Source of the DNA: Petrolisthes cinctipes
Taxonomy: Eukaryota > Arthropoda > Malacostraca > Decapoda > Porcellanidae
Assembly (NCBI GenBank): GCA_033782935.1
Contig: JAWQEG010000001.1
Coordinates: forward strand, 51,001 to 115,000
Length of the DNA stretch: 64,000 nt
Direction of reading: 5' to 3'
Part shown: piece after piece, positions 1 to 64,000 of the stretch
Layout of the letters: every line of letters begins with the position of its first letter
Position numbering within the stretch: the stretch's first letter is position 1
Notes under the pieces: model-generated
Told to the model about the DNA's origin: nothing
What the model saw: only the letters and a program-made list of their open reading frames with translations
The model's database searches: none
Position numbers and translations under genes: made by a program

Positions 1-265
1 TGTAAAGATACAAATAGGTAAGAACATATTATGTACTGTACACATACACTCACACACACACAATTAAACCCAAACACAGTCACTCACTTAGATGGTCAGG
101 TGGCAATCCCTCTCAGCTGGCAACATTGGACACTGGCAACACTGATCTAGGGCTGGTTACCACAGTGTTGCCAACTACAGGATAATCGCCCTACATTTTG
201 GACATTTCAACCTCGCGGCAGAATATCAGTGTTGCCAACTATAGGATAATCGCCCTACATTTTTA

Positions 266-600
266 CAGAATCTGAAAAAAAAATGTTGGGGGTACTATCA
301 AATAAACAAAAAAGAAATATGTTATGAAAATATTATTATATAAACATGTTATGAAAGTACTATTATATAAACAGAAAAAATTATGTTAAAAAATTATTAT
401 ATAAACAAAAAATATATATATTAAGAAAGCATTATTATATAAACAGAAAATAAATATGTTAAGAAAGTATTATTATATAAACAGAAAAGAAATATATATA
501 TAAAGTAATATTAAATACACAGAAAAGAAATATGTTAAGAAAATACTGATAAATAAACAGAAAATAAATATGTTAAGAAAATACTATTAAATAAAATATC
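266..600. repeat. AT-rich minisatellite
   Basis: About eight degenerate units of 35-40 bp built on the pattern ATATGTTAAGAAA then ATTATTATATAAACAG. It is mirrored at about 39140-39480. Upstream, 118-262 holds two tandem copies of a short sequence containing CAGTGTTGCCAACTA. Confidence 0.8.
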
Positions 601-769
601 TATTACCCTCAATTATCATATGTATGTATGTTTATGCATTTAAAAAAATAATGTATGAAATCATTAGAAAAAATGTAGTTAGGGCGCCCTGTGTTGTTCA
701 GCCAATCAGGTGCCGGCTTTTAAGTGACTAACCCCCCCCCCAAAAAAAAAATAATAAATAAATATAAAA

Positions 770-1610
770 AAAGAAGCATAGTTTATCACACACAAAAAAG
801 TTAATCACAAAAAAAAAAAAATTATAATAAGAATGATAATAATAATAAGCATAGTTTATCACACACACAAATGAAAAGGATAGTTTATCACAAAAAAAAA
901 AATAATAATAAGCCTAGTTTATCACACACACAAAAAAGCATAGTTAAAAAAAATTAATAATAATAATAATAATTATAAGCCTAGTTTATCACACACACAC
1001 AAAAAAAGTATAGTTTATCACACACACAAAAAAAGCATAGTTTATCACCAAAAAAGAAGAAGCATAGTTTAACACAAAAATAAAGCATAGTTTATCGCAC
1101 ACAAAAAAAGAAACAGTTTATCACCAAAAAAAAAGAAAAAAGAAGCATAGTTTATATAAAAAAAGAAAGAAACATAATTTATCACCAAAAGGAAAAAGAA
1201 GAAGCATAGTTTATCACAAAAAAAAATAATTATAATAGGCATCGTTTATCACAAAAAAAGCAGCATAATTTATCACCAAAAAAAAAAAAAAAAAAAACAC
1301 ACACACAAGCAGAGTTTATTACAAATTTAAAAAAAGAAGAAGTATAGCTTAACACAAAAAAGAAATAAAAAAAGCATAGTTTATCACCAAAAGAAAAAAG
1401 AAGTATAGTTTATTACCATAAGAAATAATAAACAGTATCACACACACAAAAAAAAAAAAAAGTTTATCACAAAAAGAAAGAAAGAAAGAAACAGTTTATC
1501 ACAAAAAAAAATATATATATAAAACGATACAGTTTATCATAAAAAAAATAAAAAATAAATCATAGTTTATCACCAAAAAAATAAACAGAATCATAGTTTT
1601 TCAGGTGACA
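770..1610. repeat. A-rich minisatellite, core CATAGTTTATCAC
   Basis: More than twenty units of about 30-40 bp share the core AAGCATAGTTTATCAC, followed by variable CA and A tracts. Unit length and A-tract length vary strongly. It is mirrored at about 38135-38990. No coding potential. Confidence 0.85.
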
Positions 1611-1663
1611 GTAGTAAACACAGAAAATGTGTTGTAACGTAAGTAGACTTCCTCAGACTTTTT

Positions 1664-1919
1664 TCCCCGGTCATTTCCTGTACTTTACCACGGTTAGGTC
1701 CCGGTAGTTTGCCCAGGTTAGGTCCCAGTAGTCTGATGTGGTTAGGTTAGGTTAGGTCAGGCTAATGTCAAAATACCCCATCTGAATATGCCCTATCTTG
1801 GAAATGGGGCATTTGTGGAGGAAATGCCATAGAAGAAAATAGTCTTAAAATTGTCTAAATAAGTGGGTAATGAAGGTAGAAAACCCATATGCAATAACGG
1901 TAATTCTTTCAATATTTAC
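1664..1919 (-). mobile_element. MITE-8, incomplete copy
   Basis: Carries the family core in minus orientation: the CCCGGTAGTTTGCCC segments, a short TTAGG run and the GCCCTATCTTGG segment. It ends in CGGTAATTCTTTCAATATTTAC. The opposite terminal repeat is missing. It is mirrored at about 37787-38045. Confidence 0.7.
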
Positions 1920-2102
1920 TGGCTAGGTCAGGTTAGGTCAGATTAATTTCCAAAATATGTTTGTAAAATGGGGAACATCTCTAAAACGGGGCATCTCCCA
2001 GAGAAACACCATAGATGAAAAGTGTGTTAGAATGGTCCAAAATAGTGGTTAATGATACTAAAATATACAATATAGTGAATGAACTACTTCTATACTTTTA
2101 CC

Positions 2103-2108
<6 letters not shown>
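1920..2108 (-). mobile_element. MITE-8 related, second subfamily
   Basis: A diverged relative beginning with a TAGGTCAGG run and containing AAACGGGGCATCTC and GGTCCAAAATAGTGG. It resembles 50941-51240. Both ends are unclear. It runs into an AAT microsatellite (2108-2136), and a second AAT/AAC array follows at 2224-2310. Confidence 0.5.
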
Positions 2109-2136
<28 letters not shown>

Positions 2137-2262
2137 TATTACCTTTCATTATCTTCTTCCATGACCTGGTTAGCACCTGACCAATTCTGTTGACATTACA
2201 TTAGGTTAGGTTAGGTTTACTGAATAATAATAATGATAATAATAATAATAATAATCATAATG

Positions 2263-2302
<40 letters not shown>

Positions 2303-2530
2303 TAATAATAATAAAATACCATTGAAGAAAAGTGTCTTAGAATGTTATAAATTAGCGAGAAAAAAAGGTAAAAACTTTGTATTAAAAAACAGTAATAGAA
2401 TAGATTAAAATAATAATAATAATAATAACATATACATACATACATATAGTCTATTTTCACTGATTTACATAACAAAAAAATATTGAGAGAGAGAGAGAGA
2501 GAGAGAGAAAACTAATAAAATAATGGGTAC

Positions 2531-2808
2531 GGTATCTATTGAAAGAATTAATGTTTTGTAGCAGTGTTGCCAGATCCGGCTAGGTCCCAAAATTTTGCCC
2601 CGGTCACTTCCTGTACTTTACCACGGTTATTTCCCAGTAGTTTGCCCATGTTAGGTCCCGGTAGTTTGCCCAGGTTAAGTTAGGTTAGGTTACGTTAGGT
2701 TAGGTCAGGTCAGATTAGGTCAGGTCAGGTTTGGTTAGGTCAGGTTAGGTAAGGTCAGGTTAGGTAAGGTCAGGTTAGGTCAGGTCAGGTCAGGTAAGGT
2801 AAGGATAT
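2531..2808 (-). mobile_element. MITE-8 copy with telomere-like pentamer array
   Basis: Begins with the family terminal repeat GGTATCTATTGAAAGAATTA. It has the CAGTGTTGCCAGATC segment and then a run of about 135 bp of TTAGG, TCAGG and TAAGG pentamers (about 2672-2808). The second terminal repeat is absent. The mirror copy at 36510-37121 has a pentamer array of about 470 bp. Confidence 0.75.
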
Positions 2809-3057
2809 GAATTTGTTGGCTCTATCTTTGTTTCAATTATTAATGAGTTTGAAATATAGTTGAATGGTGGTAAGTTGTATAAAGCAAATATAAGAACCTA
2901 AGAAGTATAAGACTGACTCTGGAGAAAAAAGTGTCTACAGCAACAAGAAGTGGACTAAAACAAAGGAAGAAGTTACCATCCCAGGATCAGCTGATTAATG
3001 AAACATGACTGAAGGAGGAAGGGGATAACAGATGTAAACAAGTAGAGGAGGAAGCTC

Positions 3058-4076
3058 AAGGTTTGTCCAGACTGCAACAACTCTGATGCTGCATTTTGGT
3101 GTGGTCTTTGTGAATTCTGGCATCATATTAAGTGTGAAGGAGTATCAAGGGAAGTACTGTATATATAACTTTTTAAACAGGAGTGATGCTAGTAAACTAC
3201 ACTGGTATTACAATAAGTGTGATAATGTTGCTGTCAAGGTCCTGAGTCACATTTACAAAGCTGGAAAAGAGACAAGATGTAGTGGAAACAAAGATGAAAA
3301 GGAGACAACTGCCAAGCTTCTTGTTTTAGAGAATGAGATAGCAGTAGTAAAGGGCAGAATTAGCACAGAAATGGATGAAGTGAAAGAGAAATTGGAAGTA
3401 CAAAAAGTGTTGGAACTAGGAAAGTTGGATAAGTTTCAAGAGGTTCAGAAGGATATTAATGATATAAAAGGTAAGTTACTTGAAGAAGTTAAGGAGAAAG
3501 TTTGCATTGAGGTGAAGAATGATTTAGTATAATCCTGCAAAGATGTTGTGAAGGAGGAGACCCAAAATATTTGCAACTCACATAGTGTTACAAAAGTAAG
3601 CAAAAGTGTGATTGCAGAGGAGACAGTGGAACAAGTGAAGGATATGTTACACAGAGAGAATAATATAGTACTGCACAGAATGCCGGAAGAAATGATAAGT
3701 GGATTTAACATGGAGGAGAGAGAAGACAAGATGAGACATGATAAACTAATGTTTAAAGAGATTTGTGGAGAGCTGAACCTAAATTGTTTTGATAGTGAAG
3801 ATGAGGATCATGAAAAACTTGTATAAACTAAAGAATGTTAAGGAACTTTTATTCAGGAATGTGTCAGTGTATCATGATGTGACGAGAGAGGAACGGGAAT
3901 AAGAAAAGGAACTAAGGAAACAGGCCAAAGAGAAGAGTGAGGAGGAGAAGGATGTGGTAAGAGGGAAGCCATGGAAGCGGTATCTACTGTGTGTAAAGAG
4001 AAACCAAGAGGAAAATATCCAGTAAAGATAAGGCAGAATGGAGAAAAGATTAAGTCTCAAAATAAGATACATGTGA
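3058..4076 (+). pseudogene. LINE-A1 ORF1 (PHD-like zinc finger, coiled coil, RRM-like), decayed
   Basis: Remnant of the first ORF of a CR1/L2-like LINE, normally a nucleic-acid chaperone that coats LINE RNA. At 3058-3165 one frame reads C-x2-C, FWC-x2-C and WHHIKC, a PHD-like zinc finger, and ends in a stop at 3166. The sequence then shifts to the frame of 3170-3529, whose second half is a charged coiled coil (ENEIAVVKGRISTEMDEV...). A stop at 3530 is followed in the same frame by an ENNIVLHRMPEE segment, typical of the RRM-like part of LINE ORF1. Past a further stop comes YHDVTREERE, also an ORF1 hallmark. The frameshift and several stops mean it is dead. The flanking LINE ORF2 and the mirror copy support the reading. 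Confidence 0.75.
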
Positions 4077-4337
4077 TGTTTAGTAATGTTGATACTTTTA
4101 CATGTGACAACTTGAGGTAAGAATAGGAAATATGAGAGTGAAACCCCATGTGATAATAATACTGGAGGTGAAGCCAAAGAACTATAGATATGAAAAGAGT
4201 ATTGTAGAGTTTAATATCAAGGGATACAAATTATTAGGAACAAATATATCTGAAGAAAGCTGTGGGAGAGGTTTGTTAATGTATGTGAAACATGGGGTGT
4301 CCTATAGTATTGAGGAAGGTGGTGATTTATGTGAATA

Positions 4338-4951
4338 CAGGCAATTCTCATTTTACACTGGCATTATGTATGTGAAATAGTGTGTGTGTAATGAATGTAT
4401 GTACTGTATACACTTATTGTACACTATATTACACACCCAATATACAAGTGTACTATACAATGAGGGTTTTCTGTACACAGTTTCATTACACACATTACAT
4501 TACACACCCAATATACAAGTGTACTATACAATGAGGGTTTTCTGTACACAGTTTCATTACACACCCAATATACAAGTGTACTGTACAATGAGGGTTTTCT
4601 GTACACAGTTTCATTACACACATTACATTACACACCCAATATACAAGTGTACTGTACAATGAGGGTTTTCTGTACACAGTTTCATTACACACATTACATT
4701 ACACACCCAATATACAAGTGTACTATACAATGAGGGTTTTCTGTACACAGTTTCATTACACACATTACATTACACACCCAATATACAAGTGTACTGTACA
4801 ATGAGGGTTTTCTGTACACAGTTTCATTACACACATTACATTACACACCCAATATACAAGTGTACTGTACAATGAGGGTTTTCTGTACACAGTTTCATTA
4901 CACACACTACATTACACACCCAATATACAAGTGTAAAATGAGAATTGTCTG
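4338..4951. mobile_element. MITE-V: TA-flanked MITE with internal tandem repeats
   Basis: The terminal repeats are CAGGCAATTCTCATTTTAC and its near complement, flanked by TA on both sides (4336-4337, 4952-4953). The interior is six to seven tandem units of about 55-70 bp containing AATATACAAGTGTACTGTAC and GAGGGTTTTCTGTACACAG. It sits inside the endonuclease region of LINE-A1. The mirror copy (34698-34970) has far fewer units: 273 bp against 614 bp. Confidence 0.85.
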
Positions 4952-5235
4952 TATATAAAAGTGAATATAAAAGGTACAGAGGACTTATTGCTCACAGCTG
5001 TATACAGGAGTCCAAATAGCACCACTGAGAATAACAACAGGTTATTGGATCTACAACAAGAAATAGGTGAACAAAGAACGAAACACAAAATAGATATAGG
5101 CGATTTTAATTTGCCTAACATAAACTGGACAACAGGCACAGCATCCAGCAGAGACCAATACAGTCAGAGTTTTATAGAAAAAATAAGAGATTGTTTCTTT
5201 GTGCAACATAACAAGATGTAGAGGGAGTGAAAAGT

Positions 5236-5427
5236 GGATTTTTTTTTTTTTTTTCTATACCTCAACCTCGGGGCTGTAGGGTGTCAGTAGCCCGTGACTC
5301 TTGTGAGGCCCCGAGATTATTGGGTGTCGCACTAGATGAGACAATGGAGCTTCATGGTGGTGATGTTGGTACCGTAGCTTCTCTTCTGTCCCACTAGATG
5401 ACCCACACCTTATTTATACACGTCACT
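5236..5427 (-). mobile_element. SINE-like poly(A) retroposon
   Basis: In minus orientation the sequence ends in an A tract, seen as the T run at 5239-5257. The body contains CTACAGCCCCGAGGTTGAGG and GCCTCACAAGAGTCACGGG. It interrupts the LINE-A1 endonuclease between KVDF and FTDDD. No ORF, and no A/B box could be assigned with confidence. A mirror copy lies at 34262-34458. Confidence 0.6.
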
Positions 5428-6210
5428 TGTGTTTACTGACGATGACGTAAGAGTAGAGGGGATTGAAGTAGACAACCCCCTCGGAAAAAGTGATCATGCC
5501 TGCATAACTTTTCATTGTGATATAGAACCACAGATAAGGAAGACAAAGAAAAAGGTGTATTTATATGAAAGAGGAAATTATTTAGAAATGAAGGAGAAAC
5601 TAAATATAGACTGGAAAGACCACTTGAATACTGAAGACATCGATGACATGTGGAATAGATTTATAACTAAATTGTAGGAAGTTATCAGTGATTGTATACC
5701 ATGCAGAATGTTTAAGGAAAGGGAATCAAGGAAAACCTTAAACAGTGAATTTACCCATGAATAGGAAACTGAGGGCAAAGATTAAGAAAAAGCAAAGGAA
5801 CGATTGAGGAAAATGGCAGAAAGAAATAACAGACAGTGGGAATAGGGAATATCAGAGAGTGCAATGTTGAGTACAGACATTTAAATAACCAAGTAAGGAA
5901 AGAAACTAGGAGAGAAGTTAAAGCAAAGGAACAAACAATACCACAAAATGTAAAAAGCAATCCAAAGATATTCTGGAAGTACGTTAAGTCTAAGACGAAG
6001 ACAGTATCTGGGATCACAGAATTATATATGGGAGGTGACAAAAATAACAACACAACGAGTGACAAGGAGAAGGCACAAGAGTTAGCAGAGTTTTTTTTCA
6101 TCAGTATTTATGAACGAACCGCAAGGAGCTGTGCCAGAATTGAAAGTGACACAAGAAAAACCATTGTCAATTATGGAAATATCAAGGGAAGATAATATAT
6201 AATAATAATT

Positions 6211-6460
6211 GAGGCGTCTATTTCCATAACGAGATAAACACCACCTCTGGTGAAATTGAGTTAGCACTGTCTTCCCCCCCTAGTAAACATCTACAATTTA
6301 CGTGGTGAAGTCCATATCCCCTTTTGGAGTTTCTAATAAGGCTTAAAATGAAGTATAAATAGAGAGATTATAACCTTTTGTACACAGATGTTAAACTTTA
6401 AACCCATTTTTCTCAAAACTTGAATTGTGTCGCTTATCTCGTTATGTAATTAGACGCCTC
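6211..6460. mobile_element. 250-bp MITE
   Basis: The inverted termini GAGGCGTCTATTTCCATAAC and GTTATGTAATTAGACGCCTC extend to about 27 bp with few mismatches. It is inserted in the linker of LINE-A1. The mirror copy at 33231-33480 has the same length. Target duplication not clear. Confidence 0.85.
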
Positions 6461-6687
6461 GTATACTGAAAACACTGAAAAAGTTAAAGCGTAATAAATC
6501 CCCCTGACCAGACACACTCCACCTAAGAGTTATATTGGAAGTTGCTGAGGTGCTGGTGGAACCACTGTGGATTATTTTTAACAACTCTTTGGAAAGATAT
6601 CAAGTTCCCCAGGAGTGGAAAACAGCAAATATTACTGCAATATTTAAAAAGGGGAGATATAAGAGTGACCCCAGTAACTACAGACCA

Positions 6688-6816
6688 CAACCACACTCAC
6701 CAACAACACAACATACACTCTCTGAGGGCACTGTGGGAAAGCCCGGTTCAGGCCATGACCTTCCTCAGGAGCTCAGGGGGGCTGCTCGGCTAGACACCTT
6801 GAGGAACTTCAACAAC
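6688..6816 (+). mobile_element. LINE-C 3' fragment with 12-bp target duplication
   Basis: A 129-bp insert reads in one frame as HTHQQHN, LRALWESPVQAM and FLRSSGGLL and ends in an AAC-repeat tail. It is flanked by a perfect 12-bp duplication, AACTACAGACCA (6676-6687 and 6817-6828), which is LINE-A1 coding sequence (NYRP). This is the signature of target-primed reverse transcription of a severely 5'-truncated LINE. Fuller relatives lie at 47334-47826 and 62086-62420. Confidence 0.85.
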
Positions 6817-7011
6817 AACTACAGACCAGTATCATAAAGCACATGTCAGGTAACAACTTGTTCAGCAAAAAACAGTATGGTTTCTTACCAGGGAGGTCAA
6901 CAGTATTGCAGCTGATATAAGTATTGATAAGTGGACTGAGTCTATAGATAGAGGATGGGTAGTGGATGTGGCTTATTGTGATCTAAGGAAAGCATTTGAT
7001 ACAGTCCCCCA

Positions 7012-7339
7012 CAGTTAATTCTCATTTTACACTTGTATATTGGGTGTGTAATGAAACTGTGTACAAAAAACCCTCATTGTACAGTACACTTGTATATTGG
7101 ATGTGTAATGTAGTGTGTGTAATGAAACAGTGTACAGAAAACCCTCATTGTACAGTACACTGGTATTATGGGTGTGTAATGTAATGTGTGTAATGAAACT
7201 GTGTATAGAAAACCCTCATTGTACAGTACACTGGTATTATGGGTGTTTAATATAGTGTACAATAAGTGTTTACAGTACATACATTCATTACACACACTAT
7301 TTCACATACATCATCCCAGTGTAAAATGAGAATTAACTG
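7012..7339. mobile_element. MITE-V, second copy at a LINE-LINE junction
   Basis: The termini CAGTTAATTCTCATTTTACAC and complement match the MITE at 4338 and carry the same kind of internal units. It separates LINE-A1 (cut in the RT palm) from LINE-A2 (starting at its pre-RT linker). No matching TA flanks are seen, so recombination between two MITE copies may have made the junction. Confidence 0.75.
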
Positions 7340-8341
7340 AACTTGCCAATGAACAGGAAGCTATGGAACAAGATAAAGAGGAAGCAAAGATTATGGGAAC
7401 AAATGAACAAACTTGAAAATTCTGAAAACTATATGGAGAAGAGTCAGTATGCTGAAATCAGTAAAGAATATAGGAGAGTAGAGTTAACAATCAGGTGAGA
7501 AGAGAAACAAGAAAAGCAGTGAAGAACAAGGAACTGGAAGTTGCTACACTTGTAAAAGAAAACCCGAAGGTTTTTTGGAAATATGTTCAGTCAAAAATTA
7601 ACACCAAAGGCATGATATCAGAATTGTATACAGACCACCATAAAGCAGAGATCACAGTAAGTGACAGAGAAAAAGCAAAGGTTCTCTCTAGACAATTTGC
7701 CAATGTGTTTGTCACTGAATCTGATGGAGACTCTCCAAGGGGAAGAGTGCAGGTAGTACCACCTCTGCAAAGTCTTAACATTACCAAGGAGAAAATTCAG
7801 AAGGTAATACAGAAAATGAAGAAGGATAAATCACCAGGACCAGATGGGATACACCCAAGGATAGTGAAGGAGATAATGAAGGAGATCTTAGAGCCACTGG
7901 TTATTTTCTTTGAATGCTCGTTAAGCACACAGCAATTGCCCACTGATTGGAAGATTGCAAATATCACAGCAATATTTAAAAAAGGTGATAAAAGGGACCC
8001 GGGAAATGATAGACCTGTGAGTCTGACAAACATTATATGTAAATGTATGGAGACACTAATTAGAGAGGAGATGATGGCTCACTTGAGGAAATACAACTTG
8101 CTCAGTGATAAACAGTACGGCTTTATACCAGGGAGATCTACTGTATTACAACTTATAAAGGTGTTGGATGAGTGGACGAAGGCTTTAGATCAAGGGAATT
8201 CTGTACATGTAATTTATTGTGATTTTATGAAGGCTTTTGATAGAGTTCCACATAAAAGGTTATTGGAAAAGATCTCCTGCTGTGGTATAGAAGGCAATTA
8301 TTTGGACTGGATTAAGGCATTCTTAGGTAATAGAAATCAAA

Positions 8342-9943
8342 GAGCCCTACATGGAGTAGGGCTCATCAGTCTAGAATAGGTGCTGTGGAAATGAGTTACT
8401 TGAGAGGAGCATGTGGACTTACTAGGTGGGATGGAGAAAGTAATGAGTGTGTATACGAGAGATGTGGTATGAGTGAGAAGGCAATTGGCATTGAGTGTGG
8501 AGTGGTTGAGAGAGTGAAACGTAATACATTGAGATGGTTTGGACATGTACAGTGGGATCTCGCATCTAGCGAGTAATTGGTGCCAAAAAAACGGCGCTAG
8601 ATGTGAATTCGCTAGATGCGAATACATAAACTAATGAGGAAAATTATAATAGGTGAGGTGAAAATTGCCGATCTTCATTTTATTTACTTTATTTTCGCCT
8701 ATAACATTTTAATTTCCATTTAAATAAACACAAAGTGATGCACAATATATAACAAAGAAAAAATTATGAGTGGTATTGTAATTTGAGTGATAAAGTGTGT
8801 AAGTGTGACGAATGTCCATTTGGTGGAGGGATGGACGGACTGGCAGCCACCTCCTCACTCAAGCAACCTCTCCCTTCCCCTCCCCTCCTCCCTTGTCCAT
8901 GTTACCACCACCACCCTCGCCCTCCTCACCACTGTTCACGCTCTCTCGCCTGCCAAATGGGAATTTTTTTTTTTAATTTATTATCTATATTTTATATACT
9001 TTTGTCTATGATATCGCATAATTTTCATTATGTTGTACACAAAGTGATACACAACATGAATTCAAGAAGAAATAATTAAATACAGGATTCACTATTTACT
9101 CGTGAGTAATGAATGAAGTGACGAACTGCTGGTATCTGAGGCGAAGGGACAGGCTAGTGCAGCGTGCCACAGCCTCCCTCCTCACTTGTCTCCCGCTCAC
9201 CACCACTCTCTCCCGCCTCTCTTGATGCTTTAATTAATTTTGTAATTCTTTCATCTGCATTCTCCTCCTCACGCTTAAGGTCGGAGCGGGTCAAGAGAGG
9301 TCTCGCATGTGCGCGACAAAGACGGAGACTGAGTTTTTAAATTGGGGAAGGACTAGGAGTAGCCGACTGGCCGCGTGGGTGGTGACGTGACGTCACACGA
9401 TAAACAAAATACAGGTAGCCGCCATGGCGGTAAATCTGCCGCCCTCGAATTTTATTATTATTATTTTTTAATTTTCTTACATATTTATTTCGCCAGATGG
9501 GAATTTTGTTTGCTAGAAACGAATATGGGTAGAGGTTGTATGGTGTCGCCAGATACGAATTCGCAAGTTGAGAACTCGCTAGATGCGAGATCCCACTGTA
9601 GAGAGAATGTAAAGTGAGGAGTTTGTAAAAAAGGTGTATGGAAGTGAAGTTGTGGCACCTGGTGTGAGAGGCAGACCTCCGGTTAGATGGCAGAACAGAG
9701 TGGAAGAGTATGTAAAGGAGAGAAACATGTGGGACAGAGGAGGGCTTGAACAAGTAAGGAGGGAGTGTTGGAACAGAGTGGAAGAGTATGTAAAGGAGAG
9801 AAACGTGAGAAGCAGAGTAGGGCTTGAACAAGTAAGGAGGGAGTGTTGGAACAGAGAGAACTGGAGGCACTTCTGCCGTGGCCACCCCCTTGGGGGGAGT
9901 TCATGGAGGCAACGAGGCATCAGAGCTATAGATAGATACATAG
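8342..9943 (+). mobile_element. LINE-B 3' fragment inserted in LINE-A2
   Basis: The 5'-truncated end of another LINE, starting in MSYLRGACGL (8391 on) and ending with GRPPVRWQNRVEEY, FCRGHPLGGSS and a TAGA-repeat tail near 9925-9940. It interrupts LINE-A2 between RNQR and NGEAMEW. The fragment is itself split by the 1.05-kb MITE at 8550-9598 and contains a tandem duplication of about 78 bp of its RVEEYVKERN region (about 9692-9848). Confidence 0.85.
8550..9598. mobile_element. Pogo/Tigger-like non-autonomous element, 1,049 bp
   Basis: Perfect terminal inverted repeats of at least 24 bp starting CAGTGGGATCTCGCATC, with TA on both sides (8548-8549, 9599-9600). Related motifs (CGCTAGATGCGAAT, CGCCAGATGGGAAT) recur under the ends. 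CAG termini with a TA duplication are known for the pogo/Tigger branch of Tc1/mariner; the assignment is inference because there is no transposase ORF. The mirror copy is 30161-31158. Confidence 0.85.
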
Positions 9944-10241
9944 AATAGTGAATGGAGAGGCTATGGAATGGAGTGATGTGGTCAGTGGGGTACCTCAGGG
10001 CTCAGTCTTGGGACCATTACTATTTGTTGTTTATATCAATGACCTGCCTAGTTGTGTTGTGATGGAAACAAAAGTGATATATATTTGTATGCTGATGACA
10101 CTAAAATTTTTAGAACTATGGCAAATGATGATGACCATATAAAACTCCAAGAAGATTTAGAAGATATGAAACATTGGACAGAAAAATGGTTATTGAGTTT
10201 TCATTCAGATAAGACGAGGTAAATGAGAATTGGTGTATCTG

Positions 10242-10272
<31 letters not shown>

Positions 10273-10881
10273 TATCATCTTGAAAATGTAATAGAAAGGT
10301 CAAGAGCTGAAAAGGATATTGGAGTAATTATTGACGACATATTGAAATTTTCAGAAAATCTCTCAGAGAAAATAAACAAAGGTAACAAGATTGTTGGCAT
10401 TATAAGAAGAACTTTCACCAGCTTAAATGCAGAAATGTTTAAATATCTTTTCATTGCTCTTCTCCGCCCTCATCTGGAATACGCAAATCAGGTGTGGAAT
10501 CCCTATCTTTTTAAGGACATTGAGGCAGTTGAAAATGTCCAAAGAAGAGCAACTAAACTCCTGCCCAATATGAAGAACTTGTCATATGAGGAGAGGCTAA
10601 AAAACATTTAATCTACCAACACTGTCATATAGAAGATGGAGAGGCGACATGATTGAAACATTTAATTTTATCAATGGACTGTATGACAAGGAATGCAGCG
10701 AGAAAGCTTTTCAAGAACGGGAAGAGAGTATTACACGAGGAAATTCTAGAAAATTATTTAAACCAAGATCACGAATGAACTTGAGGAAATACTCTTTTCT
10801 CTGCAGAGTAATAGATATGTGGAACTCTCTGCCAGAGTGGGTCATAAACCAGAAATCAGTGGTTTCATTTGAAAAACAATT

Positions 10882-11210
10882 GGTAAATATTGAAAGAATT
10901 ACCGTTATTGTGTGCGGTTTTTCTCCCTTCATTACCCACTTATTTAGACCATTCTAAGACTATTTTCTTCTATGGCATTTCCTCCACAAATGCCCTATTT
11001 CCAAGATAGGGCATATTCAAATGGGGCATTTTGAAATTAGCCTGACCTTACCTGACCTAACCTAGACCACAGCAAACTACCGGGACCTAACCTGGGCAAA
11101 CTACCGGGAAATAACCGCGGTAAAGTACAGGAAATGACCGGGGCTAAATACGGGGATCTAGCCGGATCTGGCAACACTGCTACAAAACGGTAATTCTTCC
11201 AATAAATACC
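10882..11210 (+). mobile_element. MITE-8, complete copy with 8-bp target duplication
   Basis: Termini GGTAAATATTGAAAGAATTA and its near complement. The flanks are a perfect 8-bp duplication, AAACAATT (10874-10881, 11211-11218), inside LINE-A2 between the codons for FEKQL and DKFW. The core holds the GCCCTATTTCC segments, a CCTTACCTGACCTAACC run and CTGGCAACACTG. It was present before the palindrome formed, since the mirror copy 28558-28886 is also 329 bp with the same duplication. Confidence 0.92.
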
Positions 11211-11255
11211 AAACAATTAGATAAGTTTTGGGACAATCAAGAACAAAAATACTTC

Positions 11256-12748
11256 TGTAACACCCCTATTTTATATGTATTATTATTCGGGATATTTACG
11301 GGTGTTGTATATTTATATGTATTAAAATAGGTTTTTAGTGTAGACTTATAGGGAGTAGCCAGGCGGTGATTTAAGAAAGGAATGTAAAATAATTTAATGG
11401 AGACAGGGAATAACCTGCATTTCTAATTATAATATATAATAACGAAGCTAACATTCCTATACTGTTACCGGCATTTAATTGTAACATGCTTAAAAAATTA
11501 ATTAGATTAGTTAGGGCCTACAGTCGGGACAGTACATTTTCTTGTTGGCGGAACAATACATGCCTTGAATATGTAAATAACAGTAGTGTAAAACTTTACA
11601 CAAGGGAGAAAGCAATATATTTGAGCTCACTTATATGTTTAAATTAGGTTATGTAATTATATACACCAGTAAGGGTAGAACTGATGGATTTGCCAGAAAT
11701 TAAGATGAGTTGGTCACTACTTTGCTTAAGAGAGTGAGAGTGGGGGAGATGGCGAGGCAGTACCCTGAGTTGCTACTAGCTCATTCTGATCTCGTCTCTG
11801 CTGGTGACAGCCATTATTAGCGATCTCCCTTGGTGTAAAGTGAACCACGTGGTACTTAGAAAATTAACTACAGTTGCTGGCAATTTTAAATTTTCATTTA
11901 TAATATTGAGATTAGGATGTTATTTTTTTTTTTTTGGTATTAACTATATTTCGGCCTTATTATGCAAAATTTATTATTAGGAATTATTTGAAATATTGTG
12001 GGAGGGGGGACACTTCATGTAATATTTTTTTTTTTATATGTACTTAGATCTGTCACTAGCGAGGCACGGAATTATTCCTGTCCTAGTAGACAGAAAAGGG
12101 AGTAGGAACTGTATTAAGGGAGGGGGGATATTTCATAGTAATAATTGTTTTTGTTTTGGATTTATGTGTTAGCTCTGTCAACTGGCGAGACCCGGAATTA
12201 TTCCTATCCTAGTTGACAGAACTGGGAGTAGGTAATATTAGCAAAGGGGGGGGGACAGAAATTATTATTATAGGGAACTTGTTGTACTTGTAACAAATAG
12301 GTGGATATAATAAACGGGTTTATAATTGTCTGAGTATTTCCGTCACCGATATAACAAATAGACTGTGTGCCTATATAGAGATTAGTTCTCCTTTCACAAC
12401 ACTGATCGTACCCCCGTTAAAATTGTAGTCTGGGTTGCTTACTCGCGAGCCTTCTTAACGTAACGTTACGCTACCCTTCCGGTGTGTGCTCACTTGGTTC
12501 CTCTGATCGACTTTGGTCTGGTGGTGGCAGCGTTTCCCCAGTACTGTAGAGGAGCTGGACTGTTCCTCATCGGTATCTTGTTTTTTTTTCCAGACCAGGT
12601 TGATACAGCTATAGGATAGAGTTGTAGCATACACTGGTTGTTTTTTTTTGTTTTGTTAAAGGCAGTAGATTTTTGTTTCCCTCCACAAGTAGAGTAAAAA
12701 TAGAAAAATCAAAGAGTAACGTAAGGGGACAAAAATAGAGCTTTTACA
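11256..12748. mobile_element. LTR-retroelement-like insertion, left arm only
   Basis: A 1,493-bp insert starting TGTAACACC and ending TTTTACA, so TGTAA pairs with TTACA. A CTTC duplication flanks it (11252-11255, 12749-12752; five bases if the preceding A is counted). It splits the last LINE-A2 codons. The mirror position near 28514 has the uninterrupted site. TG...CA ends and a short duplication suggest an LTR element. GGTGGTGGCAGCG near 12530 could be a primer-binding site after an LTR, but no second LTR, polypurine tract or gag/pol was found. A non-autonomous or rearranged element is the best reading. Confidence 0.6.
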
Positions 12749-12845
12749 CTTCTATAGGGCAAATGAGTAATAGGAATGAAGTGGAGCTGAAAGTACAGGC
12801 TCACCAATAGAGCCTCTTCCAGAAGATCATCTGTAAGCATCTGTG

Positions 12846-13103
12846 TGGTTTGTTGGGAAGCTTACAAACCAATACCACTGTGTTTATTGACCGTAAAATA
12901 ATAAAGCCTTACAAGTGTGGTTGGTTGGGAAGCTTACAAACCAATAATACCACTGAGGAATTGACCCTAAATGGACGTTGTATAGGGTCGTGTGGTTGGT
13001 TAGGAAGCTTACAAACCAATACCACTATGGAATCAACCCTAAAATAATGAAGCCTAATACAAGTGTGGTTGGTTGGGAAGCTTACAAACCAACACACCGA
13101 GTA
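12846..13103. repeat. Four palindromic boxes centred on AAGCTT
   Basis: Four copies at about 70-85-bp spacing of an imperfect palindrome, TTGGTTGGGAAGCTTACAAA plus CCAA. They follow the LINE-A2 stop and 3' end. The same block occurs at 16218-16475 (unit 2) and inverted at 28160-28420. Short ORFs over it are shadows of the repeat. Confidence 0.8.
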
Positions 13104-13170
13104 GCCATCTTAGTTAGTATGACCACGAACTAAAAAATTCACACATTTACTCTTATAACAATAATTAAGG

Positions 13171-13281
13171 CGTTATGCAAGAAGATCCATAGTGTATACG
13201 ATGCATGGTACCAGTACGATGGCTCTGTTGTGTGTCCATAGAGCCGCACACCATCGTACCGGCACATCATCGTATTTACTG
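13171..13281. mobile_element. Fold-back MITE, partial copy
   Basis: Contains TTATGCAAGAAGATCCATAG, then ATACGATGCATGGTACC and the inverted partner GTACCGGCACATCATCGTAT. It resembles the full copies at 52762-52895 and 63694-63818. A unit-2 copy lies at 16543-16655 and a mirror copy at about 27990-28100. Confidence 0.65.
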
Positions 13282-13317
13282 ATTTTTTTTTGTTTATTTA
13301 CATTCTTATCGTGTTGG

Positions 13318-13860
13318 ATTCTCTGCAGTGTTGCCAGATCAGAGGAGGTCTTACTGTCAGTGTTGCCAGATCTATTTGGCATCATACCCTCAACTTCAAT
13401 ATCATCAGAATTTCCCTTTTTTTTTTACCTCAATAATTTTCCTGTTTACATTTACCATTATTCTTTATTATTATTTATATTTACCATTATTTTATTCTTG
13501 AAATTTCGTCTGGTAGAAATTTTACTCCTAAACAATCTTAATTAATATAATATCCCAATTGGTACTTCTAATTGTCCATACTTGGCAATACTGCTTCACT
13601 GTCAGTACGCGAGTGTTGCCAGATCCATTTGGCATTATACCCACAACTTCAACATCAGAATTTCCCTTTTTACCTCAATAATTCTCTGTTTACTCTTGAA
13701 CATTGACGGTCATTTTGGTATTTCATCATCTGGTAGAAATTACCGTGATTACTCTTAAACAATCTTTTAATATTATTATCTTTATATAATTTCCTTGTGT
13801 GGACTTCAAAACTATCTAAAAACAGATAAATTTCCCAGCACCTGGCAACACTGATTGAGT
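13318..13860. repeat. Two tandem copies of a 260-bp unit with GTGTTGCCAGATC
   Basis: Each copy starts near GTGTTGCCAGATC, TTTGGCAT and ATACCC, continues with CAACTTCAA and TTTCCCTTTTT, and has a TCTGGTAGAAATT segment. The second ends with CCTGGCAACACTG. No ORF. Also present in unit 2 and in the right arm. Confidence 0.65.
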
Positions 13861-15116
13861 GACTTGCCGAGGATTTTATTAGTCCAGGGAGAAGGATAGA
13901 TCACTCTGGGTTTATTTTGGTCCTGAGAGAAGGATAGATTACTCTGTGTTTATTTTGGTGTCATCGTTGTGGCTGGCTGTGACGGTGGCGCCTCTAGCGG
14001 CCGTGAGGAATCATCACTTTAGTTCCCGTCTGCTTCCCTTTATCGATCCTCATTAATATTTAAGACTGATTTTCTTTATTAGTAGCGCCCACGACCTTTG
14101 GTGCTAATTATATGGCTATAGAATAAATAATTATATTCATTTTGGTCAAACTACATAATGAATTACGATAATATTTACGACAAAACCCTAATATATTGTT
14201 TAAAAAAAACATATTGTACAGCCACAATCAAATATCCACCGACACTTTCCTTCCATCGTATACAGTATTACCACCTTATACAGTATACTTACAGTATACT
14301 TTAGGTATAACTATGACAATCAATTCAATCTGTACTTGGTAGCTTAAGTTGCTACTTTAATTATGTAAATATTCGCGTTTCAGTATTTTTGAAAAGCGGA
14401 ATAATGATAAGTACTTAATTATTCCATTTAAAGGTGCTGGTTCCAGTAAAAAAAATCAATCATAACCAACCAAAAACTGCAAAAAAACTCCCACCGCTCC
14501 TGTGAAAGTCAAGGAGCAGCTGTTAGTGATTCCTATCAGCCGCTAGGTGGCTCTGCTGTACCGCGACGACCAAAACTCGTATAAGAGTGGTCCGTCCTCC
14601 TACAGTAATACTAATAAAGTCCTTGTGGCTAAAGTACACTCGTGATACACAATTTCTGACCAGAGTGTGAGCAGCAGAAAGCTTCGAATCGCCTGGTATT
14701 GTTCATTTCCCCACCCAGTACACCTATAGAGGCTGAGTTCGAATGCAGGGTATGTGTGTGTGTGTGCCATTCATCTCTGGTCAGAAATTACGTATCACGA
14801 GTGTACTTGAGAATAAAAGAAACCTTGCTTGGTATATGCATTATAGGCAAATTACATAATAAATTATCCACAACCTAATATTTACGACAGATTTAAAGAT
14901 CGACCTAATTGCTAAAACATCCATACTTTAATAACATTCATGCATAATATTTAAAATGAGTAATTATAACCTGTTTCTGTAATCTACAATATTATTTGTC
15001 AATAGTATTCTGATGTAATATTTGATGAAAAGAACAGCCATTCAGATTTTATAGACCATATATACTTAAAATTACATAACAATGACCTAAAGAGTACTGT
15101 AGGCTTATATACTGTA
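13861..15116. other. No gene recognised; MITE-P end at 14219
   Basis: AT-rich DNA without supported coding sequence. A MITE-P terminal repeat (CAGCCACAATCAAATATCC, preceded by TA) starts at 14219. The inner boundary of the palindrome falls at about 14775, next to a short TG run. The same sequence is repeated in unit 2 at about 17240-18494. Confidence 0.6.
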
Positions 15117-15280
15117 CAGCCACAATCAAATATACCCCGACACTTTCCTTCCATCGTGCAAATAAATCGGCATCATATCAAAATATAATCATACAACAAC
15201 ACCTTACGTCAACTCAACCCCCTCAATTATTATTATAAGGTGCTGCAAAATCATACACGTGTTGTTCTTCATTACTAAGA

Positions 15281-15311
<31 letters not shown>

Positions 15312-15432
15312 GAGGTGCTGCAAAATCATACACGTGTTGTTCTTTATTACCAAGATATTTATTATTATTATTATTATGAGGTGCTGCAAAATTAAACACA
15401 TGTTGTTCTTTATTACCAAGATATTTATGGCT
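15117..15432. mobile_element. MITE-P left half with ATT expansions
   Basis: Starts TA-CAGCCACAATCAAATATAC. It holds three tandem copies of a unit containing GGTGCTGCAAAAT, TTGTTCTT and CAAGATATTTATT, with ATT microsatellites between them. The right end is missing because the tandem duplication joint cuts the element after the nested LINE-B start. Confidence 0.75.
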
Positions 15433-15810
15433 TATATGTACATTGGCGTGGAGGCAGGGAGAGGTGCCAGAGGATTGGAGGAGAGCCATAATTGTACCTT
15501 TGTATAAGGGGAAGGGCAGTAAGGATGAGTGTGGTAGCTATAGGGGAATAAGCCTTCTTAGTGTACCGGGGAAGGTTTACGGGAAGGTTCTTACTGAGAG
15601 ACTGGTTGAAGTAACAGGGAATAAAGTTAGTGAGGAGCAGGGAGGGTTCAGAAAGGGTAGAGGATGTGTGGACCAAATATTTGCATTAAAATCAATAGTT
15701 GAGAAATATATTGGGAAGGTTAAGAAGTTGTATGCTGCCTTCATGTATTTGGAGAAGGCATACGATAGAGTTGATAGGAAAGCTATGACAGAGGTGTTGA
15801 GAATTTATGG
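15433..15810 (+). pseudogene. LINE-B reverse transcriptase fragment (unit 1)
   Basis: Reads GEVPEDWRRAIIVPLYKGKG, YRGISLLSVPGKVY, GGFRKGRGCVDQIFA and FMYLEKAYDRVDRKAM, the N-terminal half of a non-LTR RT including motif A. It stops at IYGV, where the tandem-duplication joint replaces the rest with the start of unit 2. The Asp common at the FMDLEKAYD position is Tyr here (FMYLEKAYD), unlike unit 2. Confidence 0.85.
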
Positions 15811-18800
15811 TGTGTGCTCACTTGGTTCCTCTGATCGACTTTGGTCTGGTGGTGGCAGCGTTTCCCCATTACTGTAGAGGAGCTGGACTTGTCCTTTGTA
15901 TGATTTATTTTTGGTATTCGCAAGGCAAGTCCTGTTCCTCATCGGTATCTTGTTTTTTTTTCCAGACCAGGTTGATACAGCTATAGGATAGAGTTGTAGC
16001 ATACACTGGTTGTTTTTTTTTGTTTTGTTAAAGGCAGTAGATTTTTGTTTCCCTCCACAAGTAGAGTAAAAATAGAAAAATCAGAGAGTAACGTAAGGGG
16101 ACAAAAATAGAGCTTTTACACTTCTATAGGGCAAATGAGTAATAGGAATGAAGTGGAGCTGAAAGTACAGGCTCACCAATAGAGCCTCTTCCAGAAGATC
16201 ATCTGTAAGCATCTGTGTGGTTTGTTGGGAAGCTTTCAAACCAATACCACTGTGTTTATTGACCGTAAAATAATGAAGCCTTACAAGTGTGGTTGGTTGG
16301 GAAGCTTACAAACCAATAATACCACTGAGGAATTGACCCTAAATGGACGTTGTATAGGGTCGTGTGGTTGGTTAGGAAGCTTACAAACCAATACCACTAT
16401 GGAATCAACCCTAAAATAATGAAGCCTAATACAAGTGTGGTTGGTTGGGAAGCTTACAAACCAACACACCGAGTAGCCATCTTAGTTAGTATGACCACGA
16501 ACTAAAAAATTCACACATTTACTCTTATAACAATAATTAAGGCGTTATGCAAGAAGATCCATAGTGTATACGATGCATGGTACCGGTACGATGGCTCTGT
16601 TGTGTGTCCATAGAGCTGCACACCATCGTACCGGCACATCATCGTATTTACTATGACTGATTTTTTTTTGTTTACTTACATTCTTATCGTGTTGGATTCT
16701 CTGCAGTGTTGCCAGATCAGAGGAGGTCTTACTGTCAGTGTTGCCAGATCTATTTGGCATCATACCCTCAACTTCAATATCATCAGAATTTCCCTTTTTT
16801 TTTTACCTCAATAATTTTCCTGTTCATATTTACCATTATTCTTTATTATTATTTATATTTACCATTATTTTATTCTTGAAATTTCGTCTGGTAGAAATTT
16901 TACTCCTAAACAATCTTAATTAATATAATATCCCAATTGGTACTTCTAATTGTCCATACTTGGCAATACTGCTTCACTGTCAGTACGCGAGTGTTGCCAG
17001 ATCCATTTGGCATTATACCCACAACTTCAACATCAGAATTTCCCTTTTTACCTCAATAATTCTCTGTTTACTCTTGAACATTGACGGTCATTTTGGTATT
17101 TCATCATCTGGTAGAAATTACCGTGATTACTCTTAAACAATCTTTTAATATTATTATCTTTATATAATTTCCTTGTGTGGACTTCAAAACTATCTAAAAA
17201 CAGATAAATTTCCCAGCACCTGGCAACACTGATTGAGTGACTTGCCGAGGATTTTATTAGTCCAGGGAGAAGGATAAATCACTCTGGGTTTATTTTGGTC
17301 CTGAGAGAAGGATAGATTACTCTATGTTTATTTTGGTGTCATCGTTGTGGCTGGCTGTGACGGTGGCGCCTCTAGCGGCCGTGGGGAATCATCACTTTAG
17401 TTCCCGTCTGCTTCCCTTTATCGATCCTCATTAATATTTAAGACTGATTTTCTTTATTAGTAGCGCCCACGACCTTTGGTGCTAATTATATGGCTATAGA
17501 ATAAATAATTATATTCATTTTGGTCAAACTACATAATGAATTACGATAATATTTACGACAAAACCCTAATATATTGTTTAAAAAAAACATATTGTACAGC
17601 CACAATCAAATATCCACCGACACTTTCCTTCCATCGTATACAGTATTACCACCTTATACAGTATACTTACAGTATACTTTAGGTATAACTATGACAATCA
17701 ATTCAATCTGTACTTGGTAGCTTAAGTTGCTACTTTAATTATGTAAATATTCGCGTTTCAGTATTTTTGAAAAGCGGAATAATGATAAGTACTTAATTAT
17801 TCCATTTAAAGGTGCTGGTTCCAGTAAAAAAAATCAATCATAACCAACCAAAAACTGCAAAAAAACTCCCACCGCTCCTGTGAAAGTCAAGGAGCAGCTG
17901 TTAGTGATTCCTATCAGCCGCTAGGTGGCTCTGCTGTACCGCGACGACCAAAACTCGTATAAGAGTGGTCCGTCCTCCTACAGTAATACTAATAAAGTCC
18001 TTGTGGCTAAAGTACACTCGTGATACACAATTTCTGATCAGAGTGTGAGCAGCAGAAAGCTTCGAATCGCCTGGTATTGTTCATTTCCCCACCCAGTACA
18101 CCTATAGAGGCTGAGTTCGAATGCAGGGTATGTGTGTGTGTGTGCCATTCATCTCTGGTCAGAAATTACGTATCACGAGTGTACTTGAGAATAAAAGAAA
18201 CCTTGCTTGGTATATGCATTATAGGCAAATTACATAATAAATTATCCACAACCTAATATTTACGACAGATTTAAAGATCGACCTAATTGCTAAAACATCC
18301 ATACTTTAATAACATTCATGCATAATATTTAAAATGAGTAATTATAATCTGTTTCTGTTATCTACAATATTATTTGTCAATAGTATTCTGATGTAATATT
18401 TGATGAAAAGAACAGCCATTCAGATTTTATAGACCATATATACTTAAAATTACATAACAATGACCTAAAGAGTACTGTAGGCTTATATACTGTACAGCCA
18501 CAATCAAATATACCCCGACACTTTCCTTCCATCGTGCAAATAAATCGTCATCATATCAAAATATAATCATACAACAACACCTTACGTCAACTCAACCCCC
18601 TCAATTATTATTATAAGGTGCTGCAAAATCATACATGTGTTGTTCTTCATTACCAAGATATTTATTATTATTATTATTATTATTATGAGGTGCTGCAAAA
18701 TCATACACGTGTTGTTCTTTATTACCAAGATATTTATTATTATTATTATTATGAGGTGCTGCAAAATTAAACACATGTTGTTCTTTATTACCAAGATATT

Positions 18801-19181
18801 TATGGCTTATATGTACATTGGCGTTGAGGCAGGGAGAGGTGCCAGAGGATTGGAGGAGAGCCATAATTGTACCTTTGTATAAGGGGAAGGGCAGTAAGGA
18901 TGAGTGTGGTAGCTATAGGGGAATAAGCCTTCTTAGTGTACCGGGGAAGGTTTACGGGAAGGTTCTTACTGAAAGACTGGTTGAAGTAACAGGGAATAAA
19001 GTTAGTGAGGAGCAGGGAGGGTTCAAAAAGGGTAGAGGATGTGTGGACCAAATATTTGCATTAAAATCAATAGTTGAGAAATATATTGGGAAGGTTAAGA
19101 AGTTGTATGCTGCCTTCATGGACTTGGAGAAGGCATACGATAGAGTTGATAGGAAAGCTATGACAGAGGTGTTGAGAATTT
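15811..19181. repeat. Tandem duplication, unit 2
   Basis: Copy of unit 1. It begins with the 3' part of the LTR-like insertion (15811-16120), so the tandem duplication came after that insertion. It continues through the LINE-A2 end, fold-back repeats and MITE-P into LINE-B, which here runs on uninterrupted past the unit end. Confidence 0.92.
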
Positions 19182-20520
19182 ATGGTGTTGGGGGGCCTTT
19201 GCTGAAAGGTATTGAGGCTTTTTATGCAGATGCAAAAGCATGTGTACGGGTAGAGGGTGATCTAAGTGAGAGTTTTAATATTAGTGTAGGGCTGAGACAG
19301 GGGTGTGTTATGTCACCATGGTTGTTCAATATATATATATGGATGGTTGTATGAGAGAGGTGAAAGCCAAAGTGAATGGTCTGGGGGTGAAGTTGAGGCT
19401 GAATGAAGCAAATTGGTCCCTGGTGGCAAGTTTGTTTGCGGATGACACTGTGCTGATGGCTGAGAATGAAAGGAATTTACAGAGAGTGGTGGACGAATTT
19501 CAGTCTGTGTGTAAACGAAGGAAATTGAAGGTGAATGTAGATAAAAGTAAAGTGATGGTATTTGAGAGAGCAGAAACTGAAGTGATTGACTTTGCTACAC
19601 CTTACAGAGTGGCTGTACCAACTGGGACGAAGTGTGAGATAACTCTGAGGGGCGAGAGGATGGAGGAAGTGAAGGAGTTTAAGTACCTGGGTACAGTTAT
19701 GTGTAAACATGGAAGTATGGAAGGAGAAATTAGGGAGAGAGCAGTGAAGGGTAGACAGGTCATAGGATCACTGGGAAGGATTATGAAGGGTAGAAGTGTG
19801 AGTATGGAAGTAAAAAGGGGACTACGAAATAGTATAATCCTGCCAACACTGACATATGCGTCGGAGACATGGACATGGAGTAGGGCGCATCAGTCTAGAA
19901 TAGGTGCTGTGGAAATGAGTTACTTGAGAGGAGCATGTGGACTTACTAGATGGGATGGAGAAAGTAATGAGAGTGTGTATGAGAGATGTGGTATGAGTGA
20001 GAAGGCAATTGGCATTGAGTGTGGAGTGGTTGAGAGAGTGAAACGTGATACATTGAGATGGTTTGGACATGTAGAGAGAATGCAAGGCGAGGAGTTTGTA
20101 AAGAAGGTGTATGGAAGTGAAGTTGTAGGACCTGGTGTGAGAGGCAGACCTCCGGTCAGATGGCAGAACAGAGTGGAAGAGTATGTAAAGGAGAGAAACG
20201 TGAGGGGTAGAGTAGGGATGGACCAAGTAAGGAGGGAGTGTTGGAACAGGGAGAACTGGAGACACTTCTGCCGTGGCCACCCCCTTGGGGGGAGTTCCCG
20301 GAGGGAGTGAGGCGTCAGAGCTATAGATAGATAGATAGATATTTATTATTATTATTATTATTATTATGAGGTGCAGTAAAATTAAACACATGTTGTTCTT
20401 TATTACCAAGATATTTATTATTATTATGAGGTGCTGCAAAATCATACACGTGTTGTTCTTTATTACCAAGATATTTACTACGATGGAAGGAAAGTGTTGG
20501 TGGATATTTGATTGTGGCTG
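18495..20520. mobile_element. MITE-P carrying a nested LINE-B
   Basis: Terminal repeats CAGCCACAATCAAATATAC (left, after TA at 18493-18494) and TTGATTGTGGCTG (right, before TA at 20521-20522). Between them are the ATT-expanded MITE-P interior, the LINE-B (18808-20345), then more interior units. A complete small MITE-P without LINE is seen at 46839-47051 (213 bp). Confidence 0.85.
18808..20345 (+). pseudogene. LINE-B reverse transcriptase to 3' end, one frameshift
   Basis: Non-LTR retrotransposon RT. Frame 1 (18818-19354) has WRRAIIVPLYKGKG, MDLEKAYDRVDR (motif A) and GLRQGCVMSPWLFNIYI (motif B). A frameshift near 19330-19345 moves to a frame open to 20310, with LFADDTVLMAE (motif C; FADD at 19435-19446), KSKVMVFE, FKYLGTVM, LRNSIILPTLTYASETW, TLRWFGHVERM and GRPPVRWQNRVEEY. 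The coding end lies within about 15 bp of a TAGATAGATAGA tail, so the 3' UTR is minimal. Short 3' UTRs with microsatellite tails are known from RTE-type LINEs; the clade is inference. The 5' half (endonuclease) is absent. Confidence 0.88.
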
Positions 20521-20540
20521 TACATACCGTATTGTCATCA

Positions 20541-20820
20541 TCAGTACAGTACATGAGACCATTATAACTTTTAACTTTTACTATGAGGAGAAGTCACGTA
20601 TTTTAGAATCAATAATTTCCTGCTTTCGTTCGTAGCTTGAGAAAGTCTAAAAAAAATCAGGATTGACTTTAATTCATTATATACTTACCTTAATTGTTGT
20701 CTGAAAACCTGAAGCCAATATTTCAGTCTGGGGCCAAGGAAAATATTTATGTAATACTCCATCCTAACAGAATCAAATAAGTCTACAGATTACAGTACTG
20801 TTTTGTTAACCTTTAAATTT
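20541..20820. other. No feature recognised
   Basis: About 280 bp of AT-rich sequence between MITE-P and the C-rich minisatellite. No ORF, TIR or tandem structure seen. Confidence 0.5.
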
Positions 20821-20825
20821 GGGGT

Positions 20826-21352
20826 GGGTAGAAAGCCTGTCCCCCTATTCCCGCACCCCCCAAAAAAAAAACCCAAGCTTGTCCCCCTACTCCCGCACCA
20901 ACCAAACCCTCCCCCAAGCCTGTTCTCTACTCCCGCACCCCACAAGACCCCTCCCAAGCCTGTCTCCCTATTCCCGCACCCCCCAAGCCTGTCCTCTACT
21001 CACGCACCCCCCAAAACCCCCACCCAGCCTGTCCCCATACTCCCGCACCAACCAAACCCCCCCCCCCCCAGCCTGTCCTCTACTTCCGCGCCCCCCTAAC
21101 CCCCCCCCATACTCCCGCACCCCCCAAAACCCCCCCAAGCCTGTCCTCCTACTCCCGCACCCCCCAAAACCCCCACAAGCCTGTCCCCCTATTCCCGCAA
21201 CCCCCCAAAAAAACCCCCAAGCTTGTCCCCCTACTCCCGCACCAACCAAACCCCCCCCCCAAGCCTGTCCCCTACTCCTTCACCCCCTAAACCCCCCCAC
21301 TAAGCCCGTCCTCTACTCCCGCACCCCCCTAAGCCCCCCAAAGCTTGTCCCC
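20826..21352. repeat. C-rich minisatellite (CCTGTCCCC / ACTCCCGCACC)
   Basis: About 12-14 degenerate units of 35-60 bp made of AAGCCTGTCCCCCTACTCCC plus GCACCCCCC and variable A/C tracts. One strand is nearly free of G apart from the unit core. Proline-rich ORFs across it (for example 20819-21403) follow from the composition and are not real genes. Confidence 0.85.
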
Positions 21353-21469
21353 CTTGTGTTAAATTCACACAGGTTAAACACATCATTTTTTTATTTTTAT
21401 TAAGAAACTAACATGTTGTGTAACTTATTGTATAACATTTAGGTTAATTTAGATACAATACCATCTACA

Positions 21470-21890
21470 TTATTTTTGAGTATATCATATTTATGTTTTC
21501 ATTTAAGTATATTTTCCCTAGTTGATATCTCTCTTTTTTTTTCATTATTTTTTAGTATATCATATTTATGTTTTAATTTAAGTATATTTTCCCTAGCTGA
21601 TATCTCTCTTTTTTTTCTGTTTTGTGTGTGTGTGTGTGTGTGTGTGTGTTTTTTTTTTTTTTTAAGTTTTTATTTCTGTATATTTTCCATAGTTGATCTC
21701 TCTCTCTTCTTTTTTTTTTTTTTTGTGTGTGTGTGTGTCATAAGGCTGCTGGCCCTATATAACCCAGGGAAAGAGAGGTAAACTATTCATTCGTGTGTCT
21801 CCCTTCAACACACACACACTCATACAGACACACACACACACATCAGAAACAAGAGAAGAAAAAGAAGCGGCATGAAGATTGTAGCTGTAT
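21470..21890. repeat. Tandem T-rich duplications with TG microsatellites
   Basis: Two to three copies of a unit of about 75-100 bp containing TATCATATTTATGTTTT and ATTTTCCCTAG, then TTGATATCTCTCTTTTT. TG arrays lie at 21624-21650 and 21724-21738 and CA arrays at 21810-21842. No gene seen. Confidence 0.7.
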
Positions 21891-21905
21891 TTACCGTGTC
21901 AGGGG

Positions 21906-22471
21906 GGGCCCAGTGGGGCTGACTTTATTCTCTGTGAATATTAGTTATCCCCCACAGGGCTAGAATAAAGATTGTTGTAGGATCTGGTCACTTTCTAGTG
22001 GATTTGACGAGATCTGCCCACATGGATTAAAAATCCACGTGAGGTGTACTGCAACCGGAGGCCTTTTTTTTTTTTTTTTTTCCACTGCTGTGTGGACCGC
22101 CAGCACACGGGGGTGCATTTCCCTTTGCATGCAGCAGTGTAAACTCCCTCCCCTTATGGTCCCTTCAGGGCTGGTCTCATGGAAGGTACGGCCCCACTTG
22201 TAGCTCTTGTGGTAACGTGGACTTGGGCCCACAGCACTGGCTGTGGGATCAAAGCCTTCCCCCCAATCTCCCTGGAGGTCGGAGGCCCCCAGACTCCCTG
22301 GTCCAGTAAGCTCTGGTCCCATTTCCTTGGGATGTGCTTCGGTAGCCCAGGCATATAGGGCCAGCCCCTCCTTTATTTTAATTTGTTTTTTCACTGCGAC
22401 CAGAGTGTACCAGGGGTCTGTGGGGCAGGAGGCCATTCTGCCCTGGGAGAACATCAACAACAACAACAACA
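21906..22471 (+). mobile_element. Retroposon with AAC-repeat tail and 13-bp target duplication
   Basis: A 566-bp insert bounded by the perfect direct repeat ACCGTGTCAGGGG (21893-21905 and 22472-22484) and ending in CATCAACAACAAC repeats, so it inserted by target-primed reverse transcription. The body is GC-richer than its surroundings, has an internal T tract (22064-22081), and has no convincing ORF. The tail matches that of LINE-C, which may supply its machinery (inference). It landed exactly at the left end of the large TIR element at 22482. Confidence 0.8.
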
Positions 22472-24111
22472 ACCGTGTCAGGGGTGGGATCTTCAAAGCA
22501 TCGTAACCGCAGTTATGATTCTCGTAGCGCCATATTTGCTCGTAAGTTGTTCATAACCGCTACGATCGTATCTTCAAAGCCTCGTAAGGGAGTTTCCGTC
22601 CGCCATTATGCGCCATATTTGCTCGTAGTGCTACAAGAACTGAAAAGCACCCTTTAGGCTGATAGCAGGGTCGCGTAGTCGATAAACAACCCGTAAATAG
22701 TGAGATTTGAGTTTATTTACACTTGGCGCGGTCGACACAGGCGACATAATGGTTGTTGTTGTTGTCACTCATCGGTAAATATAAACAAGAGGAGGGGATT
22801 CAGTGAGCAGCTAGGAGAATGGAGCTGCAAGTGTCAATTTAAACTGATGCACTGTGAAATAGAAAGTTACAAATACTTTTTTGTGTATCATTACTTTTGG
22901 AGTGTTTAAGAATAATAGGATATAATGGTGACTTACTAATTGCAGGAAAGTGGCTTCCAGTTACCTGCAAACAAAGCAGAAATTCTTCATTGCATAGTTA
23001 GACTTAATTTAATCCATGTAGTATGAGTCTTTAATCCATATTCCTTTGCATGAAGTGGATATTCTTAAGGTTGATAAACTTTCTTTATGATTGATTGACT
23101 TTCTAATGAAAATATTACAAGCACATTAATGTAATGTGTGAGCTGGTAACATTTAAATAACTGGAATTATATACCTACTGATATATAGAATTAACTAATG
23201 CAAATATTATCATGTTGTAAAAGTCTCAATAACATGTACCGTACATGAACCTTTCCAACCAATTCAATTAATTTTATTGAACAGTATAATTTAATACATA
23301 ATTTTCACCTGTTCTCATATTACATAAGACTTGTATTTTTCTAAAATAAATGCTTTTCAACAGCATATAACAAATATGTGACTGGTATTGTTTTTTCTTA
23401 ATGTTTTAATTATAGACTATAAAAAAACCTACATTTATTTACATATGACACCTGTAAAGTTTACAGAAATCCATGATACCTCCCTAGCTATTTGTACTAT
23501 TAGTTTCCTGCATTATCACAGTTCATTACATTATATATACCTGAGTAAAAACCTGCAAATTTATGATATTGGAAAGCTGTTTGAACTCATGTACTTTCCA
23601 ACAATGACTGAAAACAAAAAACACCAATTCCTTAATGACTACAGTACTTGTTTGGCACTCTTCACATTGCTTGGACATATCACAAATATGGCAGAGAAAT
23701 TATTAAAATACAATAAGATTAAAGCCACAGTACGGCATAAGTATATCCTTATAGTTAATCTTCGAACCTTGATATGTAAATAAAACTAAGACATTAATAT
23801 TATTAGCCAAAGATAAGAATGCATGAAAAAAAAAGTTTATTTTACTCAAAGAATAATAAATCTAACATGATATGTGAATGTTAAAAGCTATATTTGAAAG
23901 ACAAAACATATAATGAAAATAAATAATGTAATTTCTTAAAAAACATAAGCAGAAGTTAACAATAATTTAGATTGAAACCTACACACAAACCACACAACTA
24001 AAAACATACTTGCACACTAATAACTCTGTCACAAAATATAACACAACTTAAACCACACTAATCATTAAAAAAAAAATCACACACACACAACAAAACACAC
24101 TTGAAAACAAA

Positions 24112-24469
24112 TCACCTTTTCTCGATAGGCTTTTTAATGTTCACCAAAGTTTCTGATATTGTGGCTATATTTTCTGCAAGATCCATCAAAATATCCCTTA
24201 TAGTCTTATGGACAACTAGTATATCTGGAGCTAGCGTAGCTTCCAGATGAGCTGTCACACCTCCAGCTGACCTAGAGGAAGGGCGACTTGAGGCTACAGA
24301 GCTGTGGTACGAATGCTCCTCACTTGGTGGTAGGTTCTACCAGCTTCGGCAAGCTGTCGCCAGTCAAAACCTTAACAGTCTTCCACTGTAACTAGCCCGA
24401 AGTCCTGCCAACTTGGCCCAGGTCTAGGTGAAGGGGCCCTTGATGGCAGTCCTGGGTCATCCACATCAC
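24112..24469 (-). pseudogene. Last exon of a possible Myb/SANT-companion-type protein in the large TIR element
   Basis: In the minus direction, an acceptor-like ...AATAAG precedes GDVDDPGLPSRAPSPRPGPSWQDFG. After a stop and a frame change the sequence ends with TAHLEATLAPDILVVHKTIR, DILMDLAENIATISETL and VNIKKPIEKR, stop at 24112-24114. The same reading recurs in copies B and C. Copy C has DCEVLTGDSLPKLVEP where copy A has an early stop. The Pro/Ser-rich linker plus C-terminal helix recalls C-termini of Naif1/Myb-SANT-like proteins; this is a weak resemblance, not an identification. Confidence 0.35.
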
Positions 24470-25051
24470 CTTATTATGAAATTATGAAAATTAGCAACTT
24501 TCATATAATTTTAGAGAAATATTAAGGATTATCGTTATGAATTAAAATTGTAAATTCACTCTTAAAGAAAGCAGTATATAATTAGTCATACATATAAGTA
24601 CAGCAGCAGTACTGCAATTTTTACTTGGTTAAAGTACTCATATGATACATATGGAATCCAACAAAGCATCACAAATTTAGTTTTGATTAACATGGCTCCA
24701 ATATTTACGACTACATGAACTGCTAACAGGAGTTATTTATATGATACACAAAATGTATAAATCACTATGTACTTGACTCCTGTATATTGGGTCATCACTG
24801 TACATGTACCGTATTTACTGAAGGTATGGATATATGAGAACATCTTGTATATTTGTTCCTAGGACTAAGGCCTTATGATTTGCACTGTTTAACTTTGAAT
24901 GGAATTGAGAGGTAATGCTGCTCAAAATGTATGTTTTATATATATAAACTCTCAATGTAATTACTTCACATAGTGCCAATGAGGGAAGATTTCCATATTA
25001 CTAGCCTAGATGAACAGCAGGATATTTTTTACTGTTATATACTGTACATAC

Positions 25052-25161
25052 TGCCTGGGTCTTGGAGTCCACAGAAATACCCGACACTTGCACTTCTTTA
25101 ATGACTTGAGCCATAGCCTCTTCTATGTGGGTGAATGTCTTTGTGTCACTAGTGTCACCAC
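25052..25161 (-). pseudogene. Upstream exon of the same element-borne gene
   Basis: Flanked on the minus strand by TATTTCAG (acceptor) and GTATGT (donor) and open across 110 bp: GGDTSDTKTFTHIEEAMA then QVIKEVQVSGISVDSKTQA. The exon is conserved at about 49031-49135 and 59850-59960 in copies C and B. A further donor-like CAGGTAAGTG near 26200 (minus) could end a 5' non-coding exon. The product is unidentified. Confidence 0.4.
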
Positions 25162-25362
25162 CTGAAATATAACGAAAAATGGTACATAATTCAATAACAA
25201 AGCAGAACCAAGCAGAATAAATTACAATACCTGGTTATCCTATTAAAATGGTACTGTATCTAAATCAGGCAATGGACACTCCCCCCCCCCCCCCACCCTT
25301 CAACCCATGTGTGCCCATGCCAACAGCCGAATCCACAAAATAAATAATGCTTATATATTTTA

Positions 25363-25732
25363 GGTAAATATTGAATGAATTACCGTTATTGGGTACGGTT
25401 TTTCTACCTTCATTACCTATTTATTTAGATCATTCTAAGACTATTTTCTTCTATGGCATTTCCTCCGCAAATGCCCCATTTCCAAGATATTCAAATGGGG
25501 CATTTTGATATTAGCCTGACCTTACCTAACCTAACCTAGACCGCATCAGACTACCGGGACCTAACCTGGGCAGACTACCGGGACCTAACCTGGGCAGACT
25601 ACCGGGACCTAACCTGGCCAAGCTACTGGGAAATAACCGTGGTAAAGTACAGGAAATGACAGGGTCAAAATACTGGGACCTAGCCGGATCTGGCAACACT
25701 GCTACAAAACGGTAATTCTTTCAATAAATACC
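25363..25732 (+). mobile_element. MITE-8 in large TIR element copy A, 8-bp duplication ATATTTTA
   Basis: A complete 370-bp copy flanked by ATATTTTA (25355-25362, 25733-25740). Copy B of the large element has the unoccupied site at about 60156-60170 with one mismatch, giving a filled/empty pair. Copy C has the same insertion (49330-49699), so copies A and C share more recent ancestry than B. Confidence 0.93.
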
Positions 25733-27008
25733 ATATTTTATTTCCTTGATGTGTCTTTCAATAAAACTGTTTGAAGTCTTAGTTATTATATTGCACTTGC
25801 CAGATTTCACTACATATGGTATATTTCTGCCTGTTACTTGGTAATGGCAATCAATTGTACAGATTTTTAGATTAATATAGAAACTACTGTAGGTAGGTGT
25901 AAAGGAAATAAAACAGTGACAGTAGAAGTTAAAAGAATATAATGTCCTCCCAGTCAATGTCTTTGATTTATTTTCATGACAACCAGCTACCAGTAAACTA
26001 TTTGTATCATGCTGTTCTTGATTTACAGTACGTAACCTAACCTATCTTAAACTAAACTAGCCAAACCTAACTTAACCAAAAATCTATATATAATATACCA
26101 GTGATTGGCGTGATATTAAAAATATGCCCGGGGGGCAGCTGCCTTATCTCCACTGTTGTGTTAAATGTTTATCAACACAGTATAATAATTCACTTACCTG
26201 TCTTAGGCTGTTAATTCCTGTCTGATGTAACTTGGTGACTGTGTTATCTCTATCAGCTGATGGTGAGACAATGTTTATTTGTTGACATTGTAATACTACG
26301 TTATGATTGGCTTACAGTACCAAGGACATATTGTTTCCTTCATTGTGATTGGGTGAGAGCCAGTCAGCTGGGTGGCGGTATGAACAAAACACACGGAACG
26401 AAACGGGCAGCGACGCTCGCTACGAGGATATCATCGTGAGCTACGATGGAGGTTATGAAGCTTTGGAGATACCAACTTATGATCCTCGTAAGCCACAATC
26501 AAATATGGCGGCTACGAGAGAGTAAAGGTGATCGTAGCGACACCAACTTACGATGCTTTGAAGATCCCACCCCAGAGATGAATGGCACACACACACACAT
26601 ACCCTGCATTCGAACTCAGCCTCTATAGGTGTACTGGGTGGGGAAATGAACAATACCAGGCGATTCGAAGCTTTCTGCTGCTCACACTCTGGTCAGAAAT
26701 TGTGTATCACGAGTGTACTTTAGCCACAAGGACTTTATTAGTATTACTGTAGGAGGACGGACCACTCTTATACGAGTTTTGGTCATCGCGGTACAGCAGA
26801 GCCACCTAGCGGCTGATAGGAATCACTAACAGCTGCTCCTTGACTTTCACAGGAGCGGTGGGAGTTTTTTTGCAGTTTTTGGTTGGTTATGATTGATTTT
26901 TTTTACTGGAACCAGCACCTTTAAATGGAATAATTAAGTACTTATCATTATTCCGCTTTTCAAAAATACTGAAACGCGAATATTTACATAAATAAAGTAG
27001 CAACTTAA

Positions 27009-27165
27009 GGTGGTAATTCTTTTTTGATACATCGGAGTGCCTTGATTCCTCCAAAGTATGCTAGGAAACAGGACCACAAGAGCAAAAATAATAGTTTTCT
27101 GTTGCTTGGAATAGTTTGGAGGATTCAGTTGCTCCAGATTTACCAACACAAAACTTCCCCCTTAA
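27009..27165. mobile_element. TTAA-flanked fold-back insertion, right arm only
   Basis: TTAA at 27005-27008 and 27162-27165 brackets about 153 bp. The left arm has the single uninterrupted site (AGCTTAAGTTGC near 14345). The interior is partly self-complementary (GATTCCTCCAAA against TTTGGAGGATTC). The start of a related sequence appears at 63945-64000. TTAA duplication is known for piggyBac and Kolobok-type elements; which family is unclear. Confidence 0.8.
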
Positions 27166-28557
27166 GCTACCAAGTACAGATTGAATTGATTGTCATAGTT
27201 ATACCTAAAGTATACTGTAAGTATACTGTATAAGGTGGTAATACTGTATACGATGGAAGGAAAGTGTCGGTGGATATTTGATTGTGGCTGTACAATATGT
27301 TTTTTTTAAACAATATATTAGGGTTTTGTCGTAAATATTATCGTAATTCATTATGTAGTTTGACCAAAATGAATATAATTATTTATTCTATAGCCATATA
27401 ATTAGCACCAAAGGTCGTGGGCGCTACTAATAAAGAAAATCAGTCTTAAATATTAATGAGGATCGATAAAGGGAAGCAGACGGGAACTAAAGTGATGATT
27501 CCCCACGGCCGCTAGAGGCGCCACCGTCACAGCCAGCCACAACGATGACACCAAAATAAACATAGAGTAATCTATCCTTCTCTCAGGACCAAAATAAACC
27601 CAGAGTGATCTATCCTTCTCCCTGGACTAATAAAATCCTCGGCAAGTCACTCAATCAGTGTTGCCAGGTGCTGGGAAATTTATCTGTTTTTAGATAGTTT
27701 TGAAGTCCACACAAGGAAATTATATAAAGATAATAATATTAAAAGATTGTTTAAGAGTAATCAGGGTAATTTCTACCAGATGATGAAATACCAAAATGAC
27801 CGTCAATGTTCAAGAGTAAACAGAGAATTATTGAGGTAAAAAGGGAAATTCTGATGATATTGAAGTTGAGGGTATGATGCCAAATAGATCTGGCAACACT
27901 GACAGTAAGACCTCCTCTGATCTGGCAACACTGCAGATAATCTAACATGATAAGAATGTAAGTAAACAAAAAAAAATCAGTCATAGTAAATACGATGATG
28001 TGCCGGTACGATGGTGTGCGGCTCTATGGACACACAACAGAGCCATCGTACCGGTACCATGCATCGTATACACTATGGATCTTCTTGCATAACGCCTTAA
28101 TTATTGTTATAAGAGTAAATGTGTGAATTTTTTAGTTCGTGGTCATACTAACTAAGATGGCTACTCGGTGTGTTGGTTTGTAAGCTTCCCAACCAACCAC
28201 ACTTGTATTAGGCTTCATTATTTTAGAGTTGATTCCATAGTGGTATTGGTTTGTAAGCTTCCTAACCAGCCACACGACCCTATACAACGTCCATTTAGGG
28301 TCAATTCCTCAGTGGTATTATTGGTTTGTAAGCTTCCCAACCAACCACACTTGTAAGGCTTCATTATTTTACGGTCAATAAACACAGTGGTATTGGTTTG
28401 TAAGCTTCCCAACAAACCACACAGATGCTTACAGATGATCTTCTGGAAGAGGCTCTATTGGTGAGCCTGTACTTTCAGCTCTACTTCATTCCTATTACTC
28501 ATTTGCCCTATAGAAGTATTTTTGTTCTTGATTGTCCCAAAACTTATCTAATTGTTT

Positions 28558-28886
28558 GGTATTTATTGGAAGAATTACCGTTTTGTAGCAGTGTTGCCAG
28601 ATCCGGCTAGATCCCCGTATTTAGCCCCGGTCATTTCCTGTACTTTACCGCGGATATTTCCCGGTAGTTTGCCCAGGTTAGGTCCCGGTAGTTTGCTGTG
28701 GTCTAGGTTAGGTCAGGTAAGGTCAGGCTAATTTCAAAATGCCCCATTTGAATATGCCCTATCTTGGAAATAGGGCATTTGTGGAGGAAATGCCATAGAT
28801 GAAAATAGTCTTAGAATGGTCTAAATAAGTGGGTAATTAAGGGAGAAAAACCGTACACAATAACGGTAATTCTTTCAATATTTACC
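28558..28886 (-). mobile_element. MITE-8, right-arm copy
   Basis: 329 bp, the same length as the left-arm partner, flanked by AATTGTTT at 28550-28557 and 28887-28894, the complement of the left-arm duplication. Confidence 0.92.
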
Positions 28887-29811
28887 AATTGTTTTTCAAA
28901 TGAAACCACTGATTTCTGGTTTATGACCCACTCTGGCAGAGAGTTCCACATATCTATTACTCTGCAGAGAAAAGAGTATTTCCTCAAGTTCATTCGTGAT
29001 CTTGGTTTAAATAATTTTCTAGAATTTCCTCGTGTAATACTTTCTTCCCGTTCTTGAAAAACTTTCTCGCTGCATTCCTTGTCATACAGTCCATTGATAA
29101 ATTTAAATGTTTCAATCATGTCGCCTCTCCATCTTCTATATGACAGTGTTGGTAGATTAAATGTTTTTAGCCTCTCCTCATATGACAAGTTCTTCATATT
29201 GGGCAGGAGTTTAGTTGCTCTTCTTTGGACATTTTCAACTGCCTCAATGTCCTTAAAAAGATAGGGATTCCACACCTGATTTGCGTATTCCAGATGAGGG
29301 CGGAGAAGAGCAATTAAAAGATATTTAAACATTTCTGCATTTAAGCTGGTGAAAGTTCTTCTTATAATGCCAACAATCTTGTTACCTTTGTTTATTTTCT
29401 CTGAGAGATTTTCTGAAAATTTCAATATGTCGTCAATAATTACTCCAATATCCTTTTCAGCTCTTGACCTTTCTATTACATTTTCAAGATGATACTCTCT
29501 CTCTCTCTCTCTTTCTTCAGATCCACCAATTCTCATTTACCTCGTCTTATCTGAATAAAAACTCAATAACCATTTTTCTGTCCAATGTTTCATATCTTCT
29601 AAATCTTCTTGGAGTTTTATATGGTCATCATCATTTGCCATAGTTCTAAAAATTTTAGTGTCATCAGCATACAAATATATATCACTTTTGTTTCCATCAC
29701 AACACAACTAGGCAGGTCATTGATATAAACAACAAATAGTAATGGTCCCAAGACTGAGCCCTGAGGTACCCCACTGACCACATCACTCCATTCCATAGCC
29801 TCTCCATTCAC

Positions 29812-31350
29812 TATTCTATGTATCTATCTATAGCTCTGATGCCTCGTTGCCTCCATGAACTCCCCCCAAGGGGGTGGCCACGGCAGAAGTGCCTCCAGTT
29901 CTCTCTGTTCCAACACTCCCTCCTTACTTGTTCAAGCCCTACTCTGCTTCTCACGTTTCTCTCCTTTACATACTCTTCCACTCTGTTCCAACACTCCCTC
30001 CTTACTTGTTGAAGCCCTCCTCTGTCCCTCATGTTTCTCTCCTATACATACTCTTCCACTCTGTTCTGCCATCTAACCGGAGGTCTGCCTCTCACACCAG
30101 GTGCCACAACTTCACTTCCATACACCTTCTTTACAAACTCCTCACTTTACATTCTCTCTACAGTGGGATCTCGCATCTAGCGAGTTCTCAACTTGCGAAT
30201 TCGTATCTGGCGACATCATACAACCTCTACCCATATTCGTTTCTAGCGAACAAAATTCCCATCTGGCGAAATAAATATGTAAGAAAATTAAAAAATAATA
30301 ATATTTATCGTGTGACGTCACGTCACCACCCACGCGGCCAGTCGGCCACTCCTAGTCCTTCCCCAATTTAAAAACTCAGTCTCCGTCTTTGTCGAGCACG
30401 TGCGAGACCTCTCTTGACCCGCTCCGACCTTAAGCGTGAGAAGGAGAATGCAGATGAAAGAATTACAAAATTTATTCAAGCATCAAGAGAGGCGGGAGAG
30501 AGTGGTGGTGAGCGGGAGACAAGTGAGGAGGGAGGCTGTGGCACGCTGCACTAGCCTGTCCCTTCGCCTCAGATACCAGCAGTTCGTCACTTCATTCATT
30601 ACTCATGAGTAAATAGTGAATCCTGTATTTAATTATTTCTTCTTGAATTCATGTTGTGTATCACTTTGTGTACAACATAATGAAAATTATGCGATATCAT
30701 AGACAAAAGTATATAAAATATAGATAATACATTTAACAAAAAAATTCCCATTTGGCAGGCGAGAGAGCGTGAACAGTGGTGAGGAGGGCGAGGGTGGTGG
30801 TGGTAACATGGACAAGGGAGGAGGGGAGGGGAAGGGAGAGGTTGCTTGAGTGAGGAGGTGGCTGCCAGTCCGTCCATCCCTCCACCAAATGGACATTCGT
30901 CACACTTACACACTTTATCACTCAAATTACAATACCACTCATAATTTTTTCTTTGTTATATATTGTGCATCACTTTGTGTTTATTTAAATGGAAATTAAA
31001 ATGTTATAGGCGAAAATAAAGTAAATAAAATGAAGATCGGCAATTTTCACCTCACCTATTATAATTTTCCTCATTAGTTTATGTATTCGCATCTAGCGAA
31101 TTCACATCTAGCACCGTTTTTTTGGCACCAATTACTCGCTAGATGCGAGATCCCACTGTACATGTCCAAAGCATCTCAATGTATTACGTTTCACTCTCTC
31201 AACCACTCAATGCCAATTGCCTTCTCACTCATACCACACCTCTCATATACACACTCATTACTTTCTCCATCCCACCTAGTAAGTCCACATGCTCCTCTCA
31301 AGTAACTCATTTCCACAGCACCTATTCTAGACTGATGAGCCCTACTCCAT
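29812..31350 (-). mobile_element. LINE-B 3' fragment, right-arm copy
   Basis: Mirror of 8342-9943, with the TAGA tail near 29815-29830 and the internal 78-bp duplication. The 998-bp pogo-like element at 30161-31158 sits inside it. Confidence 0.85.
30161..31158. mobile_element. Pogo/Tigger-like non-autonomous element, right-arm copy
   Basis: Same CAGTGGGATCTCGCATC termini and TA flanks (30159-30160, 31159-31160). It is about 50 bp shorter than the left copy, missing a stretch next to an ATT run (between about 30295 and 30305). Confidence 0.85.
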
Positions 31351-32361
31351 GTAGGGCTCTTTGATTTCTATTACCTAAGAATGCCTTAATCCAGTCCAAA
31401 TAATTGCCTTCTATACCACAGCAGGAGATCTTTTCCAATAACCTTTTATGTGGAACTCTATCAAAAGCCTTCATAAAATCACAATAAATTACATGTACAG
31501 AATTCCCTTGATCTAAAGCCTTCGTCCACTCATCCAACACCTTTATAAGTTGTAATACAGTAGATCTCCCTGGTATAAAGCCGTACTGTTTATCACTGAG
31601 CAAGTTGTATTTCCTCAAGTGAGCCATCATCTCCTCTCTAATTAGTGTCTCCATACATTTACATATAATGTTTGTCAGACTCACAGGTCTATCATTTCCT
31701 GGGTCCCTTTTATCACCTTTTTTAAATATTGCTGTGATATTTGCAATCTTCCAATCAGTGGGCAATTGCTGTGTGCTGAACGAGCATTCAAAGAAAATAA
31801 CCAGTGGCTCTAAGATCTCCTTCATTATCTCCTTCACTATCCTTGGGTGTATCCCATCTGGTCCTGGTGATTTATCCTTCTTCATTTTCTGTATTACCTT
31901 CTGAATTTTCTCCTTGGTAATGTTAAGACTTTGCAGAGGTGGTACTACCTGCACTCTTCCCCTTGGAGAGTCTCCATCAGATTCAGTGACAAACACATTG
32001 GCAAATTGTCTAGAGAGAACCTTTGCTTTTTCTCTGTCACTTACTGTGGTCTCTGCCTTATTGTGGTCTGTATACAATTCTGATATCATGCCTTTGGTGT
32101 TCATTTTTGACTGAACATATTTCCAAAAAACCTTCGGGTTTTCTTGTACAAGTGTAGCAACTTCCAGTTCCTTGTTCTTCACTGCTTTTCTTGTTTCTCT
32201 TCTCACCTGATTGTTAACTCTACTCTCCTATATTCTTTACTGATTTCAGCATACTGACTCTTCTCCATATAGTTTTCAGAATTTTCAAGTTTGTTCATTT
32301 GTTCCCATAATCTTTGCTTCCTCTTTATCTTGTTCCATAGCTTCCTGTTCATTGGCAAGTT

Positions 32362-32679
32362 CAGTTAATTCTCATTTTACACTGGGATGATGTATGTGAA
32401 ATAGTGTGTGTAATGAATGTATGTACTGTAAACACTTATTGTACACTATATTAATTAAACACCCATAATACCAGTGTACTGTACAATGAGGGTTTTCTGT
32501 ACACAGTTTCATTACACACCCATAATACCAGTGTACTGTACAATGAGGGTTTTCTGTACACAGTTTCATTACACACACTACATTACACATCCAATATACA
32601 AGTGTACTGTACAATGAGGGTTTTTTGTACACAGTTTCATTACACACCCAATATACAAGTGTAAAATGAGAATTAACTG
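32362..32679. mobile_element. MITE-V at the LINE-A2/LINE-A1 junction, right arm
   Basis: Mirror of 7012-7339, with CAGTTAATTCTCATTTTAC termini. Ten bases shorter than the left copy. Confidence 0.8.
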
Positions 32680-33230
32680 TGGGGGACTGTATCAAATGCT
32701 TTCCTTAGATCACAATAAGCCACATCCACTACCCATCCTCTATCTATAGACTCAGTCCACTTATCAATACTTATATCAGCTGCAATACTGTTGACCTCCC
32801 TGGTAAGAAACCATACTGTTTTTTGCTGTACAAGTTGTTACCTGACATGTGCTTTATGATACTGGTCTGTAGTTGTTGTTGAAGTTCCTCAAGGTGTCTG
32901 GCCGAGCAGCCCCCCTGAGCTCCTGAGGAAGGTCATGGCCTGAACCGGGCTTTCCCACAGTGCCCTCAGAGTGTGTATGTTGTGTTGTTGGTGAGTGTGG
33001 TTGTGGTCTGTAGTTACTGGGGTCACTCTTATATCTCTCCTTTTTAAATATTGCAGTAATATTTGCTGTTTTCCACTCCTGGGGAACTTGATATCTTTCC
33101 AAAGAGTTGTTAAAAATAATCCATAGTGGTTCCACCAGCACCTCAGCAACTTCCAATATAACTCTTAGGTGGAGTGTGTCTGGTCCGGGGGATTTATTAC
33201 GCTTTAACTTTTTCAGTGTTTTCAGTATAC

Positions 33231-33480
33231 GAGGCGTCTATTTACATAACGAGATAAGCGACACAATTCAAGTTTTGAGAAAAATGGGTTTAAAGTTTAA
33301 CATCTGTGTACAAATGGTTATAATCTCTCAATTTATACTTCATTTTAAGCCTTATTAGAAACTCCAAAAGGGGATATGGACTTCACCACGTAAATTGTAG
33401 ATGTTTACTAGGGGGGGAAGACAGTGCCATTTCAATTTCACCAGAGGTGGTGTTTATCCCGTTATGCAAATAGACGCCTC
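33231..33480. mobile_element. 250-bp MITE, right-arm copy
   Basis: GAGGCGTCTATTTACATAAC and AAATAGACGCCTC termini; the same length as 6211-6460. Confidence 0.85.
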
Positions 33481-34261
33481 AATTATTATTATATATTATC
33501 TTCCCTTGATATTTCCATAATTGACAATGGTTTTTCTTGTGTCACTTTCAATTCTGGCACAGCTCCTTGCGGTTCGTTCATAAATACTGATGAAAAAAAA
33601 CTCTGCTAACTCTTGTGCCTTCTCCTTGTCACTCATTGTGTTGTTATTTTTGTCACCTCTCATATATAATTCTGTGATCCCAGATACTGTCTTCGTCTTA
33701 GAGTTAACGTACTTCCAGAATATCTTTGGATTGCTTTTTACATTTTGTGGTATTGTTTGTTCCTTTGCTTTAACTTCTCTCCTAGTTTCTTTCCTTACTT
33801 GGTTATTTAAATGTCTGTACTCAACATTGCACTCTCTGATATTCCCTATTCCCACTGTCTGTTATTTCTTTCTGCCATTTTCCTCAATCGTTCCTTTGCT
33901 TTTTCTTAATCTTTGCCCTCAGTTTCCTATTCATGGGTAAATTCACTGTTTAAGGTTTTCCTTGATTCCCTTTCCTTAAACATTCTGCATGGTATACAAT
34001 CACTGATAACTTCCTACAATTTAGTTATAAATCTATTCCACATGTCATCGATGTCTTCAGTATTCAAGTGGTCTTTCCAGTCTATATTTAGTTTCTCCTT
34101 CATTTCTAAATAATTTCCTCTTTCATATAAATACACCTTTTTCTTTGTCTTCCTTATCTGTGGTTCTATATCACAATGAAAAGTTATGCAGGCATGATTA
34201 CTTTTTCCGAGGGGGCTGTCTACTTCAATCCCCTCTACTCTTACGTCATCGTCAGTAAACA

Positions 34262-34458
34262 CAAGTGACGTGTATAAATAAGGTGTGGGTCATCTAGTGG
34301 GACAGAAGAGAAGCTACGGTACCAACATCACCACCATGAAGCTCCATTGTCTCATCTAGTGCGACACCCAATAATCTCGGGGCCTCACAAGAGTCACGGG
34401 CTACTGACACCCTACAGCCCCGAGGTTGAGGTATAGAAAAAAAAAAAAAAAAATCCAA
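34262..34458 (+). mobile_element. SINE-like poly(A) retroposon, right-arm copy
   Basis: Forward orientation here, ending GAGGTTGAGGTATAG plus an A run (34437-34453). Mirror of 5236-5427. Confidence 0.6.
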
Positions 34459-34697
34459 TCTCTTATTTTTTCTATAAAACTCTGACTGTATTGGTCTCCG
34501 CTGGATGCTGTGCCTGTTGTCCAGTTTATGTTAGGCAAATTAAAATCGCCTATATCTATTTTGTGTTTCGTTCTTTGTTCACCTATTTCTTGTTGTAGAT
34601 CCAATAACCTGTTGTTATTCTCAGTGGTGCTATTTGGACTCCTGTATACAGCTGTGAGCAATAAGTCCTCTGTACCTTTTATATTCACTTTTATATA

Positions 34698-34970
34698 CAG
34701 ACAATTCTCATTTTACACTTGTATATTGGGTGTGTCATGTAGTGTGTGTAATGAAACTGTGTACAGAAAACCCTCATTGTACAGTACACTTGTATATTGG
34801 GTGTGTAATGTAATGTGTGTAATGAAACTGTGTACAGAAAACCCTCATTGTATAGTACACTTGTATATTGGGTGTGTAATATAGTGTACAATAAGTGTAT
34901 ACAGTACATACATTCATTACACACACACTATTTCACATACATAATGCCAGTGTAAAATGAGAATTGCCTG
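34698..34970. mobile_element. MITE-V with contracted tandem array, right arm
   Basis: TA flanks (34696-34697, 34971-34972) and CAGACAATTCTCATTTTAC termini. Only about two internal units remain, against six to seven in the left arm. Confidence 0.85.
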
Positions 34971-35239
34971 TATTCACATAAATCACCACCTTCCTCAATA
35001 CTATAGGACACCCCATGTTTTACATACATCAACAAACCTCTCCCACAGCTTTCTTCAGATATATTTTTTCCTAATAATTTGTATCCCTTGATATTAAACT
35101 CTACAATACTCTTTTCATATCTATAGTTCTTTGGCTTCACCTCCAGTATTATTATCACATGGGGTTTCACTCTCATATCTCCTATTCTTACCTCAAGTTG
35201 TCACATGTAAAAGTATCAACATTACTAAACATCACATGT

Positions 35240-36255
35240 ATCTTATTTTGAGACTTAATCTTTTCTCCATTCTGCCTCATCTTTACTGGATATTTTCCTC
35301 TTGGTTTCTCTTTACACACAGTAGATACCGCTTCCATGGCTTCCCTCTTACCACATCCTTCTCCTCCTCACTCTTCTCTTTGGCCTGTTTCCTTAGTTCC
35401 TTTTCTTATTCCCGTTCCTCTCTCGTCACATCATGATACACTGACACATTCCTGAATAAAAGTTCCTTAACATTCTTTAGTTTATACAAGTTTCTCATGA
35501 TCCTCATCTTCACTATCAAAACAATTTAGGTTCAGCTCTCCACAAATCTCTTTAAACATTAGTTTATCATGTCTCATCTTGTCTTCTCTCTCCTCCATGT
35601 TAAATCCACTTATCATTTCTTCCGGCATTCTGTGCAGTACTATATTATTCTCTCTGTGTAACATATCCTTCACTTGTTCCACTGTCTCCTCTGCAATCAC
35701 ACTTTTGCTTACTTTTGTAGCACTATGTGAGTTGCAAATATTTTGGGTCTCCTCCTTCCCTTCACAACATCTTTGCAGGATTATACTAAATCATTCTTCA
35801 CCTCAATGCAAACTTTCTCCTTAACTTCTTCAAGTAACTTACCTTTTATATCATTAATATCCTTCTGAACCTCTTGAAACTTATCCAACTTTCCTAGTTC
35901 CAACACTTTTTGTACTTCCAATTTCTCTTTCACTTCATCCATTTCTGTGCTAATTCTGCCCTTTACTACTGCTATCTCATTCTCAAAAACAAGAAGCTTG
36001 GCAGTTGTCTCCTTTTCATCTTTGTTTCCACTACATCTTGTCTCTTTTCCAGCTTTGTAAATGTGACTCAGGACCTTGACAGCAACATTATCACACTTAT
36101 TGTAATACCAGTGTAGTTTACTAGCATCACTCCTGTTTAAAAATTTATATATACAGTACTTCCCTTGATACTCCTTCACACTTAATATGATGCCAGAATT
36201 CACAAAGACCACACCAAAATGCAGCATCAGAGTTGTTGCAGTCTGGACAAACCTT
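35240..36255 (-). pseudogene. LINE-A1 ORF1, right-arm copy
   Basis: Mirror of 3058-4076. The coiled-coil part is 35781-36227 and the ENNIVLHRMPEE part 35482-35700. It has the same stops plus private changes near 35715-35760. Confidence 0.75.
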
Positions 36256-36509
36256 GAGCTTCCTCCTCTACTTGTTTACATCTGTTATCCCCTTCCTCCT
36301 TCAGTCATGTTTCATTAATCAGCTGATCCTGGGATGGTAACTTCTTCCTTTGTTTTAGTCCACTTCTTGTTGCTGTAGACACTTTTTTCTCCAGAGTCAG
36401 TCTTATACTTCTTAGGTTCTTATATTTGCTTTATACAACTTACCACCATTCAACTATATTTCAAACTCATTAATAATTGAAACAAAGATAGAGCCAACCA
36501 ATTCATATC

Positions 36510-37121
36510 CTTACCTAACCTGACCTGACCTGACCTAACCTAACCTGACCTTACCTGACCTGACCTTACCTAACCTGACCTTACCTAACCTGACCTGACC
36601 TGACCTAACCTGACCTAACCTTACCTTACCTGACCTTACCTAACCTGACCTTACCTAACCTGACCTTACCTAACCTAACCTGACCTGACCTAACCAAACC
36701 TGACCTGACCTAACCAAACCTGACCTGACCTGACCTGACCTAACCAAACCTGACCTGACCTGACCTGACCTAACCTGACCTTACCTAACCTGACCTGACC
36801 TGACCTAACCTGACCTTACCTAACCTGACCTTACCTAACCTGACCTAACCTGACCTGACCTAACCTAACCAAACCTGACCTGACCTAATCCGACCTGACC
36901 TAACCTAACCTAACCTGACCTAACCTAACCAAACCTGACCTGACCTAATCCGACCTAACCTAACCTAACCTAACCTAACCTGGGCAAACTACCGGGACCT
37001 AACATGGGCAAACTACTGGGAAATAACCGTGGTAAAGTACAGGAAATGACCGGGGCAAAATTTAGGACCTAGCCGGATCTGGCAACACTGCTACAAAACA
37101 TTAATTCTTTCAATAGATACC
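36510..37121 (+). mobile_element. MITE-8 with expanded CCTAA/CCTGA array
   Basis: Roughly 470 bp of pure pentamer units CCTAA, CCTGA and CCTTA with occasional CCAAA (36510-36984). The family core follows (GGGCAAACTACCGGG, CCGGATCTGGCAACACTG), ending in the terminal repeat at 37100-37121. The left-arm partner has only about 135 bp of array. A CT microsatellite follows at 37143-37188. Confidence 0.85.
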
Positions 37122-37143
37122 GTACCCATTATTTTATTGGTTT

Positions 37144-37190
<47 letters not shown>

Positions 37191-37379
37191 ATTTTTTTGG
37201 TATGTAAATCAGTTAAAATAGACTATATGTATGTATGTATATGTTATTATTATTATTATTATTTTAATCTATTCTATTACTGTTTTTTAATACAAAGTTT
37301 TTACCTTTTTTTTCTCGCTAATTTATAACATTCTAAGACACTTTTCTTCAATGGTATTTTATTATTATTATTATTATTA

Positions 37380-37419
<40 letters not shown>

Positions 37420-37426
37420 GATTATG

Positions 37427-37459
<33 letters not shown>

Positions 37460-37545
37460 TAAACCTAACCTAACCTAATGTAATGTCAACAGAATTGGTC
37501 AGGTGCTAACCAGGTCATGGAAGATGAAGATAATGAAAGGTAATA

Positions 37546-37594
<49 letters not shown>

Positions 37595-37786
37595 GGTAAA
37601 AGTATAGAAGTAGTTCATTCACTATATTGTATATTTTAGTATCATTAACCACTATTTTGGACCATTCTAACACACTTTTCATCTATGGTGTTTCTCTGGG
37701 AGATGCCCCGTTTTAGAGATGTGCCCCATTTTACAAACATATTTTGGAAATTAATCTGACCTAACCTGACCTAGCCAGTAAATATT

Positions 37787-38045
37787 GAAAGAATTACCGT
37801 TATTGCATATGGGTTTTCTACCTTCTTTACCCACTTATTTAGACAATTTTAAGACTATTTTCTTCTATGGCATTTCCTCCACAAATGCCCCATTTCCAAG
37901 ATAGGGCATATTCAGATGGGGTATTTTGACATTAGCCTGACCTAACCTAACCTAACCTAACCTAACCACATCAGACTACTGGGACCTAACCTGGGCAAAC
38001 TACCGGGACCTAACCGTGGTAAAGTACAGGAAATGATCGGGGAAA
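37787..38045 (+). mobile_element. MITE-8, incomplete copy, right arm
   Basis: Mirror of 1664-1919; starts AGTAAATATTGAAAGAATTAC. Confidence 0.7.
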
Positions 38046-38134
38046 AAAGTCTGAGGAAGTCTACTTACGTTACAACACATTTTCTGTGTTTACTACTGTC
38101 ACCTGAAAAACTATGATTCTGTTTATTTTTTTGG

Positions 38135-38990
38135 TGATAAACTATGATTTATTTTTTATTTTTTTTATGATAAACTGTATCGTTTTATATATATTTTTTT
38201 TTGTGTGATAAACTCTTTCTTTCTTTCTTTCTTTTTGTGATAAACTGGGTTTTTTTTTTTGTGTGATACTGTTTATTATTTCTTATGGTAATAAACTATA
38301 CTTCTTTTTTCTTTTGGTGATAAACTATGCTTTTTTTATTTCTTTTTTGTGATAAGCTATACTTCTTTTTTTTTTATTTTGTGATAAACTCTGCTTGTGT
38401 GTTTTTTTTTTTTTTTTTTTTTTTTTTGTGATAAACTATGCTGCTTTTTTTGTGATAAACTATGCTTCTTTTTTTTGTGATAAACGATGCCTATTATTAT
38501 TATTTTTTTTTGTGATAAACTATGCTTCTTCTTTTTCCTTTTGGTGATAAATTATGTTTCTTTCTTTTTTTATATAAACTATGCTTCTTTTTTCTTTTTT
38601 TTTGGTGATAAACTGTTTCTTTTTTTGTGTGCGATAAACTATGCTTTTTTTTTGTGTTAAACTATGCTTCTTCTTTTTTGGTGATAAACTATGCTTTTTT
38701 TTGTGTGTGTGATAAACTATACTTTTTTTGTGTGTGTGTGATAAACTAGGCTTATAATTATTATTATTATTATTATTAATTTTTTTTAACTATGCTTTTT
38801 TTTGTGTGATAAACTATTTTTATTATTATTTTATTTATTTATTTTTTTTGTGATAAACTATCCTTTTCATTTGTGTGTGTGATAAACTATGCTTATTATT
38901 ATTATCATTATTATTATAGTTTTTTTTTTTTTTGGTGATTAACTTTTTTGTGTGTGATAAACTATGCTTCTTTTTTTTATATATATATAT
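38135..38990. repeat. T-rich minisatellite, core GTGATAAACTATG
   Basis: Mirror of 770-1610, with different T-tract and TG lengths in many units. The related AT-rich minisatellite lies at about 39140-39480. Confidence 0.85.
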
Positions 38991-39745
38991 ATTTTTTTTT
39001 TTTGGGGGGGGGAGGTTAGTCACTTAAAACCCGGCACCTGATTGGCTGAACAACACAGGGCGCCCTAACTACATTTTTTCTAATGATTTCATACATTATT
39101 TTTTTAAATGCATAAACATACATACATATGATAATTGAGGGTAATAGATATTTTATTTAATAGTATTTTCTTAACATATTTATTTTCTGTTTATTTATCA
39201 GTATTTTCTTAACATATTTCTTTTCTGTGTATTTAATATTACTTTTTATATATATTTCTTTTCTGTTTATATAATAATACTTTCTTAACATATTTATTTT
39301 CTGTTTATATAATAATGCTTTCTTAATATATATATTTTTTGTTTATATAATAATTTTTTAACATAATTTTTTCTGTTTATATAATAGTACTTTCATAACA
39401 TGTTTATATAATAATATTTTCATAACATATTTCTTTTTTGTTTATTTGATAGTACCCCCAACATTTTTTTTTCAGATTCTGTAAAAATGTAGGGCGATTA
39501 TCCTATAGTTGGCAACACTGATATTCTGCCGCGAGGTTGAAATGTCCAAAATGTAGGGCGATTATCCTGTAGTTGGCAACACTGTGGTATCCAGCCCTAG
39601 ATCAGTGTTGCCAGTGTCCAATGTTGCCAGCTGAGAGGGATTGCCACCTGACCATCTAGGTGAGTGACTGTGTTTGGGTTTAATTGTGTGTGTGTGTGTA
39701 TGTGTACAGTACATAATATGTTCTTACCTATTTGTATCTTTACAG

Positions 39746-40537
39746 AATTGAGTCAAGCTCGTAATGTCCCGTATTTTAAATCACAATTATCATATTTTTC
39801 TTTAAAGTTATGTATGTTTTTGACACACACCACTTCTTCTGGTAATTTGTTCCATTCGTCTATTACTCTATTTGGAAAGCTATATTTCTGTGCATCTTAA
39901 TCTCCTCTTCTTTTAATTAATTTCTTACTATGTCCTCTCATTGTAGGTATTCCTTGTTGACATAAGTTATCTATATCTATCTTTTCTTTTTCTGTGATAC
40001 ATTTGTAAACCATAATCATATCACCTCTCTTTCATCTTTCTTCTAGTTTAGGTAATTTTAGTTTCGCTAGTCTTTCTTCATAGTGTGTGTGTACAGTACA
40101 TAATATTATGTGTGTGTGTGTGTGTGTGTGTACAGTACATAATATTGTGTGTGTGTGTGTGTGTGTGTGTACAGTACATAATATGTGTGTGTGTGTACAG
40201 TACATAATATTGTGTGTGTGTGTGTACAGTACATAATATTTTGTGTGTGTGTGTGTGTGTACAGTACATAATATTGCGTGTGTGTACAGTACATAATATG
40301 TGTGTGTGTGTGTGTATGTTTTTGACACACACCACTTCTGGTAATTTATTCCATTCATCTATTACTCTATTTGGAAAGCTATATTTCTGTACATATTTGT
40401 GTGTGTGTGTGTGTTTTTGACACACACCACTTCTGGTAATTTATTCAATTCGTCTATTACTCTATTTGGAAATCTATATATCTGTACATCTTTATCTCCT
40501 CTTCTTTTAATTAATTTCTTACTGTGTCCTCTCATTG
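39746..40537 (-). pseudogene. LINE-D 3' end fragments and TG arrays
   Basis: In minus orientation 40085-39746 reads RLAKLKLPKLEER, RGDMIMVYKC, GHSKKLIKRRG, YSFPNRVIDEWNKLP and FKEKYDNCDLKYGTLRA, the C-terminus of a CR1-type ORF2. The SFPNRVIDEWNKLP part is repeated at 40318-40400 and 40420-40530. Between them, 40082-40318 is about seven units of a TG run plus TACAGTACATAATAT. Repeated breakage or slippage at this LINE is likely. Confidence 0.75.
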
Positions 40538-40744
40538 TGTTGAGCTGGTAGATACATATGGCAGGATAAAGCAGAGGCACAGGAGCAAGGAAATTAACTT
40601 TATAATTCTGGAGGCAACACACATGGAACGTAGCAGCCAGTGTCAACCACCACCTCTCTCACTCACACATCTCCAAAACATAAACAAATGACATTTCGTG
40701 AAGCGCGGAGCATAACATCTCACACAAATTTAACATAGTTAACA
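40538..40744 (-). repeat. Copia 3' LTR, disturbed at its inner end
   Basis: Its last 25 bp (TAACATCTCACACAAATTGA and following bases) recur at about 40836-40862 after an ATT microsatellite. A purine run (minus strand AGAAGAGAGGGAA, about 40868-40880) then looks like the polypurine tract. The true LTR end is therefore probably near 40863, and the LTR has gained an internal duplication with an ATT expansion. Confidence 0.75.
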
Positions 40745-40783
40745 TGTATAATATGTTTGGTATTCAATTTTCTTGACTTTTCA

Positions 40784-40821
<38 letters not shown>

Positions 40822-41034
40822 CTATCTCTCTATGTAACATCTCACACAAATTGAACATATTTAAAATATTCCCTCTCTTCTAAATAAAATGGAATTATAT
40901 TCAAACTAATGATAACTGTCCATGCAGCTCAAATAGATGACAACAGTATAAAAATAAAAAACTTATAGGCAAATAGAACATAAAAAATTATTGTTCTTCT
41001 TACGAAATTAATATACTTCAGTTAATTTGTTAGC

Positions 41035-41856
41035 TTACAATCCCAAACATCCATTTTCAAAAACACAAGCTATCTTCAAAGAATTCACTCCTTTCTTTGT
41101 TAACACATCAGCCAATTGTGCCTTTGACTCTAACCAAAACACTTTCAACTCTCCACTCTGAACCATTTCTTTGAGAATAGTTATGTCAATTCTTAATCTC
41201 TTCTCTGAAACATTTTTCACAGAGTACACATTATCATAAAGTGAATGGTTATCTACATAAAGTTCTACAGGCAACCTTCTTTCATTATCATACAATATCT
41301 GAGACAACATATTTCCAAGATACTAGGCCATAATATCTACTGCCTCAGTAGCTGCTAGAGTTTCAGCTGCAAGGGTGCTCTTCACAACTCTTCTCATCCT
41401 CTTTGCTTCCCAATACAAAGGACAACTATTTCCATTTTCTCCTACAAGGAAAATCACAAAGCCCCCAGCACTACTAGATCCATCTGGGAGACCAGCATAA
41501 GAAGCATCACTGTACACAACTAACTTACAACTAGAGGTATCACCAACTTCTGGAAAGTACATTGAATTTTCAAAAGTACAGGCTTTTCTTAGACATTTAT
41601 TTGCCTCGATCAAATCTCCTACTTTAGGATGATTTACTTTGCAGCTAAGTTCTAACACATCATATGACAGATCAGGCCTTGAATTGGTACATAACCACCC
41701 TAGTTGGCCCACCAAACTCCTGAAACTCTCCTTTTCTTCTTCATTACATTCCAACCTCTTATTTAGTCCTCTCACAGCACTTACATTTACAGCTTCCAAA
41801 AGTTTACAGTACTCATTCTGATGAATTTTGACACCCTGATCATTCATTCTGTACAA
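41035..41856 (-). pseudogene. Copia RNase H region
   Basis: Reads LEAVNVSAVRGLNKR, LVGQLGWLCTNSRPDLSYDV, VVYSDASYAGLPDGSSSAGG and VVKSTLAAETLAATEA (41323-41856). After a stop near 41310 come VELYVDNHSLYDNV and KAQLADVLTKKG (41035-41310). The order and motifs are typical of the Copia C-terminus. Confidence 0.88.
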
Positions 41857-41859
41857 TAC

Positions 41860-43013
41860 TTAGTCCAATATATTTGAAAATGTCTTTATTTTGTTCCTTA
41901 ACCTGAAACTGACTTCTTATTTTGGCAATGACAACATTTTCCAATCTCTTTGTTCCTCCCCACAAGAAGTGATCTACATGCATCCAAAACATATCACACA
42001 ACTCTCGCTGCAGGGTCAGTTTTTACCTGAGTACATCCCATCTTCAACATGAAGGTTTTCACTGTGAGATACTACCTCCTAGCTGCATCATTGATGCCAC
42101 ATACACATTTTTGTAATTTCCACAGAACAATACTATCACCACCTGCCTCAGTAGGAGGAATAAGATACACATCACACTCAAACCGTTCACTCTGTAGGAA
42201 TGCAGCCTTAATGTCAATTGAGTTCACTCCCCACTTTTTAGAAGACAGTATTGCAACAAAAGACCTCAACATTTCTTTACTAACAGTGGGAAAATCTGAC
42301 TGAACTTCTTCTTTTTCCTCAAAACCTCTAGCAACCAACCTTGCTTTAATTTTCTTTTTTCCACCCTTATTTTCTTTTTCAGTTACTACCCATCGAACTG
42401 AGAGTTCATTTTGACCCATGTTTGTAACTTCCTCATACACACCAAAATTCTTCCAACTTCTCATTTCTTCTTGTTTTGCCTTGTCAAGTTCTTGATTCTC
42501 CATGTTTTCACAAGCCATTACTATTTCACTGGGTTCCTGTACTCCATTCTCTTCTAATATAGGTATCCACTTTTCTACATCTCTGTTCCAGTCAAGGGCT
42601 GATAAGCTTCCATCCTCATATTTAACGTTCCTCCAATTACTGTATTTTCCTATTGATTTTCCAACACGACTATGCATAGTTACTGTCTGCCACTCATCTG
42701 ACTCTTTTGAAAGGAACTTTACTTTCTGTCCAATCTTTGGGATACTTTTGTCTCTCACACTATCTTCATGTGTATCCTCAACTATACTGTGATATTCTTC
42801 TTCTTCTTTGTCATAACTTTCTACAGGATTTTCAACTGGATTTATAACTGCTTCAATCTCTTTCTTCTCAGTTTTAACTTCTTTTGTTTGATGTCTGAGT
42901 GTGTCAAGTAGTGAGTTTCTCCCATCTTTGGTGTCTGTGTCAAAACTGTATGGTATTTCCTGAACATGGTTTTCATGGACTCTTACAGTATTTGAACCAT
43001 ACTTCAGAATCAT
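41860..43013 (-). pseudogene. Copia reverse transcriptase, motif C mutated
   Basis: The N-terminal linker (42700-43013) is followed by the RT core: RWVVTEKENKGGKKKIKARLV, FPTVSKEMLRSF, then VNSIDIKAAFLQ with the first catalytic Asp. The main frame ends at 42072. In the continuing frame the expected VDD triad reads V-D-H (complement 41969-41977, within MHVDHFLWGG), so a catalytic Asp is lost as well as the frame. The element cannot be autonomous. Confidence 0.85.
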
Positions 43014-43278
43014 TGTTTTACCATCTTGACCAATGATTACAGCTGGTCCTTTCCACTCCTTTTGATCTTCTCTCTTGAAATAAACTTGATCTCCATTTTC
43101 AAGTGGCTTCTTAGTGGTTCTAACTTTATGTCTTAGTGCACGTCAAATTTTCTCAGAGGCTTCAGCAGCAATAAAAGCCTTCCTTGATGAGTGGCTAGCA
43201 TTGAGATGTTTGGCAACAATCTCACTGGACATTGTACCTTCTAGAGCGGGAAGTTCATCATTCAGGGTACATGGCAGG

Positions 43279-43974
43279 TTAGGATTCCTTCCATATACAA
43301 GTTGATACTGGCTGAAACCCTCCCACCATCTGAACACAGTTCTTTGCATTAACTGCCCAAGCTAAGGCCACTCTTAATGACAATTTTGGTTGCTCTGTTA
43401 TTATTTTTGCCACCATTTCATCTATTACTGCATGGTTACATTCACACAGGCCATTACTGAAGGGTGAATATGCTGGTGTATGCATCACTTGAATGTTCAT
43501 ATTTTCACACCTATCAAGGAATGTGGTGTTGACAAACTCCCCACCATTATCACATAAAAACTTCACAGGAGCTCCTAAACCAGTTCCCAACCATGTTTCA
43601 ATGACTTTTTCAACAATCTCCTTAGGTTCTTTACTTTTTATTACACATGATTTTGAGAACCTTGTAGCCATATCTACCTTATGAAGAAAATATGTATCAC
43701 CCTTCTTATACTCCTTTAGATCTATTGCTACAACTTGGTTGAACTCTTTTGCCATAGTCACACTCACAACTGGTGTTGATGGTGTTTTCTTGTACTTCAT
43801 ACATATTTTACAGCTATTTGACACCTCCTCAGCATGAACAAAATACATCTCATCATCAATGTCTCCATCTTTCAATAGCTGAATTAACCTCCTACATGTG
43901 GGATGACCAAATTGTAGGTGCAGTTTTTCTATCTTCTTTTTCTTTTCCTTTTCATCACTGCCCAATGTCAGCAT
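43279..43974 (-). pseudogene. Copia integrase (zinc finger + DD35E core)
   Basis: Joins retrotransposon cDNA into the genome. The open stretch of 231 codons has the HHCC finger (H19, H24, C55, C58) and the catalytic triad D85 (AIDLKEY), D142 (CDNGGEF) and E178 (NGLCECN), with exactly 35 residues between the last two. The usual Arg after the Glu is Cys. A frameshift near 43300-43340 separates it from the C-terminal part at 43143-43349 (YQLVYGRNPNLP). Confidence 0.88.
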
Positions 43975-44204
43975 TATTTCTTCTGTTTTCTTCCAAACTT
44001 CCTTCTCATCCCTTAGCAGGAGACAATAGTGTCCTCAAGAAGTGTACCTTAACTTTACCCTTTTTCCATGTATCATATCAATGTCATTTTCCAGGTCTAG
44101 TTTCATTTGTGCTTTCTTCATTGATTTCTTGCTGAACAGTTGTCTGATTTCTTAATCTGGGTCCACTTGTTTCCTCTGCCATGCAACTACGCTCTGCTAC
44201 CATT

Positions 44205-44416
44205 TGTTGAGCTGGTAGATACATATGGCAGGATAAAGCAGAGGCACAGGAGCAAGGAAATTAACTTTAATTCTGTAGGCAACACACATGGAACGTAGCA
44301 GCCAGTGCCAACCATCCCCGCTCGCACTCGCACATCTCTAAAACATAAACAACAAAACAAATGACATTCGCGAAGCGCGGAGCGTAACATCTCACACAAA
44401 TTGAACATAGTTAACA
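44205..44416 (-). repeat. Copia 5' LTR
   Basis: 212 bp with TGTT...AACA ends. It differs from the other LTR by small indels (for example extra ACAAA near 44350) and several substitutions, so the insertion is not recent. Confidence 0.88.
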
Positions 44417-44519
44417 TGTGTGTGTGTGTTATTGTTTTAAGTAGTGTGTAGCTGCTTGTATTAAATTAAAAGATGGTAGTTAACCTATTTATTGGAAAGT
44501 TTATCATCTAAGGAACAGA

Positions 44520-44712
44520 GGGCCTCTGGTTAGATGGCAGAACAGAGTGGAAGAGTATGTAAAGGAGAGAAACGTGAGGGGCAGAGTAGGGACGGACCAA
44601 GTAAGGAGGGAGTGTTGGAACAGGGAGAACTGGAGACACTTCTGCCGTGGCCACCCCTTTGGGGGGAGTTCCCAGAGGGAACGAGGTGTCAGAGCTATAG
44701 ATAGATAGATAG
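44520..44712 (+). mobile_element. LINE-B, last 190 bp with TAGA tail
   Basis: Starts within RWQNRVEEYVKERNV and ends FCRGHPFGGSSQRE, then AGCTATAGATAGATAGATAG. A strongly 5'-truncated insertion. Confidence 0.85.
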
Positions 44713-45183
44713 GAACAGAGGGAAGCTGTCAAACTCTTACGTGAGTTACCCCTATATGGATGATTATATTTGACCGCGACTATAATGTGACATCTATATC
44801 CAGTAATCCATCATCTCCTGGGAACTGAAGGAGCTCATTTGCATAGCCTAGTACTTTGTTCTATGGCTTTCTGTAATATTTGTAGATTTGTAGTCTGTCT
44901 GTCTGTATACTTGTATGTCTATTTGTCTATCTGTTTGTGGGAGGGGGGGGGCTCACCTGCCCCCCACTCCTCTACCATACCCCTCGAGTCTGCCTATAAA
45001 GACTATATCTGGTGACTTGTTCTGAGTTATAACTGAACAGTCTACGGTTACAAAATTTTATTATAACACGGTCCCCGCTCTGAGCCGCTCTTATCTGGAC
45101 CCGTAAATGCCTCCTCCTCACCTCCCACCTACCGCATCGCATGCATAGCAATCCAGCTGTGCTGGTTCCACTATACCAATAAT
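44713..45183. other. No gene recognised
   Basis: Mixed sequence with a G run near 44940-44952 and a short TCTG/TATG repeat. No ORF with family resemblance and no clear TIR. Confidence 0.4.
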
Positions 45184-45548
45184 AGTGCATTTGTTGCGGC
45201 TTTCAGCCGCTTAAATTGTATTTATTGGTTGTGGAACCAGCACAGCTTTAACTGTCCCACCCTCCTCCCGATGCGGCAGCCATTCACTGTTTTCTCATTG
45301 GAGTGGCAGAGCGTGTGCTCTCCTAGAGCGGGGTCAGTATCTCCACAGGCCACCACCAGGTGGCTCCCATGTCTAGTACAGCGCCAGATTTAAATTCATT
45401 TTACTTATGATCGTCACGAAATAGACCCTTCTAGCCCAGAATATGCCTTTATGGGGCCTGGGCTGGAGAAGGGGTGTATTCTATAGCAATCCAGCTGTGC
45501 TGGTTCCACAACCAATAAATACAATTTCAGCCGCGACAAATGCACTAA
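45184..45548. repeat. Inverted repeat, 63-bp arms, about 240-bp loop
   Basis: AGTGCATTTGTTGCGGC...TTGGTTGTGGAACCAGCAC (45184-45246) returns inverted at about 45490-45548. A further partial copy (AGCTGTGCTGGTTCCAC) precedes it at about 45150. It looks like the ends of a hairpin-type element; no target duplication could be fixed. Confidence 0.6.
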
Positions 45549-45549
45549 T

Positions 45550-45789
45550 TTATCTACAGTATTTATCTATTTTCTGTCTGTGTGTGTGTGTGTCTGTTGA
45601 CTCTATTACTTTTGCTACACTGTCTTCAAGTTGCTGTCGAGTTTTTCTGATTGCCACAGAAGATAATATTACTTTTTTGTATTTCAAAAATTGTCTTTTA
45701 CTTATTGGTGGCATATCAAATAATGAACAAAACCTTTGTACAGATGCAAAAGATAATCCTTCAAACATAGCACTGTAAACATGTTTCAT
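45550..45789 (-). pseudogene. Possible transposase fragment (Mutator/Kolobok-like?)
   Basis: Open 79-codon stretch with LSFASVQRFCSLFDMPPISK and QFLKYKKVILSSVA, then a helical Gln/Glu-rich end. The pattern of a repeated-search motif followed by a short conserved Pro-Pro turn recalls the N-terminal region of large arthropod Mutator-like or Kolobok-type transposases. This is a resemblance from memory only, and the function is unproven. Confidence 0.3.
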
Positions 45790-45960
45790 GGTGTTTGTTT
45801 CCAGCTAATAATATGAAGTTGCCTTACTGTTGAGTTTAATTAAGTATTAGAGTATTTATTTAGAAGATTGTAAGACTTGTTTAGTATTGAATAAGTTAGA
45901 CTTGTATAAGCTACTTTTTGCTTTATGGAGTTTGGTGGTAAGAGAAGAAAGAAGATATTA

Positions 45961-46440
45961 TGCTTGTCAAGTTGTCACCTATAATGACAACTCAACCTGT
46001 CATGGATTTGGCAGGATTATTTTGTGTCAAGTTGTCACCTATAATGACAACTCTACCTGTCATGGATTTGGCAGGATTATTTTGTGTCAAGTTGTCACCT
46101 ATAATGACAACTCTACCTGTCATGGATTTGGCAGGATTATTTTGTGTCAAGTTGTCACCTATAATGACAACTCTACCTGTCATGGATTTGGCAGGATTAT
46201 TTTGTGTCAAGTTGTCACCTATAATGACAACTCTACCTGTCATGGATTTGGCAGGATTATTTTGTGTCAAGTTGTCACCTATAATGACAACTCTACCTGT
46301 CATGGATTTAGCAGGATTATTTTGTGTCAAGTTGTCACCTATAATGACAACTCTACCTGTCATGGATTTGGCAGGATTATTTTGTGTCAAGTTGTCCCCT
46401 ATAATGACAACTCTACCTGTCATGGATTTAGCAGGATTAT
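45961..46440. repeat. 60-bp minisatellite, eight near-identical units
   Basis: Eight head-to-tail 60-bp units with only a handful of differences (first unit variant; single changes in units 6 and 8). Each unit holds the internal inverted repeat GTTGTC...GACAAC (TGTCACCTATAATGACA). Because 60 is divisible by three, three frames stay open: two on + (45887-46534, 45960-46544) and one on - (45992-46423, repeat MTGRVVIIGDNLTQNNPAKS). These ORFs are products of the repeat, with no sign of a real protein. Confidence 0.92.
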
Positions 46441-47333
46441 TTTGTGGAACCAGTCATCAAATGAACATGAATGGAACCCTCCACTGGGGGACTTATTGTA
46501 TTGTGTTCAGTCCAGGCATCATAAAGATGGATAGCCTTATATAAACACCACGTATTGAGGGAGTAACACACCAGATGCAGTTCCAGAGAACATAATAGAT
46601 ATAAAGGATTTTGTTGATAGATGACCCTCTCTGGATATTTAGTGTCCTGCCTCACTATGACTTTCCTTTTACCTGGATCATCAGTGAGATTTGTCTCATC
46701 AAAATTTATTATGTTCTCTGGAGGAACACCTTCTAGGGATTCTTTCAAGTTACTGTAGAACTGAGTTAACATGACTTTTGTAACTTTGGCTCTGATAGTC
46801 TTTATATTCTGGGACACTCGTTTGTGGTGCTCTAGGTACAGCCACAATCAAATATCCACCAACACTTTCCTTCCATCGTACAAAGAAATCAGTCTCAAAT
46901 CAAAATATAATCATACAACATTTTATGTCAACTCAACCCCCTCAATTATTATTATTATGAGGTGCTGCAAAATCATACACGTATTGTTTTTTATTACCAA
47001 GATATTTACTACGATGGAAGGAAAGTGTCGGTGGATATTTGATTGTGGCTGTACTTAGTGGCCCATTTCATACCCGGCAAATTGTCACGGAAACTTGGAC
47101 CGTAACGCCTCATTTTTCTAAGTACTGTATGAGTTCACTAACATTCTCAAATGCATTATGTGGAGTGGGAATCCCCTTTCTGACAATGTGAGCATTCTGT
47201 TACACAACAGTAACTCTTTATCATGAGTCAATGAGGTTCCACATCCTACTGGTTTGCTAGGTTTTGGTTTCATGTAATTATGCACTGTGCTCTTTTTTAA
47301 TTTATATTTTTCTGCTGCTTTGCACACACTCAT
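46437..47333 (-). pseudogene. Pogo/Jerky-type transposase remnant (psq HTH + DDE start)
   Basis: A cut-and-paste transposase. The N-terminal part, reading left from 47333, is MSVCKAAEKYKLKKSTVHNY, a psq/CENP-B-type helix-turn-helix, then LTHDKELLLCNRMLTLSERG. A 213-bp MITE-P (46839-47051) splits the gene. The reading resumes with HHKRVSQNIKTIRAKVTKVM, GVPPENIINFDETNLTDDPG (the first catalytic Asp of DDE_1-type proteins) and TKYPERVIYQQ. Later frames are broken. The rest of the catalytic core is missing where the 60-bp minisatellite begins. Confidence 0.7.
46839..47051. mobile_element. MITE-P, complete 213-bp copy
   Basis: About 42-bp terminal inverted repeats starting CAGCCACAATCAAATATCC, with TA at 46837-46838 and 47052-47053. 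It interrupts the transposase remnant. CAG ends plus TA duplication fit a pogo-type origin. This compact copy defines the family whose expanded forms carry LINE-B (18495-20520) and the large TIR element (57177-61157). Confidence 0.9.
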
Positions 47334-47826
47334 GTTGTTGTTGTTGAAGTTCCTCAAGGTGTCTGGCCGAGCAGCCCCCCCGAGCTCCTGAGGAAGGTCA
47401 TTGCCTGAACTGGGCTTTCCCACAGTGCCCTCAGAGAGTGTGTGTTGTGTTGTTGGTGAGTGTGGTTGTGTGTATTACAGTCTTCAATAATGTGTTTAAT
47501 AGAATGAGGTGTTGTGTTGTTGTGTGTGTTGCAGTCTTCACTAATGTGTTTAATAGAATGAGGTGTTGTGTTCTGTTGTTGGTGAGTGTGGTTGTGTGTG
47601 CTGCAGTCTTCAATAATGTGTTTAATAGAATGAGGTGTTGTGTTGCATCCTGGACAGACATTCACAATGGCTCCATCCAGCTTCTTGTGATATGTCAGAA
47701 GGGCCGGGTGGTGGCCACACCACAGCCTGGCCAAGTGGACTCTGTCCTTACGGAGAAGGGAGAATTCAGATGGGTGGATGTCAGGAGGTCGTGCATGCAG
47801 CTGTGTGTTGTTTTTGAGTATGTAAA
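47334..47826 (-). pseudogene. LINE-C ORF2 C-terminus with internal coding repeats
   Basis: In the minus direction: ARLWCGHHPALLTYHKKL, VNVCPGCNTTPHSIKHIIEDC (a CCHC-like motif after RNase H, as in I/Jockey-type LINEs), then [20 protein letters not shown] and a GTT/AAC tail at 47334-47350. The TPHSIKHIIEDCNTHNHTHQQ segment is repeated three times in tandem and in frame (about 47455-47660). 5'-truncated at about 47826, where copy C of the large TIR element begins. Confidence 0.75.
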
Positions 47827-50549
47827 CACATCTAACATGAAATGTGAATGTTAAAAGCTATATTTGAAAGACAAAATATATAATGAAAATAAATAATGTA
47901 ATTTCTTAAAAAACATAAGCAGAAGTTAACAATAATTTAGATTGAAACCTACACACAAACCACACAACTAAAAACATACTTGCACACTAATAACTCTGTC
48001 ACAAAATATAACACAACTTAAACCACACTAATCATTAAAAAAAAAATCACACACACACAACAAAACACACTTGAAAACAAATCACCTTTTCTCGATAGGC
48101 TTTTTAATGTTCACCAAAGTTTCTAATATTGTGGCTATATTTTCTGCAAGATCCATCAAAATATCCCTTATAGTCTTATGGACAACTAGTATATCTGGAG
48201 CTAGCGTAGCTTCCAGATGAGCTGTCACACCTCCAGCTGACCTAGAGGATGGGCGACTTGAGGCTACAGAGCTGTGGTACGAATGCTCCTCACTTGGTGG
48301 TAGGTTCTACCAGCTTCGGCAAGCTGTCGCCAGTCAAAACCTCACAGTCTTCCACTGTAACTGGCCCGAAGTCCTGCCAACTTGGCCCAGGTCTAGGTGA
48401 AGGGGCCCTTGATGGCAGTCCTGGGTCATCCACATCACCTTCTTATGAAATTATGAAAATGAGCAACTTTCATATAATTTTAGAGAAATATTAAGGATTA
48501 TCGTTATGAATTAAAATTGTAAAGTCACTCTTAAAGAAAGCAGTTATAATTAGTCATACATATAAGTACAGCAGCAGTACTGCAATTTTTACTTGGTTAA
48601 AGTACTCATATGATACATATGGAATCCAACAGAGCATCACAAATTTAGTTTTGATTAACATGGCTCCAATTTTTACGACTACATGAACTGCTAACAGGAG
48701 TTATTTATATGATACACAAAATGTATAAATCACTATGTACTTGACTCCTGTATATTGGGTCATCACTGTACATGTACTGTATTTACTGAAGGTATGGATA
48801 TATGAGAACATCTTGTATATTTGTTCCAAGGACTAAGGCCTTATGATTTGCACTGTTTAACTTTGAATGGAATTGAGAGGTTATGCTGCTCAAAATGTAT
48901 GTTTTATATATATAAACTCTCAATGTAATTACTTCACATAGTGCCAATGAGGGAAGATTTCCATATTACTAGCCTAGATGAACAGCAGGATATTTTTTAC
49001 TGTTATATACTGTACATACTGCCTGGGTCTTAGAGTCCACAGAAATACCCGACACTTGCACTTCTTTAATGACTTGAGCCATAGCCTCTTCTATGTGGGT
49101 GAATGTCTTTGTGTCACTAGTGTCACCACCTGAAATATAACGAAAAATGGTACATAATTCAATAACAAAGCAGAACCAAGCAGAATAAATTACAATACCT
49201 GCTGGTTATCGTATTAAAATGGTACTGTATCTAAATCAGGCAATGGACACTCCCCCCCCCCATCCTTCAACCTATGTGTGCCCATGCCAACAGCCGAATC
49301 CACAATATAAATAATGCTTATATATTTTAGGTAAATATTGAATGAATTACCGTTATTGGGTACGGTTTTTCTACCTTCATTACCTACTTATTTAGATCAT
49401 TCTAAGACTATTTTCTTCTATGGCATTTCCTCCGCAAATGCCCCATTTCCAAGATATTCAAATGGGGCATTTTGAAATTAGCCTGACCTTACCTAACCTA
49501 ACCTAGACCGCATCAGACTACCGGGACCTAACCTGGGCAGACTACCGGGACCTAACCTGGGCAGACTACCGGGGCCTAACTTGGGCAAACTACTGGGAAA
49601 TAACCGTGGTAAAGTACAGGAAATGACAGGGTCAAAATACTGGGACCTAGCCGGATCTGGCAACACTGCTACAAAACGGTAATTCTTTCAATAAATACCA
49701 TATTTTATTTCCTTGATGTGTCTTTCAATAAAACTGTTTGAAGTCTTAGTTATTATATTGCACTTGCCAGATTTCACTACATATGGTATATTTCTGCCTG
49801 TTACTTGGTAATGGCAATCAATTGTACAGATTTTGAGATTAATATAGAAACTACTGTAGGTAGGTGTAAAGGAAATAAAACAGTGACAGTAGAAGTTAAA
49901 AGAATATAATGTCCTCCCAGTCAATGTCTTTGATTTATTTTCATGACAACCAGCTACCAGTAAACTATTTGTATCATGCTGTTCTTGATTTACAGTACGT
50001 AACCTAACCTATCTTAAACTAAACTAGCCAAACCTAACCTAACCAAAAATCTATATACAATATACCAGTGATTGGCATGATATTAAAAATATGCCCGGGG
50101 GGGGGGGGGGGACAGCTGCCTTATCTCCACTGTTGTGTTAAATGTTTATCAACACAGTATAATAATTTACTTGCCTGTCTTAGGCTGTTAATTCCTGTCT
50201 GATGTAACTTGGTGACTGTGTTATCTCTATCAGCTGGTGATGAGACAATGTTTATTTGTTGACATTGTAATACTACGTTATGATTGGCTTACAGTACCAA
50301 GGACATATTGTTTCCTTCATTGTGATTGGGTGAGAGCCAGTCAGCTGGGTGGCGGGATGAACAAAACACACGGAACGAAACGGGCAGCGACGCTCGCTAC
50401 GAGGCTATCATCGTAAGCTACGATGGAGGTTATGAAGCTTTGGAGATACCAACTTATGATCCTCGTAAGCCATGATCAAATATGGCGGCTACGAGAGAGT
50501 AAAGGTGATCGTAGCGGCTACAACTTACGATGCTTTGAAGATCCCACAC
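47827..50549. mobile_element. Large TIR element, copy C (left part missing)
   Basis: Matches copy A from about 23858 to its right end, with the terminal GATGCTTTGAAGATCCCA at 50530-50547. The last bases differ (CACACC for CACCCC). It contains MITE-8 at 49330-49699 at the same position as in copy A, and a longer G run near 50096-50111. Its exon-like minus readings keep DCEVLTGDSLPKL where copy A has a stop. Confidence 0.8.
49330..49699 (+). mobile_element. MITE-8 in copy C, 8-bp duplication
   Basis: 370 bp, flanked by ATATTTTA at 49322-49329 and 49700-49707. Confidence 0.92.
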
Positions 50550-50940
50550 CTGTACAGTCCAGTGATAATAGAGAGTGTGAAAGAATTTCTGGAAAGGGTA
50601 TGGTTGAAAAGAAAATGAGTATATAGGGACGAGCAGGTTGTATAGGATATACAAAATGAAAGTATGATGTGTATACATGTATTCTTTGGTGCTGTTTTTT
50701 GTTTTCTCTCTGCAGAGTCTGCAGAGGAAGACAGTGAGAGAGCGCCGTTGCAAAGGCTACACCCGAACGCGGGTGACTCAGTCATCATCATGGTGGTGGT
50801 GATCTGGCAACACTTGTACACAGACAACAACACCCACGTGACCCACCACCACCACCTCCAAACATTAGACAGCTGAACTCAACACTATTATAATCATCAT
50901 CAGACAACAACATTAGGTAACTTTACAGAAGAACTGGGTT
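50550..50940. other. No gene recognised
   Basis: Contains an acceptor-like TTTTCTCTCTGCAG at about 50701-50714 and the GATCTGGCAACACTTG motif, but no reading with family resemblance follows. Confidence 0.4.
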
Positions 50941-51240
50941 CACTATATTGTGTATTTTAGTATCATTACCCACTATTTTGGACCATTCTAAAACACTTTT
51001 ATGCTATGGTGTTTCTTTCGGAGATGCCCCGTTTTCGAGATATGCCCCGTTTTACAAACATAATTTGGAAATTAGTCTGACCTGACCTGACCTGACCTAA
51101 CCTAACCTAGACAACATCAGACTACCGGTACCTAACCTGGGCAAACTACCGGGATATAACCGGTGTAAACTATCATAAAGTGACTGGGGCAAATTCCCAG
51201 GACCTAGCCGGATGTGGTAACACTGAGCGATCCTAGCCAA
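50941..51240 (+). mobile_element. MITE-8 related, second subfamily
   Basis: TTTCGGAGATGCCCCGTTTTC, a CCTGACC/CCTAACC run, CCGGTACCTAACCTGGGC and GGATGTGGTAACACTGAG. Terminal repeats are not recognisable. Confidence 0.65.
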
Positions 51241-51296
51241 AAACCCAGTTATTCTGTAATAATACCCAACATTATTATAAATCATGGTACTAAATT

Positions 51297-52675
51297 AAGG
51301 TAAATATTGAATGAATTACCGTTATTGCGTACGGTTTTTCTACCTTCATTACCCACTTATTTAGACCATTCTAGGGTATTAGTACAGAAGTGGACCTTAC
51401 TGTATAATAGATATTTTACTGTCATTACCCACTATTTTGGACCATTCTAAGACACTTTTCTTCTATGGTTTTTCTTCCTCAAATGCCCCGTTTTCGAGAT
51501 ATGCCCCATTCCCAATACTCATAGAAACATGGGTAAATATTGAATGAATTACCGTTATTGGGTACGGTTTTTCTACCTTCATTACCCACTTATTTAGACC
51601 ATTCTAAGACTATTTTCTTATATGGCATTTTCTCTGCAAATGCCCCATTTCCAAGATAGGGCATATTCAAATGGGGCATTTTAAAATTAGCCTGACCTTA
51701 CCTGACCTGACCTAACCTAACCTAGACCGCATCAGACTACCGGGACCTAACCTGGGCAGACTACCGGGACCTAACCTGGCCAAACTACCGGGAAAAAACC
51801 GTGGTAAAGTACAGAAAATGACCGGGGCAAAATACTGGGACCTAGCCGGATCTAGCAACACTGCTACAAAACGGTAATTCTTTCAATAAATACCGAAACA
51901 TGGGGGACCCGATGGAAATCGGGGGTTGACGGGTGGGGGAAACACACATTTTACTATTGTTCTGCCTTTATAATACACTTCCTACCTTAATTTACGTCGT
52001 ATACTATATATTATTCACCAATTTATTTCATTTCATTACAATCTGCAGCAGTGTTGCCAGATCCGGCTGGGTCCTAGTATTTTACCCCTGTCATTTATTG
52101 TACTTTATCACGATTATTTCCCGGTAGTTTGCCCAGGTTAGGTCCCGGTAGTTTGCCCAGGTTAGGTCCCGGTAGTCTGATGCGGTCTAAGTTAGGTTAG
52201 GTCAGGTCAGGTAAGGTCGGGCTAATTTCAAAATGTCCCATTTGAATATGCCCTATCTTGGAAACGGGGCATTTGAGGAAGAAAAACCATAGAAAAAAAG
52301 TGTCTTAGAATGGTCCAAAATAGTGGGTAATGACAGTAAAATATCTATTATACAGTAAGGTCCACTTCTGTACCTTTACCCATTCTAAGACTATTTTCTT
52401 CTATGGCATTTCCTCCGCAAATGCCCCATTTCCAAGATAGGGGATATTCAAATGGGGCATTTTGAAATTAGCCTGACCTTACCTGACCTGCCCTAACCTA
52501 ACCTAGACCGCATCAGACTACCGGGACCTAACCTGGGCAAACTACCGGGACCTAACCTAGGCAAACTACCAGGAAATAATCGTGATAAAGTACAATAAAT
52601 GACCGGGGTAAAATACTGGGACCTAGCCGGATCTGGCAACACTGCTGCAAAACGGTAATTCTTTCATTAAATACA
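51297..52675. repeat. Cluster of MITE-8 copies in both orientations
   Basis: A truncated start (51297-51375), a second-subfamily segment (51376-51520), a complete copy (51532-51894), an inverted partial copy (about 52045-52380) and a forward partial copy (52383-52675). The inverted pair at 52045-52675 forms a near-palindrome of about 600 bp. Confidence 0.75.
51532..51894 (+). mobile_element. MITE-8, complete copy, 8-bp duplication GAAACATG
   Basis: 363 bp with GGTAAATATTGAATGAATT and complement termini, flanked by GAAACATG at 51524-51531 and 51895-51902. It is the third independent site with an exact 8-bp duplication. Confidence 0.95.
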
Positions 52676-52761
52676 TATATTAATTATGGTGTTTATATAT
52701 TACTTTATATCTGGTTATAAGGATACAGTCTCGTATGTTTGTTTAACAGGAATAAATCTCA

Positions 52762-52895
52762 GGCCCATATTCAGAAACATTCGTGGTGTATACGATGGTG
52801 TGGTACTGGTACGATGGCTCTGTTTGTGTGTCTATGGAGTCGTCGTACCGGTACCACACCATCCTATTCACCATGGATGTTCTTGAATATGGCCC
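52762..52895. mobile_element. Fold-back MITE, 134 bp
   Basis: Ends GGCCCATATTCAGAAACAT and its near complement. Almost the whole element pairs with itself through TATACGATGGTGTGGTAC and GTACCACACCATCCTATTC around a short loop. The same family lies at 63694-63818 and, partial, at 13171. Confidence 0.8.
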
Positions 52896-52963
52896 TTTAT
52901 ACCATGTCCTTTCTAGTTTTGGGGACATATTTATTCACTTTTCATGTATGATATAATTATTGG

Positions 52964-53100
52964 TAAATATTGAAAGAATTACCGTTATTGCGTACGGTTT
53001 TTCTACCTTCATTACCCACTTATTTAGACCATTCTAAGACTATTTTCTTCTATGGCATTTCCTCCGCAAATGCCCCATATCCAAGATAGGGCATATTCAA
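52964..53100 (+). mobile_element. MITE-8, 5' part only
   Basis: Starts GGTAAATATTGAAAGAATTA and breaks off after GATAGGGCATATTCAA. It lies about 220 bp upstream of the first visible RagC/D exon. Confidence 0.75.
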
Positions 53101-53319
53101 TTGAGGAAAAAATAAGAAAAAATATATTAAACAGATAATATGGTATTTCTGAAGAACAGGTCCTTCTAATTTGGTGCAGCATTTTTTAGTTTTTCATACA
53201 TATAATTGGATGTTTTCTTCATTCTTTTCCATAATATTATGAACAAATATATGTTAACCTTTTCCTTGTATGAGTATTCTCTTAATGTCCATATGATTAC
53301 TATAGTCACCATCTTACAG

Positions 53320-53462
53320 GCCTCCTACACTCCAGATGATGACGAACATTACCGAGGTGACTTTGGTGCTGGCAATGAAGTGGGTTCCTTCCCTAAAGAC
53401 CACATCACACAATTATCTCCACCGGATCAGAAACCAAAAATTCTCCTTATGGGACTACGTAG
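53320..53462 (+). CDS. RRAGC: RagC/RagD GTPase, first visible coding exon
   Basis: Rag GTPases of the C/D class pair with RagA/B on the lysosome and recruit TORC1 when amino acids are present. This exon follows an acceptor (ATCTTACAG) and ends at AG|GTAATA, phase 2. It reads ASYTPDDDEHYRGDFGAG, VGSFPKDHITQLSPPDQ and KPKILLMGLRR, that is the acidic N-terminal tail and the first strand leading into the P-loop. SFPKD and the PxILLMGLRR stretch are RagC/D signatures. No start codon lies in frame inside the exon, so one or more upstream exons carry the 5' UTR and initiator; I could not find them. Intron 1 (53463-55724) holds a LINE-B. Confidence 0.88.
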
Positions 53463-53619
53463 GTAATAATTATGATATGTCATATGTATATCATTACTCT
53501 ATGGTAATGCTGTATAAATTATAGTCAAGGTCCTGAATATTATGTATAAATTACAGTACAGTATTATAAATATTGTATGTACCGTACTATATAGTGTATA
53601 ATTATAAAGTGGCTGCTCA

Positions 53620-54640
53620 ATATATTCTGTATATGGATGGTTGTATGAGAGAGATGAAGGACAAAGTGAATGGCCTGGGGGTGAAGTTGAGGCTGAATGA
53701 AGCAAATTGGTCCTTGGTGGCAAGTTTATTTGCGGATGACACTGTGTTGATGGCTGAGAGTGAAAGGGAGGTACAGAGAGTGGTGGACGAATTTCAGTCT
53801 GTGTGTAAACGAAAGAAACTGAAGGTGAATGTTAGTAAAAGTAAAGTGATGGTATTTGAGAGAGCAGAAACTGAAGTGATTGACTTTGCTACACCTTACA
53901 GAGTGGGAGTACCAACTGGGACCAAGTGTGAGTTAACTCTGAGGGGTGAGAGGATGGAGGAAGTGAAGGAGTTTAAGTACCTGGGTACAGTTATGTGTAA
54001 ACATGGAAGTATGGAAGTAGAAATTAGGGAGAGGGCAATGAGGGGTAGACAGGTCATAGGATCACTGGTCAGGATTATGAAGGGTAGAAGTGTGAGTATG
54101 GAAGTGAAAAGGGGACTACGAAATAGTATAATCCTGCCAACACTGACATATGCGTCGGAGACATGGACATGGAGTAGGGCTCATCAGTCTAAAATAGGTG
54201 CTGTGGAAATGAGTTACTTGAGAGGAGCATGTGGGTTGTCTAGGTGGGATGGAGAAAGTAATAAGAGTGTGTATGAGAGATGTGGTATGAGTGAGAAGGC
54301 AATTGGTATTGAGTGTGGAGTGGTTGAGAGAGTGAAGCGTAATACACTGAAGTGGTTTGGACATGTAGAGAGAATGCAAGGTGAGGAGTTTGTAAAGAAG
54401 GTGTATGGAAGTAAAGTTGTGGGACCTGGTGTGAGAGGCAGACCACCGGTTAGATGGCAGAACAGAGTGGAAGAGTATGTAAGGGAGAGAAACGTGAGGG
54501 GTAGAGGAGGATATGACCAAGTAAGAAGGGAGTGTTGGAACAGGGAAAACTGGAGACACTTCTGCCGTGGCCTTCCCCTTGGGAGGAGTTCCCGAAGGGA
54601 ATGAGGCATCAGAGCTATAGATAGATATATAGTTTATTTA
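53620..54640 (+). pseudogene. LINE-B in RagC/D intron 1, open RT C-terminal half
   Basis: 5'-truncated, sense to the host gene. One frame is open from 53573 to 54604 (about 330 codons of element), with LFADDTVLMAE, KSKVMVFE, FKYLGTVMCKHGSM, TLKWFGHVERM and GRPPVRWQNRVEEY, then the TAGA tail near 54617. It is the best-preserved LINE-B 3' half in the window, without frameshifts, suggesting a recent insertion. It lacks the N-terminal RT motifs. Confidence 0.88.
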
Positions 54641-55724
54641 GCAGTAGTTCTTTGTTTGCTTCAATAGCATGAGTTAGTTTTTTGGGAGTGTTAAACTTTG
54701 TAATTTTTTTATAAATATTTGTCAAGTTCTATTAACCCTTAAAAGCCGATGGACGTATTAATACGTCACCAAAATTTTTGACCTTGAAGCCGATGGACGT
54801 ATATATATGACGGGCTATAAAAGACTGCATGGGCTGTATCTAGCCACTTTATTGGTACCACTGATCTTATCTGAGCTGAAGCTACGAGTCTTTGTGTATA
54901 CTGGTGTCACGTGACCCTCTGGGGTGTGGGGGGAGACCAGAATAGCCTCGTGTCTCTCAGCATAGCAGCTCACCCAAACCCCCTTCTACTCCCTCTCCTG
55001 GGCTCCACATCCTTACATATCGATATTTCCAGCCTTGTTTACACAAGCTACTCCTGTATATAAACTTGACAGCTCGCCACAAAACTACATGAGCATGTGT
55101 TATGTATTTTTACCCTCAGATACTGTATTTTTGTTGTTTTCATGTCCATTCAGGTGAATATGATATATATTTTATTCACTTTTACTCAGAAATACGTAAA
55201 TAATGCAATTATATATATTTTTATGCCTTGTAAAAAATTATTTAGTCATATTTCATCGTTTTTAAGGTAGAATAGGCTGTCTTGCAAGCCTTGCTATGCA
55301 AGTATGCGTACTTTAAATCAATGCTATATGCAAACCAGTGGACATAAGAGACTCTAGATTTCAGATTCTGGTGTGTAAAATAAAGCTCTACAAATCCATA
55401 AGAACAAAATTTACCTCTGTGATACTTTAAAAATGACCCTGGTTTTTCTAAACAAGGAGGGAAACACACCTAGACAAAGACAAAACTCATTAATTCATTA
55501 ATAACTTGTAATGAACCTCTGGTGTGTGTGTAACAATTATAATGTAACTCTTCCATAAACTCCTTCATGAACCAATGTATGAAACAAATTAATTTATACT
55601 TTGTAGGTTTGAGGTAAACATAATAAGAACAATGAAAATGAAATGTCATTTACTCTCCTTATTGTTGATCAGGACATGTGAATGAAACTATTATGTCTTA
55701 TTGAGATTTCTGTCTTTATTACAG
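54641..55724. other. RagC/D intron 1, remaining part
   Basis: No gene seen. At about 54732 there is TTAACCCTTAAAAGCCGATGG followed by the palindrome GACGTATTAATACGTC and a second CCGATGGACGTAT, which resembles one end of a TTAA-type MITE; no opposite end was found. Confidence 0.45.
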
Positions 55725-55956
55725 GAGTGGCAAGTCTTCAATACAAAAAGTTGTTTTCCACAAAATGACACCAAAAAAACCCCTTTCTTTGGAGTCAACA
55801 AACAAGATAGAGTCTGAAAACATCTCCAACTCTTCCTTTGTACAGTTCAAGATTTTGGACTTCCCAGGTCAGATTGACTTCTTTGAAAAACCATCCTTTG
55901 ACTCAGTGAAAATATTTGGTGGACATGGAGCTCTGGTGTTTGTTATTGATGCTCAA
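55725..55956 (+). CDS. RRAGC: RagC/RagD GTPase exon 2 (P-loop end, switch regions)
   Basis: Acceptor TTTATTACAG, donor CAA|GTGAGT. With the AG carried from exon 1 it reads [15 protein letters not shown] (P-loop Gly-Lys-Ser), [31 protein letters not shown] (G3) and [13 protein letters not shown]. Phase closes exactly (1 + 231 bases). Two oddities: the family's nearly invariant WDFPGQ has Leu for Trp, and one extra residue sits after DFFE (EKPSFDS). The segment before LESTNKI is also diverged. These could mean a fast-evolving or relaxed copy. Confidence 0.9.
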
Positions 55957-55960
55957 GTGA

Positions 55961-55961
55961 G

Positions 55962-55993
<32 letters not shown>

Positions 55994-56015
55994 CCTCAAG
56001 CTGTCTGGCCGAGTT
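55961..56015 (-). mobile_element. LINE-C 3' tail fragment four bases from a splice donor
   Basis: A GTT run (AAC tail on the minus strand) then TTCCTCAAGCTGTCTGGCC, the last 25 or so coding bases of LINE-C. It begins immediately after the GTGA of the intron 2 donor. Confidence 0.7.
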
Positions 56016-56198
56016 GTAATTATGGTTGGTAATTTACTCACTTTGTCAATGGCTCAATGAACATTATTCATTTTTTATATGTAGTTTTTTATTTCCATAT
56101 TGAAGAAGGTGAGTCCACTAAAAATCCTTGCAATTGAAATAGAATGAAAGGTTCAGAAGTTCCATTTTCATTTGAAATGCCTAGACACTCACAGGTCA

Positions 56199-56480
56199 GG
56201 TGTGGCCGAGTGGTTAGTGTTCTGGACTCATAACCTAGAAGTCGGAAGATCGATTCCTCTCAGGTGAGGATGAGAATATTTACTCTTCCAATTTGAGTTT
56301 GAGGCACTAACTATAAGGCCACTAAACTTCGTAAAACACCCTCACTGGTACCATAACAACTGCAGTATTTGGGAATTACCCTCACTTCCCTCCCTCTGTG
56401 GCTGGGTACCAGTTCGGAAGTCGTGACGTGTGTGTGTGTGAGTAGCAGTTGACCTGGGCCATGGTAACGGGCTTGATAAA
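56199..56480 (+). mobile_element. tRNA-derived SINE or tRNA pseudogene
   Basis: GTGTGGCCGAGTGGTTAGTG is an A-box region and GGAAGATCGATTCC a B-box-like region about 45 bp further, with CTCATAA between them in the anticodon-loop position. Acceptor-stem pairing is poor, so an active tRNA is unlikely; a tRNA-headed SINE body may run to about 56480. Located in RagC/D intron 2. Confidence 0.5.
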
Positions 56481-56686
56481 CCAATGTCCAGTGTTGGAAC
56501 ATACAGTATATATATATATATATATAAAAAAGTAGAATGTTCCAGAGTTGTTAAAGCATTAGAGTTGATAAGGTAATGAAGGTGTGGATGGACACAAACC
56601 ATCCATTCATAACTTTCAAGTTGTAACTGACACAAGTAAAGGAATCCAGTGCTACTATAATAGTGGTCATTCTTTAGTATCACATA

Positions 56687-57064
56687 CAGTCTGTCAATGT
56701 TCCAGATACCTCACCCTCGCTCAGGGACTCGCAGTTTTATCTGGTAACACTTTGAGTAGTAGGCAGGAAATTATATTGTGGCAACACCGGGTTATATATT
56801 TGTTGCCAATAATTTGATTTTTCCTTCGGTATTTACGCCTATCGAAGAACTTTTGATTACATTTTATTATCTCATATGGCAGTGTGTACTACATCAATAA
56901 TATAGATATGCATCCTTATCCTTGTTTAATATATACCCTGAAATTTATACAGCCAATATCAGATCAGATCACTGTAAAATACCCCTGCCTACTACTCAAA
57001 GTGTTACCAGATAAAACTGCGAGTCCCTGAGCGAGGGTGGGGTATCTAGAACATTAACAGACTA
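56687..57064. mobile_element. MITE with TIRs of about 80 bp, 378 bp
   Basis: CAGTCTGTCAATGTTC...GCCTACTACTCAAAG-type arms pair over about 80 bp with few mismatches. TA lies on each side (56685-56686, 57065-57066). The non-repetitive centre is about 210 bp. In RagC/D intron 2. Confidence 0.8.
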
Positions 57065-57176
57065 TACATTACAATCCATCTCTATAAAGAATAGTTGGGT
57101 ACACTTTCATATTCATTAACATTGTATCTTATAGTATGGAGTAAGATATGGTTGTTTGAGTTTGTACAGTCACAAT

Positions 57177-60100
57177 AAAATAACCACCGACACTTTCCTT
57201 CCATCGTGCAAATAGATCTAGGGTGGGATCTTCAAAGCATCGTAACCGCAGTTATGATTCTCGTAGTGCCATATTTGCTCGTAAGTTGTTCATAACCGCT
57301 ACGATCGTATCTTCAAAGCCTCGTAAGGGAGTTTCCGTCCGCCATTATGCGCCATATTTGCTCGTAGCGCTACGAGAACTGAAAAGCACCCTTTAGGCTG
57401 ATAGCAGGGTCGCGTAGTCGATAAACAACCCGTAAATAGTGAGATTTGAGTTTATTTACACTTGGCGCGGCCGACACAGGCGACATAATGGTTGTTGTTG
57501 TTGTCACTTATCGGTAAATATAAACAAGAGGAGGGGATTCAGTGAGCAGCTTAGGAGAATGGAGCTGCAAGTGTCAATTTAAACTGATGCACTGTGAAAT
57601 AGAAAGTTACAAATACTTTTTTTGTGTATCATTACTTTTGGAGTGTTTAAGAATAATAGGATATAATGGTGACTTACTAATTGCAGGAAAGTGGCTTCCA
57701 GTTACCTGCAAACAAAGCAGAAATTCTTCATTGCATAGTTAGACCTAACTTAATCCCTGTAGTATGAGTCTTTAATCCATAGTCCTTTGCATGAAGTGGA
57801 TATTCTTAAGGTTAATAAACTTTCTTTATGATTGATTGACTTTCTAATGAAAATATTACAAGCACATTAATGTGATGTGTGAGCTGGTAACATTTAAATA
57901 ACTGGAATTATATACCTACTGATATATACTGGAGATGTGTAAAAGGTTGACCATATTCCCGAATCTAAAGACAAAAATATGTCTCAGAATTAACAAATGC
58001 AAATATTATCATGTTGTAAAAGTCTCAATAACATGTACCGTACATGAACCTTTCCTACCAATTCAATTAATTTTATTGAACAGTATAATTTAATACATAA
58101 TTTTCACCTGTTCTCATATTACATAAGATTTGTATTTTTCTAAAATAAATGCTTTTCAACAGCATATAACAAATATGTGACTGGTATTGGTTTTTCTAAA
58201 TGTTTTAATTATAGACTATAAAAAAACCTACATTTTATTTACATATGACACCTGTAAAGTTTACAGAAATCCATGATACCTCCCTAGCTATTTATACTAT
58301 TAGTTTCCTGCATTATCACAGTTCATTACATTATATATACCTGAGTAAAAACCTGCAAATTTATGATATTGGAAAGCTGTTTGAACTCATGTACTTTCCA
58401 ACAATGACTGAAAACAAAAAAACACCAGTTCCTTAATGACTACAGTACTTGTTTGGCACTCTTCACATTGCTAGGACATATCACAAATATGGCAGAGAAA
58501 TTATTAAAATACAATAAGATTAAAGCCACAGTACGGCATAAGTATATCCTTATAGTTAATCTTCGAACCTTGATATGTAAATAAAACTAAGACATTAATA
58601 TTATTAGCCAAAGATAAGAATGCATGAAAAAAAAGTTGATTTTACTCAAAGAATAATAAATCTAACATGAAATGTGAATGTTAAAAGCTATATTTGAAAG
58701 ACAAAATATATAATGAAAATAAATAATGTAATTTTTTTAAAAACATAAGCAGAAGTTAACAATAATTTAGATTGAAACCTACACACAAACCACACAACTA
58801 AAAACATACTTGCACACTAATAACTCTGTCACAAAATATAACCCAACTTAAACCACACTAATCATTAAAAAAAAAAATCACACACACACAACAAAACACA
58901 CTTGAAAACAAATCACCTTTTCTCGATAGCCTTTTTAATGTTCACCAAAGTTTCTGATATTGTGGCTATATTTTCTGCAAAATCCATCAAAATATCCCTT
59001 ATAGTCTTATGGACAACTAGTATATCTGGAGCTAGTGTAGCTTCCAGATGAGCTGTCACACCTCCAGCTGACCTAGAGGAAGGGCGACTTGAGGCTAAAG
59101 AGCTGTGGTACGAATGCTCCTCACTTGGTGGTAGGTTTTACCAGCTTCGGCAAGCTGTCGCCAGTCAAAACTTCACAGTCTTCCACTGTAACTGGCCCGA
59201 AGTCCTGCCAACTTGGCCCAGGTCTAGGTGAAGGGGCCCTTGATGGCAGTCCTGGGTCATCCACATCACCTTATTATGAAATTATGAAAATTAGCAACTT
59301 TCATATAATTTTAGAGAAATATTAAGGATTATCGTTATGAATTAAAATTGTAAAGTCACTCTTAAAGAAAGCAGTATATAATTAGTCATACATATAAGTA
59401 CAGCAGCAGTACTGCAATTTTTACTTGGTTAAAGTACTCATATGATACATATGGAATCTAACAAAGCATCACAAATTTAGTTTTGATTAACATGGCTCCA
59501 ATTTTTTCGACTACATGAACTGCTAACAGGAGTTATTTATATGATATGCAAAATGTATAAATCACTACGTACTTGACTCCTGTATATTGGGTCATCACTG
59601 TACATGTACCGTATTTACTGAAGGTATGGATATATCAGAACATCTTGTATATTTGTTCCTAGGACTAAGGCCTTCTGATTTGCACTGTTTAACTTTGAAT
59701 GGAATTGAGAGGTAATGCTGCTCAAAATGTATGTTTTATATATATAAACTCTCAATGTAATTACTTCACATAGTGCCAATGAGGGAAGATTTCCATATTA
59801 CTAGCCTAGATGAACAGCAGGATATTTTTTACTGTTATATACTGTACATACTGCCTGGGTCTTGGAGTCCACAGAAATACCCGACACTTGCACTTCTTTA
59901 ATGACTTGAGCCATAGCCTCTTCTATGTGGGTGAATGTCTTTGTGTCACTAGTGTCACCACCTGAAATATAACGAAAAATGGTACATAATTCAATAACAA
60001 AGCAGAACCAAGCAGAATAAATTACAATACCTGCTGGTTATCGTATTAAAATGGTACTGTATCTAAATCAGGCAATGGACACTCCCCCCCCCCCCCATCC

Positions 60101-61157
60101 TTCAACCCATGTGTGCCCATGCCAACAGCCGAATCCACAATATAAATAATGCTTATATAATTTATTTCCTTGATCTGTCTTTCAATAAAACTGTTTGAAG
60201 TCTTAGTTATTATATTGCACTTGCCAGATTTCACTACATATGGTATTTTTCAGCCTGTTACTTGGTAATGGCAATCAACTGTACAGATTTTGAGATTAAT
60301 ATAGAAACTACTGTAGGTAGGTGTACAGGAAATAAAACAGTGACAGTAGAAGTTAAAATAATATAATGTCCTCCCAGTCAATGTCTTTGATTTATTTTCA
60401 TGACAACCAGCTACCAGTAAACTATTTGTATCATGCTGTTCTTGATTTACAGTACGTAACCTAACCTATCTTAAACTAAACTAGCCAAACCTAACCTAAC
60501 CAAAAATCTATATACAATATACCAGTGATTGGCGTGATATTAAAAATATACCCGGGGGGGGCAGCTGCCTTATCTCCACTATTGTGTTAAATGTTTATCA
60601 ACAAAGTATAATAATTCACTTACCTGTCTTTTGCTGTTAATTCCTGTCTGATGTAACTTGGTGACTGTGTCATCTCTATCAGCTGATGGTGAGACAATGT
60701 TTATTTGTTGACATTGTAATACTACGTTATGATTGGCTTACAGTACCAAGGACATATTGTTTCCTTCATTGTGATTGGCTGAGAGCCAGTCAGCTGGGTG
60801 GCGGGATGAACAAAACACACGGAACGAAACGGGCAGCGACGCTCGCTACGAGGCTATCATCGTGAGCTACGAGGGAGGTTATGAAGCTTTGGAGATACCA
60901 ACTTATGATCCTCGTAAGCCACGATCAAATATGGCGGCTACGAGATAGTAAAGGTGATCGTAGCGCCACCAACTTACGATGCTTTGAAGATCCCACCCCA
61001 GTATCATATCAAAATACAATCATACAAAACCTTATGTCAACTCAACCCCCTCAATTATTATTATGAGGTGCAGCAAAATCATACACGAGTTGTTCTTTAT
61101 TACCAAGATATTTACAACGATGGAAGGAAAATGTCGTCGGTTATTTCATTGTGACTG
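57177..61157. mobile_element. MITE-P copy split by the large TIR element
   Basis: Left end CAGTCACAATAAAATAACC (after TA), right end ATTTCATTGTGACTG (before TA at 61158-61159). The MITE interior (CATATCAAAATACAATCATA, CAAGATATTTAC) lies at 61003-61115. The large TIR element copy B sits between them. Confidence 0.8.
57221..60998. mobile_element. Large TIR element, copy B (3.8 kb)
   Basis: Same ends as copy A (GGGTGGGATCTTCAAAGC at both termini). It lacks MITE-8: the site at about 60156-60170 is empty, so it is the ancestral form for that position. Flanks are CTA and CAG, so no exact 3-bp duplication is left here. The minus-strand exon-like blocks at about 58910-59268 and 59850-59960 are present with their own stops. 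Confidence 0.8.
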
Positions 61158-61197
61158 TACATGAGATCTCGGTACTATAGTTTGTATTGTATATCAG

Positions 61198-61375
61198 GTT
61201 GACTACATGGAAGCACTGAACAGACTCCACCAGACAGTTCTAAGAGCACACAAAGTCAACCCACACCTCAAGTTTGAAGTTTTTATACACAAAGTGGACG
61301 GCCTCTCTGATGACATCAAGTTTGAAACACAACGAGACATTCACCAACGTGCCAATGATAAACTTAGTAATTCAG
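61198..61375 (+). CDS. RRAGC: RagC/RagD GTPase exon 3
   Basis: Acceptor GTATATCAG, donor TCAG|GTAAGG, phase 1. Reads [39 protein letters not shown] and [24 protein letters not shown] is the Rag equivalent of the NKxD guanine-specificity motif, and QRDIHQRA is strongly conserved in the family. In frame with exon 2 (phase 0). The acceptor lies only about 40 bp downstream of the MITE-P end. Confidence 0.92.
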
Positions 61376-61464
61376 GTAAGGAATGTGTTTATTCGATGAT
61401 TAACCTTTATGTTATCTTTGAAGACGTGATGAGTGAGGCGATACGACTTTTGCCGCCGACTGTA

Positions 61465-61675
61465 CAGCCGAGCCCGAAAATTCGCGACCAAGTACTTAGA
61501 TATTTATGCCATTTGAGCTGATAATATTTATTTGGGGAGGAATCAGAGTAGGTGGAACATAGTAAAGGGACATGATACAATCTTTCACCTACAATGACAC
61601 CTTCCCCACACAGTGTTACCAGCTCAGATGACATAAACATCTAAGTACGTGGTCGCGAATTTTCGGGCTCGGCTG
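61465..61675. mobile_element. TA-flanked MITE, 211 bp, in RagC/D intron 3
   Basis: Terminal repeats CAGCCGAGCCCGAAAATTC continuing to about 45 bp, with TA at 61463-61464 and 61676-61677. Almost perfect arms suggest a young copy. It occupies half of the intron. Confidence 0.88.
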
Positions 61676-61781
61676 TACCTCCAGTCATAATTATAAGAGT
61701 CTGGTTCCAGTATGCTGTAGCCAAAATTGTTGTCCTTTCATAATTATTCATTTAGCCAATAATAATTTGTTTATATTTCAG

Positions 61782-62072
61782 GTATGGAACAAATCCACCT
61801 CAGCTTCTACTTAAGGACCCTGTGATCGTGTATGAAAATTGGAGGTTTCTAAATTCTCCTGATTATGCCACGAAACAAGCTCCTTCCAAATAGGTTTGTG
61901 TGTTTCGTGGCAATATTTGAAGGACTCGCTAACCTCCATTTTTCTGATTACATCACAGGGTCCCTTAACATCCATCTATGACCACAGTATATTTGAGGCC
62001 TTCAGTAAAGTTGTCCAGAAATTGATACCTCAGCTGCCCACACTTGAAAACCTATTAAATATCTTCATATCT
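61782..62072 (+). CDS. RRAGC: RagC/RagD GTPase exon 4, split by a 150-bp insertion
   Basis: Acceptor TATATTTCAG, donor TCT|GTGAGT. The reading begins [11 protein letters not shown] (61782-61813), is broken by 61815-61968, and resumes as [18 protein letters not shown] and [16 protein letters not shown]. Leaving out 154 bp (one TTAA plus the element) gives 46 codons in exact phase with both neighbours and restores [10 protein letters not shown], an almost invariant Rag segment. As assembled, translation would hit TGA at 61823-61825, just after the insertion point. So this allele or copy is disrupted unless the insert is spliced out. The G-domain end and the link to the roadblock C-terminal domain would be lost. 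Confidence 0.9.
61815..61964. mobile_element. 150-bp TTAA-flanked fold-back element inside RagC/D exon 4
   Basis: TTAA at 61811-61814 and 61965-61968. Terminal repeats are GGACCCTGTGAT / ATCACAGGGTCCC. Further inner arms pair: TGGAGGTT (61840) with AACCTCCA (61931), and GCCACGAAACA (61867) with TGTTTCGTGGC (61901), so the element forms a long hairpin. TTAA duplication fits piggyBac-type or Kolobok-type mobilisation. No coding capacity. Confidence 0.92.
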
Positions 62073-62085
62073 GTGAGTTTATATT

Positions 62086-62420
62086 TGTTGTTGTTGTTGA
62101 AGTTCCTCAAGCTGTCTGGCCGAGCAGCCCCGAGCTCCTGAGGAAGGTCATGGCCTGAACCGGGTTTTCCCACAGTGCCCTCAGAGAGTGTATGTTGTGT
62201 TGTTGGTGAGTGTGGTTGTGTGTGTTGCAGTGTTCAATAATGTGTTTAATAGAATGGGGTGTTGTGTTGTGTTGTTGGTGAGTGTGGTTGTGTGTGTTGC
62301 AGTCTTCAATAATGTGTTTAATAGAATGGGGTGCTGTGTTGTGTTGTTGGTGAGTGTGTTGCAGTCTTTAATAATGTGTTTAATAGAATGGGGTGCTGTG
62401 TTGCATCCCGGACAGTTGTG
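62086..62420 (-). pseudogene. LINE-C C-terminal fragment in RagC/D intron 4
   Basis: The GTT tail starts 13 bp after the exon 4 donor. The minus-strand reading gives LRALWESPVQAM-like sequence and three tandem units of the TPHSIKHII-type segment, here encoded as ATPHPIKHI/TPFYINTL variants in mixed frames. It ends near GCATCCCGGACAG (CPGC region) at about 62415. Confidence 0.7.
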
Positions 62421-63048
62421 GACAATAATTCCTTATCACATTTGAGGAGCTGAGGAGTAAAATGCTGTAACCCACAAATCAGCCATATTTGAGTTACCCT
62501 CTGATGATTTAAAAAAAAAATTAATAATATATGTACCAAAAAATTATATTATCCTCTCTTCCAAAATGTTCAAATGGTATATCTTAATTAGGTATTGAAA
62601 CTATTCCTCTACTTTAACCCATTTTTTGGTTAGGGCCTTTTACATTGCAACTTCTCATTTGTCAAACTTCCAATTGCAAATGAAATAGGAAGGGCAGTCA
62701 ATGAAGTGTGGACTCTTACAAACGCCACAGAAACTCTACAGACAAACCCATCCCATACTTCACTCTCGTTCTCACAAGTTAAATATTAATTGTATTTTGT
62801 ATTTTATGACCTAGATCCATGAAAAGTTATAATCACTTTTTGTTTTCATAATGCCCAATCATCCTGTAAAGTTTGATTAAATTTTATTTGTAACTATTTG
62901 AAGAATAAGAAAACAGACACAAGTGCATATAAAACATTTTGCAAACTCCACAAAATTCATTCTTATATATATGTAAAATTCACTCTAATAATAATAATAA
63001 AAAAAAAAAAATGCTTGTTACAGTGAAGGATTTTGTTGTTTTTTCCAG
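62421..63048. other. RagC/D intron 4, remaining part
   Basis: AT-rich with an A run at 63000-63011. No element or gene recognised. Ends in the acceptor TTTTTTCCAG. Confidence 0.5.
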
Positions 63049-63195
63049 AACTCGTGTATAGAGAAGGCGTTCCTGTTTGATGTTTTATCCAAGATCTACA
63101 TTGCCACCGACTCCTCACCCGTAGACATGCAAAGCTATGAGTTGTGTTGCAAGATGATTAATGTTGTCATTGATATCTCGGACATATATGGGTAC
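63049..63195 (+). CDS. RRAGC: RagC/RagD GTPase exon 5 (roadblock domain start)
   Basis: Acceptor TTTTTTCCAG. Reads [38 protein letters not shown] and [10 protein letters not shown], the beginning of the C-terminal roadblock dimerisation domain. Very close to the family pattern, which argues that purifying selection acted here until recently. The donor is either G|GTACGT (exon end 63191) or TAC|GTAAGG (63195); the sequence alone does not decide. The remaining exons lie beyond the window. Confidence 0.92.
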
Positions 63196-63204
63196 GTAAG
63201 GCAC

Positions 63205-63660
63205 AAGTTTTATGTATACAGTATTTTTTAGTGTAAGTTAAGTTAGAATTATGTATACAGTATCTTTATATTGTAAGTTAAGTCAGAATTATGTATACAG
63301 TATCTTTATATTGTAAGTTAGGTTAGAATTATGTATACAGTATCTTTATATTGTAAGTTAGGTTAGAATTATGTATATGTTAAGTCAGAATTATGTATAC
63401 TGTACCGTATCTCAGAATTATGTATACAGTATCTTTATATTGTAAGTTAGGTTAGAATTATATATACAGTATCTTTATATGTTATAATTTAAGTCAGAAT
63501 AAATATATACAGTATCTTTATATTGTAAGTTAAGTAAGAATTATGAATACAGTATCTATATTGTAAATTAAGTCGGAATTCTGTATAGAGTATCTCAGAG
63601 TTATGTATACAGTATCTTTATATTGTAAGTTAAATAAGAATTATGAATACCATATCTTTT
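63205..63660. repeat. Minisatellite TATACAGTATCTTTATATT in RagC/D intron 5
   Basis: About nine units of 40-58 bp with AGAATTATGTATACAGTATC and TTTATATTGTAAGTTAAGT. Units vary by short internal deletions. Confidence 0.85.
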
Positions 63661-63693
63661 TGTGTTGTAAGGCCTATGTGTGTGTCAGATAAT

Positions 63694-63818
63694 GGGTGGT
63701 ATGCAAGAATATTCACGGTGTACTGTATACGATGGTGTGGTACCGATACGAAGGCTCCATAGACAAAACAACAGAGCCACACCATCGTATACACCATGGA
63801 TGTCCTTGCATACGACCC
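63694..63818. mobile_element. Fold-back MITE, 125 bp
   Basis: GGGTGGTATGCAAGAATAT pairs with GTCCTTGCATACGACCC, and TATACGATGGTGTGGTACC with CCACACCATCGTATACACC. Same family as 52762-52895. Confidence 0.8.
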
Positions 63819-63939
63819 AGTGTTAGACCTTTCTTGTACAGTCAACAAAAAAGTACAGGAACCAACCTTACATGGAAATTAAATCAAATTATCCATAGGA
63901 AGGTTCCAATATTCTTTTTGCCGACTGTACTTGGGAAAC

Positions 63940-64000
63940 AGTAAATAAATCTGGAGCAAATGATTCCTCCAAACTATAATTCCAGGCAACAGGATAGCAT
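63940..64000. mobile_element. Start of a TTAA-type element related to 27009-27165
   Basis: AAATCTGGAGCA, TGATTCCTCCAAACTAT and TTCCAGGCAACAG match the complement of the right-arm insertion in order. Cut off by the window edge. Confidence 0.55.

What the first reader, a model, noticed from the sequence alone, without database searches (positions are those of the whole stretch)
61782..62072. RagC/D coding exon disrupted by a TTAA fold-back element at an exactly reconstructible site
Exon 4 of an otherwise well-conserved TORC1-pathway GTPase contains 150 bp with terminal repeats, internal hairpin arms and TTAA on both sides. Dropping 154 bp restores the conserved [10 protein letters not shown] segment and gives 46 codons matching both flanking phases. 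As written, the frame ends at 61823-61825. Either this is a segregating null allele, a non-essential duplicate gene, or the insert is removed from the RNA.
Basis: partly seen in the sequence, partly recalled or inferred. Interest (0 to 1): 0.93.

Follow-up and report, generated by a model that had tools for sequence, protein, structure and literature searches.

The report
Transposon-split RagC pseudogene in many copies
In what appears to be a porcelain crab genome, a tiny transposon sits inside an exon of a RagC gene copy, but that copy is one of more than a hundred decaying relatives, and uninterrupted RagC genes lie elsewhere in the genome.

Summary
In detail: exon 61782-62072 of a RagC/D gene holds a 150-bp fold-back element (61815-61964) between TTAA repeats, with an in-frame TGA at 61823-61825. 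The element is a piggyBac-type (TTAA) MITE: the genome, by size and kin Petrolisthes cinctipes, has 100 places with perfect GGGACCCTGTGAT ends, 38 with TTAA on both sides. The alarming reading fails. An uninterrupted RagC lies on contig C2438, matching P. manimaculis RagC. A second, old paralogue (dS 0.78, dN 0.035 from the first) has clean exons A-E and an empty site on C6789. The window copy derives from that paralogue and has lost constraint (14 replacement against 2 silent differences). It belongs to a dispersed family: 107 exon-B rows, 121 exon-F rows, 88 empty sites. All 25 MITE-bearing copies whose flanks I read (of 40 scored) share one site. So one MITE insertion happened in one member and was copied along. 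It is not a null allele of an essential gene, and none of 18 possible in-frame introns removes it cleanly. The surprise is the amplification of an intron-bearing RagC segment; its vehicle is unknown.

The parts
53320..53462 (+). RagC exon A (codes ASYTPDDDEHYRG...LLMGLR), with a 10-codon in-frame deletion against intact RagC
   Evidence: deletion absent from L050
55725..55956 (+). RagC exon B (P-loop, switch regions), with one extra Lys codon and NETLF changed to KKPLS
   Evidence: Pfam PF04670
57218..60999 (.). about 3.8 kb inside the B-C intron that is missing at this place from the seven paralogous copies compared
   Evidence: L002-L008 go from window 57218 straight to 60999
61198..61375 (+). 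RagC exon C
61782..62072 (+). RagC exon D, interrupted by the MITE
61811..61814 (.). TTAA target-site duplication, 5' copy
61815..61964 (.). 150-bp TTAA-type MITE; ends (G)GGACCCTGTGAT / ATCACAGGGTCCC; arms 61815-61877 and 61901-61963
61823..61825 (+). in-frame TGA stop created by the insert
61965..61968 (.). TTAA target-site duplication, 3' copy
63049..63191 (+). RagC exon E; later exons were not found in the window

Best explanation
A short non-autonomous TTAA-specific (piggyBac-type) transposon inserted once into exon D of one member of a multi-copy family of RagC pseudogenes and was then copied along with it. Proposed order of events: (1) An old duplication, probably in the line leading to Petrolisthes, gave a second RagC gene (RagC2) that stayed under strong purifying selection. 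(2) A RagC2-bearing segment, introns included, lost constraint (10-codon deletion, extra Lys, many replacement changes) and spread to more than 100 places. (3) The MITE jumped into exon D of one copy, duplicating TTAA. (4) That version spread further; the window holds one such copy. Shown: the site, the copies, the clean genes and the loss of constraint. Inferred: the order of the steps and the vehicle of the spread. RagC1 on another contig presumably does the TORC1 work; expression was not tested. A transcript of the window copy would stop inside the G domain and would probably be destroyed by nonsense-mediated decay (inference).
For: Insert anatomy. MITE family: 100 places with both perfect ends, control 0; 38 of the 100 with TTAA on both sides, control 0. 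RagC1 on C2438: exons A-E and the two later exons found, exon D uninterrupted; it is the best hit of the genome search, 99%. RagC2: on C6789 clean exons A-E and an empty exon-D site; on C6129, of which I fetched 3 kb, clean exons B and C and an empty site. Selection (Nei-Gojobori, exons A, B, C, E): L050 against RagC1 dS 0.776, dN 0.035; window against L050 2 silent and 14 replacement differences plus 13 gapped codons. Among 6-7 paralogous copies per exon I hand-counted 16 distinct replacement changes (one a stop), 5 silent changes and 2 single-base deletions. Same site in 25 of 25 flanks read, the window's own included, out of 40 scored MITE matches and 2442 first-look candidates; 23 of the 25 show both MITE ends letter for letter. 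Empty sites: 88 places, each with 0 or 1 mismatch, control 0. Exon B: 109 match rows, 107 without RagC1. Exon F: 122 of 150 rows by hand count, 121 without RagC1.
Against: The indels in the window copy other than the MITE are in frame (10 codons, 1 codon) and its splice sites are intact, so some copies may have been coding until recently. None of the listed exon-B rows and few of the exon-F rows hold stops. Substitutions of the window copy against P0001 fall on the invariant columns less often than random change would (12 of 17, P = 0.016), so part of its history was under constraint. The number of filled sites genome-wide was not obtained. The relative-rate test is significant only against some relatives and outgroups (P 0.0005 to 0.80).
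Confidence: 0.93

Rival explanations
1. A segregating or fixed null allele of the crab's working RagC gene: the window is the true locus and the MITE inactivates it on one haplotype.
For: Splice sites and most of the frame are intact; the insertion breaks the frame exactly.
Against: An uninterrupted RagC matching P. manimaculis lies on C2438. The window copy is about 0.77 synonymous changes per site away from it, far too much for alleles. The same filled site is present at 24 further places.
Confidence: 0.02
2. The insert acts as an intron (introner-like), so the gene still works.
For: The right end carries a fair acceptor-like sequence (TTCTGATTACATCACAG, score 3.4 against 2.8-8.8 for the real acceptors).
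Against: No in-frame stop-free pair uses that acceptor, and joining exon C to it runs into a stop. 18 in-frame options exist; 0 of 18 restores the native protein. The copy shows no constraint since RagC2.
Confidence: 0.02
3. The copy is a working, fast-evolving extra RagC whose insert is an assembly error.
For: In-frame indels and intact splice sites; RagC2 was long under selection.
Against: The insert is seen at 24 further contig places, and the published assembly that fits this genome was made from HiFi reads (PMC10849366, abstract and passages). Replacement differences outnumber silent ones 14 to 2 since RagC2.
Confidence: 0.03

Closest known systems
piggyBac-type (TTAA) miniature inverted-repeat transposable elements
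   Same: Short, no open frame, inverted ends, TTAA duplication, 100 places with perfect ends in the genome.
   Different: The ends read GGGACCCTGTGAT. No autonomous partner or transposase was sought, so membership of the piggyBac superfamily rests on target site and structure alone.
RagC/RagD (Gtr2-type) GTPases of the TORC1 pathway
   Same: Exons B and C match Pfam PF04670 and human RagC/RagD chains; exon order is that of RagC1.
   Different: Decayed copy: stop inside the G domain, 10-codon deletion, extra codon after the DFPGQ motif, changed residue at the position of human T90 (numbering; T90N is a lymphoma mutation, PMC11237164 passages).
Amplified dispersed pseudogene families (segmental duplications, ampliconic or B-chromosome gene copies; recalled)
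   Same: Intron-bearing copies, about 94-99% identical in their larger pieces, on many contigs.
   Different: No chromosome assignment and no vehicle identified. The source is an old, long-conserved paralogue, not the main RagC.
Introners (transposon-derived introns; PMC9860276, seen as a search listing with the start of its abstract)
   Same: A TIR element dropped into a coding exon with a target-site duplication.
   Different: No splice pair removes it and keeps the protein.

Membership tests
piggyBac-type MITE | TTAA target-site duplication | tested here: met
   at this site; 38 of 100 genome places with perfect ends have TTAA on both sides, control 0; the flanks of the other 62 were not read
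piggyBac-type MITE | terminal inverted repeats shared by the family | tested here: met
   13-bp GGGACCCTGTGAT ends, one G lost on the left here
piggyBac-type MITE | short, non-coding, multi-copy | tested here: met
   150 bp, stops in the three forward frames read; 100 places, some of them duplicates of one another
piggyBac-type MITE | moved by a piggyBac-family transposase | not tested
   no search for an autonomous partner was made
RagC/RagD GTPase | Gtr1/RagA G domain, RagC-type sequence | tested here: met
   PF04670 above cut-off for exons B and C; best PDB matches are RagC/RagD
RagC/RagD GTPase | complete open reading frame through the C-terminal domain | tested here: not met
   TGA at 61823-61825
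Pseudogene family | loss of purifying selection and multiple dispersed copies | tested here: met
   14 replacement to 2 silent against RagC2; 16 to 5 among copies (hand count); 107 exon-B and 121 exon-F rows
Introner / spliced insert | splice pair that removes the insert and keeps the protein | tested here: not met
   0 of 18 in-frame candidates restores the native sequence

The most novel reading that the evidence does not exclude
A large selfish DNA unit of porcelain crabs took up an old, selectively maintained second RagC gene with its introns and multiplied it to well over a hundred places in one species, so that a TORC1 amino-acid-sensing GTPase travels as cargo. Some MITE-free copies might still make protein or act on RagC dosage. 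The crab would then be a place to ask whether a selfish unit can carry a nutrient-sensing gene.
Probability: 0.15. Interest if true: 0.7.

Novelty: new member of a known kind. Interest (0 to 1): 0.42.

Why it matters
The insert itself is ordinary: a MITE in a pseudogene. What may matter is the setting. A long-conserved second RagC gene has given rise to more than 100 intron-bearing copies. In the paper whose assembly size fits this genome, the authors report more repeats and more duplicated BUSCO genes in P. cinctipes than in P. manimaculis (PMC10849366, abstract and passages); whether P. manimaculis has this family was not tested. Filled and empty copies of one site (25 filled read, 88 empty counted) also give a natural clock for the order of gene amplification and transposon insertion. 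A gene finder or an expression study that takes the window locus as 'the' RagC would be misled.

Tried and rejected
Rejected: null allele, spliced insert and assembly error, for the reasons under rival explanations. A 3-bp TTA duplication (Tourist-like element, a recalled name) fitted the arm axis better than TTAA (44 against 23 of 63 arm positions), but was set aside after 38 of 100 family members showed TTAA on both sides of symmetric GGG ends. A lost start codon in exon A was considered and dropped: the TTA before exon A lies in a splice acceptor.

Led nowhere: Rfam on the window, 0 matches. TIR patterns in viral contigs, 0 matches each (these were not expected to hold crab DNA). Paper searches for a MITE or piggyBac in decapods and for RagC pseudogenes listed nothing on this locus (titles and starts of abstracts seen). 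Relative-rate tests before the genome was reachable pointed the right way but were significant only against some relatives. The first splice script used three wrong exon edges and is superseded. In one search the two empty-site copies show a one-column gap at the edge of the missing MITE, which I take as an alignment shift, not a deletion; in the same call one of them (L045) aligns badly in the B-C intron (43 of 187 positions differ), probably because the stretch I cut out begins outside the homologous part.

Counts and what was left out: 25 of 40 scored MITE matches had their flanks read (8 loci returned, 17 fetched). One search compared nine copies with the window; exon comparisons cover 6 copies for exons A and E and 7 for B and C. 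Row counts and the changes were counted by hand. The 107 exon-B and 121 exon-F rows include RagC2 and, for exon B, the window's own copy. The 88 empty sites include the two RagC2 places. Of the 100 MITE places several are printed with identical interiors and look like duplicates of one another, so 100 is not the number of insertions. All genome counts are lower bounds by the tool's own statement.

Full report
What is there. The window holds five exons of a RagC/D-type GTPase gene on the + strand: A 53320-53462, B 55725-55956, C 61198-61375, D 61782-62072, E 63049-63191, each with AG before and GT after. Exons B and C match Pfam Gtr1_RagA above its cut-off, and the best PDB matches are human RagC and RagD. 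Exon D carries 150 bp at 61815-61964 between two TTAA copies. The reading frame ends at TGA 61823-61825; leaving out 154 bp gives back the [10 protein letters not shown] segment. The fold-back structure is far from chance (z -7.4).

Whose genome. The best named RagC matches are decapods at about 92% identity: Procambarus clarkii, Petrolisthes manimaculis, Macrobrachium, Palaemon. A reverse-transcriptase frame elsewhere in the window is 96% identical to a Petrolisthes cinctipes protein. The genome search reports 1,484,209,624 bases in 9,385 contigs. The published P. cinctipes assembly has 1.49 Gb in 9,391 contigs, made from HiFi reads (PMC10849366, abstract, outline and passages). I take the window to be P. 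cinctipes; the genome itself is unnamed, so this is inference.

The element is a TTAA-type MITE. In the same genome the pattern GGGACCCTGTGAT-N108..138-ATCACAGGGTCCC occurs at 100 places (reversed control 0), and the interiors printed resemble the window insert; some places are duplicates of one another. Of the 100, 38 have TTAA directly on both sides (control 0). That bears on a real ambiguity. Within this one copy the arms are symmetric about a 151-bp element with a TTA duplication (44 of 63 arm positions, against 23 of 63 for the TTAA register), because the left end has lost one G. TTAA is the target preference of piggyBac-type elements (recalled). I did not look for an autonomous partner.

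It cannot be spliced out cleanly. Listing every GT-AG, GC-AG and AT-AC pair of at least 30 nt inside exon D gives 18 in-frame, stop-free options; 0 of 18 restores the native protein. The best-scoring one replaces the start of the exon with element sequence. The fair acceptor at the element's right end is used by none of them, and joining exon C straight to it runs into a stop. Skipping exon D shifts the frame and stops.

The gene copy is not the working RagC. Before the genome was reachable, the copy already looked unconstrained. It departs at 13 of 209 columns that are invariant in its six closest RagC relatives (five named malacostracans and one unnamed metagenome protein), the extra Lys among them. 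When the six were left out in turn they departed at 0, 2, 0, 0, 7 and 5 columns. The relative-rate test was significant against some relatives and outgroups only (P from 0.0005 to 0.80), and the 17 substitutions against P0001 avoid the invariant columns slightly (12 of 17, P 0.016), which speaks for an earlier constrained phase. One window change falls on the position of human T90 (numbering), a residue changed in follicular lymphoma (PMC11237164, passages); the seven other exon-B copies compared do not carry that change.

Then the genome answered. A search with the P. manimaculis RagC gave a 99% match on contig C2438 and, below it, about a hundred matches at 89-97%. The C2438 stretch holds seven RagC exons; four align at 100% protein identity and the other three are identical apart from the stretches where the alignment runs into intron or across a split codon. 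Exon D is uninterrupted. I call it RagC1. Two further places carry a second gene, RagC2, with no extra Lys. On C6789 exons A-E are clean, the 10 deleted codons are present and the exon-D site is empty. On C6129 I fetched 3 kb only: exons B and C are clean, and the empty site and an exon F are found by search. The C6789 stretch matches the window at about 92-98% in its larger unique pieces, introns included. Over exons A, B, C and E, RagC2 against RagC1 has dS 0.776 and dN 0.035: an old duplicate long kept under selection. The window against RagC2 has 2 silent and 14 replacement differences plus 13 gapped codons: selection has gone. A tree puts the window with RagC2 (100/99) and the pair beside P. 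manimaculis RagC (86/88), with a tip length of 0.064 for the window and 0.001 for RagC2.

The copy is one of many. Searching with the window MITE gave 40 scored matches, all over the full 154 bases, out of 2,442 first-look candidates, which may include MITEs elsewhere. I read the flanks of 25 of the 40, the window's own included; all 25 are the same RagC exon-D site, and 23 show both element ends letter for letter. Exon B gave 109 match rows, 107 without RagC1. The last exons gave 150 rows, of which I count 122 for exon F, 121 without RagC1. The empty exon-D site occurs at 88 places, each with 0 or 1 mismatch (control 0). These are lower bounds. Two empty sites lie in inverted second copies on contigs that also carry a filled copy (C3282 and C456). 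On C1495 about 20 kb match the window in the same order, with gaps, from 36.6 to 63.1 kb, at about 94-99% identity. In the seven paralogous copies compared, the 3.8 kb at 57218-60999 of the window is absent from this place. Among 6-7 paralogous copies per exon I count 16 distinct replacement changes (one a stop), 5 silent changes and 2 single-base deletions. That is close to the roughly 3 to 1 expected without selection (recalled rule).

Reading. One MITE jumped into one copy of an already multiplying, unconstrained RagC2-derived segment, and that version then multiplied too. Shown: the site, the family, the uninterrupted genes, the loss of constraint. Inferred: the order of decay and spread, decay of any message, and what carries the segment.

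Worth. As a finding about a broken TORC1 gene it is ordinary. As a lead, the multiplication of an old, conserved, intron-bearing RagC paralogue to over a hundred places is unusual enough for a closer look. I score interest 0.42 and rate it a new member of a known kind.

Noticed in passing
window 42-39705: A large inverted repeat: arms of nearly 20 kb, 97-100% complementary in most of the longer pieces listed, with extra tandem copies inside the left arm (13653-14348 and 17031-17726 both pair with 27161-27856).
   Followed up: partly
window 61462-61678: A second fold-back element (103-nt arms, 82% complementary, 11-nt loop) in the intron just before exon D; also present in the seven paralogous copies compared.
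   Followed up: partly
window 63684-63828 and 52761-52896: Two fold-back elements that share sequence (arms 39 and 60 nt) near the RagC exons.
   Followed up: no
window 55956-56013 and 62072-62150: The same repeat (GTT run followed by CCTCAAGCTGTCTGGCCGAG) begins a few bases after the splice donors of exons B and D.
   Followed up: partly
window 2672-2804, 36509-36982, 51077-51108: Degenerate telomere-like 5-bp arrays and a 24-bp ACTACCGGGACCTAACCTGGGCAA-type repeat recur across the window.
   Followed up: no
window 19285-20307, 53570-54604: Frames of a LINE-like reverse transcriptase; the first is 96% identical to a P. cinctipes protein. The second, alike to the eye, lies in the intron between RagC exons A and B.
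   Followed up: partly
alignment A1, position of human W115: The six closest RagC proteins aligned (five of them named malacostracans) have ILDFPGQ where human RagC/RagD has IWDFPGQ: a natural W-to-L change beside switch II. The W115 number is by count.
   Followed up: no
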